Below are positions 1 to 64,000 of a DNA stretch of 64,000 bases, piece after piece (within the stretch, counting starts at the first letter, position 1; every line of letters begins with the position of its first letter). The notes under the pieces are model-generated. The model did no database searches and was not told the DNA's origin. It saw nothing but the letters and a program-made list of their open reading frames with translations. The stretch covers positions 1-64,000 of the forward strand of contig NZ_BOMY01000030.1 of the NCBI RefSeq assembly GCF_016862435.1, written 5' to 3'. The position numbers and the translations under genes were made by a program. The stretch comes from Paractinoplanes tereljensis. Lineage in GTDB: Bacteria > Actinomycetota > Actinomycetes > Mycobacteriales > Micromonosporaceae.

Positions 1-328
1 CTCGCTGTCGCGCAAAGCCGCAAATACTCTTGAAACGCCCTCTTGCCGTCCGGCTTACCCTCCGGACCGCGCGGGGGCGCGCGCGCCGGGAGGCCGTTTC
101 GCGAAGGCTTCGACCTCGCTGGCGCGTCGCGTCCGCTGCCCTGCTTCAGATCTTGTGACGTTGCTGCTGGGTCTGCGCGTCTACTCCACAAGGTCGAGCC
201 GGGCCGAGTTGTCGGTGCCGGCATCGTCGGGCGGCGTAGCCGCCAAGCTCCGAGATCCGCCGCGCGGAGAGATTTTCCGGCCGGGCCGGAACGGACTTGA
301 ACTCCTGAACCGCCCGACGAGCAGCGTG
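1..328. other. Gene-free stretch at left edge
   Basis: No convincing coding region is visible here. The short open frames that cross it are Arg/Pro/Gly-rich, resemble no family I recognise and lack a ribosome binding site. No tRNA or rRNA was recognised. It is downstream DNA for the leftward operon that ends at 656. Confidence 0.5.
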
Positions 329-394
329 GCGCGTATAGGTGCGCAGAGCAGCGCGTATAGGTGCGCAGAGCAGCGCGTATAGGTGAGCAAAGCA
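329..394. repeat. Three tandem copies of a 22-bp repeat
   Basis: The unit GCGCGTATAGGTGCGCAGAG plus CA occurs head-to-tail at 329-350, 351-372 and 373-394. The first two copies are identical. The third differs at two positions (GTGAGCAAAG in place of GTGCGCAGAG). No gene covers it. This is a minisatellite-like array or a set of protein-binding iterons; nothing shows which. Confidence 0.85.
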
Positions 395-402
395 AAGCGA
401 TC

Positions 403-632
403 CGGGCGGTGGCCCGCCGTGCCCAGCCGGGGCGGATATGGACGTCGCGCCTGCCGCTGTCGGCGAAGCGATGTCAATCGGGCAGTGACCCGCCGTGCCC
501 AGCCGGCGCGGATATGGACGCCGTGCCTGACGCTGTCGGCTGGGCGATGTTCAATCGGGCGGTGACCCGCCGTGCCCGGCCGGCGTGGACGTGGACGTCG
601 CGCCTGCCGCTGTTGGCGGGGGGGCGATGCCG
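403..632. repeat. Three imperfect tandem copies of a 76-77-bp repeat
   Basis: Units begin at about 403, 479 and 556. Each opens with CGGGC(G/A)GTG(G/A)CCCGCCGTGC and continues through a GGAYRTGGACG block and a CTGCCGCTGT-like block to a GCGATG end. The third copy is the most diverged, and a short fourth start is visible near 635. No plausible protein is encoded, so the array looks like a local duplication in noncoding DNA. Confidence 0.8.
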
Positions 633-655
633 ACCGGGTGGGTGGCTGGCTTGGG

Positions 656-1036
656 CTATGTGGGTTCGCTGCCTTGGCAGTGGCGCCAGCGCCAGCGGCC
701 GTTGGAGAGCTCTGCCAGGCCGGACACTCGGTAGGGGAAAGTCTCCGTTTTGCCGGTGTCGGTGTGGACTACGCCGTCGGCCTCGGCGAATACGTATGCC
801 TGGGTGCCGTGGCGGTGGACGGTGGCGGAAAGTGTGGTCCAGGCGTACGCCTCGGGTCTTAGGAAAAGTGCGCCCAGCAGGGCCGAGACGGCGGGCCGGT
901 CCGACGCGGTCTCTGCTTTCTCCGAACCGGCGTAGCCGATGTCGTCACCGGCTGCGAAGCAGGCCAAGGCGGCGGCCAGGTCGCGGGCGGCGAAGGCCGC
1001 GGCCAGATCCTGTACCGCGTCTTGCGGTTCGCTCAT
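656..1036 (-). CDS. SnoaL/NTF2-like small protein
   Basis: A 126-residue protein beginning MSEPQDAVQDL. It has the pattern of the SnoaL/NTF2-like fold: an N-terminal helix (residues 5-25) with alternating Ala/Leu/Asp, then beta-strand-rich sequence ending GRWRWRHCQG. Such proteins are small cyclases, isomerases or orphan ligand-binding domains, so the family alone fixes no reaction. The start ATG overlaps the stop of the upstream MFS gene (ATGA at 1036-1033), so the two are probably translationally coupled. It is the last gene of the leftward operon that starts with the GGDEF-EAL gene. It may act on, or protect from, the product of the oxoamine synthase; that is inference. Confidence 0.75.
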   Translation of the reverse strand: MSEPQDAVQDLAAAFAARDLAAALACFAAGDDIGYAGSEKAETASDRPAVSALLGALFLRPEAYAWTTLSATVHRHGTQAYVFAEADGVVHTDTGKTETFPYRVSGLAELSNGRWRWRHCQGSEPT

Positions 1037-2337
1037 ACCGAGACCTCCTCCCGTTCCAGTTTCAGATGCTCGATGAACTGCCGGTTGTGCCGGCCCTGGT
1101 AGGCCGCCGCCCGGCGTTCCGGGCCGCGCATGCCGGGCAGGAACAGGAAGCCGAACGTCACCGCGGCGCCCAGCAGGCCGGCGCCGAGCAGCGTCTCGCG
1201 TACCCCGATCAAACCGGCGATCGGTGCCGCCAGGGCGTAGGACAGCGGCAGCAGCGCGGTCGAGACGAACCAGTCGACGCTGGACACCCGGCCGAGCATG
1301 TGGCTCGGCACGAACGTCTGCTTGGTCGTGGCCCAGGCGATCGTGCCGGCCGCCTCCAGGCCGCTGACCAGCACGCAGGCAACCGCCAGCTGCCAGGTGT
1401 GGGTGGCCGCGCCGTAACCGGCCACGGCCAGGGTGGCGATCGCCCAGGTGCCGTACGTGTAGGACATGAACCGGCGCGGGATGCCGATCCAGCCGACCAG
1501 CAGGGCCGCGGCGATCGCGCCCAGCCCGCCCGAGGTGAGGACCAGGCTGAGCGCGGTGGCGCTGCCGCCCAGCTCGGTCTTCACCATGTACGGCAGCAGT
1601 ACCTCGGTGGGGCCGACGAACAGCAGGTAGGTGAAGGTCGCCGAGAGGAACGTGCCCCACAGCCAGATGTGCTGGCGGACGTACCCGATTCCCTCCTTCA
1701 TGTCCCGCAGCAGTGAGCCGGACGAGTCGTCCGCCGCGTCCACCGAGATCGGCCGGGTGCTGCCCACCGCGAGCAGGCAGATCGTCGAGAACGCGAAGGT
1801 GACCGCGTCGAACGCGATCGCCCACCCGGCCCCGGCGATCCCGATGATCAGGCCGGCCAGCATCGGCCCGAAGATCTGCGACGCGGCCGGCCGCATGAAC
1901 TGGTCCAGGGCGTTCGCCGCGACCAGGTCCTCCTCCGGCACCAGCCGCGGCACCAGAGCGTCGAAGGCCGGGCCGAAGAAGCCGGCCCCGGCGCCGTACA
2001 CCACCATCAGCCCGAGCAGCATCCACAGTGACGTCAGCGCCCCGGTGAGCACCAGGGTCGCGACGCCCGCCATGATCAGGCCGCGGATCAGGTCGGAGAA
2101 CAGCATGACCTTGCGCGGGTCGAACCGGTCGCTGATCGCCCCGCCGAGCAGCAGCGTGGCGATCTGCGGCAGGGTCAGCGCCACCCCCACCGCCGACATC
2201 GCGGCCGGCACGCCGAACAGGTCGTAGACCTGCCAGGCGAGCGCGACCAGCAGCATGCCGTCGCCGATGAGGGAGGCGCTCATCCCGGTCCACAGCAGCC
2301 GGAACTGCCGGTGGCGCAACGGCGCCAGGGGGCTCAC
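1033..2337 (-). CDS. MFS exporter (MFS_3 type)
   Basis: A 434-residue membrane protein with about 12 hydrophobic segments. The N-terminus (LRHRQFRLLWTGMSASLIGD) is typical of the MFS_3 group, which includes EntS-like and macrolide or siderophore exporters. The cytoplasmic loop motif ISDRFDPRKVM follows TM2, as in drug/H+ antiporters. The GTG start overlaps the stop of the oxoamine synthase gene (GTGA at 2337-2334), and its own stop overlaps the next start. Coupling to a biosynthetic enzyme on one side and a SnoaL-like protein on the other suggests that it exports the product made by this operon. The substrate is unknown. Confidence 0.85.
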   Translation of the reverse strand: MSPLAPLRHRQFRLLWTGMSASLIGDGMLLVALAWQVYDLFGVPAAMSAVGVALTLPQIATLLLGGAISDRFDPRKVMLFSDLIRGLIMAGVATLVLTGALTSLWMLLGLMVVYGAGAGFFGPAFDALVPRLVPEEDLVAANALDQFMRPAASQIFGPMLAGLIIGIAGAGWAIAFDAVTFAFSTICLLAVGSTRPISVDAADDSSGSLLRDMKEGIGYVRQHIWLWGTFLSATFTYLLFVGPTEVLLPYMVKTELGGSATALSLVLTSGGLGAIAAALLVGWIGIPRRFMSYTYGTWAIATLAVAGYGAATHTWQLAVACVLVSGLEAAGTIAWATTKQTFVPSHMLGRVSSVDWFVSTALLPLSYALAAPIAGLIGVRETLLGAGLLGAAVTFGFLFLPGMRGPERRAAAYQGRHNRQFIEHLKLEREEVSV

Positions 2338-3584
2338 TGGGTGCGGAGCTTGCCCATGGCGGCCAGCTCGGTGATGACGGCGTTCAGCTCGTCGATCTCC
2401 TCGTCGGTGTTGGCCGCCGTGACCTGCGCCCGGAAGCCGATCTGGTCGCGCGGGACCAGCGGGTACGCGGCCAGCGTGACGTAGATGCCGCGGTCCCAGA
2501 GCAGCTTGCCGACCGCGTCGATGTCCTCACCGGCCGCCAGCGGCAGCTCGATGACCGGCGTGTTCCCGGTGTTCGGGGTGAAGACGCCGAGGGCACGCAC
2601 GTGGTCGAGCACCTTCATGCTCTTGCGGTACAGGTCGGCGCGGATGGCGTCGCCGCGCTTCTCGTTGACCTCCAGGCCGGACAGCACGGTGGCCAGCGAC
2701 GCGGTCGGTGCCGGGCCGGAGTACAGGTACGGCGGGGCGGCGACCTTCAGGTGGTTCTTCAGCCAGGTGGGCAGGGCCAGGAAGGCGAGCAGCGACGAGT
2801 ACGACTTGGAGAAGCCGCCGACCAGCACGATGTTGTCGTAGCTCTCGCCGCAGTACTTGACGATCGCGTTGCCCTTGAGGCCGTACGGGGAGGTCTCGTT
2901 GGGGCCGCGCTCGCCGATGACGCCGAAGCCGTGCGCGTCGTCGACGTAGAGCAGGGCGCCGTACTCCCGGGCCACCTTCGCGAACGCGGCGATGTCGGGA
3001 GTGTTGCCGGTCATGCTGTTCACGCCGTCCATCGCCACGATCTTCGGCACCCCGGCCGGCACCGCGCGGATCAGCTCGGTCAGGTGCTCGATGTCGTTGC
3101 TGCGGAACCGCTGCACGGTGGCGCCCAGCCCGCGGGCGTACATGCTGCCGTCGTAGATGGTCTTGTGGGCCTGCGAGTCCAGGAACACGTAACCGTTGCC
3201 GGCCAGGATCGGCAGCACCGACATGTGGATGTGCGTGATGGTCGGCAGCACCAGCGTGTCCGGCGCGTCGAGCAGGGCGGTCAGCCGCTCCTCGATCTGC
3301 GGGTACAGCGACGGGTTGCCGAGCAGGCGCGACCAGCTCGGGTGCGTGCCCCAGCGGCGTACCTCGGGCTCGATCGACGCCATGATCTCCGGCTCCAGGT
3401 CGAAGCCGAGGTAGTTGCAGGAAGCGAAGTCAGCCAGCCAGTGGTCACCGACCCGGATCCGGCGGCCCTTGATCTCCTCGATGGTGGCGTCGTACATGGG
3501 GTTGCCGCTACGCAGCCGCTCCAGATCCGCCCAGCGACCTTCGCGCTGGACGTAGTCGAGACCGGTGAGGGGGGCGAGGGACAT
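2334..3584 (-). CDS. PLP-dependent alpha-oxoamine synthase
   Basis: A 416-residue enzyme of the BioF/KBL/serine palmitoyltransferase/CqsA family, which joins an amino acid to an acyl thioester with loss of CO2. Visible landmarks are Ser-Arg in PSWSRLLGN (near 83-90), His140 in QAHKTIYDG, the VDDAHGFG motif (214-221; Asp and His contact PLP) and Lys260 in GGFSKSYSS, which forms the Schiff base. The sequence differs from textbook BioF in several motifs, and no biotin genes lie nearby, so BioF is unlikely. ATG 3584 is chosen over TTG 3587 because AAGGA lies at the right distance. That Shine-Dalgarno sequence sits at the stop of the upstream GGDEF-EAL gene, so translation is probably coupled. The product is unknown; candidates are a sphingoid-like base, an aminoketone signal or an unusual acyl-amino ketone. 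Confidence 0.85.
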   Translation of the reverse strand: MSLAPLTGLDYVQREGRWADLERLRSGNPMYDATIEEIKGRRIRVGDHWLADFASCNYLGFDLEPEIMASIEPEVRRWGTHPSWSRLLGNPSLYPQIEERLTALLDAPDTLVLPTITHIHMSVLPILAGNGYVFLDSQAHKTIYDGSMYARGLGATVQRFRSNDIEHLTELIRAVPAGVPKIVAMDGVNSMTGNTPDIAAFAKVAREYGALLYVDDAHGFGVIGERGPNETSPYGLKGNAIVKYCGESYDNIVLVGGFSKSYSSLLAFLALPTWLKNHLKVAAPPYLYSGPAPTASLATVLSGLEVNEKRGDAIRADLYRKSMKVLDHVRALGVFTPNTGNTPVIELPLAAGEDIDAVGKLLWDRGIYVTLAAYPLVPRDQIGFRAQVTAANTDEEIDELNAVITELAAMGKLRTQ

Positions 3585-3597
3585 CAAGGATCCTTTT

Positions 3598-6500
3598 CTA
3601 TCGGTGTGCGGGGTAGGCGACGAGCCATTGGCCGATCTCGTCGACCGTGGCGGGACGGGAGAACAGGTAGCCCTGGCCGTACGGGCAGCCCATGTCGACG
3701 AGCGCCTGGCGGTGCCCGTCGAGCTCGATGCCCTCGGCGACCACGTCCAGGTCGAGGGTCCGGGCCAGGCTGACGATGGTCTCGACGAGAGCCATCTGCT
3801 GACCGCTGTGCAGGATGTCGTCGATGAACGACTTGTCGATCTTGAGGACGTCGACCGGCATCTGGCTCAGGTAGCTCAGCGACGAGTAACCGGTGCCGAA
3901 GTCGTCGATCGCGATCCGGACGCCCATCGCCCGCAGCTCGCGCAGGTCCTGCCAGACCTGCTCGGCGTCGTGCAGCACCAGGCTCTCGGTGATCTCCAGC
4001 AGCAGCCACTCGGGCCGGGCGCCGGTCTCCTGCAGCACGTCACGCACCTGGTCGACGAAGCCGGGGGTGCGGAACTGCCGGGCCGAGACGTTCACGCTGA
4101 CGTAGCGCAGCCGGTGCCCGATCGGCGATTCGTGCCAGCCGACGAAGGTCAGCAGCGCCTCGCGCAGCACCCACCCGCCGATCGCGACCACCGAGCCGTT
4201 CTCCTCGGAGAGCTCGATGAACTCGTTCGGGCCGAGCAGGCCACGGGCCGGGTGCTGCCAGCGCACCAGCGCCTCGAGCCCGATCACGCTGCCGGTGGGC
4301 AGGTCGACGATGGGCTGGAAACGCAGCCGCATCTGGTCGCCCGGTACCGCCTCGACCAGCGCCGAGCGCATCTCGAGCCGGCTCAGCATGGCCTCGTGCA
4401 TCTCGTCCTGGTAGCAGCGCCAGGTGCTCTTGCCGTCGGTCTTGGCCACGTACATGGCCACGTCCGCCCGGCGCAGCAGCTCGCTGATGCCGGCCGCGTC
4501 CGCGCTTGTCGCCACGCCGACGCTGCTCGCCCCGCTGACCAGGTGCAGGCCGCCGTGCCCGTCGCTGACCTCGATCGGCTCACCCAGCGCGGCCACGATC
4601 CGGGCGGCGATGGCCTCGGCCTCCTCCGGCGACGCGAGGTGCTCCATCAGCACCGCGAACTCGTCGCCGCCGGTGCGGGCCGCCGTGTTCAGCGGCCCGG
4701 CCACCTCGGTGATCCGCTTGCCCACCGCGATCAGCAACTGGTCGCCGGCGGCGTGCCCGAGCGTGTCGTTGACCTCCTTGAAGTCGTCGAGGTCGACGAA
4801 GAGGACGGCGACCGAGCCCCGGGCCTTGCCGGCCACGGCAGCGGCCTGCTCGAGCCGGTTCTGGAACAGCGCCCGGTTGGCCAGCCCGGTGAGGGTGTCG
4901 TGGAACGCCTGGTGGGCCAGGTCGTTCTCCAGCCGGCGGCGCTCGGTGACGTCCCGGATGGTGACCACCAGGCCGTTGACCGCCTTGTCGTCCCGCAGGT
5001 CCCGGCAGGTGCACTCGACCTGCAGCAGCAGGTCGTCACCGGAGATCGCGGTCAGGTCGACGCCGTCCCGCGGGCCACGGCCGGTGAGCACCTGGGAGAG
5101 CAGGTCCCGCAGCTCGGCGTGGTCGGTGGCGGCGAACAGCCGGAACAGCGAGGTGCCGACCAGGTCGGTCTGGCCGAACACCGGCAGCGCCGACGGGCTG
5201 GCGTAGCGGATCGTCTCGTCGTCGCCGACGATCAGGATCACGTCGGACGCGCTCTGGATCAGCGCCCGGAAGTAGTCCTCGCTGGCCCGCCGGTTGACCT
5301 CGGCGTTCAGCGAGATCCGCTCGATCGCCATGGTGCCCTGGGCCATCAGCGCGTCGAACGACGGCTGCAGCTCGACCAGCAACTCCTCGTCGGCGGCCAG
5401 GTAGGCGAGATTGCGGTGCCGGGTGCCGTCGCTGTGCGAGGTGGTGATGACCTCGCCGTACAGCGCCCACTCGAAGCCGTCCAGCTCGGCGGCGATGCTG
5501 CGGGGCAGGTCGCCGGTGTGCACCCGGCCGGTGATCAGCAGTCCGGAGGAGTCGCCGGCCTCGGCCTCGACCCGCAGCGAGTGCATCCGGTACGGCTCGC
5601 CGTCCGGCACGATCGAGGCGACCGCCTTGCTGATCGCCTGGCCGGCCTCCGACTCGTCGCTGGCCGCCACCAGGTCGGCCGCCGACATGCGCAGCGTCCG
5701 CTCCCGGGCGGCGTTCTCCCGCTGGGTCTGCAGCAGCCCGGAGACCCGGGCCACGACCAGCAGGAACATCGTGGCGGAGGCGGTCGCGATCATCAGTGCG
5801 TCGTCCACGCCACCGGTCAGGTCCTCGACCAGCAGCACGGCCGGGGCGATCAGGGCGGCCACCGACATGACCGCGATCCGCCGGCCGCCCGCCATCACGA
5901 CCGCGGACGGGCTGCGCAGCGCGGTCATGTCCCGCATCGACGGGTGCAGCGCGGCGAGCGCGGTGGCGGTGTAGAAGAGGATCCAGCCGGAGTCGACCGG
6001 GCCGCCGACCTGCCAGGTGCCGTCGAGCTGCCGCAGCCCGTAGATCACGTCGGTGACCAGCAGGCTGAAACCGCCGGCGGCCAGGGTGCTCAGCGCGACC
6101 GGCTTGCGGCCACCCGCGGTGATCAGGCGCAGCAGCATGGCCAGCGCGAGGACGTCGCCGAGCGGGTACCCGGTCGAGGTCAGCTTCTCCAGGACGCTCA
6201 GATCGGTGTTCCGGATGTACGGCGAGATCAGGAAGACCCAGGACAGCAGCCCCAGCCCCGCCGTCGGCACCAGCGCGTCGAGCAGCGCGGCCCGGTTGTC
6301 CCCGCCGGCCCGGGACCGGATGAAGACCAGCAGCGCGGCCGCCAGCATCGGGTAGACCAGCAGGTAGAAGCCGTCGGCCACGGACGGGAACGGGTTGGTC
6401 TGGCCGAGGAAGTCGATCTGAATGTTGTAGATCGTGTCCCCGGCCGTGAAACTGACCAGCACCGCCGACAGCAGGTACCACGGCAGCGGCTTGGACGGCC

Positions 6501-6651
6501 GGTGCACCCGCACCCCGACCAGCACCGCGGCCGCGGCCGAGAGGCCGATCGCGGCCCAGGAGTACATGCTGTACGCGGGGAACACGTAGAACAGTGCCGT
6601 CAGGGCGACGATCCACGCCCCGAAGCACCACTGCATACGTGCGGCCGACAT
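3598..6651 (-). CDS. Membrane GGDEF-EAL c-di-GMP enzyme with PAS domain
   Basis: A 1017-residue protein. Residues 10-305 hold about nine membrane segments (a MASE-like sensor). A soluble region follows (310-450), then a PAS domain (about 459-570), a GGDEF domain (570-740; GGDEF at 661-665, intact) and an EAL domain (775-1010). EAL is at 793-795, with the IDDFGTGYSSL, LKIDKSF and VVAEGIE motifs all intact. Both synthesis and hydrolysis of c-di-GMP are therefore possible. No RxxD inhibitory I-site is visible just before GGDEF. It is the first gene of an apparent four-gene leftward operon; the next start is only 13 bp beyond its stop. A hairpin or operator-like palindrome lies 23 bp upstream of the ATG. 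It probably links a membrane-sensed cue to the enzyme genes that follow. Confidence 0.92.
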   Translation of the reverse strand: MSAARMQWCFGAWIVALTALFYVFPAYSMYSWAAIGLSAAAAVLVGVRVHRPSKPLPWYLLSAVLVSFTAGDTIYNIQIDFLGQTNPFPSVADGFYLLVYPMLAAALLVFIRSRAGGDNRAALLDALVPTAGLGLLSWVFLISPYIRNTDLSVLEKLTSTGYPLGDVLALAMLLRLITAGGRKPVALSTLAAGGFSLLVTDVIYGLRQLDGTWQVGGPVDSGWILFYTATALAALHPSMRDMTALRSPSAVVMAGGRRIAVMSVAALIAPAVLLVEDLTGGVDDALMIATASATMFLLVVARVSGLLQTQRENAARERTLRMSAADLVAASDESEAGQAISKAVASIVPDGEPYRMHSLRVEAEAGDSSGLLITGRVHTGDLPRSIAAELDGFEWALYGEVITTSHSDGTRHRNLAYLAADEELLVELQPSFDALMAQGTMAIERISLNAEVNRRASEDYFRALIQSASDVILIVGDDETIRYASPSALPVFGQTDLVGTSLFRLFAATDHAELRDLLSQVLTGRGPRDGVDLTAISGDDLLLQVECTCRDLRDDKAVNGLVVTIRDVTERRRLENDLAHQAFHDTLTGLANRALFQNRLEQAAAVAGKARGSVAVLFVDLDDFKEVNDTLGHAAGDQLLIAVGKRITEVAGPLNTAARTGGDEFAVLMEHLASPEEAEAIAARIVAALGEPIEVSDGHGGLHLVSGASSVGVATSADAAGISELLRRADVAMYVAKTDGKSTWRCYQDEMHEAMLSRLEMRSALVEAVPGDQMRLRFQPIVDLPTGSVIGLEALVRWQHPARGLLGPNEFIELSEENGSVVAIGGWVLREALLTFVGWHESPIGHRLRYVSVNVSARQFRTPGFVDQVRDVLQETGARPEWLLLEITESLVLHDAEQVWQDLRELRAMGVRIAIDDFGTGYSSLSYLSQMPVDVLKIDKSFIDDILHSGQQMALVETIVSLARTLDLDVVAEGIELDGHRQALVDMGCPYGQGYLFSRPATVDEIGQWLVAYPAHR

Positions 6652-6673
6652 CCGAGCTCCGATCTCCTGGGCA

Positions 6674-6689
6674 GTCCTTCGTGAAGGAC
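6674..6689. promoter_or_regulatory. Palindrome upstream of the GGDEF-EAL operon
   Basis: GTCCTTC-GT-GAAGGAC is a perfect 7+2+7 inverted repeat 23 bp before the start codon at 6651. It could be an operator or a 5'-UTR hairpin. No regulator was identified. Confidence 0.4.
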
Positions 6690-6738
6690 CCCCGAATCGG
6701 CACTCAGCACCGCTACCTGAAAACTCCCTAGGAAATTG

Positions 6739-6765
6739 CTCCCCGAAAACGCCCTAAGCGGGGAG
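6739..6765 (-). terminator. Likely terminator of the zinc-ribbon membrane protein gene
   Basis: CTCCCCG and CGGGGAG form a 7-bp stem around a 13-nt loop. On the leftward transcript it is followed by a short CAATTT run. It lies about 35 bp after the stop codon at 6799. The T tract is weak. Confidence 0.5.
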
Positions 6766-6798
6766 GAGCCGGCTCATCCGTTCAGCTCAGCCGGCCCA

Positions 6799-9141
6799 TC
6801 AGCTCATCCGGCCCAGCGCCCCGCGGAACCGGGCCAGGTCCCGGCGCCGGCGTTCCAGCGTCGCGGCCAGCACGACCAGCAGCACGCCACCGGCGGCCGG
6901 CGGGATCCAGCGCGGCACCAGATCCCATACCCGGGTCAGCTCGTGCAGCGCCACCAGGGCCAGCGCCAGGCTGCCGGCCACCACCGGAGCGCGCAGCCTG
7001 GCTCGTGCCCCGACCAGCAGAATCGCCAGGGCGCCGGCCCCGAGCAGCAGCGGCCGCAGGTACTGCCCCTCGTCCACGAAGATCGAAACCAGGCTGGGCG
7101 TCAGCGCCGTGGTCAGCGCCGGGCCGTAGGAAACCCAGCTCGGCGCGGGGTCGCGCCGGGCGAGAAGACCGGCGGCGAGTGCCAGGCCGGCTGCCGGGAG
7201 GGTGTACGCCTCCAGCACGGTCCCCGGAGCCGCGGCCAGGGCCACACCCCACCCGGCCACGACGGTGACCGCGACCCCGAGCCCGCGGATCTGCGCCGTG
7301 CGTCCGGCGGTGCCGGTCACGGCCGCGGCGACCAGCAGCGCCCCGAGCCCCGCGAGGGTCCCCGTCCGGGCGCTCAGCAAATCGCCCAGCAGGCCCACGA
7401 CCAGCACAAACCCGGCCGGCACGAACACCGCGATCTCGGTTCGCCGGTCCCGGGTCAGGGTCGAGGTGGCCGCCGCCAGCAGCAGCGCGAGCACCAGATA
7501 GACCACCACCGGCTCCCCGGCGACAAGCGCCCAGACCGGCAGCAGAGTCGTCACGACAAGCACCGCAACCAGCGCCTCCCGCCGGGCGGGCAGCAGCCGT
7601 AGCGCGCACACCAGCGCGGCTGTCGCGACCGCGACGCACCGCAGCTGCCCGGCCCCGCTGAGGCCGAGGGCGGCCGAGGCGGTCCAGGCGATCGCCGGCA
7701 CCGCGAGGAAACCCGTGACCAGACCGGCGCCGCGCAGGCCGGGGTGCCGGGCGGCCGTGGCGAGGCCGAAGCCGAGCAGGGCGAGCACGGTCAGGACGGC
7801 GGCGGCCAGGCCGGGCCGGCCGAAGCCGGCCACCAGCGCGTGCCCGCCGAGCAGCGCGGCGGCGACGAGTTGTCCGGCGAAGCCGGCCACGCCGCCGGCG
7901 CCACCGAGGCCGATCGCGGCGCCGAGGCCGCCCTGGCCGCCGAGGAAGGAGGCGACCGAGGAGGCGGCCGTCGGGGAGGCGGCGGCGGGAAGGGCGGCGA
8001 CCCGGGTCGCCGGGACGGCGAGAGCGGGAGCGGCGTGGCGAGCGGCCAGGGCCAGCGCGGCGGTGAGCACGACGAGGTCGATCAGCGGGCCGTTCCACCA
8101 GGGGAGGTGCAGGCCGGACGGGAGGGCCAGGGCGATCGCGGCGGCGCCGCCGATGGTGGCGGCCGGGCGGGCCCGGGGCGGGAGGGCGACGGTCAGGGCG
8201 ACCGCGACCAGGGCCAGGGCCGCCGGGAGGCGCCAGCCCTCGGAGTAGACGGTGGCCGACCAGGTGGCGTGGAAGACCGGGCCGGCCGCGTCCACCGTGC
8301 GACCGGCGGCGACCAGGGCCGGGGTGATCGCGGCCAGAGTGGCGAGGCCGCCCAGGGCGTAGGCGAGCGGGGCGACCCGGGTGCGGCGGACGGCCACGTC
8401 CAGGGCGGCCAGCAGGCCGAAGGTCAGGGTCCAGCCGGCCGGGCCGGGGTGCGCCGGGGCGATCAGCAGCGGCAGGGCCGGCTGGGCGGCGAGCAGGGCG
8501 GCGTAGCGGGGGCCGGTGAGGCCGGTGAGATATCCGTAGCCGGCCGCGATCGCGGCGGTGAGCGCGAAGACCACGCCGGCATAGCGGGCCGGGCTGCCGC
8601 CGGCCAGGCCGAACAGGTTGACGTACCAGGCGGCGTACCCGTCCAGCAGGAGCAGCAGGATGCCGAGCGCGGCGACCGTCTCGGCGGCGCCGCGCAGGCC
8701 CCGGCGCAGGGCGAGCAGCGGCACCGCGAGGGCGGCGACGGTGACCACGCCGAGGACCGCGGCGCGGCCGCCGACGCCGAACTGCGACCAGGCCACCGCG
8801 GTGAAGACGATCGCGGCCACGGCCAGCAGCAGCCCGCCCAGGAGGAACAGGACGTTCTGGACGGCCCGGGACGAGGTTTCCGGCGAAGGAGCCGGGGCGG
8901 CGGGACTCTGCGATGCCCGTACCCTCTCGGCCGCCTGATTGCGCCGCGCGTAAGCGTGGGAAATCCGCGTCTCCAGGTCGCTCACCGCCCGCCGGGCGGT
9001 GGCGAGCTGGGGGAGCAGCCCGGCGATCTCATTGTCGGTCTCGATCACCAGGATGGCGTCGGCGTCGGGCGCGCGTCCGCAGGAGGGGCAGCCGGTCTCG
9101 CTCGAGGCCGTCGCACGGCAGTTCGGGCATGGGTAGGTCAC
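6799..9141 (-). CDS. Large zinc-ribbon polytopic membrane protein
   Basis: A 780-residue protein starting at GTG 9141. It opens with a zinc ribbon of two CxxC pairs (YPCPNCRA and GCPSCGR; Cys 5, 8, 17 and 20), then a short soluble helix (35-75), then roughly 20 or more hydrophobic segments to the C-terminus, which ends in basic residues. Actinobacterial proteins of this layout are annotated only as integral membrane proteins or permease-like. No transport motif or catalytic residue is recognisable. It appears monocistronic, with a hairpin after its stop. The ribbon may bind metal or a partner at the cytoplasmic face. The function is unknown. Confidence 0.8.
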   Translation of the reverse strand: MTYPCPNCRATASSETGCPSCGRAPDADAILVIETDNEIAGLLPQLATARRAVSDLETRISHAYARRNQAAERVRASQSPAAPAPSPETSSRAVQNVLFLLGGLLLAVAAIVFTAVAWSQFGVGGRAAVLGVVTVAALAVPLLALRRGLRGAAETVAALGILLLLLDGYAAWYVNLFGLAGGSPARYAGVVFALTAAIAAGYGYLTGLTGPRYAALLAAQPALPLLIAPAHPGPAGWTLTFGLLAALDVAVRRTRVAPLAYALGGLATLAAITPALVAAGRTVDAAGPVFHATWSATVYSEGWRLPAALALVAVALTVALPPRARPAATIGGAAAIALALPSGLHLPWWNGPLIDLVVLTAALALAARHAAPALAVPATRVAALPAAASPTAASSVASFLGGQGGLGAAIGLGGAGGVAGFAGQLVAAALLGGHALVAGFGRPGLAAAVLTVLALLGFGLATAARHPGLRGAGLVTGFLAVPAIAWTASAALGLSGAGQLRCVAVATAALVCALRLLPARREALVAVLVVTTLLPVWALVAGEPVVVYLVLALLLAAATSTLTRDRRTEIAVFVPAGFVLVVGLLGDLLSARTGTLAGLGALLVAAAVTGTAGRTAQIRGLGVAVTVVAGWGVALAAAPGTVLEAYTLPAAGLALAAGLLARRDPAPSWVSYGPALTTALTPSLVSIFVDEGQYLRPLLLGAGALAILLVGARARLRAPVVAGSLALALVALHELTRVWDLVPRWIPPAAGGVLLVVLAATLERRRRDLARFRGALGRMS

Positions 9142-9189
9142 GTGCTAGATCCTTGTGGCCGCGCGGTTACGAATCCTGAGCACGCATAC

Positions 9190-9591
9190 TCACAGCGGTT
9201 GCTCAGATACCCAAACTGCCCAGCGCGTGACAGTGATCTGCAGGAACGGGCCGCCCGGTGCCGCTGCCCGATATTGGGGATATTTCGCGACGAGAGCGGC
9301 GAGGCTGTCGGGCGCCTCCTCGAAGACCCGCACCGTCCCGTCGGCCCGCACCCACCACAACTGCGACCAATCGTCGTCGTAGTGGTCGGCCAGCACCGAG
9401 ACCTGCGGGTTCGCCGCGATGTTGGCGAGCCGGCGCAGGTTGCGGGTGCGCTTGGGCTTGGCGTCGACGGCCGAGTGGATCACGTCGCCGACCACCGCGA
9501 AGACGAACGGCACCAGATGCGGCTCGCCGGCCGGCCCGACCGTGGCCAGCCGGGCCACCCGGGCCGAGCCGAACCGTTCCGCCGGGGTCAC
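9190..9591 (-). CDS. PPOX-class F420-dependent enzyme (Rv0121 family)
   Basis: A 133-residue split-beta-barrel flavin/deazaflavin protein starting VTPAERFGSARVARLATVG. The pattern RxARLATVGxxGxPHLVPFVF followed by a basic AKPKRTRNLRRLANI helix is that of the PPOX-type F420 enzymes grouped with M. tuberculosis Rv0121c. It would use F420H2 to reduce an unknown substrate. Its GTG start overlaps the stop of the upstream F420-dependent oxidoreductase gene (GTGA at 9591-9588), so the two are almost certainly co-translated. The substrate is unknown. Confidence 0.88.
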   Translation of the reverse strand: MTPAERFGSARVARLATVGPAGEPHLVPFVFAVVGDVIHSAVDAKPKRTRNLRRLANIAANPQVSVLADHYDDDWSQLWWVRADGTVRVFEEAPDSLAALVAKYPQYRAAAPGGPFLQITVTRWAVWVSEQPL

Positions 9592-10418
9592 CGGCCGACC
9601 AGTTCGGCGATCGCCCGCTCCCACTTCTCCAGGGCCGGCTCGACCACGCTCCACGGACCGGACGGCAGCCACGCCGAGGCCCGCTGCACGCCGGCCTCCT
9701 CCAGCTGCTCCAGGGCCTTCGGGTCGGGCGGCACGCTGAGCACCTGCACCTGCAGGTAACGGTCGGCCCGGGCGCGCAGCTCCTGGATCCGGTCGAACAG
9801 GTCGGTGTCCTGCCACTGCGGGAACCAGCCGTCGCCGTATTCGAGGACCCGGTCCAGCGCGGTCGGCCCGCCCCCGCCGACCAGGATCGGCGGCCACGGC
9901 TTCTGGGCCGGCTTCGGCCACGACCAGATCCGGTCGAAGTTGACGAACTTCCCGTGGAAGGTGGCCTCGTCCTCGGTCCAGATCGCCCGCATCGCCTTGA
10001 CCCGCTCGCCCAGCAGGGCCAGCCGGGTGCGCGGATCGGTGCCGTGGTTGACCATCTCCTCGCGGTTCCACCCGGAGCCGATGCCGAACTCGAACCGACC
10101 GCCGCTGAGGTGGTCGACGCTGGCCACCTCTTTCGCCGTGGTGATCGGGTCGCGCTCGACGACCAGGCAGACCCCGGAGCCGATGCGCAGCCGGCTGGTC
10201 GCCTCGGCCGCCGCGGTCAGCGCCACGAACAGGTCGTAGGTATGCCAGTACTTCTGCGGCAGCTGCCGCCCGCCACCCCACGGCGTCTCGCGACTGGCCG
10301 GGATGTGCGTGTGCTCCGCGAAGAACAGCGCGGTGTGCCCGCGCTCCTCGACCCGCCGGGCGATCTCGCCGGGCCGCATCCCGTCGTGGGTGGGGAAATA
10401 GCCGACACCGAATTCCAT
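9588..10418 (-). CDS. LLM-class F420-dependent oxidoreductase (Rv2161c-type)
   Basis: A 276-residue luciferase-like TIM-barrel protein. Landmarks are MEFGVGYFPTHDGM at the N-terminus, FFAEHTHIP, the SGGRFEFGIGSGWNREE loop typical of F420-binding members, and ILVGGGGPTALDR. It fits the Rv2161c-like subfamily of probable F420-dependent oxidoreductases, which transfer hydride between F420 and small organic substrates. It starts at ATG 10418 with AGGA upstream and overlaps the PPOX-class F420 gene downstream, forming a two-gene F420 operon. The substrate cannot be read from sequence. Confidence 0.88.
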   Translation of the reverse strand: MEFGVGYFPTHDGMRPGEIARRVEERGHTALFFAEHTHIPASRETPWGGGRQLPQKYWHTYDLFVALTAAAEATSRLRIGSGVCLVVERDPITTAKEVASVDHLSGGRFEFGIGSGWNREEMVNHGTDPRTRLALLGERVKAMRAIWTEDEATFHGKFVNFDRIWSWPKPAQKPWPPILVGGGGPTALDRVLEYGDGWFPQWQDTDLFDRIQELRARADRYLQVQVLSVPPDPKALEQLEEAGVQRASAWLPSGPWSVVEPALEKWERAIAELVGR

Positions 10419-10531
10419 GCACCGATCCTATGAGCCTGACTGAACGACCGGTGAACGGTGCGACACCGCAGGGTGCACAGAAGGCCGGAAACCTCCCGTT
10501 TATCAGGTGCGGTCATTAGCATCGCGCTTCG

Positions 10532-12193
10532 ATGAGCACACTCCAGGTCGATCGCGTCGAAACACCCCGGAAAACCCGGCCTTACGGCCTGCTTGCGGCC
10601 GGGGTGGTGGTGCTGGCCACCGTCCTGGTGACGGGTCTGGCGGCCCTCAACGGCGACGTGACGTACGCCCTGGGCGGCATCGAAACGGCCGGGGCCGGCG
10701 GGGTCAGCATCTGGGATGTCTTCATCGCCCGCCCGATCGCGTACCGGTTGCTGATGGGCGCGCTGGACCTCACCGGCGACGCGCCCTCCTGGATCGCCGA
10801 CCGGGTCATCCGGGCCGAGGCCGACCTGCTGATCGTGGCGGTCGCCGTGCTGCTCTTCCTCGGGCTGCGCCGGCACCTGGACAAATGGCCCGCGGCCGGG
10901 ATCGCGTTCACCGTCGGGTTCGCGCTGATCGTCTCGCCGCCCTGGCACTTCCTGGAGCCGGACTGGGTGGCCGCGCTGGCCGCGGTGGCCGCCGTCGGCG
11001 CGTCCCTGGCGCCCCGCCGGCTCTGGCTCGGTGCGCTGCTCGGCGGGTTCTTCGTGGTCCTGGTCGTGGCGGTCAAGCTGGCCACCGCGCCGATCGCCCT
11101 GCTCGCGCTGATCGCGGTCGCGCTGTTCAGCCTGCGCCGGGCACTGTGGGTGGCCGGCGCCGCCGCGGTGCTGGCCGTCATCTGGTACCTGGTCACCAAG
11201 CAATTCCTGCCCTGGGAGTGGCTCTGGTTCAAGGACCAGGCCGAACTCGTCGACGACTCACCGATCCACCACGGCCTGCGCCGGATCGACTTCCACTGGC
11301 TGCGCTACGGGCTCGGCGACACCACCATCCTCAGCCCGATCGTGGCGACCGCGCCGGCCGCGTTCGCCGCCCTGATCCAGCGGCAGTCGGGGGCCCGGCT
11401 GCGCTGGCTCGGCGCCGCGATCGCGGTGGTCGCGACCGGGCTGTCCCTTGCCTCCGCGTACGGTCAGGGCGAGTTCTTCATGTACCACTACGCGGTCGTC
11501 CCGGTGCTGGCGGCGGCGGTCTGGGGTGGCGCGTTCGCGCTGGTCCCGGCGGCTCGGGTGCCGCTGCTGGCCACCACGCTGGTGCTGGCCGCCGCGAGTT
11601 TCGTGCTGCTGCGCCAGGACGGCGACTGGCGGCACGACCACGTCGGCCTGGTCGCCAGCTCCTACCTGCTGGCCGCCGCGATCGCCGCGGTCGTGGTGTG
11701 GACGGTGACCGCCCGCTCGGTGCCGTGGTCGCTGGGGGCGGTCGTGCTGTCGGTCGCGCTGCTGCCGCCGGTGCTGATCGGCGCGCCGCTGTCGTTCAGC
11801 ATGTACAACTACAAGAATCCGGTGTCCCGCCCGGCCAACGCCCAGTACGAAGCGCTGAGCGACCGGATCGGCCCCGACACCCCGGTGCTCTACCTGGCGT
11901 TCGGCTCGATCAACTACGGCATCGGCAACCCGACCACCTGCCGCTACCCGTCGCCGCAGTGGCTGCAGCGCGGCACCCTGTTCGCCCGGGTGCGCGAGTT
12001 CCGCAGCTACGACGACAACCTGAAATGCCTGACCGAGGACCGGACGGCCCGCTACCTGATCGTGCAGCCGACCTGGTTCAACCTGGCCAAGGCACCGCCC
12101 GAGGTGCAGGGCCTGATCGACGGCCGGTTCGACTGCTCCGACGCGGCCCGGGTCCAGGCCCCGGCCAACCTGATCGTCTGCCCGGCCCGCTAA
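10532..12193 (+). CDS. Polytopic membrane protein, GT-C-like
   Basis: A 553-residue protein with a first TM segment at about 18-40, about ten more hydrophobic segments and a hydrophilic C-terminal domain of about 130 residues (from 420). An acidic SPPWHFLEPDW stretch between early TM segments and the overall layout recall actinobacterial GT-C mannosyl- or arabinosyltransferases, but no family signature is certain. The C-terminal region contains spaced cysteines (CRYPS, KCLTED, FDCSD) and would be extracytoplasmic. Its stop overlaps the stop of the convergent kinase gene by 4 bp. The function is not assignable. Confidence 0.7.
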   Translation: MSTLQVDRVETPRKTRPYGLLAAGVVVLATVLVTGLAALNGDVTYALGGIETAGAGGVSIWDVFIARPIAYRLLMGALDLTGDAPSWIADRVIRAEADLLIVAVAVLLFLGLRRHLDKWPAAGIAFTVGFALIVSPPWHFLEPDWVAALAAVAAVGASLAPRRLWLGALLGGFFVVLVVAVKLATAPIALLALIAVALFSLRRALWVAGAAAVLAVIWYLVTKQFLPWEWLWFKDQAELVDDSPIHHGLRRIDFHWLRYGLGDTTILSPIVATAPAAFAALIQRQSGARLRWLGAAIAVVATGLSLASAYGQGEFFMYHYAVVPVLAAAVWGGAFALVPAARVPLLATTLVLAAASFVLLRQDGDWRHDHVGLVASSYLLAAAIAAVVVWTVTARSVPWSLGAVVLSVALLPPVLIGAPLSFSMYNYKNPVSRPANAQYEALSDRIGPDTPVLYLAFGSINYGIGNPTTCRYPSPQWLQRGTLFARVREFRSYDDNLKCLTEDRTARYLIVQPTWFNLAKAPPEVQGLIDGRFDCSDAARVQAPANLIVCPAR

Positions 12194-13629
12194 CCGATCA
12201 CCGAGCCGGTGGTCTCGCCGCCGGTCGACTGGGCCAGGCAGTGCAGCAACCAGCGGGAGTCCGGCAGCTGGATCGGCCAGGCGTCCGGGGTGAAGGCCTT
12301 CACGGGCCTGCTGCTGCGCGACGCCAGCAGGGCGGGCTTGCAGGCCTTCGCCACCTCGGGCTGCGCCATCAGGGCGTCGGTGCGGATCTCCAGCGCGCCG
12401 TCGGGCAGCGGGATGGCCAGGTAGGTCTGGTAGTAGTGCGGCTCGTCGCAGTCGACCCGGGCGGGCGGTTGGGCTCGCCCACTGATCGAGGTGAAGCCAC
12501 CCCAGCACATCGGTTCGGCCGGGCAGTAGCCCGTACCGCAGGAAGTGAACCCGGCCGGAACCGGCGCCTGGCCCGTGCCCGCTGAGGCTTTGATCGCCGG
12601 CCCGGCGTCGGCGGAATCGCCGTCGCCGTCGCGGCTGAAGCCCCAGGCGGCGATGCCGCCGACAAGGACGACGAGAGTCAAGATCGCTGCCCAAAGTACG
12701 CGTCGCGACTTGCCTTGCGGCCTTTCCAGCGACCTGCCCTGCGGTTTGTTCTGCGGCTGGAAAACCGGTGCGGGAGTTCCGGCGGCTGCGGCGCGGGCCG
12801 CGGCGGCCAGGTCCGACGCCGCCGGCCAGCGGTTCGCCGGGTCGGTGGCCAGGGCCTTCTCCAGTACGGCGAGGACCGGGACCGGCAGCGTGATCCCGAT
12901 CGTGCGCGGGGCGCTCTGCAGGCGCTGCAGCGCGACGGCATACGGGTTGTCGCCGACGAACGGCTTCTGCCCGGCCAGGCACTCGTAAGCGGTCAGGCCG
13001 AGTGAGTAGATGTCGCTGCGCACGGTGGCCGGCTGACTGAGCACCTGCTCCGGCGAGAGGTAACTGGGCGTACCCATGATCGCCCCGGACGACGTCAGCA
13101 GGCTCGCGTCGTCCCGCCGGGCGATGCCGAAGTCGGTGATCACCACCGACCCGTCCCGGCGTACCAACAGATTTGCCGGTTTGATGTCCCGATGCACGAT
13201 CCCCTGATCGTGCACGGCCTGCAGGCCGTCCGCGGCCTGCGCGACAAGCCGCATGGTGTCCTCCGGCCCGATCCGCCCACCCCGGGCGATCCGCTGCGCG
13301 AGTGACTCCCCGTCGACGAACTCCATCACCAGATAGGTGAGATCGTGACTGCGCCCGAAGTCGTGCACCGACGCCACCGCCGGATGGTTGACCCGGGCCA
13401 TCGCCGTCGCCTCGGCCCGGAACCGCCGGGCGAAGTCGGGCTGGTCGGCCACCTCGGCCAGCATCACCTTGACCGCGACGACCCGCCCGAGCACCTCGTC
13501 GACGGCCCGCCACACCTCACCCATGCCGCCGGCCCCGACCCGATCCTCGAGCCGATACCGCTCACCAAGCCGCACCCCAGGTCCCAGCACGCGCGCCAGC
13601 CTAGAAGTGCTCGCACCTCCTATGCTCAC
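12190..13629 (-). CDS. Transmembrane Ser/Thr protein kinase
   Basis: A 479-residue PknB-type kinase. It has the P-loop VGAGGMGEV (31-39), catalytic Lys54 in VAVKV, HRDIKPANL with Asp148, the DFG motif at 166-168, GTPSYLSPEQ, and a single TM at about 311-331. The extracellular tail of about 140 residues carries at least six Cys and a DEPHYYQTYLA segment, a likely sensor domain. There are no PASTA repeats. The GTG start at 13629 lacks a good Shine-Dalgarno sequence and lies only 5 bp from the start of the divergent gene. GTG 13590 is an alternative that would keep the whole kinase domain. Substrates are unknown. Confidence 0.92.
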   Translation of the reverse strand: MSIGGASTSRLARVLGPGVRLGERYRLEDRVGAGGMGEVWRAVDEVLGRVVAVKVMLAEVADQPDFARRFRAEATAMARVNHPAVASVHDFGRSHDLTYLVMEFVDGESLAQRIARGGRIGPEDTMRLVAQAADGLQAVHDQGIVHRDIKPANLLVRRDGSVVITDFGIARRDDASLLTSSGAIMGTPSYLSPEQVLSQPATVRSDIYSLGLTAYECLAGQKPFVGDNPYAVALQRLQSAPRTIGITLPVPVLAVLEKALATDPANRWPAASDLAAAARAAAAGTPAPVFQPQNKPQGRSLERPQGKSRRVLWAAILTLVVLVGGIAAWGFSRDGDGDSADAGPAIKASAGTGQAPVPAGFTSCGTGYCPAEPMCWGGFTSISGRAQPPARVDCDEPHYYQTYLAIPLPDGALEIRTDALMAQPEVAKACKPALLASRSSRPVKAFTPDAWPIQLPDSRWLLHCLAQSTGGETTGSVIG

Positions 13630-13634
13630 GGGGG

Positions 13635-14363
13635 ATGACGAAGTCAGCGATAATCACGGCATTCCGGCTGGTCGCCCGGGGCCGCCACGCGTTTCTTCTG
13701 GCGGCGCTGGGGCTGGCCGTCGTGCTGTCGGTGGTGGCCGACCGGGGGAGCCGGTCCTGGGTTGTCGCTTTCGGGGCGTTGACCGTGCTCACCGTGTCGC
13801 TCTACGGGCTGTCGGTGGTGGCGATCCTTCTCTACCACCCGCGCCGCCTGCTGGTCCGGCCGTCGCTGCGGGCCTTCGACACCCCGCTCAATCCGAACCG
13901 GACACTGCACGCCGGGGCCTTCACCTTCCTCGGTGCCGGGCTGCTCGTCCAGCGGGCCGGCGACCAGGACCGCAGCGGGGAGCTGTGGCAGTTCGGGGTG
14001 GTCGCGTCGATCGCGCTCGCGGTCCTGACCGTGGTGATCTGGTACCTGGGGTGGCGCTGGCACGGCGTGCGGCTGACCCCGGACGGGCTCATCGACCGGC
14101 AGCCGTTCGGGTCGGTGTTCGTGCCGTGGGCGGCGCTGGCCGCCGACGAACCGGCCGTGTCGATCGGGCGCAACCAGATCGCCCTCTACTTCGAGCACCC
14201 GGAGCTGGTGGTCAAGCACGGTTACCGGCCGGGCAGCTCGCATTTCCTGACCGCCGGTGCGGACGCCGACCTGCTCGCCGGAGTGATCGCCGGCTATGTC
14301 GCCGAGCCGGAGCGGCGGGCCGCCATCGGCACCGAGGCGGAGCTCCGGTCCGCGCTCGGTTGA
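13635..14363 (+). CDS. Membrane protein with PH-like C-terminal domain
   Basis: A 242-residue protein with hydrophobic segments at about 18-36, 40-66, 90-105 and 115-137. A soluble C-terminal part follows (LTPDGLIDRQPFGSVFVPWAALA onward) and looks like the short PH-like domain common in actinobacterial membrane proteins. It diverges from the kinase gene with only 5 bp between start codons, so the two transcripts must overlap or be leaderless. The downstream TetR gene starts 26 bp after its stop. No biochemical role can be assigned. Confidence 0.65.
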   Translation: MTKSAIITAFRLVARGRHAFLLAALGLAVVLSVVADRGSRSWVVAFGALTVLTVSLYGLSVVAILLYHPRRLLVRPSLRAFDTPLNPNRTLHAGAFTFLGAGLLVQRAGDQDRSGELWQFGVVASIALAVLTVVIWYLGWRWHGVRLTPDGLIDRQPFGSVFVPWAALAADEPAVSIGRNQIALYFEHPELVVKHGYRPGSSHFLTAGADADLLAGVIAGYVAEPERRAAIGTEAELRSALG

Positions 14364-14388
14364 TCCGGCGTGTGCGAGACTCGGGGCC

Positions 14389-15009
14389 GTGCAGCTACGA
14401 CGCGCCGATGTCCTGCGGGGGGCCCGGGATCTTCTCGACGCCGAAGGGCTCGACGGTCTCACCATGCGCAAGCTGGGCGCGGTGCTGAACGTGCAGGCCG
14501 GGGCACTTTACTGGCATTTTCCCGGCAAGCAGGCGTTGCTCGGGGCGATCGCCGACGACCTGCTCGCCGGGGTCGCCGAGCCACCCCCGGCCGGCCCGTG
14601 GGACCAGCGGCTGGTCACCCTCGCGCACAAGCTGCGGCAGGCCCTGCTCGGCGTGCGGGACGGGGCCCGGCTGGTCGCCGAGACGTTCGTGACCGAGCCC
14701 AACACCGCCCTGGCCGGCCGGATCGGGATGCGCATCCTGATGGACGCCGGGCTGCCCGCCGAGCAGGCCGCCTGGACGATGTTCGCGGTCGGGCACTACG
14801 TGCTCGGGCACACCATCGAGGAACAGGCGACCAGGCCCGGCTCCGGCCGGGACGCCGAACTCGCCGCCCAGGCCGCGGGCGACGCCGACCTGCGCGAACT
14901 GGCCGCGGCGATCAGCGCCGACCCCGGCCGGCGATTCGAGTTCGGACTCGGTCTCGTCCTCGACGGAATCAGGGTGCGAGTCGGCCCGCGTACTCCCGCA
15001 GATAGCTGA
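14389..15009 (+). CDS. TetR-family transcriptional regulator
   Basis: A 206-residue protein with an N-terminal helix-turn-helix (residues 5-50; LTMRKLGAVLNVQAGALYWHF is the classic TetR recognition region). Its C-terminal part resembles the TetR_C class of tetracycline-repressor-like ligand domains (FAVGHYVLGHTIEEQA). GTG 14389 is preferred because the fold begins there, and a longer form would overlap the upstream gene. It follows the PH-like membrane gene on the same strand, and its 3' end overlaps the convergent SnoaL-like gene by 41 bp. The ligand and target are unknown. Confidence 0.88.
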   Translation: MQLRRADVLRGARDLLDAEGLDGLTMRKLGAVLNVQAGALYWHFPGKQALLGAIADDLLAGVAEPPPAGPWDQRLVTLAHKLRQALLGVRDGARLVAETFVTEPNTALAGRIGMRILMDAGLPAEQAAWTMFAVGHYVLGHTIEEQATRPGSGRDAELAAQAAGDADLRELAAAISADPGRRFEFGLGLVLDGIRVRVGPRTPADS

Positions 15010-15373
15010 TCCGCCCACCCAGCGTGCGGCAGATCGTCGCGCCCTGGAACGACGATTCCTCGCCCCGCCAGCGGCGGGTGATCTCCCATTCCGCCATCAA
15101 TAGATCACCGGCCGCACCGCTGTCCGTGATCCGCCATTCCCGGATGTGCCCGCCGGTCGCCAGCCAGCTTCGCATCCACCGCTCGACCTGGTCCGTCCCC
15201 CGATGGACCGGGCCGTGTGACTCGATGACCTGGCAATCGTCGGCCAGCACGGCCAGCACCGCGGCGATGTCGTGCCGGCCCCAGCCGTCGATGTAGGTGT
15301 GCAGCAGATCCGGATCGAGCGTCGGATCCTTGTTCACGAACGCCCACCGCAGTGGTGTCCTCTCCGCCCCCAT
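14969..15373 (-). CDS. SnoaL-like polyketide-cyclase-fold protein
   Basis: A 134-residue NTF2-like protein. The order of elements fits SnoaL-like domains: helix DLLHTYIDGWGRHDIAAVLA, strand DDCQVIESHGPVHRGTDQV, helix VERWMRSWLA, and a strand-rich end with WRGEESSFQGATIC. ATG 15373 is chosen for its GGGGGGA upstream; a frame upstream remains open but lacks a ribosome site. It is convergent with the TetR gene. It may be that regulator's target, but no shared operator was found. Confidence 0.72.
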   Translation of the reverse strand: MGAERTPLRWAFVNKDPTLDPDLLHTYIDGWGRHDIAAVLAVLADDCQVIESHGPVHRGTDQVERWMRSWLATGGHIREWRITDSGAAGDLLMAEWEITRRWRGEESSFQGATICRTLGGRISYLREYAGRLAP

Positions 15374-15477
15374 AGTTGTTTCCCCCCTAGGGCCTGTATT
15401 CGCACGCCGGCTCGTTTTGGATGTGTGTCCGGTATGCGGCACCCATTTCCCGCCCCGATGCGTATCGTCGTCGGCCT

Positions 15478-16512
15478 ATGACTGGGCACCCTGACGACCT
15501 ACTGGAGGCGTACGCGTTCGGCGACTGCGCCGACCCGTCCGTCGCCGCCCACGTGGGCTCGTGCGGCCCGTGCTCGGCCCAGGTCTCGACCGCCGCGCGG
15601 GCCGCGGCCTGGCTCAGTGCTTCGCACTTCGAGGCCCCGCCGATCACCCTGCGCTCGCGGGTGCTCGCGGCCGCCCGGTCGGTGCGGGCGCCGTCGATTT
15701 CTTCCGCACTTGATGCGTACGCCGGGCAGGTCGCCGTTTTTGGGGGTTTGCTCGACGATTTGTCGGCCGCCGACTGGCGGGCGCCGGCGGTCGGCGGCCG
15801 CACCGTCGCCGAGCTGGTGTCGCATCTGGCCGCCAACGACGCCCAGGTCGCGGCCGACCTCGGGTTCACCGCACCGCCGGCACCGACCGCCCGCCTGGAG
15901 TGGCGCGACCGGTCCGACCGCCTGCTGCGCACCGTCGGCAGCCGGGCCGACCTGCTCGGGCATCCGGTGCGGCTGGCCGGGCGGGTCCCGGTGCGGCGGC
16001 CGCTGCGCGACGCGCTCACCCAGCGCGCTTTCGAAACCTGGATCCACCATTCGGATGTACGGGCGGCCATAGCGCTGCCACCGGTGTCCCCGCCGCCGCT
16101 GCACCTGGCCCGGATCGTGGCATTGGGACTGTCCCTGCTGCCCGGCGCGATGGACACCGCCGGCCGGGGGAGGCCGGGCGTGGCTGTCTCCGTGCGACTG
16201 ACCGGCCCCGGCGGCGGATCGTTCACCGTCTACCTGTCCGCTGCCGCGGCCGGTCCTTCTTCCGGTGGCCCGGCCGGCGATTCGGCCGCCGGCGGCTCGT
16301 TCGCCGGTTCGGCTGGCGACTCTGCTGGCGGCTCGTTCGCCGGTTCTGCCTCCGATGGCGCGCCCGTGGCTGAGGTTCGGCTGCCGGCCGAGCGGTTCGG
16401 GCGGCTCCTGGCCGGCCGGATCCCCGCTCCGGCGTCGGCCGCCGAGATCAGCGGCGACCGGCCCGCCGCCCTCGACCTGCTCGCCGTCGCCGCCACCCTG
16501 GGGTGTGAGTGA
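15478..16512 (+). CDS. Anti-sigma factor with ZAS motif and mycothiol/MDMPI domain
   Basis: A 344-residue protein. The N-terminus has an HxxxCxxC zinc-binding anti-sigma motif (AHVGSCGPCSAQ, about residues 25-36). A DinB/MDMPI-like domain follows (75-250), with the VAELVSHLAAND helix and the WIHHSDVR metal-type histidines. The C-terminal part has a low-complexity Gly/Ser/Ala insert (260-300) and an AEVRLPAERFGRLLAGR element like the MDMPI C-terminal domain. The sigma gene starts inside its last codons. It probably sequesters that sigma factor and may sense thiol or redox state through zinc and mycothiol; the latter is inference. The start ATG 15478 immediately precedes the fold. Confidence 0.82.
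   Translation: MTGHPDDLLEAYAFGDCADPSVAAHVGSCGPCSAQVSTAARAAAWLSASHFEAPPITLRSRVLAAARSVRAPSISSALDAYAGQVAVFGGLLDDLSAADWRAPAVGGRTVAELVSHLAANDAQVAADLGFTAPPAPTARLEWRDRSDRLLRTVGSRADLLGHPVRLAGRVPVRRPLRDALTQRAFETWIHHSDVRAAIALPPVSPPPLHLARIVALGLSLLPGAMDTAGRGRPGVAVSVRLTGPGGGSFTVYLSAAAAGPSSGGPAGDSAAGGSFAGSAGDSAGGSFAGSASDGAPVAEVRLPAERFGRLLAGRIPAPASAAEISGDRPAALDLLAVAATLGCE
16291..16346 (+). repeat. In-frame 36-bp-period repeat within the anti-sigma gene
   Basis: The 20-mer GGCGGCTCGTTCGCCGGTTC occurs exactly at 16291-16310 and again at 16327-16346. It encodes repeated GGSFAGSA-type blocks. The insert lies between recognisable parts of the MDMPI C-terminal region, so it is a recent in-frame expansion of a flexible loop. 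Confidence 0.8.
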
Positions 16513-17080
16513 CGTGCGCTCCCACGCCGACGACACGCGGCTGCGCGCCCTGCTGGTCGCCGCCGACGAGGCCGCGCTGACCGAGGCGTACGACCGGCAT
16601 GCCCCGTCCGCCTACGCCCTGGCCGCCCGGATCACCGGCGACCCGTGCTGCGCCGAGGACGCCGTGCAGGAGGCGTTCGTCGAGTTATGGCGGCACCCCG
16701 AACGTTTTGATCCCGCGGCGGGCTCGCTGCGCACCTGGTTGTGCATGCTGGCCCGCCGCCGGGCCATCGACCTGCTGCGCCGCCAGTCGGTCCAGCGAAC
16801 TCACCTGACGAGGCTGGCCGGCCAGGCCCCCACCGAGCCGACGGTGGAGGACGACGTGCTGGGCGCGGCCCAGGCGAAGGCGGTCCGCGAATGCGTACGC
16901 GAACTGCCCCAGCTATACCGCGACGCGATCGCCCTGGCGTACTACTACGGCCTGTCCTACCGCCAGGTGGCAATAGAGCTGGGCGTCCCCGAGGGCACCG
17001 CAAAGTCCCGCCTGCGAGCCGGCCTACGCCTACTGGCCGACCGCATGGAAGCAGCCGGCTACTCCCTCTCCGGCCAGTAG
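16505..17080 (+). CDS. ECF-type RNA polymerase sigma factor
   Basis: A 191-residue sigma factor. Region 2 spans about 15-85 (YDRHAPSAYALAARITG, AEDAVQEAFVELWRHP, LRTWLCMLARRRAIDLLRR). Region 4 is at 125-180 (LPQLYRDAIALAYYYGLSYR, then GVPEGTAKSRLRAGLRLL). It resembles the SigK/SigL-type ECF group that pairs with zinc anti-sigma factors. GTG 16505 overlaps the anti-sigma stop; GTG 16514 is also possible. The cognate anti-sigma gene lies upstream rather than downstream, which is the less common order. No promoter for autoregulation was identified. Confidence 0.9.
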   Translation: MSDVRSHADDTRLRALLVAADEAALTEAYDRHAPSAYALAARITGDPCCAEDAVQEAFVELWRHPERFDPAAGSLRTWLCMLARRRAIDLLRRQSVQRTHLTRLAGQAPTEPTVEDDVLGAAQAKAVRECVRELPQLYRDAIALAYYYGLSYRQVAIELGVPEGTAKSRLRAGLRLLADRMEAAGYSLSGQ

Positions 17081-17099
17081 CAACCGCCTTGATCGTTTA

Positions 17100-17160
17100 C
17101 GCAAATCGAAAGTCTGGCCGTCGCAAATCGAAAGTCTGAGGCTCGCAAATCGAAAGTCTG
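17100..17160 (+). promoter_or_regulatory. Three identical 17-bp iterons upstream of the AAA_14 gene
   Basis: CGCAAATCGAAAGTCTG occurs exactly at 17100-17116, 17122-17138 and 17144-17160. The copies are spaced 22 bp start-to-start, close to two helical turns, so the same DNA face is presented three times. The array ends 18 bp before the GTG start of the ATPase gene. This is a strong candidate for a cooperative operator, possibly bound by the ATPase gene product itself. Confidence 0.85.
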
Positions 17161-17178
17161 AGCGGTTAAGATCGGTAC

Positions 17179-18441
17179 GTGCCTACTTCCCAGTTGCTTC
17201 CTCGGCGCGCTGCGGCGCAGGTCAGCGACGCGCTTGCCGACACCCGCGTCGTCCTGATCACCGGAGCGCGGCAGACCGGCAAGAGCACCCTCGTTCGGGT
17301 GGTCGCCGGGGACCGGCTCGCCGAGCGCCGCGACCTCGACCGGGCGCAGGACAGGGCGGCCGCCATCGCCGATCCGGTCGGCTTCGTCGACTCCCCGGAG
17401 CTGCTGGCGATCGACGAGATTCAGCGCGTCCCGGAACTCCTTCTGGCCATCAAGGCGTCCGTGGACGAGGACCCCCGTCCCGGCCGATATCTCCTTACCG
17501 GATCCTCGCGGCTGTTCGGACTGATCGCCGCGCCCGACGCGCTGCCCGGCCGGATGGAGACCGTCGAACTCTGGCCGTTCTCCCAGGGGGAGTTGGACGG
17601 CGAGCCAGACGGTTTTGTCGACGCCATCTTCGCCCTCGGCCCGGAGCTCCGGCACTCGTCGACGGTCACCCGCGCCGACTACGCAGCCCGAATCATTCGC
17701 GGTGGCCTTCCCGAGGCGACCTCCCGCGAAGACGATCGTCGCCGTCAGCGATTCCTCGACGCCTACGTGCAGGCCCTCATCGATCGCGATGTGCGCCAGC
17801 TCTCCGACATCCAGCACAAGGGCGAGCTGCGCAGGCTCGTTCGCCTGCTCGCCGCCCGCTCCGCGACCATCGTCGCCCCCAACGCACTCGAATCGGCCCT
17901 CGGACTCAGCCGGCCGACGATCGTTCGCTATCTCCAGGCGCTGGAGGAAATCTTCCTCATCAAGCGGATCCCGGGCTGGTCCCGCAATCTCGGCACCCGT
18001 GCGACGGCCGCGCCGAAGCTGATCTTCGTCGACTCCGGTATTGCCGCGAACGAGCTTTCCGTCGAGGCCCGCGCCCTCCTCCGCCCGGGCGCCCCCTTCG
18101 GGCCGCTGCTCGAGTCGTTCGTGCTGTCCGAGCTGGCCCGGCAACTCACCTGGTCCGAGCAGTTGGTCGAGCTGTCCCACTACCGCGACCACAGCAAGGC
18201 GGAGGTCGACGCGGTGCTGGAGAACCGATCCGGTCAGGTTGTCGGCATCGAGGTCAAGGCGGCCTCCACCGTCGGCCTCGACGACTTCCGCGGGCTTCGC
18301 CGGCTGGCCGACCGTCTCGGCGACGACTTCATCGCCGGGATCGTCCTGTACACCGGCACCTCGACCCTGCCGTTCGGTGACAAGTTGCGGGCGATGCCGG
18401 TCAGCGCTCTGTGGCAGACCTCCTCCCCAGAACGTGCCTGA
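17179..18441 (+). CDS. AAA_14/DUF4143 family ATPase
   Basis: A 420-residue protein of the bacterial AAA_14 plus DUF4143 class. It has Walker A GARQTGKST (29-37), Walker B LLAIDEIQ (about 74-81), the LLTGSSRLF sensor-like motif, and a C-terminal DUF4143 region with a PD-(D/E)xK-like pattern (LESFVLSEL, HYRDHSKAEVDAVL, VVGIEVKAA). A winged-helix-like stretch (ALGLSRPTIVRYLQALEE) sits between the two. The family is widespread and poorly understood, often monocistronic and patchily distributed, which suggests transfer. GTG 17179 follows the three iterons directly, so autoregulation is plausible. It is not linked to any antitoxin or partner gene. Confidence 0.9.
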   Translation: MPTSQLLPRRAAAQVSDALADTRVVLITGARQTGKSTLVRVVAGDRLAERRDLDRAQDRAAAIADPVGFVDSPELLAIDEIQRVPELLLAIKASVDEDPRPGRYLLTGSSRLFGLIAAPDALPGRMETVELWPFSQGELDGEPDGFVDAIFALGPELRHSSTVTRADYAARIIRGGLPEATSREDDRRRQRFLDAYVQALIDRDVRQLSDIQHKGELRRLVRLLAARSATIVAPNALESALGLSRPTIVRYLQALEEIFLIKRIPGWSRNLGTRATAAPKLIFVDSGIAANELSVEARALLRPGAPFGPLLESFVLSELARQLTWSEQLVELSHYRDHSKAEVDAVLENRSGQVVGIEVKAASTVGLDDFRGLRRLADRLGDDFIAGIVLYTGTSTLPFGDKLRAMPVSALWQTSSPERA

Positions 18442-18442
18442 C

Positions 18443-18463
18443 GGGGGCGGGGTGGGGGTGGGG
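18443..18463 (+). promoter_or_regulatory. G-quadruplex motif upstream of a secreted protein gene
   Basis: Four runs of 5, 4, 5 and 4 G are separated by single bases (C, T, T) on the coding strand. They start 2 bp after the ATPase stop and end 31 bp before the next ATG. A fifth GGGG follows at 18469-18472. Such short-loop runs form very stable quadruplexes in vitro. A role in transcription, termination or translation is inferred. Confidence 0.75.
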
Positions 18464-18494
18464 CGCTTGGGGTGGCGTGCTCGAATGGGAAGCG

Positions 18495-19547
18495 ATGATT
18501 CTTCGTGTGATGGGTTTGCTTGCCGCGGCGGTGGTCGGGGTTGCGGTGCCCGGGGTGGCGGTTGCGGCGGACGACGGGCCGCAGCAGGTCTGCGAGGTCG
18601 GTGACAAGCGGCTCACCGAGCTTTCCGGGCTGGCCGCCACCGGCACCGGTTACGTGGTGGTCGACGACAGTTCCGACCAGGCCTCGCACCGGAAGATCTT
18701 CTACCTGACCAAGAAGTGCAAGGTCGACCGGACGGTGTCCTACCCGTCCCGGCCGCGCGACACCGAGGACCTCGGCATCGCCGCCGACGGGACCCTGTGG
18801 GTCGCCGACATCGGCGACAACAACGGCAACCGGGCCACCATCGCGCTGTGGCGGCTGGCCCCCGGCGCGAAGGAGCCGCAGCTCTACCGCCTGACCTACC
18901 CGGACGGCGCGCACGACGCGGAAGCGCTGCTGCTCACCCGGGCCGGCACCCCGATCCTGGTGACCAAGTCGATCGCCTCCGCCTCGGTGTATGTGCCGGA
19001 CGGCGAGCTCAAGGCCGGGAAAACCACGACCCTGCGGCAGGCCGGCTCGGTCACCGTGCCGGTGACCGGCACGAGCAATCCCTTCGGGCTGCCCGGCCGC
19101 CTGGTGATCACCGGGGGAGCGGTCAGCCCCGACGGAAGACATGCGGTCCTCCGGACGTACGCCGATGCCTTCGAATTTGAAGTGTCCGGCGACGATGTGG
19201 TCGGCGCCATCACGAAGGGCACGCCCACGCAGATCGCCCTCCCGGACGAACCGCAGGGCGAGTCGATCGCCTACACCGTGGACGGAACCGCGCTGCTCAC
19301 CGTCTCGGAGGAGAAGGACGGCAAGGACGCGGTAATTCTGCGCTACCCACTGGCGGACCGTGCGCCGGTCACCATCCCGCCGACCTCGGCCGCCCCGAGC
19401 GCCACGACGTCGTCGGCCGCACCGGCCGCGGCGCAGAAGGTCGCCGCCGCTGAGGACGGCCTGCCCACCGGCCTCATCGTCACAGGCGGAGTCCTGGTCC
19501 TGGCGGCCGCCATCCTCGGCGGCCTCCTGCTCCGCCGCCGGGGATAG
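18495..19547 (+). CDS. Secreted, C-terminally anchored beta-propeller-like protein
   Basis: A 350-residue protein with a signal peptide (MILRVMGLLAAAVVG to about residue 25, AVAADD cleavage). The body contains repeated strand motifs such as DTEDLGIAADGTLWVADIGD and SPDGRHAVLRTY, like a propeller or esterase-like lactonase fold. A Ser/Thr/Ala/Pro linker follows (290-318), then a final TM helix at about 322-345 and an RRRG tail. No canonical LPxTG is present: LPTG occurs without the spacer residue. The protein is probably displayed on the cell surface. ATG 18495 has GGGAA upstream. Substrate or activity is unknown. Confidence 0.75.
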   Translation: MILRVMGLLAAAVVGVAVPGVAVAADDGPQQVCEVGDKRLTELSGLAATGTGYVVVDDSSDQASHRKIFYLTKKCKVDRTVSYPSRPRDTEDLGIAADGTLWVADIGDNNGNRATIALWRLAPGAKEPQLYRLTYPDGAHDAEALLLTRAGTPILVTKSIASASVYVPDGELKAGKTTTLRQAGSVTVPVTGTSNPFGLPGRLVITGGAVSPDGRHAVLRTYADAFEFEVSGDDVVGAITKGTPTQIALPDEPQGESIAYTVDGTALLTVSEEKDGKDAVILRYPLADRAPVTIPPTSAAPSATTSSAAPAAAQKVAAAEDGLPTGLIVTGGVLVLAAAILGGLLLRRRG

Positions 19548-19628
19548 CTGCCCGGCCGTACGGTGCGACTTCGGGGTTGGGCCCGGGTCGCAGCGGGCAT
19601 CGTGCAGGCGAGACCGGGAAGGGGGACC

Positions 19629-20378
19629 GTGACGTTGTCCGAGCATCCCCTCGCCCCTGTGCTCGACGCCATTCGCTCGATGTTCGGGACCGTCGACCTG
19701 CCCGGGGTGGCGCCGGGCCTGCTCGTGGCCGACGACGACGGGTGGGCGCCGGCCGCCCGGCTCGCCGACGACCTGCTGCCGACGCTGCTGGACCGGGCGG
19801 CCCGTCAATGGCGGGCCCAGCCGCACGCGGCCGCGTCGCTCGCCTGGAAGGCGTACACGTATTGGTTGGCTCTTCCGGCCGTTCTGGGTTTTGCGGTGGC
19901 CCGCCGGGTGCCGTTGCTGAGCGCTGGTGACGTGCTGGTCCGTTTTGACGGGAAAGCGCTGGTGACGATCGGTCTGCGGGCGAGCCTGACGGTGGCGGTG
20001 CTGCCCGGTGACCGGCTGGCCGAGGGCGCGCGGTCCGGCGTCCTGGTGGTGGCCGGCGAGGACGAGTTGCTCGCGGCGCTGCGCCGGTCGCTGCTCGACC
20101 AGCATCTCTACCCGCTGCTGGCGTCGATGCACGGCGCCGTCCGGATCGGGCGGCGGGTGCTGCTCGGCTCGCTGGCCTCGGGGATCGCACATCCGCTGCT
20201 GCGCCTCGAGGACGCGCCGATCGGCCGGATCCTGCGCGCCCTGGAGATCGACGAGCTGATCGACCTGGTGCCGGGCCCCAACGGCAGGCCGGCCGTACGC
20301 CGTCGGACCTGCTGCCTGGCCTTCACCCTGCCCCGCTCGAAGGTCTGCGCCGACTGCTGCATCCCGCCCAGCGCATAA
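19629..20378 (+). CDS. FhuF-like ferric reductase-type protein
   Basis: A 249-residue protein ending RRRTCCLAFTLPRSKVCADC followed by CIPPSA. The CC-x10-CxxC arrangement is the 2Fe-2S ligand signature of FhuF-type siderophore-iron reductases. The middle contains FhuF-like helices (PHAAASLAWKAYTYWLALP). It would act in the cytoplasm to release iron from imported ferric siderophores. GTG 19629 is chosen for the GGGGGA upstream. No siderophore biosynthesis or uptake genes adjoin it, so its partner system is elsewhere. Confidence 0.82.
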   Translation: MTLSEHPLAPVLDAIRSMFGTVDLPGVAPGLLVADDDGWAPAARLADDLLPTLLDRAARQWRAQPHAAASLAWKAYTYWLALPAVLGFAVARRVPLLSAGDVLVRFDGKALVTIGLRASLTVAVLPGDRLAEGARSGVLVVAGEDELLAALRRSLLDQHLYPLLASMHGAVRIGRRVLLGSLASGIAHPLLRLEDAPIGRILRALEIDELIDLVPGPNGRPAVRRRTCCLAFTLPRSKVCADCCIPPSA

Positions 20379-20456
20379 ACTCAAGCTACTCGTGGGTATC
20401 CAACGGATCACCCGGTAGTTACGATCCTCATCACCTTGGGGCTTAGGTGGGGATCA

Positions 20457-21059
20457 ATGCGGACCGTGGTTGTTCGGCTGGTGCAGGCCGGCCTTGTCGT
20501 GGTGCTGGCGTTCGCCGGTTTCCACCTGGTTCGGGACACACAGGACGCCCAGAAATACCATCAGGCGGCCATGGCGCTGAGCCTCGGCGACGACCTCGTG
20601 CTGGGCCCGAACGGCATCGGCAAGCTGACGCTGGGGATGAGCGTGGCCGACGCCAACGCCACCGACCAGGTGCGCATCCCGGCCGACCTGGCCGCCGACA
20701 CCACCGGCAAATGCCACGTCTACGCGGCCGACGCCGCCGACATCCACTTCGCCCGTGACCACGGCCTGGCCGTCATCACGGCGGCCCCCACGGTGAAGAC
20801 GCCGGAGGGAATCGCCGCCGGCGCGACCGTCGCCGAGGTGGCGAAGGCCTACCCGAAGCTGAACCACGCCGACCGAGGCACGCCGGAGCAGCAGGAACAG
20901 GCGACCGGCTACCTGGCCGCCCCGGTGCCGGCCAACCCGAAGGCCAACTACGTCTTCGTCTTCCACGTCGGCGGTGGCAGCGGCCCGAAGGACGCCAAGG
21001 TCCAGGTGGTCCTGCTCGCCCTGGCCGACCAGGACAACCAGTGCACCGAGGCCGGCTAA
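20457..21059 (+). CDS. Membrane-anchored hypothetical protein
   Basis: A 200-residue protein with one N-terminal TM helix or uncleaved signal (residues 5-24, VRLVQAGLVVVLAFAGFHLV). An extracytoplasmic domain follows, containing LGPNGIGKLTLGMSVADANA, a pattern seen in small secreted actinobacterial proteins that sample a ligand through a two-strand repeat. A Cys near 80 and one near the C-terminus may form a disulphide. GGTGGGGATC precedes ATG 20457. No family name can be given. Confidence 0.65.
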   Translation: MRTVVVRLVQAGLVVVLAFAGFHLVRDTQDAQKYHQAAMALSLGDDLVLGPNGIGKLTLGMSVADANATDQVRIPADLAADTTGKCHVYAADAADIHFARDHGLAVITAAPTVKTPEGIAAGATVAEVAKAYPKLNHADRGTPEQQEQATGYLAAPVPANPKANYVFVFHVGGGSGPKDAKVQVVLLALADQDNQCTEAG

Positions 21060-21115
21060 CCGCCGGCGCGGTTAATTTCGAGCAGGGACAGCGGCGGGGC
21101 GGCAGACTCGGGCGG

Positions 21116-21952
21116 GTGAGCGACGTCGTGGTGCCCGAGCCGGACCGGCTGGCCACCGAGGTGCTGGTGCGGCTGGCTTTGCGCGAGGCCGAGGAGGACA
21201 CGGACCAGCCGTCGGTCTTCCTGCTCGCGCTGCACCGCCGCGCCAACCGCGAGGTGTTCGACGCCGCTGTGGCGCTGACCACCGACGGCGGCGCCGCGCG
21301 ACGTGCGCTCGGGGTGCGCATCCTGCGTGAACTCGGCCCCGAGACGGACGGGGGCCGGCCGTTCCGGGACGAGACGATCCTGCTGCTGCTCGCCCGGCTT
21401 CGCGACGAACCAGACCCGGACGTCCTCCGCTGGATCATCTCCGCTCTGAATTACCACGCGGCCCGGGAGGCGTTGCCGCAAATTCTCGCCTACGCCACCC
21501 ACCCCGACGAATGGGTGCGCTTCAGCGTCGCCGCAGCCATACCCGGGCTGGTCTATCCGGCCGATGTTGAACCGGACGCCGCGGACGCCCTGATCCGGCT
21601 CTGCCAGGACGACGACGCCGACACCCGCTTCTACGCCCTCTACGCGGCGACCCGCGAGGTCGCGGGCATGAACACGGCGGCGATGATCGACCTGACCGCT
21701 CAGCTCTCGAACGACCCGGACGAGCAGGTCCGCCGGGTCGCGGCCGACCACCACACCGCCATCCATCAGGTGCGCCAGCTGTTGGACGATCCCAGGAGCG
21801 ACCACCTGATCGGGTCGCTGCTGACCGCCCTGGCGCTGGAAGCCGACGCTGCCGACATCAGCCGATTGCTGGACGCGGTCGGAGCCGGCACCCCGGGCAT
21901 GGCCGAGCGCCTGGTCAGCTGGTGGGGCGCGGAAGGGACCGCGGGCTACTGA
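21116..21952 (+). CDS. HEAT-repeat protein
   Basis: A 278-residue soluble protein made of helical repeats of about 30 residues: RLRDEPDPDVLRWIISAL, ATHPDEWVRFSVAAAI, CQDDDADTRFYALYAATR and LSNDPDEQVRRVAADH. This is a HEAT/PBS-lyase-like array used for protein-protein contacts. GTG 21116 starts 57 bp after the preceding stop. Its end abuts the convergent kinase gene (2 bp between stops). A partner is not evident. Confidence 0.75.
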   Translation: MSDVVVPEPDRLATEVLVRLALREAEEDTDQPSVFLLALHRRANREVFDAAVALTTDGGAARRALGVRILRELGPETDGGRPFRDETILLLLARLRDEPDPDVLRWIISALNYHAAREALPQILAYATHPDEWVRFSVAAAIPGLVYPADVEPDAADALIRLCQDDDADTRFYALYAATREVAGMNTAAMIDLTAQLSNDPDEQVRRVAADHHTAIHQVRQLLDDPRSDHLIGSLLTALALEADAADISRLLDAVGAGTPGMAERLVSWWGAEGTAGY

Positions 21953-21954
21953 GG

Positions 21955-23718
21955 TCAGCCGGCTCGGACGTCGAGGTTGGCGAAGGACACCTCGGCGTTC
22001 TTGGCCTTGTCGGTGTTGGTGACGCCCAGCTGGACGCGGCCGGAGGCCAGGTTGGGGTCGGCGACGGCGGCCTGCACGGCCGGCTTGTCGTCGACCGAGA
22101 CCGTGGCGTGGCCGCCGCTGATCACGATGGACAGATTGTGCGGCGTGCCCGGGGCCAGGGCCACCGCCGAGGTACGGCCGATCGAGGTCAGCACCGCGCC
22201 GTTCAGCTCCTCGAGTTCCAGGACCTCCGCGCAGGCGGTCAGCTGGTAGCCGCGGGTGTCCAGGTGGCGGAACCAGATCATGGCGCAGGAGCCGGCGCCG
22301 GCCAGGGTGAGGTTCACCGCGATCGACTGGTCGCCGGCGAACGCGTCGGTCGGTCCGTGACACTGGTAAGTCGACCGGCCGGTGGCCTGCGCGTGCAGGC
22401 GAGCGTCCCGGAACGTGCAGCGGCCGGCCTCGCTGGTGCTCTCCTGGAAGCGGCCCGGTTCGCGCAGCGGATCGGAGAACGACGGACCGAGCAGCTTCAC
22501 CGAGGCCGAGGCCGGCGCGGACTCCGGCGCGAGTTGCGTCGCCGCCACCGACGGTTCCTTGCCGGTGTTCTGGGCGTAGGCCAGCGTCACCCCGGTGGCC
22601 GAGGCCAGCAGCACGGCGGCCACCGCATAGATCAACCGCCGGGGCGTACGGCTGCGGGTGCGCGTGCGGGTGCCGACGCGTGGCCGGGTCGGCTGTGGGC
22701 GCCGCACCTTGTTGAGTTGCCGCTCGACCGAGCGGGACATCGGCGCGACCGCGTACGGCGAGGCCGCCGGGTTCTCCGCGATGATCTGCTCCAGCAGGTC
22801 GCGAGCGTCGAAGCGGCCGTTCTCCCGCCGGTCGCGCGGGACCGGTGTCCGCACGTCCGCCGCGATCGGGCTGGGCGTGTCCACCGTGATCAGTTTGGGC
22901 GTCGCCACCAGGAGCAGCCGCTGCAGCAGTTCGTTGGCGGTGGGCCGCTTGCGGGGGTCCTTGTCGAGGGCCTGCGCGACGAGTTCGGTCAGCGAGGCGG
23001 GAAGGCCGTACAGATCCGGCGGCCGGGTCAGGATCTGGGCCGCCGTCGCCATCGGGGTGTCACCCTGGAACGGGATGTGCCCGGTGCCGGCGAAGGCGAT
23101 CACCGCGCCCCAGGCGAAGATGTCGGCCGCCGGGGTGACCAGGCCGACGCTGGAGTCGAGCCGTTCCGGGGCCATGTAGTCGACGGTGCCCACGAACCGG
23201 CCCGGCCGGGTGTGCTGGGTCGTTCCCTCGAGCGCGCGGGCGATGCCGAAGTCGATCACCTTGGGCAGGCCCAGCGAGAGCAGCACGTTGGCCGGCTTCA
23301 GGTCGCGGTGGATGACGCCGACGCCGTGGATCGCGGTCAGCGCGGCCGCCACCCCGACCGCCACGCTGTGCAGGTCGCCCGGCGACATCGGGCCGCGCTC
23401 GTGCACCATCTCCTGCAGGCTGGGCCCGTCGACGTACTCCACCACCAGGTACGGAGTTTCGCTGTCCGGGTCGGCCGCCAGGACCGCGGCGGTGCAGAAG
23501 GACGGCACCTCGCGGGCGCGGTTGACCTCGCTGCGGAACCGGGCGCGGAACTCCTCGTCCCCGGCGAACTCCGGCTTGATGGCCTTCACCGCCACCGGCT
23601 GCCCGTCCGGGTCGCGGCCGAGGAAGACGGTGCCCATGCCCCCTTCGCCAAGCCGGGCCAGCAACTGATAGTCGCCGAGCCGCCGTGGGTCGCCGGGCCT
23701 CAGAGGCCTACTGGCCAT
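21955..23718 (-). CDS. Transmembrane Ser/Thr protein kinase
   Basis: A 587-residue PknB-type kinase. It has a GEGGMGTVF P-loop (24-32), Lys45 in VAVKAI, IHRDLKPANVLL with Asp139, DFG at 156-158, and GTVDYMAPERL. A basic juxtamembrane stretch (335-361) precedes one TM at about 361-381. The extracellular C-terminal domain of about 200 residues has paired Cys and a jelly-roll-like strand pattern (MIWFRHLDTRGYQLTACAEV, HNLSIVISGGHATVSVDDK), similar to laminin-G/concanavalin-like sugar-binding folds. It may sense a cell-wall or carbohydrate ligand; that is inference. ATG 23718 has GGAGCG just upstream. Confidence 0.92.
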   Translation of the reverse strand: MASRPLRPGDPRRLGDYQLLARLGEGGMGTVFLGRDPDGQPVAVKAIKPEFAGDEEFRARFRSEVNRAREVPSFCTAAVLAADPDSETPYLVVEYVDGPSLQEMVHERGPMSPGDLHSVAVGVAAALTAIHGVGVIHRDLKPANVLLSLGLPKVIDFGIARALEGTTQHTRPGRFVGTVDYMAPERLDSSVGLVTPAADIFAWGAVIAFAGTGHIPFQGDTPMATAAQILTRPPDLYGLPASLTELVAQALDKDPRKRPTANELLQRLLLVATPKLITVDTPSPIAADVRTPVPRDRRENGRFDARDLLEQIIAENPAASPYAVAPMSRSVERQLNKVRRPQPTRPRVGTRTRTRSRTPRRLIYAVAAVLLASATGVTLAYAQNTGKEPSVAATQLAPESAPASASVKLLGPSFSDPLREPGRFQESTSEAGRCTFRDARLHAQATGRSTYQCHGPTDAFAGDQSIAVNLTLAGAGSCAMIWFRHLDTRGYQLTACAEVLELEELNGAVLTSIGRTSAVALAPGTPHNLSIVISGGHATVSVDDKPAVQAAVADPNLASGRVQLGVTNTDKAKNAEVSFANLDVRAG

Positions 23719-24158
23719 GTGGAGCGCTCCCGTTTCTGGTGATGCATATCCGTCTCGTCATCGGCAGGACCGGCGGACCGGCGCGGGCGTTTAGCCCTCC
23801 GGCCACCAAGGCGGAATCTGCAGGGAAAGTGCGGAGCCGCTCGAATAGGGGAGCATACTCATCGATCGCTACCGGGGAAGGTCACCGTAGGTGACATTTT
23901 TCCGACCTCGCCCCGCCTGCGCTTGCGCACTTGACAGACCGCACGCCAGGCGATTTGGGGTTACTCGTCGGTACCCCCCGCTCTTCACGGAAAGCCACCA
24001 AAGAATGAGCCGATCTCGCGTTAGCGATATCGCCCGATTGCGCGGCTTGCTACCCCTTGCCACCTTCACCAAGGGACGCGATGTGATTCACGACATACGG
24101 CGGCGGCGGTGCGGCCACGCGGCCATTCTTGGCGATCGCGAACTGCTTGGATAAAGGT
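23719..24158. other. 440-bp intergenic region with one perfect palindrome
   Basis: No gene, tRNA or recognised riboswitch was found. It separates the leftward kinase gene from a small rightward gene and so must hold both promoters. Notable are the palindrome at 23881-23895 and TTGACA at 23931-23936, which has no clear -10 partner. Confidence 0.6.
23881..23895. promoter_or_regulatory. Palindromic operator candidate GTCACC-GTA-GGTGAC
   Basis: A perfect 6+3+6 inverted repeat in the divergent region between the kinase gene and the 80-residue protein gene, 36 bp before a TTGACA hexamer. It has the symmetry of a dimeric repressor site. No regulator is known. Confidence 0.45.
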
Positions 24159-24401
24159 GTGAGCAACCCGTGGGATGAAGAGTTCGCGCCGTCGGCCGAG
24201 GCCCGGAACACCCTACGTTGGGCGCAGGCGAGGGGCGCGTCCACTCTGGGCGAGGCCTACGACATGCTCGATGAGCTGGAGTTCAGCAACGACGTCCCCG
24301 AGGTGCTCGGCGACGACGGCACCATCGAGGACGTGCGCGAGGAACTGGACTTCGGCCTCGAGGCCGCCGGTCCGGACACGCCGCTGGAAACACTGATCTA
24401 G
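24159..24401 (+). CDS. Small acidic hypothetical protein
   Basis: An 80-residue, strongly acidic, helix-rich protein (SNPWDEEF, GEAYDMLDELEF, IEDVREELDFGLEAAG) with no TM segment. GTG 24159 has AAAGG almost touching it; TTG 24129 is an in-frame alternative adding ten residues. The sequence ends with overlapping stops against the convergent small gene. It is not recognised; acidic small proteins of this type often bind basic partners or RNA polymerase, but nothing here shows that. Confidence 0.6.
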   Translation: MSNPWDEEFAPSAEARNTLRWAQARGASTLGEAYDMLDELEFSNDVPEVLGDDGTIEDVREELDFGLEAAGPDTPLETLI

Positions 24402-24694
24402 CGAGGCCGGGGGAGATCCCGGGTGTCGGCGCCGGCGACGATGGACTCGGCCACCTGGCGGAGCTGGGCCGGGTCCGGGTGGAAGCCGTCGGCGATGTCG
24501 TGGTGCAACGCGGACTTCGTACGCGTCAGCAGGGTTTCGGTGACCGTCTCGACGCTTTCACCGGCGTACGTCTGCTTGGTCTTCTCGGTTGCGGCCCGCA
24601 GGGCTGAGGTCAGTTGTTCCTCGAGTGGCCCGCGGAGCTTGTCCTCCACCGGGTTCAAGCTGTTCGGGTCCAGGGTGACCTGCGGCTCTGCCAT
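24398..24694 (-). CDS. Small conserved-type hypothetical protein
   Basis: A 98-residue protein (MAEPQVTLDPNSLNP...) of amphipathic helices, with no Cys and no TM. GGGGGAAGA lies before ATG 24694. A longer frame is open upstream but starts without a ribosome site. Its stop overlaps that of the convergent acidic gene by 3-4 bp. It is similar in length and style to many uncharacterised actinobacterial cytoplasmic proteins. No function is assigned. Confidence 0.6.
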   Translation of the reverse strand: MAEPQVTLDPNSLNPVEDKLRGPLEEQLTSALRAATEKTKQTYAGESVETVTETLLTRTKSALHHDIADGFHPDPAQLRQVAESIVAGADTRDLPRPR

Positions 24695-24761
24695 TCTTCC
24701 CCCTCGGAATGCGACGCGACGCGCATTACCCACTTCGGCCGGGCCCGAAACGTCTCTGTCC

Positions 24762-25979
24762 TCAGGAGATCAGCTGATCGCGGCGGCGGGTCAGATAGGC
24801 GGTCTCGGCCGTGTTGCCGGCCAGGTCGATGGCGAGGTCGTAGGCCGCGCGGGCCTGGTCGTCGCGGCCCAGCCGGCGCAGCAGGTCGGCCCGGGTCGCG
24901 TGGTAGGCGTGGTAGTCGGCCAACCGGCCGGCGAGCCGGTCGACGGCCGCCAGCGCCACCTCCGGTCCGTCGAGTTCGGCGACCGCGACGGCCCGGTTGA
25001 GGGCGACGATCGGCGACGGATCGATCCGGAGCAGGTGGTCGTAGAGGGCGATGATCTGCGACCAGTCGGTCCGGGGCGAGGTGTGCACGGCGTTGATCGC
25101 CGCGAGGATCTGGTAGCGGCCGGGCGCCACCCCGGAGGCCAGCCGCTCGCGCACCAGCCGGTGTCCCTCGGCGATCAGCCCGCTGTCCCAGGCGTTGCGG
25201 TCCTGCCGGTCCAGGGTGACCAGTTCGCCGTCGGGCGAGACCCGGGCGGCCCGCCGGGCCTCGGTGAGCAGCATCAGCGCCAGCAGCCCGGCCACCTCGC
25301 CGTCGTCCGGCAGCAGGGCGCGGATCAGCCGGGCGAGCCGGATCGCCTCGGTGGTCAGGTCGTGCCGGACCGGATCGGTGTCCGGGCCGGTCGCCAGGTA
25401 GCCCTCGTTGAAGACCAGGAAGAGCACGGCGAGTACGCCGGACACCCGGGCCGGGAGATCCTCGGCCGACGGCACCCGGTACGGGATCCGGGTCGCCTTG
25501 ATCTTGGCTTTGGCCCGGGTGATCCGCTGGCCCATGGCGGTTTCCTGGACCAGGAAGGCGCGGGCGATCTCGGACACGGTCAGGCCGCCGACCATCCGCA
25601 GGGTCAGCGCGACGCGGGTCTCCGGGGCGAGCGCCGGGTGGCAGCAGGTGAAGATCAGCCGGAGCCGCTCGTCGTCGACGGCACCGGTCGGCTCGGGCGG
25701 GCTGTCGTCGTACGCCATCTGTGCCTCCCTTTGCTTGTCGTCCCTTTTGTTCTCGCGCCGGATCCGGTCGATGGCCTTGCGGTTGGCGGTCACCGTCAGC
25801 CAGGCGCCGGGATTGGGCGGTACGCCGTCGGCCGGCCACCGTTCGACGGCGGTCACGAACGCCTCGGCCGTCGCCTCCTCGGCGATGTCGAGGTCACCGA
25901 ACCGCCGGGCCAGGGCGGCGACGACTCGCGCCCACTCCGCCCGATGGGCCTGGGTGATCGCTTCCCGGAGATCGGTCAC
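24762..25979 (-). CDS. ECF42-type RNA polymerase sigma factor with long C-terminal domain
   Basis: A 405-residue protein. The sigma part (about 1-170) has EEATAEAFVTAVERWP and NRKAIDRIRRENKRDD in region 2, and ALTLRMVGGLTVSEIARAFL followed by TAMGQRITRAKAKIK in region 4. A C-terminal TPR-like/DUF6596-type domain of about 230 residues follows (FNEGYLA, AVHTSPRTDWSQIIALYD, LNRAVAVAELDGPE, RRLGRDDQARAAYDLA). This is the ECF42 architecture, in which the extra domain replaces an anti-sigma factor. GTG 25979 overlaps the stop of the DGPF gene (GTGA), the usual ECF42 partner. Activation is probably through that domain or the DGPF protein. Confidence 0.9.
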   Translation of the reverse strand: MTDLREAITQAHRAEWARVVAALARRFGDLDIAEEATAEAFVTAVERWPADGVPPNPGAWLTVTANRKAIDRIRRENKRDDKQREAQMAYDDSPPEPTGAVDDERLRLIFTCCHPALAPETRVALTLRMVGGLTVSEIARAFLVQETAMGQRITRAKAKIKATRIPYRVPSAEDLPARVSGVLAVLFLVFNEGYLATGPDTDPVRHDLTTEAIRLARLIRALLPDDGEVAGLLALMLLTEARRAARVSPDGELVTLDRQDRNAWDSGLIAEGHRLVRERLASGVAPGRYQILAAINAVHTSPRTDWSQIIALYDHLLRIDPSPIVALNRAVAVAELDGPEVALAAVDRLAGRLADYHAYHATRADLLRRLGRDDQARAAYDLAIDLAGNTAETAYLTRRRDQLIS

Positions 25980-26299
25980 AGGAACGGCCGCACCTCGACC
26001 TTGCGGTTGCACGCCTTGGATCCCTCGGTGGCGAGCTTGAGCGCCACGTCGAGGTCGGCGGCCTCGATGATCCAGAACCCGGCCAGGAACTCCTTCGTCT
26101 CCACGAACGGCCCGTCGGTGATCAGCGCCGCGCCGCCGCGGTTGTCGACGACGGTGGCCGAGTCGGTGCCACCGAGGCCGCCGGCGAAGACCCAGTTGCC
26201 GTCGGCCTGGAGCCGTTCGTTGAAGACGTCGATGGCCGCCATCTCGGCCTCGTCGGCGTCGGGGGAACCTTCGGCGATCACGGAAAACAGGTACTGCAT
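25976..26299 (-). CDS. YCII/DGPF-domain protein, partner of ECF42 sigma
   Basis: A 107-residue protein with the defining DGPFVETKEFLAGFWIIE motif (about 60-78) of the DGPF family, a YCII-related ferredoxin-like fold. DGPF genes are the standard neighbours of ECF42 sigma genes. The sigma gene starts within its stop codon. ATG 26299 is chosen over ATG 26305 because GAGGAG then sits 6 bp away. The role of these proteins is unsettled; being encoded with the sigma factor suggests that they are regulators or targets. Confidence 0.88.
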   Translation of the reverse strand: MQYLFSVIAEGSPDADEAEMAAIDVFNERLQADGNWVFAGGLGGTDSATVVDNRGGAALITDGPFVETKEFLAGFWIIEAADLDVALKLATEGSKACNRKVEVRPFL

Positions 26300-26329
26300 G
26301 ACCATCTCCTCAGTAGGTGCTCACCCGTA

Positions 26330-27931
26330 CTACGAACGCGGCGGCCCCGATCCGACCGGATGCAGCTCGGCACCTTCGGCCGGATCGTACGAGACCGTCA
26401 GCACCCGATCGGCCTGCAGATAGATGGAGAGATCGGCGGCGACCCGGTGCCGGTTCGCCGTCCCGGCCACCGCGATCGTCAGCGCGCCGGCGTCGACGTG
26501 CTCGACCAGCAGGAGGGCGTCCTGGCCGAGCATCTCCGGGTTCTCGTGGAGCGGGACCGCGACGACGCTGTGCCGGGGGAGCCGGACCCGGAGACCGGCC
26601 ACCAGGCCGGCCGCGCTGAGCCCGGGCCGCGGCCGCTCGTCGACCCCGTAGACCACGACCAGCTCGTCACTGGTGGCCAGCTCGGCGAGGCCGGCCACCA
26701 CGGCCGCCGCGCCCAGCCGGGTGTCCGGTTCGGCGAGGACCGCCACCGTCGTCGTGGTCGGGCTGGTCCCCGGCCGGAACCCGACCGCCAACCCCAAACC
26801 GACCCGGAGATCACGGGTACGGACGTACAGCATCGCGGCCAGCAGGACCGCGGCCAGCAGGGTCCAGCCCGCGGTGTACGAGTGGGTCAGCCCGTGCAGC
26901 CCGGCGAGCAGCAACGGCGGAATCAGCGCGCCCAGGGTGCCGGCCGCACCGGTCACCCCCATCACCGCACCCACGCTGTACGGCTGGGCGGCCTTGCCGA
27001 TCAACGCGAGCAGGGCCCCACCGGCCAGCCCGTCGCAGACCGCGATTCCGGCGATCGCCGGCCAGAACCGGGGCGCCACCGCGACGATCACGCACAGGCC
27101 GGCGGCGATGCCGTAGCAGACCACCAGCAGCCGGACGGTCGGATGCCGGTCGGTCCACCAGCCGCCGGCCAGCCGCGCCACCGCGGCCGCGGCGACCACC
27201 GACCCGGTGACCGCGAGGGCGTGCGTCCACCCGAAATGGAGCGCCGAGGCCAGGTAGACCGGCAGGAACACGGCGATCGACACCATCCCGCTCAGCGCGA
27301 CCACATAGAGCAGCGTCACCGACGACGTCGCGGCCAGCCGGATCAGCGTCACGCATTCCCGGATCGGCGACCCGCCACGACCGACCGGCGCGGGCTCCCG
27401 GATGAGCGCCGCCGCCACCCCGGCGAACGCCACCAGCAGCCCGCCGAGCAGCAGCGCGGTGAGCCGCCCTTCCCGGTCGAGACTCCAGGACACCAGCGAA
27501 AGCAGCAGGGCGAGGGCCACCCCAAGACCGAAAACCCCAAGAACAAGACCGCGCCGGCCGTACGGGAACAGGCGCGCGACAAGAGCGGCACCGACCACGA
27601 ACGCCGCGCTGCCGGTGCCCGCGACCGCCCCGGCGACCACCACCGCGGGCAGCGAGCCGGCCAGGCCGAGCCCGATCACGGAGGCCGCGGCGACCAGGCT
27701 GACCGCGGGAAGCATCACCCGTACGCCGTACCGATCGGTGAGCACCCCGACCGGCGACCGGACGAGCGCCGCCACCAGCACCGGCAACCCGATCAGGGCC
27801 AGGTGCCAGCCCGGGGTGACCCCGAACCGCTCGTGCAGGTGCGGGCCGAGCAGGACCGAGGCCCGCAGGTTGAGCCCTAGCCCGATGGTCACGAGCACGA
27901 GCGCCATCGGGCCTCGGGAGAAGGCCTTCAC
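26330..27931 (-). CDS. MFS transporter with soluble C-terminal domain
   Basis: A 533-residue protein. Residues 5-390 form 12 TM segments of the NarK/nitrate-nitrite-like MFS type: LTDRYGVRVMLP after TM2, and two Gly-rich TM segments such as AVAGTGSAAFVVGAALVARLF. About 140 residues then follow the last TM. They have an alternating strand/helix pattern (TTVAVLAEPD, DELVVVYGVDE, HSVVAVPLHENPEMLGQDAL, GALTIAVAG) resembling a small Rossmann-like or USP-like domain. GTG 27931 is preferred, but neither it nor GTG 27967 has a good Shine-Dalgarno sequence. The transported substrate is unknown. Confidence 0.8.
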   Translation of the reverse strand: MKAFSRGPMALVLVTIGLGLNLRASVLLGPHLHERFGVTPGWHLALIGLPVLVAALVRSPVGVLTDRYGVRVMLPAVSLVAAASVIGLGLAGSLPAVVVAGAVAGTGSAAFVVGAALVARLFPYGRRGLVLGVFGLGVALALLLSLVSWSLDREGRLTALLLGGLLVAFAGVAAALIREPAPVGRGGSPIRECVTLIRLAATSSVTLLYVVALSGMVSIAVFLPVYLASALHFGWTHALAVTGSVVAAAAVARLAGGWWTDRHPTVRLLVVCYGIAAGLCVIVAVAPRFWPAIAGIAVCDGLAGGALLALIGKAAQPYSVGAVMGVTGAAGTLGALIPPLLLAGLHGLTHSYTAGWTLLAAVLLAAMLYVRTRDLRVGLGLAVGFRPGTSPTTTTVAVLAEPDTRLGAAAVVAGLAELATSDELVVVYGVDERPRPGLSAAGLVAGLRVRLPRHSVVAVPLHENPEMLGQDALLLVEHVDAGALTIAVAGTANRHRVAADLSIYLQADRVLTVSYDPAEGAELHPVGSGPPRS

Positions 27932-28029
27932 CCGGCCATCAAAGCAGCCGCCACACGCCGGGTCCACGTACGTACACGAACGATGACACCGAGTTAAGAT
28001 CGAGTTTCGCTGGGTAATGATCGATCAAC

Positions 28030-28058
28030 TTGACTGTCTAGGGGAATCCCGGAAATGT
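28030..28058 (+). promoter_or_regulatory. Possible promoter for the LD-carboxypeptidase gene
   Basis: TTGACT at 28030-28035 and AAATGT at 28053-28058 are separated by 17 bp. The -35 is good and the -10 poor. The start codon follows at 28066, so the transcript would be nearly leaderless. Confidence 0.3.
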
Positions 28059-28065
28059 TCGCCGC

Positions 28066-29088
28066 GTGAGGATCTCCCGCCGCACCCTTATCACCATGAC
28101 AGCCGCCGGGGTCGCCACCGCCGCGTCCGCGACCTCCGCCTCTCCCGCGCAGGCGGGAGTCAGGCCGGTGGTCCGCCCGCCCGCGCTGCGCCCCGGCGAC
28201 CGGGTAAGGGTGGTCGCCCCCGCCGGCGTGCCCGACACCCGGCTGGCCCGAGGCATCCAGATCCTGGAGAGCTTCGGCCTGGTGGTGGAGCCCGGCGAAC
28301 ACCTCTACGACAAGTACGGCTACCTGGCCGGCACCGACGAGGCCCGGCTGGCCGACCTGAACGCGGCCTTCCGCGACCCCGGCGTGCGCGGCATCTTCGC
28401 CGCCCGCGGCGGCTACGGCACCCAGCGGATCATCGACGGCCTGGACCTGGCCGCGGTCCGCCGAGACCCCCGGGTCTTCGTCGGCTTCAGCGACCTGACC
28501 GTGCTCAGTGGCCGGTTGTGGACCGCCGCAAGGCAGGTGAGTTTCTACGGCCCGATGGTGAACTGGACCGACTCACGGACCGGCCCCACCGAGATCGAGT
28601 CCCTGCGCAAGGCGGTGATGACCACCGACCCGATCGTGCTGACCACCGACCCGGCCGAGCCCAGCGCCGCAGTAACGGTCCCCGGCGAAGCAACGGGCAC
28701 GTTGCTGGGCGGCAACCTGACAATGCTGCAGGCCAGCCTGCACACCCCGGACCTGCCGAACCTGCGTGGCGCGATCCTCCTGCTGGAGGACACCGACGAG
28801 GGCCCATACAGCTACGACCGCATGCTGACCCACCTGACCCGAGCAGGCGCGCTGAGCCACCTGGCCGGCGTGGCCCTGGGCCAGTTCACCAACGCCCCGG
28901 TGGTGGCCGGCCAGTGGACCGCAGCCCAGGCGGTGCAGGACCGCCTGTCCAAACTGGGCGTCCCGGTCCTGGGCGGCCTACGAGTAGGCCACGGCAACGG
29001 CCAGCTGACCGTCCCCCTGGGCACGAAGGCCACCATCAACACCACCACCAAAACCCTGACCGTCGCCCCCGGCGTGAAACCCGCCTGA
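28066..29088 (+). CDS. Tat-exported LD-carboxypeptidase (peptidase S66)
   Basis: A 340-residue murein tetrapeptide LD-carboxypeptidase-like serine peptidase. The N-terminus MRISRRTLITMTAAG is a twin-arginine signal peptide, cleaved near SPAQAG (about residue 30). Catalytic elements of family S66 are visible: Ser142 in VGFSDLTVL, Glu241 in LLLEDTDEGPYSYDRML and His309 in GLRVGHGNG. It trims or recycles peptidoglycan peptides; the substrate is inferred from the family. Tat export is unusual because well-known members (LdcA) are cytoplasmic. Start GTG 28066. Confidence 0.9.
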   Translation: MRISRRTLITMTAAGVATAASATSASPAQAGVRPVVRPPALRPGDRVRVVAPAGVPDTRLARGIQILESFGLVVEPGEHLYDKYGYLAGTDEARLADLNAAFRDPGVRGIFAARGGYGTQRIIDGLDLAAVRRDPRVFVGFSDLTVLSGRLWTAARQVSFYGPMVNWTDSRTGPTEIESLRKAVMTTDPIVLTTDPAEPSAAVTVPGEATGTLLGGNLTMLQASLHTPDLPNLRGAILLLEDTDEGPYSYDRMLTHLTRAGALSHLAGVALGQFTNAPVVAGQWTAAQAVQDRLSKLGVPVLGGLRVGHGNGQLTVPLGTKATINTTTKTLTVAPGVKPA

Positions 29089-29105
29089 CCACTTGACGCG
29101 GTGGG

Positions 29106-29148
29106 AGGTCCGCCGGCTGGGGCCGGGCGGGGCTTGGCCGGCGGACCT
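29106..29148. terminator. Bidirectional hairpin between convergent genes
   Basis: AGGTCCGCCGGC (29106-29117) is matched exactly by GCCGGCGGACCT (29137-29148) around a 19-nt loop. It sits between the ends of the LD-carboxypeptidase and anthranilate synthase genes and can fold on either transcript. There is no clear T tract. Confidence 0.6.
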
Positions 29149-29155
29149 GGTGGGG

Positions 29156-29198
29156 CCGGTGGTCCAAGCGGAGGCTCTCGATCCCCTTGAACCACCGG
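29156..29198. terminator. Second hairpin between convergent genes
   Basis: CCGGTGGTCCAAGCGG pairs with CCCCTTGAACCACCGG (29183-29198) with two mismatches around an 11-nt loop. It lies 13 bp beyond the end of the anthranilate synthase gene on the leftward transcript. Together with the hairpin at 29106 it probably separates two convergent transcripts. Confidence 0.6.
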
Positions 29199-29210
29199 CC
29201 TATGGTTTTG

Positions 29211-31022
29211 CTACCCGTTCGTGGCGGGGCTAACCACACCGGACAGCAGCGGTGGCAGAAGCTCGGCCAGGATGGCCACGCCGTCTCGGCTCAGGACCGA
29301 CTCGGGGTGGAACTGGACGCCGGCGAAGCCGGCTCCCCGCAGGGCGTGCACGGCGGCGTCGGCCGGGTCGGCGGCGATCTCCACCGGGCCGTACGGGGAG
29401 ACCAGCAGCGACGTGTCGGCCACCGCGGCGAAGCTGGAGTAGAAGCCCACCCGGCGAGTCTGGCCGAACAGGTCCACATCCCGGGCCACGCCCTGGTAGG
29501 GCGAGTCGCGGCGGCGCAGCGGCAGGCCCAGCAGGACGGCCAGGATCTCGTGACCCAGGCAGACTCCCAGCGTGGGGATGTCGGCCGCCAGCAGGCCGGC
29601 CACCAGGTCGCGCATGGCGGCCATCTTCGGGTCGGTCAGGTCATCGGGGTCGCCGGGGCCGGGGCCGACCACGACCAGGTCGGCGGGGACGATCCCGGCG
29701 ACCGCGGCCTGCCACGGCATCACCGTGACGGTCAGGCCCAGGGCCTTCAGCTGGTGGGCGAGCATCGCGGTGAAGGTGTCCTCGCCGTCGACGATCAGGG
29801 CGCTGCGGCCGGCCAGCGACGGGATGGTCAGTGCGCCGGGGGCGCGGGAATCCAGCCAGAAACGGGCGAGGTCGGTGTTCCGTGCGGCCAGCGCCGCCCG
29901 TACCGCTTCGGTCTCGGAGGGGCGTACGGGCAACGGAGCGTCACCGGAGGCACCCAGCGCGGCCAGGATCCCGGCCGCCTTGGTGTGGGTTTCCGCCACC
30001 TCGCCGGCCGCGGTGGAATGCCGGACCAGGGTGGCACCGACCGGGACCCGCAGGGTGCCGTCCAGCGAGATCTCGGCCGAGCGGATCAGGATCGGCGCGT
30101 CCAGGGTCTGCCGGCCCTGGTCGTCGTGGCCGAGCAGGGCCAGCACCCCGCCGTAGTAGCCGCGGCCGCGGCGTTCGTGCCGGGCGATCACCCGGCAGGC
30201 GTTCTCGATCGGGCTTCCGGTGACGGTGGGGGCGAACATGGTCTCCCGCAGCACCTCGCGGACGTCCAGCGCGCCCCGGCCGGCCAGCAGATATTCGGTG
30301 TGGGTCAGGTGCGCCATCTGCTTGAGGTACGGGCCGGCCACCTGACCGCCGTGCTCGGCCACCGTGGCCATCATCTTGAGTTCCTCGTCGAGGACCATGT
30401 AGAGCTCCTCGATCTCCTTCGGGTCGGCCAGGAAGTCGAGCAGGTCGCCACTGCCGTGCCGGAAGGTGCCGCTGATCGGGTTCATCATGGTGATCCCGTC
30501 GGCGACGCTGACGTGCCGCTCGGGGGTGGCGCCGACCAGCGTGCGGGTGCCGGTGTGCACCAGGAACGTCCAGTAGGTGCCCTGCTCGGCGGCGAGCAGC
30601 CGGCCGAACGCGGCGCGCGCGGCGGCTACCGGGTCGCCGTCGACCGACGCCTGGTAGACGCGGTGGATGACGAAGTTGGCGCCCTCGCCGTGGCCGATCT
30701 CGTCGCGCAGCACCTCCTCGACGATCTCGCCGTACTCGTCGTCGGAGAGGTCGAAGCCGCCGGGGTTGAGCGTCAGCGGCCCGGCCGGGAAAGCGGTCAG
30801 CGGCTCCTTGGAAAGGGCCGAGACCAGCAGGCATTCCAGCGGGGCACCGTCGTCGACGCAGTCGAAGCCGCGTTCGGCGATCTGGCGGTAGGGCACCACG
30901 GCGAGCGTGGGCAGGCCGTCGCGGATCGGGATGTCGGCGAGGGTGGCCACCGTGATCACGTCACCGGTGAGCACCTCGACGTGGTCGGCGCCGTCGCGGT
31001 GCAGCAGGGCGAACGGTTGCAT
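29211..31022 (-). CDS. trpEG: Fused anthranilate synthase (TrpE-TrpG type)
   Basis: A 603-residue fusion. Residues 1-390 are a chorismate-using TrpE domain (NPISGTFRHG, HLTHTEYLLAGRG, FAPTVTGSPIENACRVIARHE, RGYYGGVLAL). Residues 405-595 are a class I glutamine amidotransferase domain with Cys488 in LGVCLGHE and His572/Glu574 in QFHPES. It makes anthranilate from chorismate and glutamine, the first step to tryptophan. The same fold is shared by PhzE of phenazine pathways. The tryptophan leader and attenuator just upstream argue for TrpE(G), as in Streptomyces venezuelae. GGAGGA lies before ATG 31022. Confidence 0.92.
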   Translation of the reverse strand: MQPFALLHRDGADHVEVLTGDVITVATLADIPIRDGLPTLAVVPYRQIAERGFDCVDDGAPLECLLVSALSKEPLTAFPAGPLTLNPGGFDLSDDEYGEIVEEVLRDEIGHGEGANFVIHRVYQASVDGDPVAAARAAFGRLLAAEQGTYWTFLVHTGTRTLVGATPERHVSVADGITMMNPISGTFRHGSGDLLDFLADPKEIEELYMVLDEELKMMATVAEHGGQVAGPYLKQMAHLTHTEYLLAGRGALDVREVLRETMFAPTVTGSPIENACRVIARHERRGRGYYGGVLALLGHDDQGRQTLDAPILIRSAEISLDGTLRVPVGATLVRHSTAAGEVAETHTKAAGILAALGASGDAPLPVRPSETEAVRAALAARNTDLARFWLDSRAPGALTIPSLAGRSALIVDGEDTFTAMLAHQLKALGLTVTVMPWQAAVAGIVPADLVVVGPGPGDPDDLTDPKMAAMRDLVAGLLAADIPTLGVCLGHEILAVLLGLPLRRRDSPYQGVARDVDLFGQTRRVGFYSSFAAVADTSLLVSPYGPVEIAADPADAAVHALRGAGFAGVQFHPESVLSRDGVAILAELLPPLLSGVVSPATNG

Positions 31023-31079
31023 TTGGTTTCCTCCGAAGGCGGGCGGTGCCGGCCGAGGCGGAGGGCCATGACGAAGAAC

Positions 31080-31100
31080 GGCCGCCTCGGGGAGGCGGCC
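31080..31100 (-). terminator. Attenuator terminator hairpin of trpEG
   Basis: GGCCGCCTC-GGG-GAGGCGGCC is a perfect 9-bp stem with a 3-nt loop. On the leftward transcript it is followed by GTTCTTCGTC. Its 5' arm can instead pair with GGCGGCC at 31132-31126 inside the leader, forming an antiterminator. Confidence 0.85.
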
Positions 31101-31170
31101 GCGATGGTTACGCGCGGGTGGGTGTGGCCGCCGGTTTGGCGGGCCACCACATGCTCAATCGCGCGTGCAT
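31094..31170 (-). promoter_or_regulatory. trp attenuator: alternative 1:2 and 2:3 pairings
   Basis: Three arms are visible on the leftward RNA before the terminator's final arm. GTGGC plus CGCC (arm 1, over the Trp codons) pairs with GGCG plus GCCAC (arm 2). Arm 2 GGCGGCC (31132-31126) is exactly complementary to GGCCGCC (31100-31094, arm 3). Arm 3 can pair with arm 4 to terminate. A ribosome stalled on the Trp codons would free arm 2 to pair with arm 3 and allow trpEG transcription. Confidence 0.85.
31108..31170 (-). CDS. trpL: trp leader peptide with tandem Trp codons
   Basis: A 20-codon reading frame with core MWWPAKP; Trp codons 8 and 9 are adjacent (31149-31144). It ends at TAA 31108, eight bases before the terminator stem. 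There is no strong Shine-Dalgarno sequence. TAAGCT lies about 8 bp upstream and might be the -10 of a leaderless start. ATG 31152 (codon 7) is an alternative start. Its role is to couple translation at Trp codons to transcription of trpEG. Confidence 0.85.
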   Translation of the reverse strand: MHARLSMWWPAKPAATPTRA

Positions 31171-31192
31171 GCCGACGAGCTTAGGGGCAGCG

Positions 31193-31411
31193 TCAGTGGA
31201 AAGCCAGCTGCACCGCGGTGCGGGCCCAGCGCATCCGGCCGGGGGCGCAGTCAGGATGCTCGCCGAATTCCTGCGCGACCAGCTCGGCGCAGCGCTGTTC
31301 GCCGATGCGGTCCACGGTGTCGGTCACCGCGGCCCGGATCAGCTCGGCGGGCAGCTGCTGGGATCGTTGGACGTGGGACAGGAAGAGCGCGTCGGACAGT
31401 ACGGCGTTCAT
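31193..31411 (-). CDS. Small hypothetical protein upstream of the trp leader
   Basis: A 72-residue helical protein (MNAVLSDALFLSHVQRSQQL...) with two Cys (CAELVAQEF and DCAPGRM) and no TM. A very strong GAGGAGG lies 6 bp before ATG 31411, so translation is likely. Its stop is only 22 bp before the trp leader ATG, so the trp promoter lies inside this gene or both share a transcript. The family is not recognised. Confidence 0.7.
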   Translation of the reverse strand: MNAVLSDALFLSHVQRSQQLPAELIRAAVTDTVDRIGEQRCAELVAQEFGEHPDCAPGRMRWARTAVQLAFH

Positions 31412-31587
31412 CAGGTCCTCCTCTGCCGGGTGGGCGTAGCGGCGTCGTTCACACCAGGAGACCGGTCCCAGGATGCAGGTTCGCTGCTGCACGGTTGCGG
31501 CTGGGTTGCACGATCGGACGGTGCTCACCCAAATAACGGGATATGGTGCGGTTTGGCAGGGAAGACGGGCCGAGCGAGGAGAAACCC

Positions 31588-31962
31588 GTGACGGTGGTGC
31601 TGGTCGCCGACGACGACGCCGACATCCGTGACCTGGTGGCATTCAAGCTGGAACAGGCCGGATTCGACGTGATCGCTGTCGAGGACGGTCAGACGGCCCT
31701 CGAACAGGCCCGCAGCCGTCAGCCGACGCTCGCCGTGCTGGACGTCTCGATGCCCGGCCTGTCCGGCATCGACGTCTGCCGGATGCTGCGGGCCGATCCG
31801 GCCACCGCCGGAATACTGATCATCATGCTCACCGCCCGCGTCCAGGAGCAGGACGTCGAGGGCGGATTCAGCGCCGGCGCCGACGACTACGTGACCAAGC
31901 CCTTCAGCCCCCGCGAACTCGTCTCACGCATCCAAGCGTTGCTGAGCCGGGCCCGGGCCTGA
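31588..31962 (+). CDS. Single-domain response regulator
   Basis: A 124-residue receiver domain with no output domain. It has the acidic triad ADDDADI (8-11), phosphoacceptor Asp52 in AVLDVSMPG, Thr in IIMLTA (about 81) and Lys in VTKPFSP (about 102). It would relay phosphate or control a partner by binding. GAGGAG lies 6 bp before GTG 31588. The histidine kinase gene starts 24 bp after its stop, so they are a cognate pair. Confidence 0.92.
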   Translation: MTVVLVADDDADIRDLVAFKLEQAGFDVIAVEDGQTALEQARSRQPTLAVLDVSMPGLSGIDVCRMLRADPATAGILIIMLTARVQEQDVEGGFSAGADDYVTKPFSPRELVSRIQALLSRARA

Positions 31963-31986
31963 TCGACCTCCTGGAGGGGCCCGCCG

Positions 31987-32847
31987 ATGAGACGACCGGC
32001 CTGCGGCGCGGCCTTCCTCGCCGGCCTGGCCGGTGGTGGCGTGCTGGGCGCCCTGACGATGGCGCATCTGGCCAGCCGGATGCGGGCCGACGGCCGGCTC
32101 AAGGACGCCGAGACCGAGCAGTTGCGGCGCACCGAGGAAGAGTTGCTGGCCCGGCTCAAGGCCCTGGACGCCGCCAAGACCGACTTCATGGCGACCATCT
32201 CGCACGAGCTGCGCACCCCGCTTACCAGCATCTCCGGGTACGTCGAGCTGCTGCGCGACAGCGAACCGGACGAGCTGACCGACGGGCAGCAGCGGATGCT
32301 CGAGGTGATCGCCCGCAACGCCCGCCGGCTCCGCGAGCTGATCGAGGACATCCTCACCCTGTCCCGGATCGAGTCCGGCGGTTTCTCCAGCGATCAGGGC
32401 GAGGTGGACCTCGCCCAGGTGATCGCCAAGGCGATCACCGCCTTCGGGCCGGCCGCGGAGAAGGCGTCGGTCCGGCTTCATGTGGAGGTGCGCGGACCGC
32501 TGCCGCTGCGTGGTGACGGCGTCCAGCTGGACAAGGTGCTGGTCAACCTGATCGGCAACGCGGTGAAGTTCACCCCGCCCGAGGGCACCGTCACGGTGCA
32601 CGCCGAACGGGCCGAGGACCACACCGTGCTCCGGGTCGCCGACACCGGCATGGGCATCCCGCCGGCCGAGCAGAACGCGTTGTTCGTCCGGTTCTTCCGG
32701 GCCACCAACGCGATCCGCCAGGCGATCCCGGGCACCGGGCTGGGCCTGGCCATCTGCCAGAAGATCGTGGACAACCACGGCGGCTCGATCGAGGTCGACT
32801 CGGCCGAGAACGTCGGCACGACGGTGACCGTGCGGCTACCCCACTAG
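31987..32847 (+). CDS. Membrane-anchored sensor histidine kinase
   Basis: A 286-residue kinase with one short N-terminal hydrophobic segment (8-28), a coiled-coil linker, HisKA with His73 in ISHELRTPLT, and HATPase with NLIGNAVKFTP, DTGMGIP and GTGLGLAI. There is no recognisable sensor domain. It probably phosphorylates the single-domain regulator upstream; both are in one operon. Its end lies 4 bp from the end of the convergent DUF3159 gene. Confidence 0.92.
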   Translation: MRRPACGAAFLAGLAGGGVLGALTMAHLASRMRADGRLKDAETEQLRRTEEELLARLKALDAAKTDFMATISHELRTPLTSISGYVELLRDSEPDELTDGQQRMLEVIARNARRLRELIEDILTLSRIESGGFSSDQGEVDLAQVIAKAITAFGPAAEKASVRLHVEVRGPLPLRGDGVQLDKVLVNLIGNAVKFTPPEGTVTVHAERAEDHTVLRVADTGMGIPPAEQNALFVRFFRATNAIRQAIPGTGLGLAICQKIVDNHGGSIEVDSAENVGTTVTVRLPH

Positions 32848-32851
32848 GGCC

Positions 32852-33481
32852 TTAGTTGGTCTGCGGGTGCCGCAGGCCCGGGTGGTCGGCCGGCAGGGTC
32901 TTGCGGATCACCCACCAGCTCACCGCCAGGCACGCCGCGATCAGCGGCCAGGTCAGCGCGATCCGGGCCACGCCGAGCGCGACCACCTGGCCGGCCGCGT
33001 AGAGCGGCAGGAAGATGGCCAGCCGGATCACGTACTGCAGCACCCACACCCAGCTGGCCAGGCCGTACGACCGGAGCAACGCGGGGTCGCGCCGCCAGCG
33101 GGTCTTCTGCCCGAGCACGCCGCCGACCACCAAGCCGAGCAGCGGCCAGCGCAGCACGATGCTGACCGCCCAGGCCAGCGCGCTGGCCGCGTTGCTCAGC
33201 AGTTGAAGCAGGAAGAAGTCCTCGGCCTTGCCGGTGCGCAGCGCGATCAACGCGGCCACGCACACGCCGAGCAGGCCGATCAGCACCGCCCGGGGCTTGT
33301 CGCCGTGCCGCAGCCGCCACCAGCAGACGGCCAGGGCGCAGGCGACCGCGACGGCGGCGCCGGCCCAGATGGAACGCCCACCGGCCAGCCAGCCGAGCAC
33401 GAAGCCTGCGGCCGGGAGGGTCGCGTCGATGGCCGCCCGCCGCCCGTTCAGCAACTCCGCCAGCGACTCCGGCTGTGCCAT
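32852..33481 (-). CDS. DUF3159 integral membrane protein
   Basis: A 209-residue protein with about five or six TM segments and conserved-looking RWPLLGLVVGGVLGQKTRWR and SYGLASWVWVLQYVIRLAIF. It matches the actinobacterial DUF3159 family, as in M. tuberculosis Rv2693c. The function is unknown; in mycobacteria the family lies near potassium uptake genes. It starts at ATG 33481. The palindrome AGTTAGGACATCCTAACT lies 22 bp upstream and may be its operator. Confidence 0.82.
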   Translation of the reverse strand: MAQPESLAELLNGRRAAIDATLPAAGFVLGWLAGGRSIWAGAAVAVACALAVCWWRLRHGDKPRAVLIGLLGVCVAALIALRTGKAEDFFLLQLLSNAASALAWAVSIVLRWPLLGLVVGGVLGQKTRWRRDPALLRSYGLASWVWVLQYVIRLAIFLPLYAAGQVVALGVARIALTWPLIAACLAVSWWVIRKTLPADHPGLRHPQTN

Positions 33482-33502
33482 CCCGACCTCGTCCCACTCG
33501 AA

Positions 33503-33520
33503 AGTTAGGACATCCTAACT
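33503..33520. promoter_or_regulatory. Perfect 18-bp palindrome before the DUF3159 gene
   Basis: AGTTAGGA-CA-TCCTAACT (8+2+8) is centred 30 bp before ATG 33481 and overlaps the last codons of the upstream diguanylate cyclase gene. The TTAGG/CCTAA half-sites recall metalloregulator boxes, but the spacing does not match the DtxR/IdeR consensus. The regulator is unknown. Confidence 0.5.
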
Positions 33521-35008
33521 GCCTGCAGTCCGTCCAAGGGCGGCGGTGGGGTGGTTGGACGGGTGGAGGACGGCGTCACGCTCACGCCGGTGGGCGGCCT
33601 TCTCGGCGTACATCGCGGCGTCGGCCCGGCCGATCAGGGTGTCCCGGTCCATCGCCTCGCCGCGAATCGCGGACGCCATGCCGGACGAGACCCCCACCTT
33701 TACCCTCGCCGAACCAACCTCGATGGGGTCACCCAGCCGGCTCGTCAATCGCGAGGCCGGGGCGGGCCCGCGACGCAGCAGCACGAACTCGTCGCCGCCG
33801 ATCCGGCCCACCACGTCGTCCGGCCCGGCCGCCACGGTCAGCCGGTCGGCCACCGCCCGCAGCACCGCGTCGCCGGCCTGGTGGCCGAACCGGTCGTTGA
33901 CCGGCTTGAACCCGTCCAGGTCGAGCAGGATCACGGTGACCTCGTCGATCGTGCCGCGGTCCAGGTCGGTCAGGGCCCGGTCGATCTCGGCGACCACGTG
34001 CCGCCGGTTGGCCAGGCCGGTCAGCTCGTCGTGCAGGGCGTGGTGGGCCAGGGTCCGCTCGGCCCGGCTGCGCAACTGCGACATCTGCCGCAGCCGGGCC
34101 AGCACCAGCGGCACCGCGAGCATCGAGCAGACCGACAGCACCACGCTGGCGGTGTCGTCGCCGCGCACGCCCTGGATCATCGCGATCAGCGGGTTGGCGC
34201 ACAGGGCGGCGCCCATCCAGAGCAGCGGCGGCCGCCCGTTCGGCTCCTCGCCGGGGCTGCCCGGGTCGGTGACCAGCGGCGCGGCCGGGTGCAGCACCGA
34301 CCCGGCGATGGTCAGGTAGGCGATCATCAGCAGGATCGCGGTCGGGACCGCGCTGCCGGTGCGGGCGGTGAGCGTGCCGGTGATGTGCCCGCCGAGGGTG
34401 GCCGCGCAGGACACCACCAGATAGAAGATCGGCCCGCGGGCGGCCTGGGCCCGCCGCCCGATCCGGGTCAGGCAGGCGAGTACGGCGGCGAGCACCGCGA
34501 TGTCGGTGAGGGCGAGCATCTCGCCGACCGGGGTGGCCGACGCGGTCAGCCGGGGCGCGATCAGCCAGGCCCAGGCCGGCCCGGCCACGCACACCCCGAA
34601 CAGAGCCGCGTCCAGCAGGCCGGCCAGGTCGCCGACCCCCCGTTTGCGCAGTCCCGCGGCCGCACCGGCCAGGAAGACCAGGTGCGCGGTGGCGATTCCG
34701 AAGTCGGCGGCCCGGCCCTCGGCCCGGCCGAAGTGGTGCCCGGGAACCCAGTCCCACCAGAAGGCCATGCAACTGGCCAGGAGCACGAGTCCGACGGCGG
34801 AGGTGACCCAGGTGCGGCGGTCGGTGAGGTAGCCGGTGGCGAGGGCGCCGGCGAAGGTCGCGATCGGCAGGAGGGTGACCATCGCGAAGATGACCACGCG
34901 CAGGTGCGGACCGGCGGCGGCGTACGAGATCGCGGCCAGCACCGAGGCAGCGAGCACCCCGGCGTGCACCGGCCACGCCGGCGCGGTCGCCCGCGGCCAC
35001 CTCGTCAT
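33515..35008 (-). CDS. Membrane diguanylate cyclase (GGDEF)
   Basis: A 497-residue protein with about nine or ten TM segments (15-310) and a cytoplasmic GGDEF domain (about 325-485). The signature IGGDEFVLL is intact, preceded by LDLDGFKPVNDRFGHQAGD. There is no EAL domain, so it should only synthesise c-di-GMP. No RxxD inhibitory site is seen immediately before the signature. GGGGGAACGG precedes ATG 35008. It is the second c-di-GMP enzyme in this window. Confidence 0.9.
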   Translation of the reverse strand: MTRWPRATAPAWPVHAGVLAASVLAAISYAAAGPHLRVVIFAMVTLLPIATFAGALATGYLTDRRTWVTSAVGLVLLASCMAFWWDWVPGHHFGRAEGRAADFGIATAHLVFLAGAAAGLRKRGVGDLAGLLDAALFGVCVAGPAWAWLIAPRLTASATPVGEMLALTDIAVLAAVLACLTRIGRRAQAARGPIFYLVVSCAATLGGHITGTLTARTGSAVPTAILLMIAYLTIAGSVLHPAAPLVTDPGSPGEEPNGRPPLLWMGAALCANPLIAMIQGVRGDDTASVVLSVCSMLAVPLVLARLRQMSQLRSRAERTLAHHALHDELTGLANRRHVVAEIDRALTDLDRGTIDEVTVILLDLDGFKPVNDRFGHQAGDAVLRAVADRLTVAAGPDDVVGRIGGDEFVLLRRGPAPASRLTSRLGDPIEVGSARVKVGVSSGMASAIRGEAMDRDTLIGRADAAMYAEKAAHRRERDAVLHPSNHPTAALGRTAGS

Positions 35009-35055
35009 TCCGTTCCCCCGTTTCGCACGTCGCTCGCCCATCGGCGAGCGCGGGG

Positions 35056-35643
35056 TCAGCTTGAGCGGATTCGGCGAGCGGTCAGCAGGATCCCGCTGAG
35101 CAGCGCCAGTTCGCCCAGGTTGCCCAGCCAGGGAACCAGGGTGGCGGCGCCGGCGAACATGGCCGCGGCGGCCAGGCACAGCCAGGGCGGGCCGCCGCGC
35201 CGCCAGGCGATCGCCCCGGCGACGATCAGGACGAGGATGGTCACGATGGCCGGCACCGGCGGCCCGGCCGCGGCGGCGTTGACGTAACGCAGGGTGCCGG
35301 CGTACGTCTCCGGTTCCAGCCGCAGCCGGATGATCTCGAAGTAGGCGCCGATCGCGATCAGCGCGCCGGTGAGCGTCCACACCCAAACCTTCCGCGGCCA
35401 GCCGAGGATCTTGAAGACGATCGGGATCAGTAGCGGCGTGAGCAGGGCGTGCGCGACGTACCGCGGCACCGAGAGGCCGAGCAGCAGGTCGCCGGCGCCG
35501 AACGCGGAGCCGGCCGCGATGACGAGGTTGTCCCAGACGAGCGCGGCCGCCACGACGGCCAGGGCGAACAGGCGAGCGCGGACCGCGACCACGCAGGCGG
35601 CCAGCATGGCGGCCGTCAGAACCCAGTACAAAGAGGTGATCAC
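35056..35643 (-). CDS. Seven-TM hypothetical membrane protein
   Basis: A 195-residue protein that is almost entirely TM helices (about seven), with a [21 protein letters not shown] end. No transport or enzyme motif is recognised. GTG 35643 has AGAGGG upstream. It lies 47 bp before the diguanylate cyclase gene on the same strand and may be co-transcribed with it. A long imperfect palindrome begins 6 bp upstream of its start. Confidence 0.6.
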
Positions 35644-35649
35644 GTTTCC

Positions 35650-35675
35650 CTCTCGCAAACGTCGTTTCGCGAGAG
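35650..35675 (-). promoter_or_regulatory. Palindrome over the ribosome site of the seven-TM gene
   Basis: CTCTCGC-AAACG and CGTTT-C-GCGAGAG form a 12-bp inverted repeat with one unpaired base around a single central T. It overlaps the AGAGGG Shine-Dalgarno sequence of the gene starting at 35643. It could be an operator, or an RNA hairpin that hides the ribosome site. Confidence 0.5.
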
Positions 35676-35819
35676 TTAACCGGGCTCAGCCCGCTACCGC
35701 AATGGTCGATAGGTCTGAGGGATAGGCGAAACGCGAACGTTGGGGGCCAACCCTTCCCCACCCAGACCAAGACCTTCATCGACGGGAACGCCGCGTTCAT
35801 CACCGGTGGCGACGGGGTC

Positions 35820-37121
35820 ATGGCCGAGCTGCAGAAGAAGTCGCTCGGGCAGGCCGACGCGGCCACGGTCGACGCGCTGGACACCTCCTGGGGCTCGTTC
35901 ACCGGCTCGGCCCAGTCGATGCAGCAGCAACTGCTCACCACCGTCCCGGCCGCCACCCTCTTCAAGATCGGCGGCGACCTCTACGCCGCCTACGCGGCCT
36001 TCTCGGCGGAGCTCGCCAAGGCCTCCACCACCGTCGACGCCGAGGCGACGGCGGCCGCGAAGTACCGGGCCGGCCTGATCAAGAAGGTCAAGTGGATCTT
36101 CGGCGGGGCCCTGGCGGCCGGCGTGCTGATCCTCGCGATCTTCGGCTACCTGGTCGGGCGCAACATCATCCGGCCGCTGGGCACCGCGGTCGACGCCCTG
36201 CGCCGGGTCGCCCAGCGCGACTACACCGTCGACGTCCCGGTGCGCGGCAAGGACGAGATCGCCCAGATGTCGTCGGCGCTCAACAACGCGGTCGCCGACA
36301 TCCGGGAAGCGATCCGCGACATCGCGGGCGGCGCCCGCCAGCTGACCGAGTCGGCCGAGCGGCTCACCGTGATCAGCCAGGACGTCGACGCGTCCTCGGG
36401 GGAGACCTCCGGCCAGGCCGGTACGGTCTCCGACTCCAGCATCCTGGTCAGCGAGCGGGTCCGCGAGGCCGCGCAGGGCGCCGAGCAGATGACCGCGGCG
36501 ATCCGGGAGATCTCCGGGAACACCACCACGGTCGCCCAGATCGCGATGGGTGCGGTCACCACCGCCCAGGAGACCACCAACGCGATGTCCAAGCTGTCCG
36601 CCTCGACCGACGAGATCGGCAACGTGATCAAGCTGATCACCGCGATCGCCGAGCAGACCAACCTGCTCGCCCTGAACGCGACCATCGAGGCGGCCCGCGC
36701 CGGCGAGCTCGGCAAGGGCTTCGCCGTGGTGGCCAGCGAGGTCAAGGACCTGGCCCAGAACACCACCCGGGCGACCGAGGACATCGGCAACCGGATCCTG
36801 ACCATCCAGGGCGACACCGGTGCCGCGATCGAGGCGATCGGCCGGATCGCCGACGTGATCAACGAGATCAACCAGTACCAGGCCAGCATCGCCGGCGCGG
36901 TCGAGGAGCAGACCGCGACCACCAACGAGCTGAGCCGGCTGTTCGACGACGCCGCGCACGGCGCCGACGCGATCAACCAGTCGATCGGCCTGGTGGCCGC
37001 GACCGCGGCGCAGACCGCCGGCGGCGCGACCTCGACCCGGCAGGCCGCAGCCGACCTGTCGGCCCTGGCCGCCAGCCTCAACGGCGTGGTCGCGCGCTTC
37101 CGCGTGGACGCGGTCCGGTGA
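35820..37121 (+). CDS. Methyl-accepting chemotaxis protein lacking its first TM (5'-truncated)
   Basis: A 433-residue chemoreceptor from ATG 35820. The first part is a helical-bundle ligand domain fragment, then one TM (about 93-113, [20 protein letters not shown]), a HAMP domain ([20 protein letters not shown]) and the signalling hairpin [15 protein letters not shown]. Usual receptors begin with a TM that is absent here. The same frame stays open upstream and encodes receptor-like residues ([15 protein letters not shown]) back to about 35766, but no start with a TM is found. The 5' end therefore seems deleted. It may be a pseudogene or be inserted with its N-terminus outside. There is no good Shine-Dalgarno sequence at 35820. 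Confidence 0.75.
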
Positions 37122-37147
37122 GCGCCGGACGTAGTTGACGCTGATAG

Positions 37148-38032
37148 TCAGTCGCGTTGGGGCTTCCGCAGCGCGTCGATGTAGAGCGCCTCGTAGTCGT
37201 CGAGCAAAGGCTCGATCTCGGTGGCGTGCTCCTCGAACATGGCAAACACCTGGCGATAGCTCTCGATGTCCTGGCGACTGCGAGAAATGAGCCCCGTGTT
37301 GTAAAGATCCACAAGCACAAGGTTGTCATCGAAAAGTGCGAATCCATGCAATGTGGGGATCTCGATCTCGGCGCCGTCCGGCACCACCATGATCTTCACG
37401 TTGGCGTGTCGTCGCACGATGTCGCGTAGGTGGTTGATCTGGGCCAGCATCTCCACGGCGGGATAGGTTCGCCTTTTCAGGGCGGCCTCGCCGACTATGA
37501 AATGGAACGACTTGGACCGATCGGCCAGGGCTTCCTGTCGTTTGACCCGAGCGGAGACCGCAGCCAGCAGGGCTGATTCGGTGAGATGGTCGCCGGTAGG
37601 CGAGACCAGACGTTGAAATGCCTGGAGGACGGCTTTCGCGTACCCGCTCGTCTGCAACGGGCCAGGCACCAATGCCGGCTCGAAGGCGCGCACTACGGAA
37701 GCGGTCGACTCCCAGTCGCTGATTGTCTTTTGTTGCCCGGCAAGGCCCGCCAATGCGGGCCGCCAGTCGGTCATCCGGTCATGAAGCTGAGCCGCGCGGT
37801 CCATCAGCGCCTGAGTGCGGCCGTCGTCCGCACCGAGCGCGCGAGCGATGGCGCCGACGTCCTCCGGGTCGGGCAGCCCTTTGCCCCGCTCTATCCGAGA
37901 TATTTTGGGCTGACTCATGCCCACGGTGGCAGCGAGCTCAGCACCGGTGAGCCGCTTGGCCCGGCGCATTCGCGCGAGGATGACGCCGACGGGCTGATCT
38001 TCGTCATCGGAAGTGCCCAGAGAGTTCGGCAT
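37148..38032 (-). CDS. XRE-family regulator with DUF5753 domain
   Basis: A 294-residue protein with an N-terminal helix-turn-helix (LARMRRAKRLTGAELAATVG then SQPKISRIERGKG, about 18-55) and a DUF5753 domain of about 190 residues (VPGPLQTSGYAKAVL, FHFIVGEAALKRR, ANVKIMVVPDGAEI). Proteins of this type control development and antibiotic genes in Streptomyces and work with small partner proteins encoded next door. GAAGGGAG precedes ATG 38032. The small partner gene ends 41 bp upstream. Confidence 0.9.
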   Translation of the reverse strand: MPNSLGTSDDEDQPVGVILARMRRAKRLTGAELAATVGMSQPKISRIERGKGLPDPEDVGAIARALGADDGRTQALMDRAAQLHDRMTDWRPALAGLAGQQKTISDWESTASVVRAFEPALVPGPLQTSGYAKAVLQAFQRLVSPTGDHLTESALLAAVSARVKRQEALADRSKSFHFIVGEAALKRRTYPAVEMLAQINHLRDIVRRHANVKIMVVPDGAEIEIPTLHGFALFDDNLVLVDLYNTGLISRSRQDIESYRQVFAMFEEHATEIEPLLDDYEALYIDALRKPQRD

Positions 38033-38073
38033 CCGGGCACTCCCTTCGTATCGAGGCGAAAGCTGCTGGCCGG

Positions 38074-38328
38074 TCAGGAGAGGTTGCGAACAGCATCCGT
38101 CAAGAGGTCGAGCGGGATCTCCACCAACATTTCCCCTTCGGGGACATCGACGCCCGCGCGTTCCGACGAAACGGGGTAGCCCTGAACCACCACCGTGCCA
38201 GAACCGCTCGTATAAACCGTCGGGCACGCGCCGGCGGAGCACAGGTTGGCTATGGGCCGCAACGGGGCGAGCGATGGTTCAGCGTCGTCCGCCTGGCTGC
38301 TGCGCAACTCTGGAGAGAAAATATTCAC
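38074..38328 (-). CDS. Small partner-type protein next to the XRE regulator
   Basis: An 84-residue protein with a compact beta-type core: CSAGACPTVYTSGSG, VVVQGYPV, then EGEMLVEIPLDLLTDAVRNL. It resembles the small acidic proteins (DUF397 and relatives) encoded beside XRE/DUF5753 regulators. It lacks the typical DUF397 VRDSK motif, so it is placed only as an analogue. GTG 38328 has no strong Shine-Dalgarno sequence. It would bind the regulator and modulate DNA binding; that is inference. Confidence 0.65.
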   Translation of the reverse strand: MNIFSPELRSSQADDAEPSLAPLRPIANLCSAGACPTVYTSGSGTVVVQGYPVSSERAGVDVPEGEMLVEIPLDLLTDAVRNLS

Positions 38329-38538
38329 TGAAGAACCATATTCAAGTTGGGGGGTTCGTCAAGGCAACACGCAGAAAATGCTGGCCATTAGGATGCATGC
38401 TAGCAAGTTGCTTCCTGGCAGTCTGCCATCTCGCCGCTCGATGCGCGAGATCCTCTGACGCATGGTGAATCGCCGTGGAAATTCACAGACCGTGAATAGA
38501 CACTCGGGATAATCGCATCCGAGCTCTTGGTGGTGGTC

Positions 38539-38790
38539 ATGACTGAAAAGGCGCCGCGGGATCCTCGACTCCTGGCGGGGTCGCACCTCCCGCCGAACCG
38601 GCCGGAGGTGCCCCGCTGGAAGTCGGTCCTGCTCATGCTGTTTGCTGCCGCGATCGTCGGGGGAGCCGCGGGGCTGTTGTCGCATGCCGGCGGCAACAAC
38701 ATCCCGGCCGCGATCCTCACTGGCGGAGGTGCATTCGCCGGCACTGTCGGACTCCTCTTGGCGATAGCTCACTACGCCAGCGCGAGATGA
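38539..38790 (+). CDS. Small membrane protein
   Basis: An 83-residue protein with a polar N-terminus (MTEKAPRDPRLLAGSHLPPN) and two hydrophobic segments (about 29-47 and 55-77), ending HYASAR. ATG 38539 is chosen because MTEKAP is a typical start; the ribosome site is weak. It stands alone between the divergent XRE locus and the xylanase gene. No family is recognised, and translation is not certain. Confidence 0.5.
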   Translation: MTEKAPRDPRLLAGSHLPPNRPEVPRWKSVLLMLFAAAIVGGAAGLLSHAGGNNIPAAILTGGGAFAGTVGLLLAIAHYASAR

Positions 38791-38890
38791 GGTCGGCCGA
38801 AGGGCGGTCATGACCTCCTGTGTCGCGGCACCGATCCCTCGGTTGATGTCGCCGTTATTAACAGGGTGGTAGGCGCGTAACCCGTCGGCA

Positions 38891-38919
38891 TTGTCTTGGG
38901 AGCGCTCCCATGTAACGAT
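38891..38919 (+). promoter_or_regulatory. Putative xylanase promoter enclosing the CebR-type box
   Basis: TTGTCT (38891-38896) and AACGAT (38914-38919) are separated by 17 bp. The 14-bp palindrome fills most of that spacer. A repressor bound there would block RNA polymerase directly. Both hexamers are only partial matches. Confidence 0.4.
38897..38910. promoter_or_regulatory. CebR/CelR-type operator TGGGAGCGCTCCCA
   Basis: A perfect 14-bp palindrome identical to the known box for CebR of Streptomyces and CelR of Thermobifida, LacI-type repressors released by cello-oligosaccharides. It lies 61 bp before the xylanase ATG. Confidence 0.92.
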
Positions 38920-38970
38920 GTCCGTCAATTATTGCCTCCGCGTACACCCACCCCCAGAAGGAGCCCGCAG

Positions 38971-40956
38971 ATGCGCGCTCTCGCGCGGCTGACCGTAGCC
39001 ACCACCCTGATCGCGGTCTCCGCCGCCGCGATCGCTGTCGCGACCCATGCGGACGCGGCCGACACCCCCGCCCCCGTCACCGTCATCAGCAAGGACTTCG
39101 AGGACGGCACCGTCCAGGGCTTCACCGGGCGCAACGCCGAGGTCCTCGCCGCGAGCACCGCGCAGGCGCACGACGGCACCCGCAGCCTCAGCGTCACCGG
39201 CCGCACCGCCACCTGGAACGGGCCCGCGCTCAACGTGCTCAGCACGTTCGTGAAGGGCACCTCGTACACCATCTCGGTGTGGGTGCGGATGGCCGACGGC
39301 TCGGACAACGCCCGGCTCAGCGTCGAGCGTCGGCTGGCCACCGTCGCCAACTACGAGACCGTGGTCGGCAACACCGCCGTCACCAACGGCGGCTGGGTCA
39401 ATCTGACCGGCCGGTACACGCTCTCCACCGACGTCGACTACCTGTCGTTCTACGTCGAGACCGCGTCCACCACCGGGTCGCTCTTCCTCGATGACGTGAC
39501 GGTCAGCTACACCCCGGCCGTGCCGATCCAGACCGACATCCCGAACGTCAAGAGCGTGGTCACCGAGTTCCCGGTCGGGGCCGCGATCACCGGCGCCGAG
39601 ATCCTCAACGAGCACGGGCAACTGCTGAGCAAGCACTTCAACTCGGTCACCCCGGGCAACGCCCTCAAGTGGGACGCCACCGAGCCCACCGAGAACACCT
39701 TCAACTACACCCAGGCCGACCCGCTGATCACGTACGCCAAGGCGAACGGTCTCGCCATCCGGGGTCACACGTTCGTGTGGCACAACCAGACACCGGCCTG
39801 GGTTTTCCAGCGAGCCGACGGCACCGCGATGACCGGCACCGCCGACGACAAGACGCTGCTGCTGTCCCGGCTGACCAACCACATCCGCAACGTGGGCGGC
39901 CACTACGGCAGCTCGATCGGCACCTGGGACGTGGTCAACGAGGTGATCGACGAGTCCCAGTCGGACGGCAACCGGCGCAGTTCCTGGTACAACATCGCCG
40001 GGCTGGACTACATCCGGACGGCCTTCAAGGTGGCCCGCGAGGTGCTGCCGAACGCGAAGCTGTGCATCAACGACTACAACACCAACGTGGCCGCCAAGCG
40101 CGACTTCCTCTACAACCTGGTCGCCACGCTCAAAGGCGAGGGCATCCCGATCGACTGCGTCGGGCACCAGATGCACATCAACGTGAGCTGGCCGACGGTG
40201 GCCGACACCGAGGCGATGATCCAGAAGTTCGTGCCGCTCGGCGTCACCCAGCAGATCACCGAGATGGACGTCAGCATCTACACGTCCAGCTCGGAGACCT
40301 TCCCGACGCCGCCGGCCGACCGGCTGCTGTCCCAGGCGTACAAGTACCGGGACATGTTCGCGCTGTTCCGCAAGTACGCGTCGGCGATCTCCTCGGTGAC
40401 GCTGTGGGGCCTGGCCGACGACAACACCTGGCTGGACACCTACCCGGTGAGCCGCAAGGACGCGCCACTGCTGTTCGACACCACGTTGCAGGCCAAGTCG
40501 GCGTACTGGGGGGTGGTGGATCCCACCAAGATCGGCACGACGACCACGGCCCCGACGTCGCCCACGGTCTCGCCGTCCAGTTCCAGCACCGGCAACCCGA
40601 CCGACTCGCCCAGCCCGAGCGCGTCGTCCGGAGCCAACTCCTGCTCGGTCACCTACCGGGTGACCGGTAGCTGGCAGGGTGGCTTCCAGGGCGACGTGAA
40701 GCTCACCAACACCGGCACCGCGTCGTACGCCACCTGGCGGTTGAACTGGCAGTTCACCGCCGGTCAGACGATTACCCAGCTGTGGAACGGCTCGGTGACG
40801 CAGAATCAGAACGCGGTGGCCGTCTTCAACGCGTCCTGGAACGGCGTGGTGCCCCCCGGTGGTTCGGCGTCCTTCGGCTTCCTCGGCTCCTGGACCGGCA
40901 GCAACCCGGCGCCGACCGGCTTCTCGATGAACGGGAACGTCTGCACCGTCGCCTAA
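38971..40956 (+). CDS. Secreted GH10 endo-xylanase with two carbohydrate-binding modules
   Basis: A 661-residue exoenzyme. It has a signal peptide (1-30, ending ADAAD), a CBM4/9 (CBM22-like) module (about 35-182), a GH10 catalytic domain (190-520), a Pro/Ser/Thr linker (521-555) and a C-terminal CBM2-type module (556-661) with paired Cys. The GH10 acid/base is Glu324 in WDVVNE and the nucleophile Glu431 in QITEMD. It cleaves xylan backbone beta-1,4 links outside the cell. AAGGAG lies 7 bp before ATG 38971. The upstream CebR-type box suggests induction by cellulose-derived sugars. Confidence 0.95.
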   Translation: MRALARLTVATTLIAVSAAAIAVATHADAADTPAPVTVISKDFEDGTVQGFTGRNAEVLAASTAQAHDGTRSLSVTGRTATWNGPALNVLSTFVKGTSYTISVWVRMADGSDNARLSVERRLATVANYETVVGNTAVTNGGWVNLTGRYTLSTDVDYLSFYVETASTTGSLFLDDVTVSYTPAVPIQTDIPNVKSVVTEFPVGAAITGAEILNEHGQLLSKHFNSVTPGNALKWDATEPTENTFNYTQADPLITYAKANGLAIRGHTFVWHNQTPAWVFQRADGTAMTGTADDKTLLLSRLTNHIRNVGGHYGSSIGTWDVVNEVIDESQSDGNRRSSWYNIAGLDYIRTAFKVAREVLPNAKLCINDYNTNVAAKRDFLYNLVATLKGEGIPIDCVGHQMHINVSWPTVADTEAMIQKFVPLGVTQQITEMDVSIYTSSSETFPTPPADRLLSQAYKYRDMFALFRKYASAISSVTLWGLADDNTWLDTYPVSRKDAPLLFDTTLQAKSAYWGVVDPTKIGTTTTAPTSPTVSPSSSSTGNPTDSPSPSASSGANSCSVTYRVTGSWQGGFQGDVKLTNTGTASYATWRLNWQFTAGQTITQLWNGSVTQNQNAVAVFNASWNGVVPPGGSASFGFLGSWTGSNPAPTGFSMNGNVCTVA

Positions 40957-40982
40957 TTCGATGCACGTCGATATGCTGCGCG

Positions 40983-41012
40983 AACGGTCCTCCGCCACAG
41001 CGGGGGACCGTT
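40983..41012 (+). terminator. Terminator after the xylanase gene
   Basis: AACGGTCCTCCGC and GCGGGGGACCGTT form a 13-bp stem with one G-U pair around a CACA loop, 26 bp after the xylanase stop. Only two T follow. It also lies just before the ribosome site of the next gene. Confidence 0.65.
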
Positions 41013-41035
41013 CCGCCGTCGACACAGGAGGATTC

Positions 41036-42544
41036 GTGCGCAAGGCAGCGATACCCGCAGCGGCCCTGTTACTCATCGGCCTCGCGGCCACCCCCGCGGA
41101 AGCCGTCGACAAGATCAATAGCAAGAAGCTCCGGGACGCCGTGACGGTCAACGGCATCCTCGGCCACGAGCGCGTCCTCCAGCGCATCGCGAATCAGAAC
41201 GGCGGCACCCGGGCGTCCGGCACCACCGGCTTCACCGCCTCCGCCACCTACGTGAAGGACACCCTGCGCGCCGCCGGTTACCGGGTGAGCGAGCAGGAGT
41301 TCACCTTCCCGTTCTTCCGCGACCTGGCGCCGGCCACCCTGGCCCAGACGTCGCCGGCCGCGACGACCTACGCCACCGACACGTTCACCTACTCCGGCAG
41401 CGGCACGGTCACCGGCACCCTGGTGCCGACCACCGACGTCCAGGTGCCGCCGCCGGCCACGCCCGGCGTCACCTCCGGGTGCGAGGCGAGCGACTTCCCG
41501 CCGGCCGGCGACGCCCCGGCGGTGGCCCTGATCCAGCGCGGCACCTGCACGTTCGCGATCAAGGCCACCAACGCGATCGCGGCCGGTTACGACGCGGTGA
41601 TCATCTTCAACGAGGGCCAGACCGGGCGGACCGCGCTGGTCACCGGCGACCTCGGCCAGGTCTTCGGCGTGCCGATCATCGGGCTCAGCTACGCCGACGG
41701 CGCCGCCCTGGTGACCGCGGCCCAGGCCGGGCCGGTCAGCGTGCGGGTCAGTACCTCCACCGAGACCGACCTGACCGCGAAGACCAGCAACATCCTGGCC
41801 GAGACGCCCGGCGGCGACCCCGACAAGGTGCTGGTGGTCGGTGCCCACCTCGACTCGGTGGTCGACGGGCCGGGCATCAACGACAACGGCAGCGGCCTCT
41901 CCACTATCCTGGAGACCGCCAAGCAGCTCTCCGCGCTGAAGGTCAAGCCCCGCCAGAAGATCCGGTTCGCGTTCTGGGGCGCCGAGGAGGGCGGCCTGCT
42001 CGGCTCGGAGCACTACGTAGACACCCTGCCCGACGCCGACCTCGCCAAGATCTTCGCGAACCTGAACTTCGACATGGTCGGCTCGCCCAACTACGTGCGC
42101 TTCGCCTACGACGGCGACGGCTCGGCCTTCCCGGGCACCTCCGGCCCGCCCGGCTCCGGCGAGATCGAGACGATCTTCCACGACTACTTCACCGCGCAGG
42201 GCCTCGCCAGCGGCGAGAAGGAGTTCAACGGCCGCTCCGACTACGGCCCGTTCATCGCGGTGGGCATTCCGGCCGGCGGTGTCTCCAGCGGTTCGGACGG
42301 AGTTAAAACCCAAGCCGAGGCCGAGGTGTACGGCGGGACCGCCGGCGTCATCTACGACCCCTGCTACCACAAGGCCTGCGACACCATCACCAACGTGAGC
42401 ACGAAGGCGCTCGCCGAGCTGGGCGACGCCGCCGCGCACGGCATCTACACCCTGGCCCTGACCAAGTCCGGCTTCTTCCCGGACGGTTCACGCCGGGCGC
42501 TCGCCAAGCGTGGACCGTCAGCGATAGCTGAATCGGCCTACTAG
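41036..42544 (+). CDS. Secreted M28 zinc aminopeptidase with PA domain
   Basis: A 502-residue protein with a signal peptide (1-24), a PA (protease-associated) insert (about 140-260; [20 protein letters not shown]) and an M28 peptidase domain. The expected zinc and catalytic residues are visible: His-Asp in VGAHLDSV, Asp in GINDNGSG, Glu-Glu in [11 protein letters not shown], Asp in NFDMVGSPN, and His in DPCYHKACD. It resembles Streptomyces griseus aminopeptidase, which removes N-terminal hydrophobic residues. AGGAGG lies 5 bp before GTG 41036. Its 3' end overlaps the convergent chemoreceptor gene by 27 bp. Confidence 0.92.
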
Positions 42545-44086
42545 CTTCTGCAGATCGCCGGCCAGTGCGGCCAGGTCCGCCGCGGCCTGCTGGCCGGCGA
42601 GCACGCTGCGGTTGCTGTCCCCGGCCGCGCCGGACACGTGCGCCACGTTCCCGGCGATCCGCACCGCGCCGGTCGCGGCCGTGGCCACGTTCCGGTTCAT
42701 CTCGGCCGTGGTCGCGGTCTGCTCCTCGACCGCCGACGCGATGGTGGTCTGCAGCGCGTTGATCCGCTCGATCACCTCGCTGATCCGGGTGATCGCCTCG
42801 ACCGCGTTGCGGGTGTCGGCCTGGATCGCCAGCACCCGCGCCGAGATGTCACCGGTCGCCTTGGCCGTCTCCTGGGCCAGGTCCTTCACCTCGCCGGCCA
42901 CCACCGCGAAGCCCTTGCCCATGTCACCGGCCCGGGCCGCTTCGATCGTCGCGTTCAGGGCCAGCAGGTTGGTCTGCTCGGCGATCGCGGTGATCACCTT
43001 GACCACCTCGCCGATCTCCTGCGAGCTGGCGCCGAGCTTGCCGACGGTGTCGGCGGTGTCCGCGACCACCGCCACCGCCTCCGCGGTGACCTGCGCGCCC
43101 TCGGTGGTGCTGCGGGAGATCTCGTGGATGGACAGGGCCATCTCGTCGGCGCCGGCCGCCACCGTCTGCAGGTTGCGGGACACCTCCTCGGCCGAGCCGT
43201 TGGCCGCGCTCGCGCCGTCCGCGACCACCGCGGCGCTGGTGGCCACCCCGTCGGTCACCGCCGACAGGTCGGCCGAGCTGCGGGCCAGCGTGGCGGCGCC
43301 CTCGGCCAGCGCGGTGACCGTCTCGCGCACCGAGGTGGTGGCCTTGTTGACCGAACCGGCCATGGTGCCGATCTCGTCCCGGCCGCGCACGTCGATCTCG
43401 CCGGTCAGGTCGCCGGTCGCCACCGCCTCCATCGCGTCGGCGACCACCCGCAGCCGCCGGGTGATCGACCGCGCCACCAGCAGCGCGACCAGGATGCCGA
43501 TCAGCATCGCGACGGCGAGCGTGGTCAGCACCTCGGCGCGGGCCGCCGTGTAGCGCTCGCGGGCCTTCTTCACGGCCGCGTCGGCGCTCGCCTCCTCCTC
43601 GTCGGCCAGCGCGCTGACCGTGCTCTCCATGCCGGTCAGCACGGCGTCCAGGTCGGCGGTCGGCGCGCGGCCGGCCTTGGCGTCGTCCAGGGCTGCGGTG
43701 AACTGCTCCCAGTAGTCGATGAAGCCGGCGAACGTCGTCTCGGCCGTCGTGCTCTTCGGCTGCGAGCGGTAGATCTCGAGTGCGTCACCCAGGTCGGCCA
43801 CCGCGGCCGCCTGCACCTCGGCGGCGGCCGCCTTGGCCTCGGCACTCGCGGCGTTCTCCGTCGCGGTGGCCGCCCAGCGGTTCATCTGCGACTGGGCGCC
43901 GCGCATGTCGCCGAGCAGGTTGAGGTTGGTGACGTTGGTCTCGCGGATCTCGACCAGGCGCTCGTCCATCTCGCCCATCCGCTGCACGGCCAGCACGGTG
44001 GCCACGGCGACGATGACCGAGGCGATCAGCACCGCCGCGAGGATCTTGCTGCGTACCCGGAGGTTGCTGAACCACCGTGACACCAC
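42518..44086 (-). CDS. Full-length methyl-accepting chemotaxis protein
   Basis: A 522-residue chemoreceptor. TM1 is at about 14-34 and an extracellular four-helix-bundle ligand domain at 35-185. TM2 is at about 190-210, followed by a HAMP domain ([20 protein letters not shown]) and the signalling domain with [15 protein letters not shown] and [15 protein letters not shown]. No C-terminal CheR tether is seen. It should control a CheA/CheW array, but no che genes are in this window. GTG 44086 (or GTG 44083) follows GAGGGG. It gives a complete reference for the truncated receptor at 35820. Confidence 0.93.
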
Positions 44087-44174
44087 GTTGCCGCCCCTCG
44101 CCGAAAGCCTCTAAAGATCTGATCGGCCCGACCTGACGATCGGATGAGCCTTCGCGGCGCAGCAGAATGTGACC

Positions 44175-45236
44175 ATGGTGATCGAAGCGGATGTGGTGGT
44201 GATCGGTGCCGGCATGGCCGGGGTGTCCGTCGCTTACGAGCTGGCCGGTGAGCACGCGGTGGTGCTGCTGGAGCAGGAGAGCCAGCCCGCCTACCACACC
44301 ACCGGGCGGTCGGCCGCGATGTTCCTGGAGAGCTACGGCGGGCCGGAGGTGCGGGCGCTGACCGCGGCCAGCCGGGCCCGCTTCGACGAGGCGGGTGGCC
44401 TGCTCAGCCCGCGGTCGCTGCTCTGGGTGGCGCCCGGCGACCAGCTGGCCGAGCTGTCGGCGCTGGTCGCCGCGCAGCCGGAGCTGGTGCCGCTGAGCCC
44501 GGCCGAGGCGGTCGCGCGCTGCTCGGCACTGCGGGCCGACTGGATGGCCGGGGCGCTGCTGGAGGAGAACGCGTCGGAGATCGACGTGCTCGGCCTGCAC
44601 CAGTTCTACCTGGGCGGGGCCAGGCGGCGCGGGGCCACCGTGCTTGTCGACGCGGCCCTGCGCGGCGGGCGCCAGGAGAGCGGCCGGTGGGTGCTGGACA
44701 CGGCGGCCGGGCCGGTCAGCGCGGCGGCGGTGGTCAACGCGGCCGGTGCCTGGGCCGACCGGGTCGCGGCGGCCCTCGGCGTACCCCCATTGGGCATGCG
44801 ACCGCTGCGCCGGACCGCGGCGGTGGCCCGGGCCACCGGGGTGGATCGCGGCTGGCCGCTGGTCGCCGACCTGGGCGAGACGTTCTACTTCCGGCCCGAA
44901 GGGGCCGGGGTGCTGGTGTCACCGGCCGACGAGACGCCGAGCGAGCCCTGCGACGCGCGGCCCGACGACCTGGACGTGGCCCTGGCCGTCGAACGCGTCA
45001 ACGAGGCGACCACGCTCGGCCTGCGCTCGGTGGTCACGGCCTGGGCCGGGCTGCGCACGTTCGCGCCCGACCGCAAGCCGGTGGCCGGCCCCGACCCGGC
45101 CGCCCCGGGCCTGTTCTGGGTGGCCGGCCAGGGCGGTTACGGCATCCAGATCGCCCCCGCCCTGGCCCGGATGGCGGCCGGATCGGTCACCGGTGGCGCC
45201 GTCCCGCACGCCCTCTCGGTGGCCCGCTTCCGATGA
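44175..45236 (+). CDS. DadA-type FAD-dependent amine/amino-acid oxidoreductase
   Basis: A 353-residue flavoprotein of the DAO/glycine-oxidase family. It has an N-terminal FAD motif VVVIGAGMAGVSVAYEL, YHTTGRSAAMF, the second FAD contact VVNAAGAWADRVA, and C-terminal GLRTFAPDRKPVAGPD plus GGYGIQIAPALARMAA. It would oxidise an amine or D-amino acid; the true substrate is unknown. ATG 44175 is chosen; GTG 44169 is possible, and neither has a clear Shine-Dalgarno sequence. Its stop overlaps the start of the YoaK-like pseudogene (ATGA). Confidence 0.85.
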   Translation: MVIEADVVVIGAGMAGVSVAYELAGEHAVVLLEQESQPAYHTTGRSAAMFLESYGGPEVRALTAASRARFDEAGGLLSPRSLLWVAPGDQLAELSALVAAQPELVPLSPAEAVARCSALRADWMAGALLEENASEIDVLGLHQFYLGGARRRGATVLVDAALRGGRQESGRWVLDTAAGPVSAAAVVNAAGAWADRVAAALGVPPLGMRPLRRTAAVARATGVDRGWPLVADLGETFYFRPEGAGVLVSPADETPSEPCDARPDDLDVALAVERVNEATTLGLRSVVTAWAGLRTFAPDRKPVAGPDPAAPGLFWVAGQGGYGIQIAPALARMAAGSVTGGAVPHALSVARFR

Positions 45237-45558
45237 GCGTGACCTCCGGGCGGGCGATGGCGCTGGCCGCGACGGCCGGGTCGGTCGACCTGCTCGCTCT
45301 CACCGTGCTGGGTGGTGCGTTCGCCAGCATCGTCACCGGCAACCTGGTGACCATCGGCTTCGCGCTGGGCGCCGGGGTTCGCTCGGGCCGGCGTTGCGGC
45401 AGCTGGGGGCCCTGGTGGCGGGGGCGGCGGCCGGTGCGGCCCTGCTCGCGACCGTGCGCTGGGCCGCCGCCCTGGTACCAGTGGTACTTCTGGGTTCGGC
45501 TGTTCTGGTGGGACTGCGGCGCGGGCGTTCCGCAGATGCGGATGACCGGCGGCGGTAA
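45233..45558 (+). pseudogene. Frameshifted and shortened DUF1275/YoaK-like membrane protein
   Basis: The first frame from ATG 45233 encodes a YoaK-like start (AGSVDLLALTVLGGAFASIV, TGNLVTIGFALGAG). Near 45381-45390 the sense passes to another frame, which continues PALRQLGALVAGAAAGAALL and a second hydrophobic segment to 45558. The in-frame reading instead becomes Trp/Arg/Pro-rich nonsense. YoaK proteins are about 220 residues, so even when joined this piece (about 108 residues) lacks its middle. The start overlaps the FAD oxidoreductase stop. Confidence 0.75.
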
Positions 45559-45704
45559 GCGGCGACACGGGCCACCTAAAGCAGACGGACGGTCAGCCAG
45601 GACGGCCACCCCAGCTGAAGATCAACTCAGTAATCCGGACTACTCTCCCAGCCGAGCGAAAACCTGGCGGCGGGTTAATCGGCACTAAAGGAGCCTAAAT
45701 CTCT

Positions 45705-46151
45705 ATGTACTCCAACCTTTCCGACATTCTGCAGGTAGACGGCGCGCTGAAGGCGATCACGGCGGACGCCCAGGCCCTGGTCGAGTCCGAGCTCGCCAAC
45801 AAGTCCGGCGTCTCGGCGGCTGCGGTGAAGCTGGCCTACAAGGCGGTCACCTCGTTCGCGCCCGGTTACTACGCGCAGACCGTCGAGCTCATGGTGCCGA
45901 ACATGCTGAGCCAGCTGCAGCCGTTCTGGAGCGACTTCCAGGCGGCCGGCGGCGGCACCTTCGGTGACTACCTGGTCAAGCGTCAGGACGAGGTCGGCCC
46001 GGCCCTGCTGAAGGTCACCGACGACATGGCCAAGGACTCGGACAAGCCGGTGATCGTCAAGGCCTACAAGGCGGTGCGCGGCAGCGCCGAGAAGCACATC
46101 GAGGCGGCCATCCCGGCCGTCGGCGGCCTGGTGGAGAAGTACGCCGCCTGA
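45705..46151 (+). CDS. Conserved small actinobacterial protein (DUF6918-like)
   Basis: A 148-residue soluble helical protein (MYSNLSDILQVDGALKAITAD..., LELMVPNML-like centre, HIEAAIPAVGGLVEKYAA end) with no Cys. It resembles an actinobacterial conserved family of unknown function. ATG 45705 is preceded by AAAGGAG at longer than usual spacing. It is followed by a very strong intrinsic terminator, so it is a single-gene unit and possibly well expressed. Confidence 0.75.
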   Translation: MYSNLSDILQVDGALKAITADAQALVESELANKSGVSAAAVKLAYKAVTSFAPGYYAQTVELMVPNMLSQLQPFWSDFQAAGGGTFGDYLVKRQDEVGPALLKVTDDMAKDSDKPVIVKAYKAVRGSAEKHIEAAIPAVGGLVEKYAA

Positions 46152-46160
46152 TCGTCCCGA

Positions 46161-46199
46161 GAGATGGGCCACGCCGACCGGCGTGGCCCATCTTTTTTT
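46161..46199 (+). terminator. Strong intrinsic terminator
   Basis: GATGGGCCACGCC and GGCGTGGCCCATC (46163-46175 and 46180-46192) form a perfect 13-bp stem with a GACC loop, followed by seven T. It ends the 148-residue protein's transcript. It is the clearest terminator in the window. Confidence 0.95.
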
Positions 46200-46221
46200 G
46201 ATCAAAAACAGAGATCGCCAA

Positions 46222-46244
46222 CGTTTTCATCGATTCTGAAAACG
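46222..46244. promoter_or_regulatory. LacI-type operator candidate
   Basis: CGTTTTCA and TGAAAACG form an 8+7+8 inverted repeat 77 bp before the LacI-family gene and 16 bp before its TTGACA. Position and AT-rich symmetry suit autoregulation by that regulator. Confidence 0.55.
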
Positions 46245-46259
46245 ATCAACGTCGATGCC

Positions 46260-46289
46260 TTGACATCTGTCCGAAATGGATTTCAAACT
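46260..46289 (+). promoter_or_regulatory. Promoter of the LacI/ABC/ManD operon
   Basis: A perfect -35 TTGACA (46260-46265) is followed 18 bp later by CAAACT (46284-46289), a partial -10. The start codon is at 46321. Confidence 0.5.
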
Positions 46290-46320
46290 AGCCGTTAACC
46301 GACGACGAAAGAGGTCGGCA

Positions 46321-47316
46321 ATGGCGGTGACGATCAAGGATGTGGCCCGCGCGGCCGGCGTCTCGGCGTCGACCGTCACCCGTGCGCTCACCATGCCGGC
46401 GCTGGTCCACCCGGAGACCCGCGATCGGGTCCGCCGCACCGCCGAGAGCCTCGGCTACCACCCCAACCGGGCCGCCCGCGGCCTGATCACCGGCCGCACC
46501 GGCAACCTCGGCCTGCTCGTGCCCGACCTGGGCAACCCGTTCTTCCCCAGCGTGGTCAAGGGCGTGCAGGCGCGTGCGCACGAGGCCGACTACGCGGTCT
46601 TCCTGGCCGACACCGACGAAGATTCGGCCGCCGAGATCGGCCTGGTGCGCAAGCTGTCCAAGCAGGTCGACGGGCTGCTGCTGTGCTCACCCCGGATGAC
46701 CGACGACGAGCTGCGCACCCTGGTCGGGGACACCCCGATGGTGCTTGTCAACCGCCGGCTGGCCCGGGTGCCGTCGGTGATTCCCGAGCTCCTCGACGGC
46801 ATGCGCCAGGCGGTCAGCCACCTCACCGCGCTGGGCCACCGCCGGATCGCCTACGTGGCCGGCCCGCGCAGCTCCTGGGCCAACCGCGAGCGGGCCCGCT
46901 CGGCCCGCACGGTCGTCGCCGCGGCCGGCGCCGAGCTGGTCGAGATCGGCAACGTGGCGCCGCAGTTCGAGGGTGGGGTGGCCGCCGCCGACCAGGTGCT
47001 GGCGGCCGCCGTGACCGCGGTGATCGCCTACAACGACCTGGTCGCGCTCGGTCTGCTCAACCGCTTCACGGCCCGCGGCATCGCGGTGCCCGGCGACCTG
47101 AGCGTGCTCGGCTTCGACGACATCCCGCTGGCCGCCATGGTCCATCCCGCCCTCACCACCGTCGCCCTGCCCAAGGAGCAGGCCGGTCGCGCCGCGGTCG
47201 ACCTGCTCCTGCAACTCCTGGCCGAGCCGGACCGCTCCCCGGCGGCCCGCCGCGAGCTGCCCACCCAGCTGATGGTCCGCGCCTCCACCGGCCCGCCCGG
47301 GACCGCCACCGACTGA
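46321..47316 (+). CDS. LacI-family transcriptional regulator
   Basis: A 331-residue LacI/GalR regulator. The N-terminal helix-turn-helix and hinge are clear (IKDVARAAGVSASTVTRAL, 5-23; NRAARGLITGRTGNLGLLVP, 47-66). A periplasmic-binding-like ligand domain follows (VLGFDDIPLAAMVHPALTTV near 260). AAAGAGG lies 6 bp before ATG 46321. It is the first gene of the uptake operon and probably represses it until a sugar-acid ligand binds. The ligand is inferred from the enzyme gene at the end of the operon. Confidence 0.93.
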   Translation: MAVTIKDVARAAGVSASTVTRALTMPALVHPETRDRVRRTAESLGYHPNRAARGLITGRTGNLGLLVPDLGNPFFPSVVKGVQARAHEADYAVFLADTDEDSAAEIGLVRKLSKQVDGLLLCSPRMTDDELRTLVGDTPMVLVNRRLARVPSVIPELLDGMRQAVSHLTALGHRRIAYVAGPRSSWANRERARSARTVVAAAGAELVEIGNVAPQFEGGVAAADQVLAAAVTAVIAYNDLVALGLLNRFTARGIAVPGDLSVLGFDDIPLAAMVHPALTTVALPKEQAGRAAVDLLLQLLAEPDRSPAARRELPTQLMVRASTGPPGTATD

Positions 47317-47348
47317 CCCCCGCTCCTGCCGCCGAAAGGGTGTCGAAC

Positions 47349-48548
47349 ATGTCCAAGAAAGCCGCTGCCCTCGCCCTCACTCTCCTGATCGCTGCCTGCG
47401 GTGCGCCCGACAAACCGGGCGGATCCAGCGGCAAGACCGACGGCCCGGTGCCCGAGAAACCGGGCAAGGCCGTGACCATCAACATCCTCGACGTGGCCGG
47501 TGACCTGCAGCTGACCCAGGGGATGATCGACGAGTTCGTCGGCAAGAACGGTGACCAGATCGGCAAGGTCACCTACTCCAAAGCCACCGCGCCCGAGCTG
47601 GTCGGCAAGGTCAAGGCCCAGCAGGCCGCCGGCCGGGTCGACATCGACCTGGTGCTGACCGGCGTGGACGGGCTGGCCGCCGGCATCGACCAGGGGCTGT
47701 GGACGCCGCTGCTGCCCACCTACGCGAGCCGGCTGCCCGGGATGAGCGACTACCTGCCGGGAGCGGCGGCCATGCAGAAGCTGGCCGGCGACTTCGGGGT
47801 CACGGTCACCTACTACCCGTCCGGGCCGCTCATCGAATACCTGCCGGCCAAGGTCGCCACCCCACCCAAGTCGGCCGAGGAACTGCTCGCGTTCGCCAAG
47901 GCCAACCCGGGCGCGGTTCAGTACGCGCGGCCGGCCAACTCCGGCCCCGGCCGTACGTTTCTGATGGGTCTGCCCTATCTCCTGGGGGACAGCGATCCGA
48001 AGGATCCGGTCAACGGCTGGGCCAAGACCTGGGCCTATCTGGCCGAGCTGAACAAGTACGTGACGCTCTACCCGTCCACCACCAGCGAGACGATGAAGAA
48101 CCTGGCCAACGGCTCGGCGAAGGTCATCGCCAGTACGACCGGGTGGGACATCAACCCGCGGGTGCTCGGCACCGTGCCCAAGGAGGCCGCGGTCGGCACC
48201 CTGCAGGGCTTCCACTGGGTCACCGACGCGCACTACGCGGTCATCCCCAAGGGCGTCGACGTCGAGAAGCAGGCCGCCGTCCTCAACCTGCTCAAGGACA
48301 TGCTCACTCCGGCGCAGCAGGCCAAGGCGTACGACAAGGGCTACTTCTACCCGGGCCCGGCGATCAAGGACGTGCCGCTGTCGATGGCCCCGCAGGAGAG
48401 CCAGCAGGCCATCGGCGAGTACGGCCGCCCGGAGTACGAGCAGCTCATCGCCAGTAACCCGCTCGAGGTGCCGCTGGACGCGAAGGCGCTGGTCGCCGCG
48501 TTCGACAAGTGGGACCGCGAGATCGGCGGCGCGAAGGTGAAGAAGTGA
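47349..48548 (+). CDS. ABC transporter solute-binding lipoprotein (family 1 type)
   Basis: A 399-residue lipoprotein with signal peptide and lipobox LLIAACGAP (Cys17). The mature protein has the two-lobe pattern of extracellular solute-binding proteins (VKAQQAAGRVDIDLVLTG, ELLAFAKANPGAVQYARP, GYFYPGPA). GAAAGGG precedes ATG 47349. Its stop overlaps the ATPase start. It would capture the operon's substrate outside the membrane and deliver it to the two permeases. Confidence 0.9.
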   Translation: MSKKAAALALTLLIAACGAPDKPGGSSGKTDGPVPEKPGKAVTINILDVAGDLQLTQGMIDEFVGKNGDQIGKVTYSKATAPELVGKVKAQQAAGRVDIDLVLTGVDGLAAGIDQGLWTPLLPTYASRLPGMSDYLPGAAAMQKLAGDFGVTVTYYPSGPLIEYLPAKVATPPKSAEELLAFAKANPGAVQYARPANSGPGRTFLMGLPYLLGDSDPKDPVNGWAKTWAYLAELNKYVTLYPSTTSETMKNLANGSAKVIASTTGWDINPRVLGTVPKEAAVGTLQGFHWVTDAHYAVIPKGVDVEKQAAVLNLLKDMLTPAQQAKAYDKGYFYPGPAIKDVPLSMAPQESQQAIGEYGRPEYEQLIASNPLEVPLDAKALVAAFDKWDREIGGAKVKK

Positions 48549-49582
48549 CCTGGCTTCGCCTTGACGGGGTGACCCGGCGGTTCGGGGGCAAGGACGCGCT
48601 GAGCGGTCTGAGCCTTGATGTCGAGCAGGGCGAGTTCATCGCCCTGCTCGGCCCCTCCGGCTGCGGCAAGTCGACCGCGCTGAACTGCCTGGCCGGCCTG
48701 CTCCCGCTGTCCGAGGGCAGCATCTGGCAGGACGACGTGCGCCTCGACACGCTACCGCCGGAGCGGCGCGGCTTCGGCATGGTGTTCCAGAGCTACGCGC
48801 TCTTCCCGCACCTGTCGGTGCGCCGGAACATCGCGTTCGGCCTGCAGATGCGGCGGCTGCCCCGGGCCGAGGTGCGCCGCCGCACCGACGAGGCGATCAA
48901 GCTGGTCCAGCTCGAGGAGCACGCCGGCAAGCTGCCCGGCCAGCTCTCCGGCGGGCAGCAGCAGCGGGTCGCCATCGCCCGCGCGGTGGTGCTCGAACCG
49001 TCGCTGGTGCTGATGGACGAGCCGCTGTCCAACCTGGACGCCAAGCTGCGCCTGGAGATGCGCACCGAGATCCGCCGGCTGCACCAGAGCTTGGGCCTGA
49101 CCACCGTCTACGTGACCCACGACCAGGAGGAGGCGCTGTCCATGGCCGACCGCCTGGTGGTGCTGCGGGACGGCCGGGTCCAGCAGATCGGCACCCCGGA
49201 GGAGCTGCACACCCGTCCCGCCAACCGGCACGTGGCCGACTTCATGGGCTACCGCAACCTGCTGCCGATGACGGTCACCGCGGTGACCCCGGCGGTGGTC
49301 ACCGTCGAGGGAGCCGGTCTGACTCTTAGGGGTACGGGGGTGGGCACGCTCGCCGTGGGCGATGAGGTGGTCGCCGCCGTCCGACCCGAGGATCTGCAGG
49401 TCGGGCCGGACGGGGTGCCGGTCACCGTGGAGGTCGTCGAGTATCAGGGGCGGGAACTGGCCGTGGAGGCGCGCACCGCGCAGGGCACGATGCTGCACCT
49501 GCGGGCGGTGGAACGGCCGACGCCCGGCGACCGGATCACGGTGGTCGCCGATCCGGCCCGGGTCCTGGTGTTTCCGGCATGA
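48545..49582 (+). CDS. ABC transporter ATPase (PotA/Fbp type)
   Basis: A 345-residue ATPase with Walker A GPSGCGKST (about 37-45), signature LSGGQQQR, Walker B LVLMDEP, an H-loop at YVTHDQEEAL, and a C-terminal TOBE-type domain (255-345). The layout is that of the polyamine/ferric/aminoethylphosphonate group rather than a shared sugar ATPase such as MsiK. The GTG start overlaps the binding-protein stop, and its own stop overlaps the first permease. Confidence 0.93.
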   Translation: MTWLRLDGVTRRFGGKDALSGLSLDVEQGEFIALLGPSGCGKSTALNCLAGLLPLSEGSIWQDDVRLDTLPPERRGFGMVFQSYALFPHLSVRRNIAFGLQMRRLPRAEVRRRTDEAIKLVQLEEHAGKLPGQLSGGQQQRVAIARAVVLEPSLVLMDEPLSNLDAKLRLEMRTEIRRLHQSLGLTTVYVTHDQEEALSMADRLVVLRDGRVQQIGTPEELHTRPANRHVADFMGYRNLLPMTVTAVTPAVVTVEGAGLTLRGTGVGTLAVGDEVVAAVRPEDLQVGPDGVPVTVEVVEYQGRELAVEARTAQGTMLHLRAVERPTPGDRITVVADPARVLVFPA

Positions 49583-50448
49583 CGGAGAAGACCGCGCTGC
49601 GGCACCGGCTCGCCGAACGCGGTGTCGACCGGCAACTGCTGCTCCTGCTGCCGGCCCTGCTCGCGGTGCTGATCCTGTTCGTCTACCCGTTCGCGTACGG
49701 CATGGGGCTGTCCTTCCAGGGCGGCCTGGGGGCGTACCGGACCTTCTTCGAGGACGCCTATCAGCGCGACACCATCTGGACCACCCTCCAGCTCGCGCTG
49801 CCGGCCGCCTTCCTGAACGTCGCCGCCTCGGTGCCGATCGCCTACCGGATGCGCGGCCGCTTCCGCGGGAAACGGCTGCTCACCACGCTGCTCGTGGTGC
49901 CGATCACGCTCGGCACCGTGCTCACCGCCGAGGGGCTGCTCAACTTCCTCGGGCCGACCGGCTGGTTCAACCGGGTGCTGCTCGACGCCGGGCTGGTCGA
50001 CGCGCCGCTGCGGCTCACCAACAACTACTGGGGGGTGTTCTTCTCCCTGGTCATCACCGGGTTCCCGTTCGCGTTCCTGCTGATCCTCTCCTACCTCTCG
50101 GGCATCGACCCGACCCTGGAACGGGCCGCCGCGACGCTCGGGGCCGGTTGGTGGCCGCGCTTCCACCGGATCACGCTGCCGCTGCTCGCGCCCGGGCTGG
50201 CCACCACGTTCTGCCTGACCTTCGTGCTGGCGTTCAGCGTCTTCCCCTCGGCGATCCTGGTCGGCGACCCGGCCGGGACCACCCGGGTCATCTCCATCGC
50301 CGCCTACCACGCGGCCTACGAGGCCTACGACTATTCGCTGGCCAGCGCGATCGCCGTGGTGATGGGCGTGGTCGAGCTCGCGGTCGTGGCGGCCGTGCTG
50401 GGCGTGCGGTCGCTGTTCTACACCGGCTCGACGGGAGGCAAGGGATGA
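49579..50448 (+). CDS. ABC transporter permease 1 (PotB-like)
   Basis: A 289-residue protein with six TM segments (first at about 18-38) and the EAA loop with signature [21 protein letters not shown]. It overlaps its neighbours by ATGA at both ends. With the second permease it forms the membrane channel of the importer. Confidence 0.9.
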
Positions 50449-51278
50449 AACGGCGCCTGGTGGCCACCCCCGGGGCCTGGTTGGTCTGGGGTGCGGTCGG
50501 GTTCTTCTTCGTGATGCTGGCCGGGGTGATCGGGTCGGTGCTGGTCAGTTCGTTCGGGCGGCGCTGGTTCGACACCTGGCTCCCGGAGAGCTGGACCGAT
50601 CAGTGGTACGGGCAGGCTTGGACCGAATTCACGCTGCCCGCGGTCCTCGTCGTCACGATCGAGGTGTCGATGCTTGTCGTGCTGATCTCGGTGCTCGTAG
50701 GCGTACCCGCCTCTTATGTCTTGGCCAGAAGGAAATTTCCTGGCCGGCGCCTTCTCTATCTTTTGTTTCTGCTGCCCATCCTGATGCCGCCGATCACCTA
50801 CGGCATCCCGCTCGCCACCGTGCTCTACAAGTACGGCTTCGCCGGAAACATGTCCGGGGTGGTGCTGGCCAATCTGGTGCCGTCGATCCCGTTCGTGATC
50901 CTGACCATGACGCCGTTCATCGAGCAGGTCGATCCGGCGATCGAACGCGCCGCGCGGATGTGCGGCGCGCGCACCTGGCAGGTCTTCGCCCGGATCCTCG
51001 CGCCGCTGCTGGTGCCGGGCATCCTGGCCGCGTCGATCCTGGTGCTGGTGCGCACGGTCGGCATGTTCGAGCTGACCTTCCTGACCGCCGGGCCGGACTC
51101 GCAGACCCTGGTGGTGGCGCTCTACTACACGATGTCGGCGGCCGGGATCCGGGCGCAGCAGTCGGTCGACGCGATGGCCGTGATCTACACGTCGATGATG
51201 CTGGTGTTGCTGGTGGTGGCGTTGCGCTTCGTGAATCCGACCCAGCTGGTGGCCCGCGTGAAGGAAGATGTCGATTGA
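50445..51278 (+). CDS. ABC transporter permease 2 (PotC-like)
   Basis: A 277-residue protein with six TM segments (first at about 12-34) and the EAA motif [24 protein letters not shown] 50445 overlaps the stop of permease 1. The start of the mannonate-dehydratase-like gene overlaps its own stop. It pairs with permease 1 in a hetero-dimeric channel. Confidence 0.9.
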
Positions 51279-52480
51279 AGATCGTCGAGGCCCGGGTGAT
51301 CGTCACCTGTCCCGGGCGCAACTTCGTCACCCTGAAGATCGTCTGTAGCGACGGCACGACCGGGGTGGGGGACGCGACGCTCAACGGGCGTGAGCTCGCG
51401 GTCGCCGCCTATCTGACCGAACACGTGGTGCCCGCGCTGATCGGGCGGGACCCGGCGCGGATCGAGGACACCTGGCAATACCTGTACCGCGGCGCCTACT
51501 GGCGGCGCGGGCCGGTCACGATGACCGCCATCGCGGCGGTCGACACCGCCCTCTGGGACATCAAGGGCAAGGTGGCCGGGCTTCCGGTTTACCAACTGCT
51601 GGGTGGTCGGTCGAGGTCCGGCGTCCAGGTGTACGGGCATGCCAGCGGTTCGTCGACCTCTGACGTGTTGGCCTCGGTTGCCGGATTTGTCTCCCGGGGT
51701 TATCGCGCCGTGCGGGTGCAGGCCGAGGTCCCCGGAATTCCGGACATTTACGGAATTTCCTCCGGGCCGGCCTATGAACCGGCCACCTTTGGGGTCGCCA
51801 CCGAGTCGTCGTGGTCCACGCCTGACTACCTCGCGCACATCCCCGCGGTCTTCGAGGCGGTGCGGGACGAATTCGGGCCCACCCTGCAACTCCTGCACGA
51901 CGTGCACCACCGGCTCACCCCGATCGAGGCCGCCCGGCTCGGAAAGTCACTGGAGCCGTACGCCCTGACCTGGATGGAAGACCCGGTTCCGGCCGAGCTG
52001 CAGGACGGGTTCCGGCTGATCCGGCAGCACACCACGACGCCGCTCGCGGTGGGGGAGGTGTTCAACTCGATCTTCGACTGCTCGACGCTGATCTCCGAGC
52101 GGCTGATCGACTACATCCGCACCACCGTCGTGCACGCGGGCGGGATCACCCACCTGCGGCGGATCTTCGACCTGGCCGCGCTCTACCAGGTGCGGTCCGG
52201 GTCGCACGGGGCCACCGACCTGTCGCCGGTCTGCATGTCCGCCGCCCTGCACCTCGACCTGGCCATCCCCAACTTCGGGCTGCAGGAGTACATGCCGCAC
52301 ACCGCGGAGACCGACGCCGTCTTCCCGCACGGGTACCGCTTCGCCGACGGTTACCTGCACCCGGCCGAGGAACCCGGGCTCGGCGTCGACATCGACGAAT
52401 CGCTGGCCGCGACCTTCCCGTACCGGCCGGCCGCCCTGCCGGTCAACCGTCTGACCGATGGAACCATGCACGATTGGTGA
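51275..52480 (+). CDS. manD: D-mannonate dehydratase-family enolase-superfamily enzyme
   Basis: A 401-residue ManD/RspA-type enzyme. Residues 10-80 match the family start ([50 protein letters not shown]). The catalytic set is in place: Arg147 and Tyr159 (base dyad), Asp209 and His211 (HDVHHRLTP), Glu235 (WMEDPV) and Glu261 (GEVFNS) as metal ligands. It removes water from D-mannonate to give 2-keto-3-deoxygluconate, although some family members act poorly or on gluconate. The TTG start overlaps the permease stop (TTGA), with AAGGA upstream. It links the transporter to hexuronate or aldonate catabolism. Confidence 0.9.
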
Positions 52481-52580
52481 CCCGCATGGCTCCCCGCTTG
52501 CTCCATAGGAACCGTCCACCATCCCGGTGGCCTGCCGATTTTCGCTGGCAGCAAGAAAGTCCGCCGGGGGAGGAAACGAA

Positions 52581-53753
52581 ATGAGTACGTCCGTCATAAG
52601 CAAAGCGCAGGCACAGAACGTCGCCGCGGCCCGGTACCGCGCGGCCGTCGCCGACATTCCCGAAGTGCTGGAGATGGTGGCGGACGTCTGCCGGGCCCCG
52701 ATGGCCGCGCTCAAGGTCATCGGCGACACCGAGGCCCACGTGGCCGTCGGTCACGGCATGCCCGTCCTCGGCGAGGTGCCCAAGGCCGCCTCGCTCTGCG
52801 ACATGGTGTCGGAGGCCGACCACGCGATCGCCGTCGACGACGCCGAGCACGACCCCCGGATGTCCCAGCACCCGCTGGTCGCCGGCGACGCGCACGTTCG
52901 TTTCCTGGCCGCCGCGCCGCTGCACTACGACGGGCACATCGTCGGCGCCCTGTGCGTCTTCGACCCGGGCCCGCGCGAGATCGACGCCGAGACCACCACC
53001 CGGCTCCTCGAGCGCATCGCCAAGCGCATCGACTCCGAGACCGCGCTGCGGCACATGCTCACCGAGCAGCAGCCGCTCCCGGTCCCGATCGACCAGGACG
53101 AGGTCGTCATGGCGATCTCGCACGAGGTCCGCACCCCGCTCACCGTCATCCGCGGCCAGCTGGAGATGCTCACCGAGAACCCGAACGCGATCAACCCCGA
53201 ATACCTCAAGCAGGCCGAAGCCGTACGCCGGAACGCCGACCGCCTCTGCCGCACCGTCGACAACCTGTTGCGCGCAGTCAATCAGAGTCGCCACGCGCCC
53301 ATCGGCGAACGCAGCGTGATCGACCTGCGTGACGCTATGCGCTCGGTGCTATCCGAACTCGGTCCGGTCGCCAACCGGGTGCTGCTCGACCTGCCCGGCC
53401 AGCCGGTCTGGGTGAACGCCGACCAACGGCTGCTGGAAATCGCGGTGTCGCAGCTTGTCAACAATGCCCTGCACCACGGCGGACCGACCGCCCCGGTGAT
53501 CCTGTCGGTGGCCGGCAGCGGCCAGCCCACCATCGAGATCCGCGACCAGGGTCCCGGCCTCGACGAGACCGAACTGAGCCGGCTCGGCACCGCCTTCTAC
53601 CGCTGTGACGAGGCCCGCCGCCAGGAGAAAGCCGGACTCGGCCTGGGCATCAGCATCAGCCGCCGGATCTGCGAGGCGCAGGGCGGAACGCTGACGTTGC
53701 ACAGCGTGCGGGGATCCGGTGTGGTCGCCCGAATCGCGTTCCCCGCAGCGTAA
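52581..53753 (+). CDS. Soluble GAF-domain histidine kinase
   Basis: A 390-residue cytoplasmic kinase with no TM. It has an N-terminal GAF domain (about 25-150; VGHGMPVLGEVPKAASLCD, LVAGDAHVRFLAAAPL), HisKA with His181 in ISHEVRTPLT, and HATPase motifs NNALHHGG, RDQGPGLDETE and GLGLGISIS. GGAGGAAACG precedes ATG 52581. No response regulator is adjacent, so it is an orphan kinase. A small ligand or redox cue may bind the GAF domain. Confidence 0.92.
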   Translation: MSTSVISKAQAQNVAAARYRAAVADIPEVLEMVADVCRAPMAALKVIGDTEAHVAVGHGMPVLGEVPKAASLCDMVSEADHAIAVDDAEHDPRMSQHPLVAGDAHVRFLAAAPLHYDGHIVGALCVFDPGPREIDAETTTRLLERIAKRIDSETALRHMLTEQQPLPVPIDQDEVVMAISHEVRTPLTVIRGQLEMLTENPNAINPEYLKQAEAVRRNADRLCRTVDNLLRAVNQSRHAPIGERSVIDLRDAMRSVLSELGPVANRVLLDLPGQPVWVNADQRLLEIAVSQLVNNALHHGGPTAPVILSVAGSGQPTIEIRDQGPGLDETELSRLGTAFYRCDEARRQEKAGLGLGISISRRICEAQGGTLTLHSVRGSGVVARIAFPAA

Positions 53754-53843
53754 CGGTCTGCTAACCATTAGCCATTCTGGTAGTCGCGCTCCGAGGAAGA
53801 TCGGAATAGGGTTCGCGCGGCATCAACAAATCCAGGAGTGGTC

Positions 53844-54800
53844 ATGCGTCGAACCCTCGCTGCCTTCGCCGTGCTCGCGACGCTGCTCGCGACCTCGGCC
53901 TGCACCTCGAAGGCCAAGGCCGACAGCGCGCCGGCCGGCAGCACCAAAGTGGACGTCGGGGTCATCGCGATCATCGACGTCGCCCCGATTTACCTGGGTA
54001 AGGCCAAAGGTTTCTTCAGCAAGCGCGGCATCGACCTCAACCTCACCGCCGAGCAGGGCGGCGGGCCCATCGTCAAGGGTGTGCTCGCCGGGAAGTACCA
54101 GTTCGGCTTCAGCAACGTGACCTCGCTGATGGCGGCCCAGTCGGACGGCGCTCCGCTCAAGGCCGTGGCCAGCGGGGTGGCCTCCACCGGCCGGTCCGGC
54201 CGCGACTTCTCGGCCGTGGTGGTGCGCGACGGCAGTCCGATCCGGACGGCGAAAGACCTGGTCGGCAAGAAGATCGGCGTCAACATCCTGAAGAACATCG
54301 GCGACACCACGGTCCGCCAGTCGGTGCGCAAGGCCGGCGGCGACGCCAGCTCCCTCAGCTTCGAGGCGATCCCGTTCCCGCAGATGGCCGGGGCGCTGCG
54401 CAGCGGAAAGGTCGACGCGGCCTGGGTGGTCGAACCCCAGCTGTCCGAGATCCTCACCTCGGGCGGCAACGTCGTCGCGTCCAACTTCGTGGACACCGCG
54501 GCCGACCTGACGGTCGCGCTGTACTTCACCAGCCAGGCGACCATCGGGCAGAACCCCAAGCTGGTCGCCGACTTCACGGCGGCGATCCGGGAGTCGCTCG
54601 ACTACGCGGCGGCGCACCCCGAAGAGGTCCGCGACACCGTCGGCACCTACACGCCGATCAACGACACCGTGCGGATCAGCATGATCCTGCCCAGCTGGCC
54701 GGAGAACATCAACCGGGCGTCGCTGGAGAAGGTCGCCCAGCTGGGCCACAAGGACGGCATCTTCAAAAAGACCCCGTCCCTGGACCAGCTGCTGCCCTGA
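53844..54800 (+). CDS. NMT1/TauA-type binding lipoprotein
   Basis: A 318-residue periplasmic-binding-type protein with a lipoprotein signal (ATLLATSACTS, Cys near 20; Thr at the -3 position is unusual) and an NMT1/SsuA-like body (IDVAPIYLGKAKGFFSKRGI, EQGGGPIVKGVLAGKYQFGF, AWVVEPQLSEIL). Such proteins feed aliphatic sulfonate, nitrate or pyrimidine-precursor ABC importers. No permease or ATPase gene is beside it. ATG 53844 has AGGAG 5 bp upstream. The substrate is unknown. Confidence 0.88.
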   Translation: MRRTLAAFAVLATLLATSACTSKAKADSAPAGSTKVDVGVIAIIDVAPIYLGKAKGFFSKRGIDLNLTAEQGGGPIVKGVLAGKYQFGFSNVTSLMAAQSDGAPLKAVASGVASTGRSGRDFSAVVVRDGSPIRTAKDLVGKKIGVNILKNIGDTTVRQSVRKAGGDASSLSFEAIPFPQMAGALRSGKVDAAWVVEPQLSEILTSGGNVVASNFVDTAADLTVALYFTSQATIGQNPKLVADFTAAIRESLDYAAAHPEEVRDTVGTYTPINDTVRISMILPSWPENINRASLEKVAQLGHKDGIFKKTPSLDQLLP

Positions 54801-54811
54801 CCGGGGCTGTC

Positions 54812-56845
54812 CTAGAAGCGGCCGCCGCCGCCTCGGCGGCCGCCACCTACGCCGCCGCCACCGCCGCCGGTTCGGCGGCCTCGGGAAGCGCTGCCGCCGA
54901 AGCCGCCTCCGCCCCAACTTCCGCCGCCGCCCCCATGGCCGGAGCGGGCGGCGCCGGACAGGATGCCGCCCAGCACCGCGCCGGCGAACGAGCCGGCATC
55001 GAAGCCGCCGCCCGGGCGTCCGTAGCCGCCGCCCCCTCCGCCGCCCCAGCTCTGCACGTCGGTGCGGGCTACCCGGCCGGCGCTGGCGGCGAGCTGCTGC
55101 GCCTGCTGGGCCTCGGTCAGCGCGGCGCCCGGGTTGGACGCGGCCAGGCTCTCGGCCAGGGCCAGATGCCGCTGGGCCTCGGACAGTGAGGCGCGGGCGC
55201 CGGCGTCCACCGCACCGCGGCGGGTGGTGATGAAATCGTTGGCCGCCGCCACCTCGCCCCGGGCCACCGGCAGCGCCTGGGCGAGCAGACTCCGGGCCCG
55301 GGCGTCGCGCTCGGCCGTGTCGCGGGCCGCGTCCAGGGCATCATCGAGGGCCGCGTCGGCAGCTTGCAGCCGGGCGACCGCGGCGACCGGGTCGGGCTGG
55401 GCGGCGGCCAATCCCGCCCGCACCTCGGCCACGGCCTGCTCGCCGCCGGACACCGCGGCAGCCAGGCCGGCCGGGACCGTGCCGCCTCCGTTCAGCACGG
55501 CCCGCGCCGCGGCGATCTCGGCCGTCACCTCGGCGATCAGCGCATCCGCGGCGACCCGCGCGGCCGGGAGGTCGGTGGCGGCCCGGTTGACCGCCGCGAT
55601 CAGCTGATCGGCCTGGTCCACCGCCTGCTCCGCAGCCCGAACCGCGAGCGCCGCCTCGGCCCGATCCCCACCGGGAACCGCGGCCGGGTCGCCACTCGGA
55701 GTCTCCGGGGCTTGCGGTGATGCGGCGGCGGCCAGGTCGGTGCGGGCCTGGGTCAGTGCGGAGGCGGCGAAGGTCAGGCGCTCGCGGGCCTGGTCGACGT
55801 TGGCGGTGATGGCGGTGACTGCGCTGCCCGCGTACCGGGCAAGGAGATCTTGAATGGTGGTTGTGGCCGCGGGCAACGCGGCCTCCAGGGCCGCGCGGCG
55901 CCGGTCGAGTTCGTCGGCCACCTCGGCGGCGTGGCCCTCCAGGTCGCGCAGCCGGTCGAAGGCCTCGGACTCCGCGTCGAGGCGGGCGTCGGCGGCCTGG
56001 CAGCGCTCGATGATCTGGGCCAGCGTGCGGCGGCGGGTGGCCTCGTCCGGGGCCGGCACCTCGTCGAGCGTCATCCGCAGCCGGAACGCCTCGGCCACGT
56101 CCTGGCGGGAGGCGTCGAGCGCCGCACGGAAGGGCCCGGCCGCGGCCGCGCCGTACTGACCGGCGGCCAGTTCCAGCTCGCGCTCGCTGGCCCGCAGGTC
56201 GTCGTCGAGCTCGATCAGCAGCGCGTTGGCCTGGTCGGTCAGCTCGGCCAGGCTCGGCCGGGCCGGCTGCGCGGGGGCCGGGGCCGTCGACCGGGCGGCC
56301 CGCCGGCGCCGCACGAAGACCCAGCCCAGGGCCACCACGATGACCAGCAGGATCAGCACGACCACCCAGGTGAGACTGCTCCCGGCCCCGGCCGCCTTGT
56401 GATAACCCTGGGCCGCGGCGATCACCGCGGCTGACCAGTCGCTCTTCGCCAGGGCCGGCTCGATGTCGTTGGCGGCGACGTCGCTGAGCTCGCTGTCGGT
56501 CAGCCGGGAGTCGTCCGGGAACGAGTAGGCGTACGCCCGGTCGCCGGTAGCGACGGCCAGCAGCGCGTCGCGGTCCCCGAGATCGCTGAGCCGGGCCGTC
56601 TCGTCGGTCCAGTCCTGCGCCGGCGTGCCGTCGAACGAGTCGACAAGCACCACGAACAACTGAATCCCGGTGTCCGCCTGCAGCTTGCCGAGCGCGTCGT
56701 CGACCGCCGCCCGGTCCTCGAGCACCCCGGCCTGGTCAGTGACCTGCCCGGCGAGCCGCTCAGGCGCCTGCGCCCAGGCCACCCCTGGCAGCAGAAGGCC
56801 GGCGGCCAGGACAAGCAGAGCGGCAAACCGCGAAATCCGTGTCAC
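54812..56845 (-). CDS. TPM-domain membrane protein with coiled-coil and Gly-rich tail
   Basis: A 677-residue protein. It has a signal peptide (1-26), a TPM domain (about 30-150; VTDQAGVLEDRAAVDDAL, YAYSFPDDSRLTDSEL), one TM at about 158-177, then a cytoplasmic Ala/Glu/Arg-rich coiled-coil region (190-590) and a tail that is more than half glycine with Arg and Ser (595-677). TPM domains are found in proteins of photosystem repair and membrane maintenance. The tail resembles those of YgcG-type proteins. It lies convergent to the binding-lipoprotein gene (11 bp between ends). The role is probably envelope-related but unproven. Confidence 0.85.
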   Translation of the reverse strand: MTRISRFAALLVLAAGLLLPGVAWAQAPERLAGQVTDQAGVLEDRAAVDDALGKLQADTGIQLFVVLVDSFDGTPAQDWTDETARLSDLGDRDALLAVATGDRAYAYSFPDDSRLTDSELSDVAANDIEPALAKSDWSAAVIAAAQGYHKAAGAGSSLTWVVVLILLVIVVALGWVFVRRRRAARSTAPAPAQPARPSLAELTDQANALLIELDDDLRASERELELAAGQYGAAAAGPFRAALDASRQDVAEAFRLRMTLDEVPAPDEATRRRTLAQIIERCQAADARLDAESEAFDRLRDLEGHAAEVADELDRRRAALEAALPAATTTIQDLLARYAGSAVTAITANVDQARERLTFAASALTQARTDLAAAASPQAPETPSGDPAAVPGGDRAEAALAVRAAEQAVDQADQLIAAVNRAATDLPAARVAADALIAEVTAEIAAARAVLNGGGTVPAGLAAAVSGGEQAVAEVRAGLAAAQPDPVAAVARLQAADAALDDALDAARDTAERDARARSLLAQALPVARGEVAAANDFITTRRGAVDAGARASLSEAQRHLALAESLAASNPGAALTEAQQAQQLAASAGRVARTDVQSWGGGGGGGYGRPGGGFDAGSFAGAVLGGILSGAARSGHGGGGGSWGGGGFGGSASRGRRTGGGGGGVGGGRRGGGGRF

Positions 56846-57187
56846 CTGCCCAACCTAAAGGTCGCCGCCCCGTTCCGCGCCGAGGGTGCACCCCGAGCTT
56901 GCGATCTTGAGGATCCGCTGTTCGCTCCGAACCGGAAGTCGACATGCCCGAGGTTCTGAGCGCCGCCAGGTTGGGGCCGGTGGTCGGCGCGAGGGGCGGG
57001 CCCGCCCGCAGCGGGCGCGCGGAGGGTGGGTTGCAGCTAGCGGGACTGAGTGCCACGGGACTGGGGTGGGGCGTACCTGAAGAAGAGCTTGTGGGAAGAC
57101 GCCGCCATCGGCCGTACGTCCGGTGGTGCGGCGCGGGGGGTGGACCAAGACTGTAGGCGCTATCAAGATCCGGGCGCGGAGGGGAAC
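56846..57187. other. 342-bp gene-free region
   Basis: It holds no plausible gene. A GC-rich hairpin (GCCCGCAGCGGGC core) lies near 57001-57015. The promoters of the leftward TPM gene and the rightward pair must be here, but no clear -35/-10 pair is visible. Confidence 0.55.
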
Positions 57188-57472
57188 ATGCCGACGGAGT
57201 TTGCCTTCGACAACCAGATTCTGGTGCTGGATGGGCGGGTGCTGGAGATCTTTCACCGGGACACCGAGGAGAGCCTGCGCTACCACGTGGCGTTTCTCCG
57301 GGTCGATGGGCAGCCGCACGGCGACGGGTTCAAGGTTCGGCTCGGGCGGGCGTACGGCGCCAACGACATCACCGGTGGGCGCCGCTGGAAGATGACCGCG
57401 GCGCAGTTCGCGGAGTTTCGTGAGTTCATCGCTCTGGCCATCGCGGCCCGCGACAACGAAGTGGGGTCCTGA
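57188..57472 (+). CDS. Small hypothetical protein, first of a pair
   Basis: A 94-residue mostly beta-strand protein (FAFDNQILVLDGRVLEIFHR, YHVAFLRVDGQ, FKVRLGRAYG) with a helix at its C-terminus. It looks like a small PH-like or barrel fold that reads as a sensor of membrane or ligand state. GAGGGGAAC precedes ATG 57188. Its stop is 1 bp from the next start, so both are co-translated. The family is not recognised. Confidence 0.65.
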   Translation: MPTEFAFDNQILVLDGRVLEIFHRDTEESLRYHVAFLRVDGQPHGDGFKVRLGRAYGANDITGGRRWKMTAAQFAEFREFIALAIAARDNEVGS

Positions 57473-57473
57473 G

Positions 57474-57818
57474 ATGTTCGACGAGCGCCGTATCCGCAAG
57501 CGTGGCCTCACCGCCCCAGCGCTGGTGCTGTCGGTCCGGGAGGCGTCGACCATGGGCGGCAACGGCAGCTGGATGAAGTACGACTACACGCTGGAGGTTC
57601 GGCCGGAGGGCGGGGCGCCGTTCCGGACCGAGGTGCGCGAGCGGTTCTACATCATCGAGCGGAAGCCGTCCGAGGCCGACGTGGTCACGGTGAAGTACGA
57701 CCCGGCCACCCTCAAGGCGGTCTTCCATCTGGAGGGCGACCCGCGGTTCGACCTCGAGGCCATGCAGCGCCGCACCACCCAGATGAAATGGGAGCAGCGC
57801 TCGACCGGGGACGGTTAG
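57474..57818 (+). CDS. Small DUF3592-like hypothetical protein, second of a pair
   Basis: A 114-residue protein with a strand-rich core (ALVLSVREAS, KYDYTLEVRPEGGAPFRTEV, EADVVTVKYDPATLKAVF). The VKYDP end recalls DUF3592-type domains, in which a short strand barrel precedes PxxP-like sequence. It has no TM. It starts 1 bp after its partner's stop and ends overlapping the convergent FKBP gene by 4 bp. Confidence 0.6.
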   Translation: MFDERRIRKRGLTAPALVLSVREASTMGGNGSWMKYDYTLEVRPEGGAPFRTEVRERFYIIERKPSEADVVTVKYDPATLKAVFHLEGDPRFDLEAMQRRTTQMKWEQRSTGDG

Positions 57819-58510
57819 GCGGCGGAGAGGACGTCGACCACGAAGCGGAGGGTGCCGGCCGGCTGGCCGCCGGTCGGGTTGTCGCCGTAGGCCAGGTCGG
57901 CGGGGATGTCGAGCTGGACCCGGCTGCCCACCTTGACGTCCAGCAGGCCCTGGTCCCAGCCCTTGATGACGCCGCCGGCGCCGATCTGGAAGCTGAACGG
58001 CTCGGAGCGGCTCCAGGACGAGTCGAACTCCTTGCCGTCGGCGTAGGTCACGCCCACGTAGTTCACGTTGATGGTCTGGCCGGACTGGACCGCCGCGCCG
58101 GTGCCCTGGATCAGGGTGGTCGTCTTGAGCTTGCTGACCGTGCCGGTGCCTTTGGTCACGACCGGCTTCTTGCTCAGGGCCGGGTCGGCGCCCGCGGGGA
58201 CCGGCGGGAACGCCGCGGCCGACTCGGCCGCGGAAGAAGCGGTGGCGGTCGGGTCGGCGGTCGCGCTCGCGGCGGCCGCGTCCGGTGTTGACGACGACGA
58301 GCTGCCGATCCAGACGACCAGCCCGACGATCAGAGCCAGCACGACCGCCGCGGCGCCGACGATCGTCAGCACCTGCTGGCGCTTCTGCCGCGCGCGGGCG
58401 CGTGCTTTGGCCGCCTTGGCCTCGGCGCGCTTCTCGGCCTTGGTCTTGAGGGGCGCAGAGGAAGCAGAGGGCGCGGCTGTGCGGGCGCGGCTCTTCACGG
58501 GATCGGGCAC
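57815..58510 (-). CDS. Membrane-anchored FKBP-type peptidyl-prolyl isomerase
   Basis: A 231-residue protein. Residues 1-46 are a Lys/Ala/Arg-rich cytoplasmic tail (KAEKRAEAKAAKARARARQK). A TM follows at 47-68, then a Ser/Ala/Thr linker to about 120, then an FKBP domain (125-231) with VNYVGVTYADGKEFDSSW, GGVIKGWDQGLLDVKVGSR and LAYGDN. It helps fold secreted proteins by proline isomerisation. The basic tail may bind nucleic acid or phospholipid. Confidence 0.9.
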   Translation of the reverse strand: MPDPVKSRARTAAPSASSAPLKTKAEKRAEAKAAKARARARQKRQQVLTIVGAAAVVLALIVGLVVWIGSSSSSTPDAAAASATADPTATASSAAESAAAFPPVPAGADPALSKKPVVTKGTGTVSKLKTTTLIQGTGAAVQSGQTINVNYVGVTYADGKEFDSSWSRSEPFSFQIGAGGVIKGWDQGLLDVKVGSRVQLDIPADLAYGDNPTGGQPAGTLRFVVDVLSAA

Positions 58511-58532
58511 AGGCCGACAATACGACAGCTGT

Positions 58533-59462
58533 TCACGGATGCAGCAGGGCGGTCCGCTCCTGGTTCAGCAGGGCCAGTTCGGTGCGGTTCTCGGTGATCC
58601 GGGCGGCCAGTGCCGAGCGGATCTTGCCAACCTGCTGGGCTGCCGCGCCGAGTTGGCCGAGACCGTCCTTGATCTGGCCGCGTACCGACAGGTCGGTGAA
58701 GATGTTGTCCAGCCAGACATCCGCGAAGCGGGTGAAACCGTCCAGCTCCAGCCCGCGGGCCAGCGACGGCAGGGCCAGGTTCACGTCGCGCAGTTCGGCG
58801 CGCAGCACGGCCAGCCGGCGGTCGGCCTCGGCGGCCCGGGCGGCCGCGTCGTCCAGCCGGCTGTGCTTGACCAGGCTGCTCAGGCCGCCGCCACCGAGGA
58901 ACGTGTCGGCGGTGGACCAGTTGTCGGCCGACTCGAGCATCTCGTTGGCGTCGGTCAGGGCTTGGGCGGCGGCACGGGCGGCCGACTCGGCCTCGGTCAG
59001 TTCCTTGAGTTCGGCGGTGAGGCGGCCGCGCTGCTCGGCCAATTCGGCCAGCCGGCCGCCGGCACCGGAAGCGACCAGCTGCTTCTCCTTCTGGGCGAGC
59101 AGCATCGCGTAGGTGCCGGGGGCAGTCGCGGTCGCCACCAGCCGGGCCTCGACCTGGGCCAGCTGGGCGCGCAGCGCGTCGAGCCGGTCCTGGGCCTGGG
59201 CGACCCGGTAGCGGGCCGCCTCCGCTTCGGCCTTCTCCCGGTCCAGGGCCTGTTCCCGGGAGCCACGGACGGCGGCCAGCAGCCGGGTCAGCGAGTAGTT
59301 CTCCAGCCGGTCGACGTCCCGCTGCTCGATCGCGTGCCGGCGGCGCAGCCCGTCCAGGTTCTGGGTGAGCCCGGTGATCGCGGCGTTGATGCCCGCCTTG
59401 CGGGACCCGAGCAGCTCACGTTCGCGGATGTCGGTGGCCAGCCGGGTGAGGTCGTCGTCCAT
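58533..59462 (-). CDS. Coiled-coil hypothetical protein
   Basis: A 309-residue protein rich in heptads (residues 5-60, 75-125 and 140-180). A conserved-looking LENYSLTRLLAAVRGSREQA stretch lies near 55-75 and a globular C-terminal region at 190-300 (FTRFADVWLDNIFTDLSVRG). There is no TM or signal. The amount of Ala/Leu/Glu/Arg suggests an elongated dimer. ATG 59462 diverges from the acyl-CoA ligase gene by 84 bp. It is not assigned to a known family. Confidence 0.65.
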   Translation of the reverse strand: MDDDLTRLATDIRERELLGSRKAGINAAITGLTQNLDGLRRRHAIEQRDVDRLENYSLTRLLAAVRGSREQALDREKAEAEAARYRVAQAQDRLDALRAQLAQVEARLVATATAPGTYAMLLAQKEKQLVASGAGGRLAELAEQRGRLTAELKELTEAESAARAAAQALTDANEMLESADNWSTADTFLGGGGLSSLVKHSRLDDAAARAAEADRRLAVLRAELRDVNLALPSLARGLELDGFTRFADVWLDNIFTDLSVRGQIKDGLGQLGAAAQQVGKIRSALAARITENRTELALLNQERTALLHP

Positions 59463-59546
59463 GCTTCGAGCAAAGCTGACGCGCGCAACCGGCGCGCGAT
59501 GATCAACAGCGGGTACGCTTATCGGGACGCGAATATGGGAGGCCTC

Positions 59547-61220
59547 ATGGCGGACGACCGGCCCTGGCTGGAGGTCTACCCGGAGGGTGTCCCGGCCGAC
59601 ATCGCCGAGCCCGAGCGGGCGCTGACCGCGAATCTGGATGCCGCGGTCGCCCGGTTCCCCGATCGGGTGGCGCTCGATTTTCTCGGTGCGTCTACGACGT
59701 ACGCGCAACTGGGTGATCAGGTCGCGCGGGCCGCCGAGGCCCTGCGTGGCCTCGGGGTCGGCCCCGGCGACCGGGTGGCGCTGATCCTGCCGAACTGCCC
59801 GCAGCACGTGGTCGCCTTCTACGCCGTGCTGCGCCTGGGCGCGATCGTGGTCGAGCACAACCCGCTCTACACCGGCGAGGAACTGGCCCATCAGCTCGCC
59901 GACCACGGCGCGACCGTGGCGATCTGCTGGGAGAAAGTGGCCAAGACGGTAGCGTCGGTCGCCCGGGCGACGACCATCGTCGGCGTCGACCTGACCGCCG
60001 CGTTGCCGCTGGTCAAGCGGCTCGCGCTGAAGCTGCCGCTGCCGCCGGCCCGCAAGACGCGGGCCGAGATGCGGGGGCCGCTGCCGGAAGGCGCGCTGCG
60101 CTGGGAGGCGTTGGTCGCCGCGGCGTCGCCGATCGCCGATTCGGTTCCCGGGCCGGGCGTCGACGACACCGCGCTCCTGCAATACACCGGCGGCACCAGC
60201 GGCACGCCGAAGGGCGCCATCCTCACCCACAAGAACCTGGCGGCCAACGCCGAACAGAGCCGCGTCTGGGTGCCTGGGTTGCGCGACGGGGGCGAGACCT
60301 TCTACGCGGTGCTTCCGCTGTTCCACGCGTACGGGCTGACGCTGTGCCTGACCACGGCGGTGCAGATCGCCGCGACGATCGTCCTGCTGCCCCGTTTCGA
60401 CCCGGCCATGGTGCTGGACGCCGCGAAGCGGCGGCCGCCGACGTTCTTCCCGGGCGTGCCCCCGATGTACGACCGGCTGGCGGTGGCGGCCCGCGAGCGC
60501 GGCGCCGACCTGAGCTCGGTGCGCTACTCGATCAGCGGAGCGATGCCGCTGCCGCCGAAGACCGTCGAGGTGTGGGAGGCACTGACCGGGGGCCTGCTCA
60601 TCGAGGGGTACGGGATGACCGAGACCTCGCCGATCACCGTCGGCAACCCGATGTCGGAGCGGCGCCGCACCGGCTCGATCGGGGTGCCGTACCCGTCGAC
60701 CCACGTCCGGCTCGCCGACCGCGACGACCTGACCCGCGACGTGCCGCTCGGCGAGCCGGGGGAGCTGCTGGTGCGGGGCCCGCAGGTGTTCGCCGGCTAC
60801 TGGAACCTGCCGGCCGAGACCGAGGCGGTGCTGCTGCCCGGCGGCTGGATCCGCACCGGCGACATCGCAGTGATGACCGACGAGGGCTTCCTGTCCATCG
60901 TGGACCGGGTCAAGGAACTGATCATCACGGGCGGCTTCAACGTCTACCCGTCCGAGGTCGAGGACGTGCTCCGCAAGCACCCCGACGTGGCCGACGTGGC
61001 GGTGGTCGGCCTGCCCTCGGACCGCACCGGCGAAGAGGTGGTCGCCGTGGTGGTCGCGGCCGAGGGAGCCGCGCCGGACCCGGAGGCGCTGCTGCGCTGG
61101 GCGCGCGAGCGCCTGTCCGGCTACAAGGCACCGCGCCGCATCGAACTAACCGACGAGCTACCCCGAAGCCAGATCGGCAAGGTCCTGCGCCGCCAGGTCC
61201 GCGACGGCCTGCTCGCCTGA
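59547..61220 (+). CDS. fadD: Long-chain fatty-acyl-CoA ligase (FadD type)
   Basis: A 557-residue AMP-binding enzyme. It has the P-loop LLQYTGGTSGTPKGAILTH (about 207-225), GYGMTETSP (about 351-359), the adenylation aspartate in WIRTGDIAVM, VDRVKELIITGGFNVYPSEVE, and the C-terminal Lys in SQIGKVLRRQ. It activates fatty acids to CoA esters through an acyl-adenylate. GGGAGG lies 5 bp before ATG 59547. It appears monocistronic. Confidence 0.93.
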   Translation: MADDRPWLEVYPEGVPADIAEPERALTANLDAAVARFPDRVALDFLGASTTYAQLGDQVARAAEALRGLGVGPGDRVALILPNCPQHVVAFYAVLRLGAIVVEHNPLYTGEELAHQLADHGATVAICWEKVAKTVASVARATTIVGVDLTAALPLVKRLALKLPLPPARKTRAEMRGPLPEGALRWEALVAAASPIADSVPGPGVDDTALLQYTGGTSGTPKGAILTHKNLAANAEQSRVWVPGLRDGGETFYAVLPLFHAYGLTLCLTTAVQIAATIVLLPRFDPAMVLDAAKRRPPTFFPGVPPMYDRLAVAARERGADLSSVRYSISGAMPLPPKTVEVWEALTGGLLIEGYGMTETSPITVGNPMSERRRTGSIGVPYPSTHVRLADRDDLTRDVPLGEPGELLVRGPQVFAGYWNLPAETEAVLLPGGWIRTGDIAVMTDEGFLSIVDRVKELIITGGFNVYPSEVEDVLRKHPDVADVAVVGLPSDRTGEEVVAVVVAAEGAAPDPEALLRWARERLSGYKAPRRIELTDELPRSQIGKVLRRQVRDGLLA

Positions 61221-61226
61221 CCGCTG

Positions 61227-61568
61227 TCAGGACAGGCCGAGACGGTCCGCGAGGTTGCCGCCGGTGGCGGTGACGACCTGGACGGCGACGGCCGGGTCGA
61301 TCTCCTCGGCCAGCGACCGGATCAGCAGGCGCAGGGCGGCCTCCGGGGCCAGCCCGGCCAGCCGCCGGGTGGCGATGCCGGCCGCCTGGCCGGTGAGCGC
61401 CGGGGTCTCCCGGCCGGCCAGCAGCAGCGTCGCGTCGAGCAGCATGGTCTTGCCGATGCCGGGCTCACCGAGCAGCAGCGCCGCCCCACCCCGCCCGTTG
61501 CGCCCGTTGCCGATCAGGATCTCCAGCTCGCGGATCTCGTCGTCGCGCCCCAGAAGCTCAGGAGTCAC
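61227..61568 (-). pseudogene. Remnant of a LuxR/MalT-type AAA ATPase regulator
   Basis: 113 residues starting with an intact AAA_16-like front (LLGRDDEIRELEILI, Walker A LLLGEPGIGKT). This jumps directly to AAGIATRRLAGLAPEAALRLL and VQVVTATGGNLADRLGLS, which in full regulators lie about 150-200 residues later. The Walker B region, most of the ATPase and the DNA-binding end are missing, since whole proteins are about 900 residues. It overlaps the upstream gene by 11 bp. Either a decayed regulator or an unusual short protein. Confidence 0.7.
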
Positions 61569-62613
61569 GACGCTGCCACCAGCGACGCTTCGCCGGCTTC
61601 GGCGGCTCGGGCTCGTCCTCTTCGTCGGCGGAGGAGCGGGTCAGGACGGCGACCGCCAGGGTGCGGTCGCCGGGGGTGCAGCCCGGGGTGATCAGCATCA
61701 GCTGGGCCAGGGATTCCTCGATGGTGACCACCCGCATCGCGGTCATCGCCGCGTCGAGCCGGCCGCGCACCAGCTCGCGCACCTCGGCGCGGCGTCCCGG
61801 ACCCCGGTAGGCGTCGGTGACCAGGGCGAACAGCGCCGCGTCGGAGACCCAGTCCTCGGCGCCGAAGGCCAGGTCGACAAGGGCCTCGCGGCCCTCGTCG
61901 CCGTGCCGGAGCAGGGCCAGGCACACCCACGGCTGGAACAGTCGGTACCAGTAGGTGGGGGCGGTCTTGGCCAGGTGCTGCCAGCGCGCGGTGTCCGGCG
62001 GGCCGGGCAGGTGGGCCAGCAGGCCGAGCAGGTCGTCGAGGGGCAGCTTGCCGAGCGGTTCGGCCTGCAGGTAACCGGCCAGCGGCGACTGCCACGGCTC
62101 GCCGGCCACCTCGCGCAGCACCCGGACCGCCTCGGGCGACGGCACCGCGACCGCGGGCACCGGGTTGATGCCGTCGTAGCGCCACACCTTGTAGCGGCCG
62201 GGGCGGACCGGGACGCGGATGTCCGGCGACGGGAAGCCCTCGATGGCGATGTCGACCGGGCCGGTCACCCGGCGGCAGGCGGTGGTGGCGCTGGGCGGCT
62301 CGGCCGCCGAGACGGCCAGGCCGGTGAGGGCCAGTTCCTCGCCCTCGGCGCGGCGGCGGCCGACCTCGTTGGCCACGTTGCAGAGCGCCTCGGTGGGCAT
62401 CGGCACCCAGTTCAGCCAGGGCCGCTGCGCGCAGGCCAGGGCGAACAGGGCCTCGCTGGTAGCGCACGGATGCGGGTCGTCCAGCACGGCGACCAGGTCC
62501 GCGATGTCGCCGGTTTCCCGGAACCGCACCGCGTGCCGGGCGGCATCGCGGTGCGGGAAGCTGGGGTCGTCGGCCAGACCCCGCAGGTCGGCATCCGCGT
62601 CTCCGGAAAACAT
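61558..62613 (-). CDS. HEAT-like hypothetical protein
   Basis: A 351-residue soluble protein with a first helical stretch (10-65; DPSFPHRDAARHAVRFRETG, LVAVLDDPHPCATSEALFAL) like HEAT repeats, a beta-type middle (CRRVTGPVDIAIEGFPSP, YKVWRYDG) and a second helical part (180-330). The C-terminus is basic (KPAKRRWWQRRDS). ATG 62613 has no ribosome site; TAGGCT lies 8 bp upstream and may be a -10 for a leaderless mRNA. It is divergent from the alcohol dehydrogenase gene. Confidence 0.65.
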   Translation of the reverse strand: MFSGDADADLRGLADDPSFPHRDAARHAVRFRETGDIADLVAVLDDPHPCATSEALFALACAQRPWLNWVPMPTEALCNVANEVGRRRAEGEELALTGLAVSAAEPPSATTACRRVTGPVDIAIEGFPSPDIRVPVRPGRYKVWRYDGINPVPAVAVPSPEAVRVLREVAGEPWQSPLAGYLQAEPLGKLPLDDLLGLLAHLPGPPDTARWQHLAKTAPTYWYRLFQPWVCLALLRHGDEGREALVDLAFGAEDWVSDAALFALVTDAYRGPGRRAEVRELVRGRLDAAMTAMRVVTIEESLAQLMLITPGCTPGDRTLAVAVLTRSSADEEDEPEPPKPAKRRWWQRRDS

Positions 62614-62681
62614 GGCGGGGAGCCTACAACGGGGTACGGCTTAGGGTGTCCCATGCGCTACGACCGACCGTTGGGAGATTG

Positions 62682-63857
62682 ATGCGCGCCGTTCTCGCTG
62701 ATCTTTCTGTCCCGCGCTACCTACTGACCGCCGTGACGCCGCGGGCGGGCCGGATGCTCTCGTTGCGCGACGACGTGCCGGCCCCGGAGCTGCCGGACGC
62801 GCCCGGCTGGGTGCTGCTGCGGCCGGAACTGGCCGGGATCTGCGGCAGCGACGTCGCGGTCGCGCACGCCAAGTCGTCGGTGGTGCTCAGCGCGTTCTAC
62901 TCGGCGCGCAAGCAGGTGCTCGGCCACGAGATCGTCGCGGTGGACGAGTCGACCGGGGAGCGCTTCGCGGTCGACCCGGTGATCTCCTGCGTGCACCGCG
63001 GCTTCGAGCCGTGCCGGTCCTGTCGCGACGGTCACCCGTACGTCTGTGAGCGGTTCGACCAGCCCGGCGTGACCGGATGCCAGTCACCCACCCAGGGTTT
63101 CGACGCCGCCCTCGGCGGCGGCTGGGGTGAGTACGTCGTAGCCCACCGCTCCCAGCTGCACCCGGTCGGCGCGATCCCGTCCCGCCGGGCCGTGCTGGCC
63201 GAGCCGGCCTCGATCGCCCTGCACGCCGCCCTGCGCTGGCGCCGCACCGGCGACCGGGCGGTGGTGATCGGGCCGGGCACGATCGGGCTGCTCACCGTGG
63301 CCGCGCTGCGCCGCCTGCACCCGGGCCTGGACATCACCGTCGTCGGGCCGGGCGCGCTGCGCGAGACCACCGGCGCCGACCGGGCCCTCGACTCCGGCCC
63401 GCACGTCGTGGAGGCCCTGGCCGAGCTGCACGGCGGGCGGGTGATCCGGCCGCGGCTGACCAGGGTGCCGATCCTCGAGCAGGGGGTGGACGTGGTCTTC
63501 GACTGCGTGGCCCGCCCGCAGACCATCGACCTCGGCCTGCACCTGCTGCGGCCGACCGGCACGCTGGTGCTGGTCGGCGGGGCCGGCCGGCAGCGGGTGG
63601 ACTGGTCGCTGGTGTGGAACCGGCAGCTCACCGTGCAGGGCACGGTCAACTCCGGCCCGGAGGAGGCGCTCGGCGGCCGCACCACGATGTCGCAGATCGT
63701 GGAGTGGCTGGCCGACCCGTCCTATCCGGTGGACGGCCTGGTCACCCACACGTTCGTGCTGCCGGAGTGGCGAGAGGCGCTGGCGATCGCGTCGGCCGGA
63801 CCACCGGCGGTCAAGGTAACGCTGCGCCCCAACCCGGGGCTGCCGTTGATAGCCTGA
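62682..63857 (+). CDS. Zinc-binding medium-chain alcohol dehydrogenase-type enzyme
   Basis: A 391-residue MDR protein. It has catalytic-zinc residues in GICGSDV and LGHEIV, and a structural-zinc Cys cluster from ISCVHRGF to HPYVCER (four Cys). The Rossmann motif is VVIGPGTIGLLTVAAL; a GxGxxG variant, GPGTIG, suits NAD(P). It oxidises an alcohol or sugar alcohol. GGGAG lies before ATG 62682. Substrate unknown; it stands alone. Confidence 0.88.
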   Translation: MRAVLADLSVPRYLLTAVTPRAGRMLSLRDDVPAPELPDAPGWVLLRPELAGICGSDVAVAHAKSSVVLSAFYSARKQVLGHEIVAVDESTGERFAVDPVISCVHRGFEPCRSCRDGHPYVCERFDQPGVTGCQSPTQGFDAALGGGWGEYVVAHRSQLHPVGAIPSRRAVLAEPASIALHAALRWRRTGDRAVVIGPGTIGLLTVAALRRLHPGLDITVVGPGALRETTGADRALDSGPHVVEALAELHGGRVIRPRLTRVPILEQGVDVVFDCVARPQTIDLGLHLLRPTGTLVLVGGAGRQRVDWSLVWNRQLTVQGTVNSGPEEALGGRTTMSQIVEWLADPSYPVDGLVTHTFVLPEWREALAIASAGPPAVKVTLRPNPGLPLIA

Positions 63858-63892
63858 CGGTGACCGTTCAGTAATTCGAATCGGGGGCGCGG

Positions 63893-64000
63893 ATGATCAC
63901 CGGTAGCGCGCAGGCGGAGGCGTGGCGGCGGCGGGTTCTCCCGCCGATCGAGGAGCCGAGGCCCGGTGTCTGGTCGATCCCGGTGCCCATCCCGCACAAC
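63893..64000 (+). CDS. Metallo-beta-lactamase-fold hydrolase, 5' part only
   Basis: The first 36 residues (MITGSAQAEAWRRRVLPPIE, then PGVWSIPVPIPHN) match the start of MBL-fold proteins of the glyoxalase II-like group, whose first strand ends in IPVPIPHN. The rest, including the HxHxDH metal site, lies beyond the window. Confidence 0.7.
   Translation, partial: MITGSAQAEAWRRRVLPPIEEPRPGVWSIPVPIPHN

Follow-up and report, generated by a model that had tools for sequence, protein, structure and literature searches.

The window analysed here is a 64,000-nt stretch of DNA from Paractinoplanes tereljensis, a soil bacterium of the Actinoplanes type. On its minus strand, a gene at 29211..31022 with the Shine-Dalgarno sequence GGAGG (31030..31034) encodes a protein of 603 residues, most likely the fused anthranilate synthase TrpEG, in which Pfam domains for chorismate binding (PF00425, residues 95-348) and GATase (PF00117, residues 409-586) lie in one chain. 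Upstream on the same strand, a short ORF (31108..31170) starts with an ATG at 31170, runs for 20 sense codons to a TAA stop (31110-31108) and encodes the leader peptide MHARLSMWWPAKPAATPTRA; it has no Shine-Dalgarno sequence. Its codons 8 and 9 are tandem Trp codons, TGG TGG (31144..31149), which are conserved in related loci, and a terminator follows shortly after the stop. The sequence thus contains the 20-codon frame with two adjacent Trp codons and a stop just 5' of a terminator that the original prediction had described. A -10 box, TAAGCT (31178..31183, minus strand), is located 7 nt 5' of the leader ATG and has the form TAnnnT conserved in relatives; its position implies a predicted transcript start at or adjacent to the ATG. 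Twelve short ORFs with in-frame TGGTGG were found on the two strands of the window, and a perfect stem of at least 9 bp follows only the 31170-31108 leader. A covariance model built from 55 leaders, the window's own among them, scored 92 bits at this leader and 22.8 bits at the next best place in the window. A further small ORF on the minus strand (31193-31411, 72 aa, with a GEHPDCA motif) ends just 5' of the promoter box; it had no Pfam match, and a comparable ORF ends near the equivalent place in several relatives.

Folding identified the arms of a classical attenuator in the leader RNA. Arm 1 (31138..31150) overlaps the Trp codons and pairs with arm 2 (31122..31132), and the minimum-energy fold contains this 1:2 hairpin (31150-31138 with 31132-31122). 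Arm 2 carries GGCGGCC (31132-31126), which is the exact complement of GGCCGCC (31100-31094) in arm 3 (31092..31102), as had been predicted; this pairing forms the antiterminator. Arm 3 is also the 5' arm of the terminator and pairs with arm 4 (31078..31088). Arms 2, 3 and 4 were supported by conservation in addition to the fold, and GGCC occurs in all three, giving the complementary triple gGCC-rGCy-GGCC. The predicted perfect 9-bp stem, GGCCGCCTC-CCC-GAGGCGGCC (31100-31080), is present, and the folded stem is longer, with 11 pairs between 31102-31092 and 31088-31078 (10 Watson-Crick pairs and a terminal G-U) around a CCC loop. The terminator begins 5 nt 3' of the leader stop codon, and 7 nt lie between the stop and the GGCCGCC of arm 3. 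Examined as an intrinsic terminator, it has a strong stem with a weak and interrupted U-run, both here and in relatives: the U-run TTCTTCGT (31071..31078, minus strand) covers the stem end and beyond, and 5 T were counted in the 14 nt 3' of the stem, with a mean of 4.2 in 159 leaders. Two more arms, omitted from the four of the original prediction, form a helix that we call P0. Its 5' arm, arm 0 (ACGCGCG, 31160..31166), lies in leader codons 2-4, and its 3' arm, arm 0' (CGCGCGT, 31110..31116), lies between arms 2 and 3 and extends into the TAA stop; both were supported by the fold and by covariation. No covariance model of Rfam release 15 matched at its gathering score in the whole 64 kb. At E values up to 5, three weak matches were obtained in 30950-31300, one of which overlapped the leader (RcsR1, with 15 bits where the gathering score is 60).

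When the free RNA was folded (nt 1 = 31170), P0 (nt 5-11 with 55-61), 1:2 (nt 21-33 with 39-49) and 3:4 (nt 69-79 with 83-93) were formed. With nt 1-34 covered, as by a ribosome stalled at codon 8, and the RNA made up to nt 84, 2:3 was formed at -16.8 kcal/mol. All four arms of the predicted 1:2/2:3/3:4 switch therefore gave each helix in its expected state, 1:2 and 3:4 in the free RNA and 2:3 when the 5' part of the leader was covered. For the full RNA, the 3:4 terminator was calculated to prevail even with a stalled ribosome on the leader (-29.4 at nt 100). Since the terminator is favoured once arm 4 exists, the choice would be kinetic and must act during transcription, as is general to attenuation models of this type. 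The leader stop overlaps arm 0', and a ribosome waiting there leaves a terminator stem of 6 bp in the fold, so that release must be quick.

The leader is widely conserved. An upstream short ORF with two adjacent Trp codons was found at 107 of 110 related loci (our own and 109 others). The three exceptions were L098, for which upstream DNA was missing, L072, which has a leader with one Trp codon changed, and L104, in which none was found. Ninety-seven of the 107 leaders were distinct; the ten repeats were nearly all one genome found by two routes. The fused gene was present in all 66 same-genus genomes listed, and its nearest named records, own-genome records possibly excluded, were from Paractinoplanes and Actinoplanes. 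In a wider set, the fused gene was detected at an E value of 1e-80 in 109 of 296 genomes of the class, and the leader precedes it in several further families as well. Leaders of family f33 contain three Trp codons, mostly in WWWTAHPAAH or a close form, while those of f34 and f51 are short and WWPAS-like. In an alignment of 55 leaders made with MAFFT, 3:4 had the highest share of paired cells (91.7%) among the four helices that were counted together, and the antiterminator helix 2:3 was nearly invariant (94.3% paired, one pair changed on both sides, in 4 cells). Covariation of 2:3 on this alignment (0.048) was not above that of partners slid by +1 to +3 (0.049 to 0.087); because the helix is nearly invariant and its covariation is no higher than this, its support is one of conservation. 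For the whole structure, 44 cells were changed on both sides against 19.5 in shuffles (0 of 500 as high), and 11 pairs showed two-sided change against 8.9 in shuffles, a number reached in 35 of 500.

The start of the leader was compared among 162 distinct leaders. TAnnnT was present 4-10 nt 5' of the chosen leader start in 161 of them, at 6-7 nt in 157, and 5' of only 108 of 20842 other ATG or GTG codons in the same DNA. The choice of start codon favoured in-frame starts with a -10 box and inflates this count somewhat, but the inflation is small since the background is only 0.5% per codon. The sole leader without the box, L226, belongs to the leader-less side of the enzyme tree described below and is a chance ORF. 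Shine-Dalgarno-like motifs preceded 2 of the 162 leaders (160 had none) and 142 of the 162 synthase genes. Because a TAnnnT box stands before the start and a Shine-Dalgarno sequence is missing in nearly all relatives, the leader mRNA is probably leaderless, a probable feature that the present analysis adds to the original prediction. In S. lividans, the mean distance from the -10 box to the start is 6.3 nt (PMC8079986), and TrpL1 (MFAHSTRNWWWTAHPAAH) before trpE and TrpL2 before trpS are reported there as transcribed without a 5' untranslated leader (PMC8079986).

The known Trp leaders share many of these features. Tryptophan-dependent control by the S. venezuelae trpEG attenuator has experimental support (Lin, Paradkar and Vining 1998, as cited in PMC4833913 and PMC1262725), and that gene, like the present one, codes for a fused anthranilate synthase that resembles PhzE (both traits as given in PMC3111181 and PMC5897657) and is preceded by a Trp leader. 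The leaders predicted for Corynebacterium and Streptomyces contain tandem TGG, a GC-rich terminator and the triple gGCC-rGCy-GGCC, all as here (Seliverstov et al. 2005, PMC1262725). In S. lividans TK24, trpL1 (before trpE) and trpL2 (before trpS) are described with a leaderless leader peptide, as is probable here, and with hairpins, and trpE with a monocistronic arrangement, as here (PMC8079986). Two Trp codons are present here against three in S. lividans TrpL1 and one in TrpL2, and the ORF here, unlike those of trpL1 and trpL2, reaches to just before the terminator; we met no mention of a 5'-end helix for the S. lividans leaders (PMC8079986). A comparison with Streptomyces leaders had been proposed as a check; the f33 leaders match S. 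lividans TrpL1, and for this reason f33 was taken as Streptomyces. The present leader adds one more to the actinobacterial trp attenuators already known (S. venezuelae, S. lividans trpL1, and those of Streptomyces and Corynebacterium in PMC1262725). The present analysis adds breadth, a link to enzyme phylogeny, a probable leaderless start and, above all, P0. Across Micromonosporaceae, Frankiaceae, Kutzneria, Streptomyces-type and other actinobacteria, it documents a Trp switch for which no model of Rfam 15 gave a match here.

The leader of the E. coli trp operon works by the same 1:2, 2:3 and 3:4 logic, with the Trp codons in arm 1. Its ORF is led by a Shine-Dalgarno sequence and is followed by an operon, against one fused gene here, and we know of no 5'-end helix in it. 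At the present locus, a short ORF with tandem Trp codons lies upstream of a Trp biosynthesis gene, and arm 1 over the Trp codons pairs with arm 2, arm 2 with arm 3 and arm 3 with arm 4, as in the classical attenuator. We consider it very probable that this leader attenuates transcription in response to Trp by way of the translating ribosome, with a leader mRNA that is probably leaderless and before what is most likely an anthranilate synthase gene. The tandem Trp codons at 107 of 110 loci, the conserved arms, the alternative folds and the published relatives all support the attenuator reading with which the analysis began.

From the ORF, the Trp codons, the promoter box, the helices and their mutual exclusion, as seen in sequence comparison and calculated folds, we infer a start site, termination in vivo, a response to Trp and a role for P0 as follows. 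Transcription would start at the leader AUG, judging from the conserved -10 box, and a ribosome would begin on the 5' end of the RNA. When charged tRNA-Trp is ample, the ribosome would pass the two Trp codons and leave at the stop. After its release, 1:2 would form and P0 would close around it, bringing together the 5' end of the RNA and the segment between arms 2 and 3. With arm 2 locked in this way, the 3:4 hairpin would stop transcription. When charged tRNA-Trp is short, the ribosome would stall at codons 8-9 and cover arms 0 and 1, so that neither P0 nor 1:2 could form; arm 2 would then pair with arm 3, the terminator would fail and TrpEG would be made. P0 is expected to strengthen the locked state and may hinder the loading of new ribosomes at the 5' end. 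The interrupted U-run here and in relatives would also fit control by translation or by Rho-dependent termination, with the GC hairpin a weak intrinsic terminator, and S. lividans trpL2 is likewise described without a U-rich stretch (PMC8079986). We regard such control as unlikely, because 3:4 is the best paired of the four helices, arm 3 is common to terminator and antiterminator as in transcription attenuation, and the Shine-Dalgarno sequence of the synthase gene lies outside the hairpins.

The identity of the enzyme was examined by domain searches and phylogeny. Its best match of known structure was PhzE (3R74, 532 bits; next 72 bits). The PhzE-like fused enzyme of S. venezuelae (SvTrpEG) is cited as an anthranilate synthase (PMC3111181, PMC5897657), and sequences are said to give no indication for PhzE against anthranilate synthase (PMC5958127). 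In a fast tree of 145 of 210 rows, in which near-copies were thinned and L098 was excluded as its upstream DNA is missing, 98 leader-bearing rows and 11 without a leader fell on one side and 35 leader-less rows with PhzE on the opposite side, with 99% support. In a careful tree of 48 of the 210 rows, drawn from both sides of the fast tree, the branch between the leader-bearing rows and those of PhzE and the leader-less genes had support of 100/99 and was present in all 200 bootstrap trees. The enzyme joins both domains in one chain and groups apart from PhzE, in trees that do not contain the S. venezuelae sequence by name. The 11 leader-less rows on the leader side comprise L072 with its one-Trp-codon leader, L152, in which arms 2-4 are kept in the stretch examined, and L104 and eight f41 rows, in which no leader was found. 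In genera g74 and g132 of f41 (L202, L204, L206-L209, L211 and L216), where no leader was found, the synthase gene in several cases appears by eye to carry a -10 box of its own immediately 5' of the start codon.

Three first-shell residues have been said to separate PhzE from anthranilate synthase, Ser217, Ser368 and Thr369 (PMC5906492). The motifs NPISGT and GSTLVRHS were used to locate the corresponding positions in the chain (219, 370 and 371, a constant offset of two), and the window enzyme has Ser, Ala and Thr, two of the three as in PhzE. As a test of PhzE against TrpEG these residues were rejected: the Ser and the Thr are common to both sides of the tree (one Cys among 174), and Ala occupies the middle position in every one of the 174 leader-side and in 30 of 35 other-side sequences. 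None of the best 25 of 44 NCBIfam models reached its cut-off with the enzyme, and the score for TrpE-clade3 (TIGR01815) was 138.2 bits against a curated cut-off of 739.15. The ordinary trpE of the same genome (L002, contig C25, 802-2331; NF010086 above cut-off) lies directly behind hisI with no gap for a leader. The genome therefore most likely has two anthranilate synthase genes under different control, the second trpE being absent from the original prediction.

The best structural match, the two shared residues and the presence of an ordinary trpE would all suit a leader that regulates a PhzE-type ADIC synthase for a secondary metabolite and not Trp synthesis. This seems very improbable to us: PhzE lies on the leader-less side of the tree (100/99), the gene occurs in all 66 same-genus genomes listed, SvTrpEG is PhzE-like yet cited as an anthranilate synthase (PMC3111181, PMC5897657), and the neighbouring genes that were scanned (MFS transporter, peptidase S66, small ORF, response regulator, histidine kinase and DUF3159) included no phenazine gene. 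The original call of TrpE(G) rather than PhzE stands on the phylogeny and the published S. venezuelae enzyme. The claim that the leader settles it does not hold, because what a Trp leader reveals is regulation in response to Trp and not the reaction catalysed. Most likely, the enzyme is a second anthranilate synthase beside the ordinary TrpE, and as an additional one it may be switched on by Trp shortage, a presumed division of labour. Presence or absence of the leader offers a sequence rule by which PhzE-like fused enzymes can be divided between a Trp side and a PhzE side.

The same kind of leader was found before other genes. In the own genome, the covariance model matched the leader in the window with an E value of 5.2e-15 and a site outside the window (contig C60, 228397-228501, which is L250 1398-1502) with 4.1e-6; the next match had 0.095. 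The C60 leader encodes VRTMNLCWWLP followed by a stop, has the same architecture with a -10 box 6 nt before its GTG, and precedes trpS (TIGR00233, 304.8 bits, cut-off 176.75). A second leader before trpS is thus common to this genome and S. lividans (trpL2; PMC8079986). At E values of at most 0.01, the model matched 63 of 197 class genomes, with 80 places listed. Fourteen of these were fetched as non-trpEG sites, our own trpS among them: eleven leaders stood before trpS (four assigned by NCBIfam and seven by reading the sequence), one before trpD and two before TrpE-clade3 fused enzymes. The trpD leader, MIAYSFLWWPAS with P0, was observed at L257 2730-2827 (minus strand). The two TrpE-clade3 fused synthases with a Trp leader of this kind, L259 (514-628) and L263 (541-652), belong to f31, and the eight PhzE-like genes of f31 in the fast tree are without a leader. 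Since f31 has leaders on its TrpE-clade3 but not on its PhzE-like genes, the module seems to track function rather than a single gene lineage.

The arms of P0 vary by group while their complementarity is kept: ACGCGCG/CGCGCGT here, ACCCGC/GCGGGT in Catellatospora, GTACGCGA/TCGCGTAC in f34/g72 and CGTCGA/TCGACG in f51/g95. For the comparison of own with swapped partners, 32 groups among 159 leaders contributed at most three members each (L210 and L214, with no terminator stem found, were dropped from 161); group labels are genera names and genome codes, and the same genus may occur under two labels. P0 scored 17.3 with its own partners against 15.0 with swapped ones, and 0 of 20000 permutations were as high. 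With 12 family-level units, in which f1 was merged with Micromonosporaceae and f32 with Frankiaceae by inference and Catellatospora was kept separate, the values were 15.6 against 12.6, again with 0 of 20000 as high. In the same 32-group swap, 2:3 and 1:2 were matched by 19 and 56 of 20000 permutations, a further control by 4263, and four control segments gave no positive signal (2343, 10944, 19942 and 19997 of 20000); the promoter and 15-nt post-terminator controls were below the permuted mean. Among the 14 non-trpEG leaders, several of them close relatives, P0 scored 16.4 against 12.7 when swapped (0 of 20000 as high). Individually, against 200 shuffles, P0 was no better in L255 and L256 (61 and 104 as high), and middling in L261 (21), L262 (16) and L250 (11); in the other nine, at most 5 shuffles were as high. 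P0 was also no better than shuffles in f41; in Dactylosporangium, Kutzneria, f16 and Salinispora it did not exceed foreign partners, and in f1/g4 and f8 it was about equal to them. On the alignment of 55 leaders, 73.5% of P0 cells were paired and 5 of 7 pairs had changes on both sides, although the 3' arm is misregistered by about 2 columns in Streptomyces-type rows, so that pair counts on the alignment underrate P0. We weighted the partner swaps above alignment covariation because they need no alignment.

Allowing nt 1-12 to pair gave a mean gain of 8.1 kcal/mol, against 4.1 with nt 4-14 shuffled. P0 is nested around 1:2 and the minimum-energy fold merges the two into one long hairpin, which would agree with a plain four-arm attenuator as in E. 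coli, in which P0 is the passive outer part of 1:2 and the 5' end itself plays no separate part. Furthermore, 1:2 alone was weaker than 2:3 in only 19 of 159 leaders (P0 reversed this in 18 of 159), so that on paper P0 is not needed to win elsewhere. Against a merely passive P0, the outer three pairs of 1:2, which lie beside it, are not conserved (paired in 40% of cells) while P0 is (73.5%, 5 of 7 pairs two-sided), in an alignment that misplaces some 3' arms. The partner-swap signal of P0 is also stronger than that of 1:2 or 2:3, and in the examples compared P0 begins no later than nt 11 of the leader, once one nt 5' of the leader. Taken together, we hold the plain four-arm attenuator to be somewhat less likely than not.

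The footprint of a ribosome reaches upstream of the codon being read. Downstream, it extends for about 12 nt (PMC4833913). The first Trp codon was codon 7-9 in 154 of 162 leaders, and with the usual footprint arm 0 would therefore lie under a stalled ribosome. We propose, as a tentative reading that falls just short of an even chance, that actinobacterial Trp leaders are an attenuation variant with a fifth and a sixth arm, in which the first codons of an mRNA lacking a 5' UTR also serve as an RNA arm, paired with the segment just before the terminator. This arm would be masked by a ribosome stalled at Trp codons 7-9 and freed after the ribosome leaves, so that P0 would report a vacant 5' end, lock the antiterminator arm and shut the 5' end to further leaderless initiation, as part of a portable module on trpEG, trpS, trpD and TrpE-clade3 genes. 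A classical-attenuation computer model of S. venezuelae trpE showed no Trp dependence unless RNA triplexes were added (PMC4833913); this reading could explain that result, P0 being a simpler candidate than triplexes for the part absent from the model. We met no mention of P0 in the portions of the trp leader literature at hand, which was not searched by any term for it, and we do not claim that it is absent from print; the alignment of Seliverstov et al. 2005 starts at the Trp codons by its legend, so that arm 0 is outside it (PMC1262725). As a covarying helix at the very start of what is probably a leaderless leader, P0 is testable by two compensating changes.

Actinoplanes-type leaders have two lengths. 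They either stop right after WWPA or read through to a stop just 5' of the terminator, as here; the codon 3' of WWPA is TGA (TAA in L019) in the short leaders and AAA, AGA, CGA, TCA or similar in the long ones. The RNA arms are much alike in both, and are therefore kept whether translated or not. Between L020, L022, L030 and others on the one hand and L001, L004 and L005 on the other, leader length flips by the codon after WWPA, which provides a natural experiment on stop position in attenuation.
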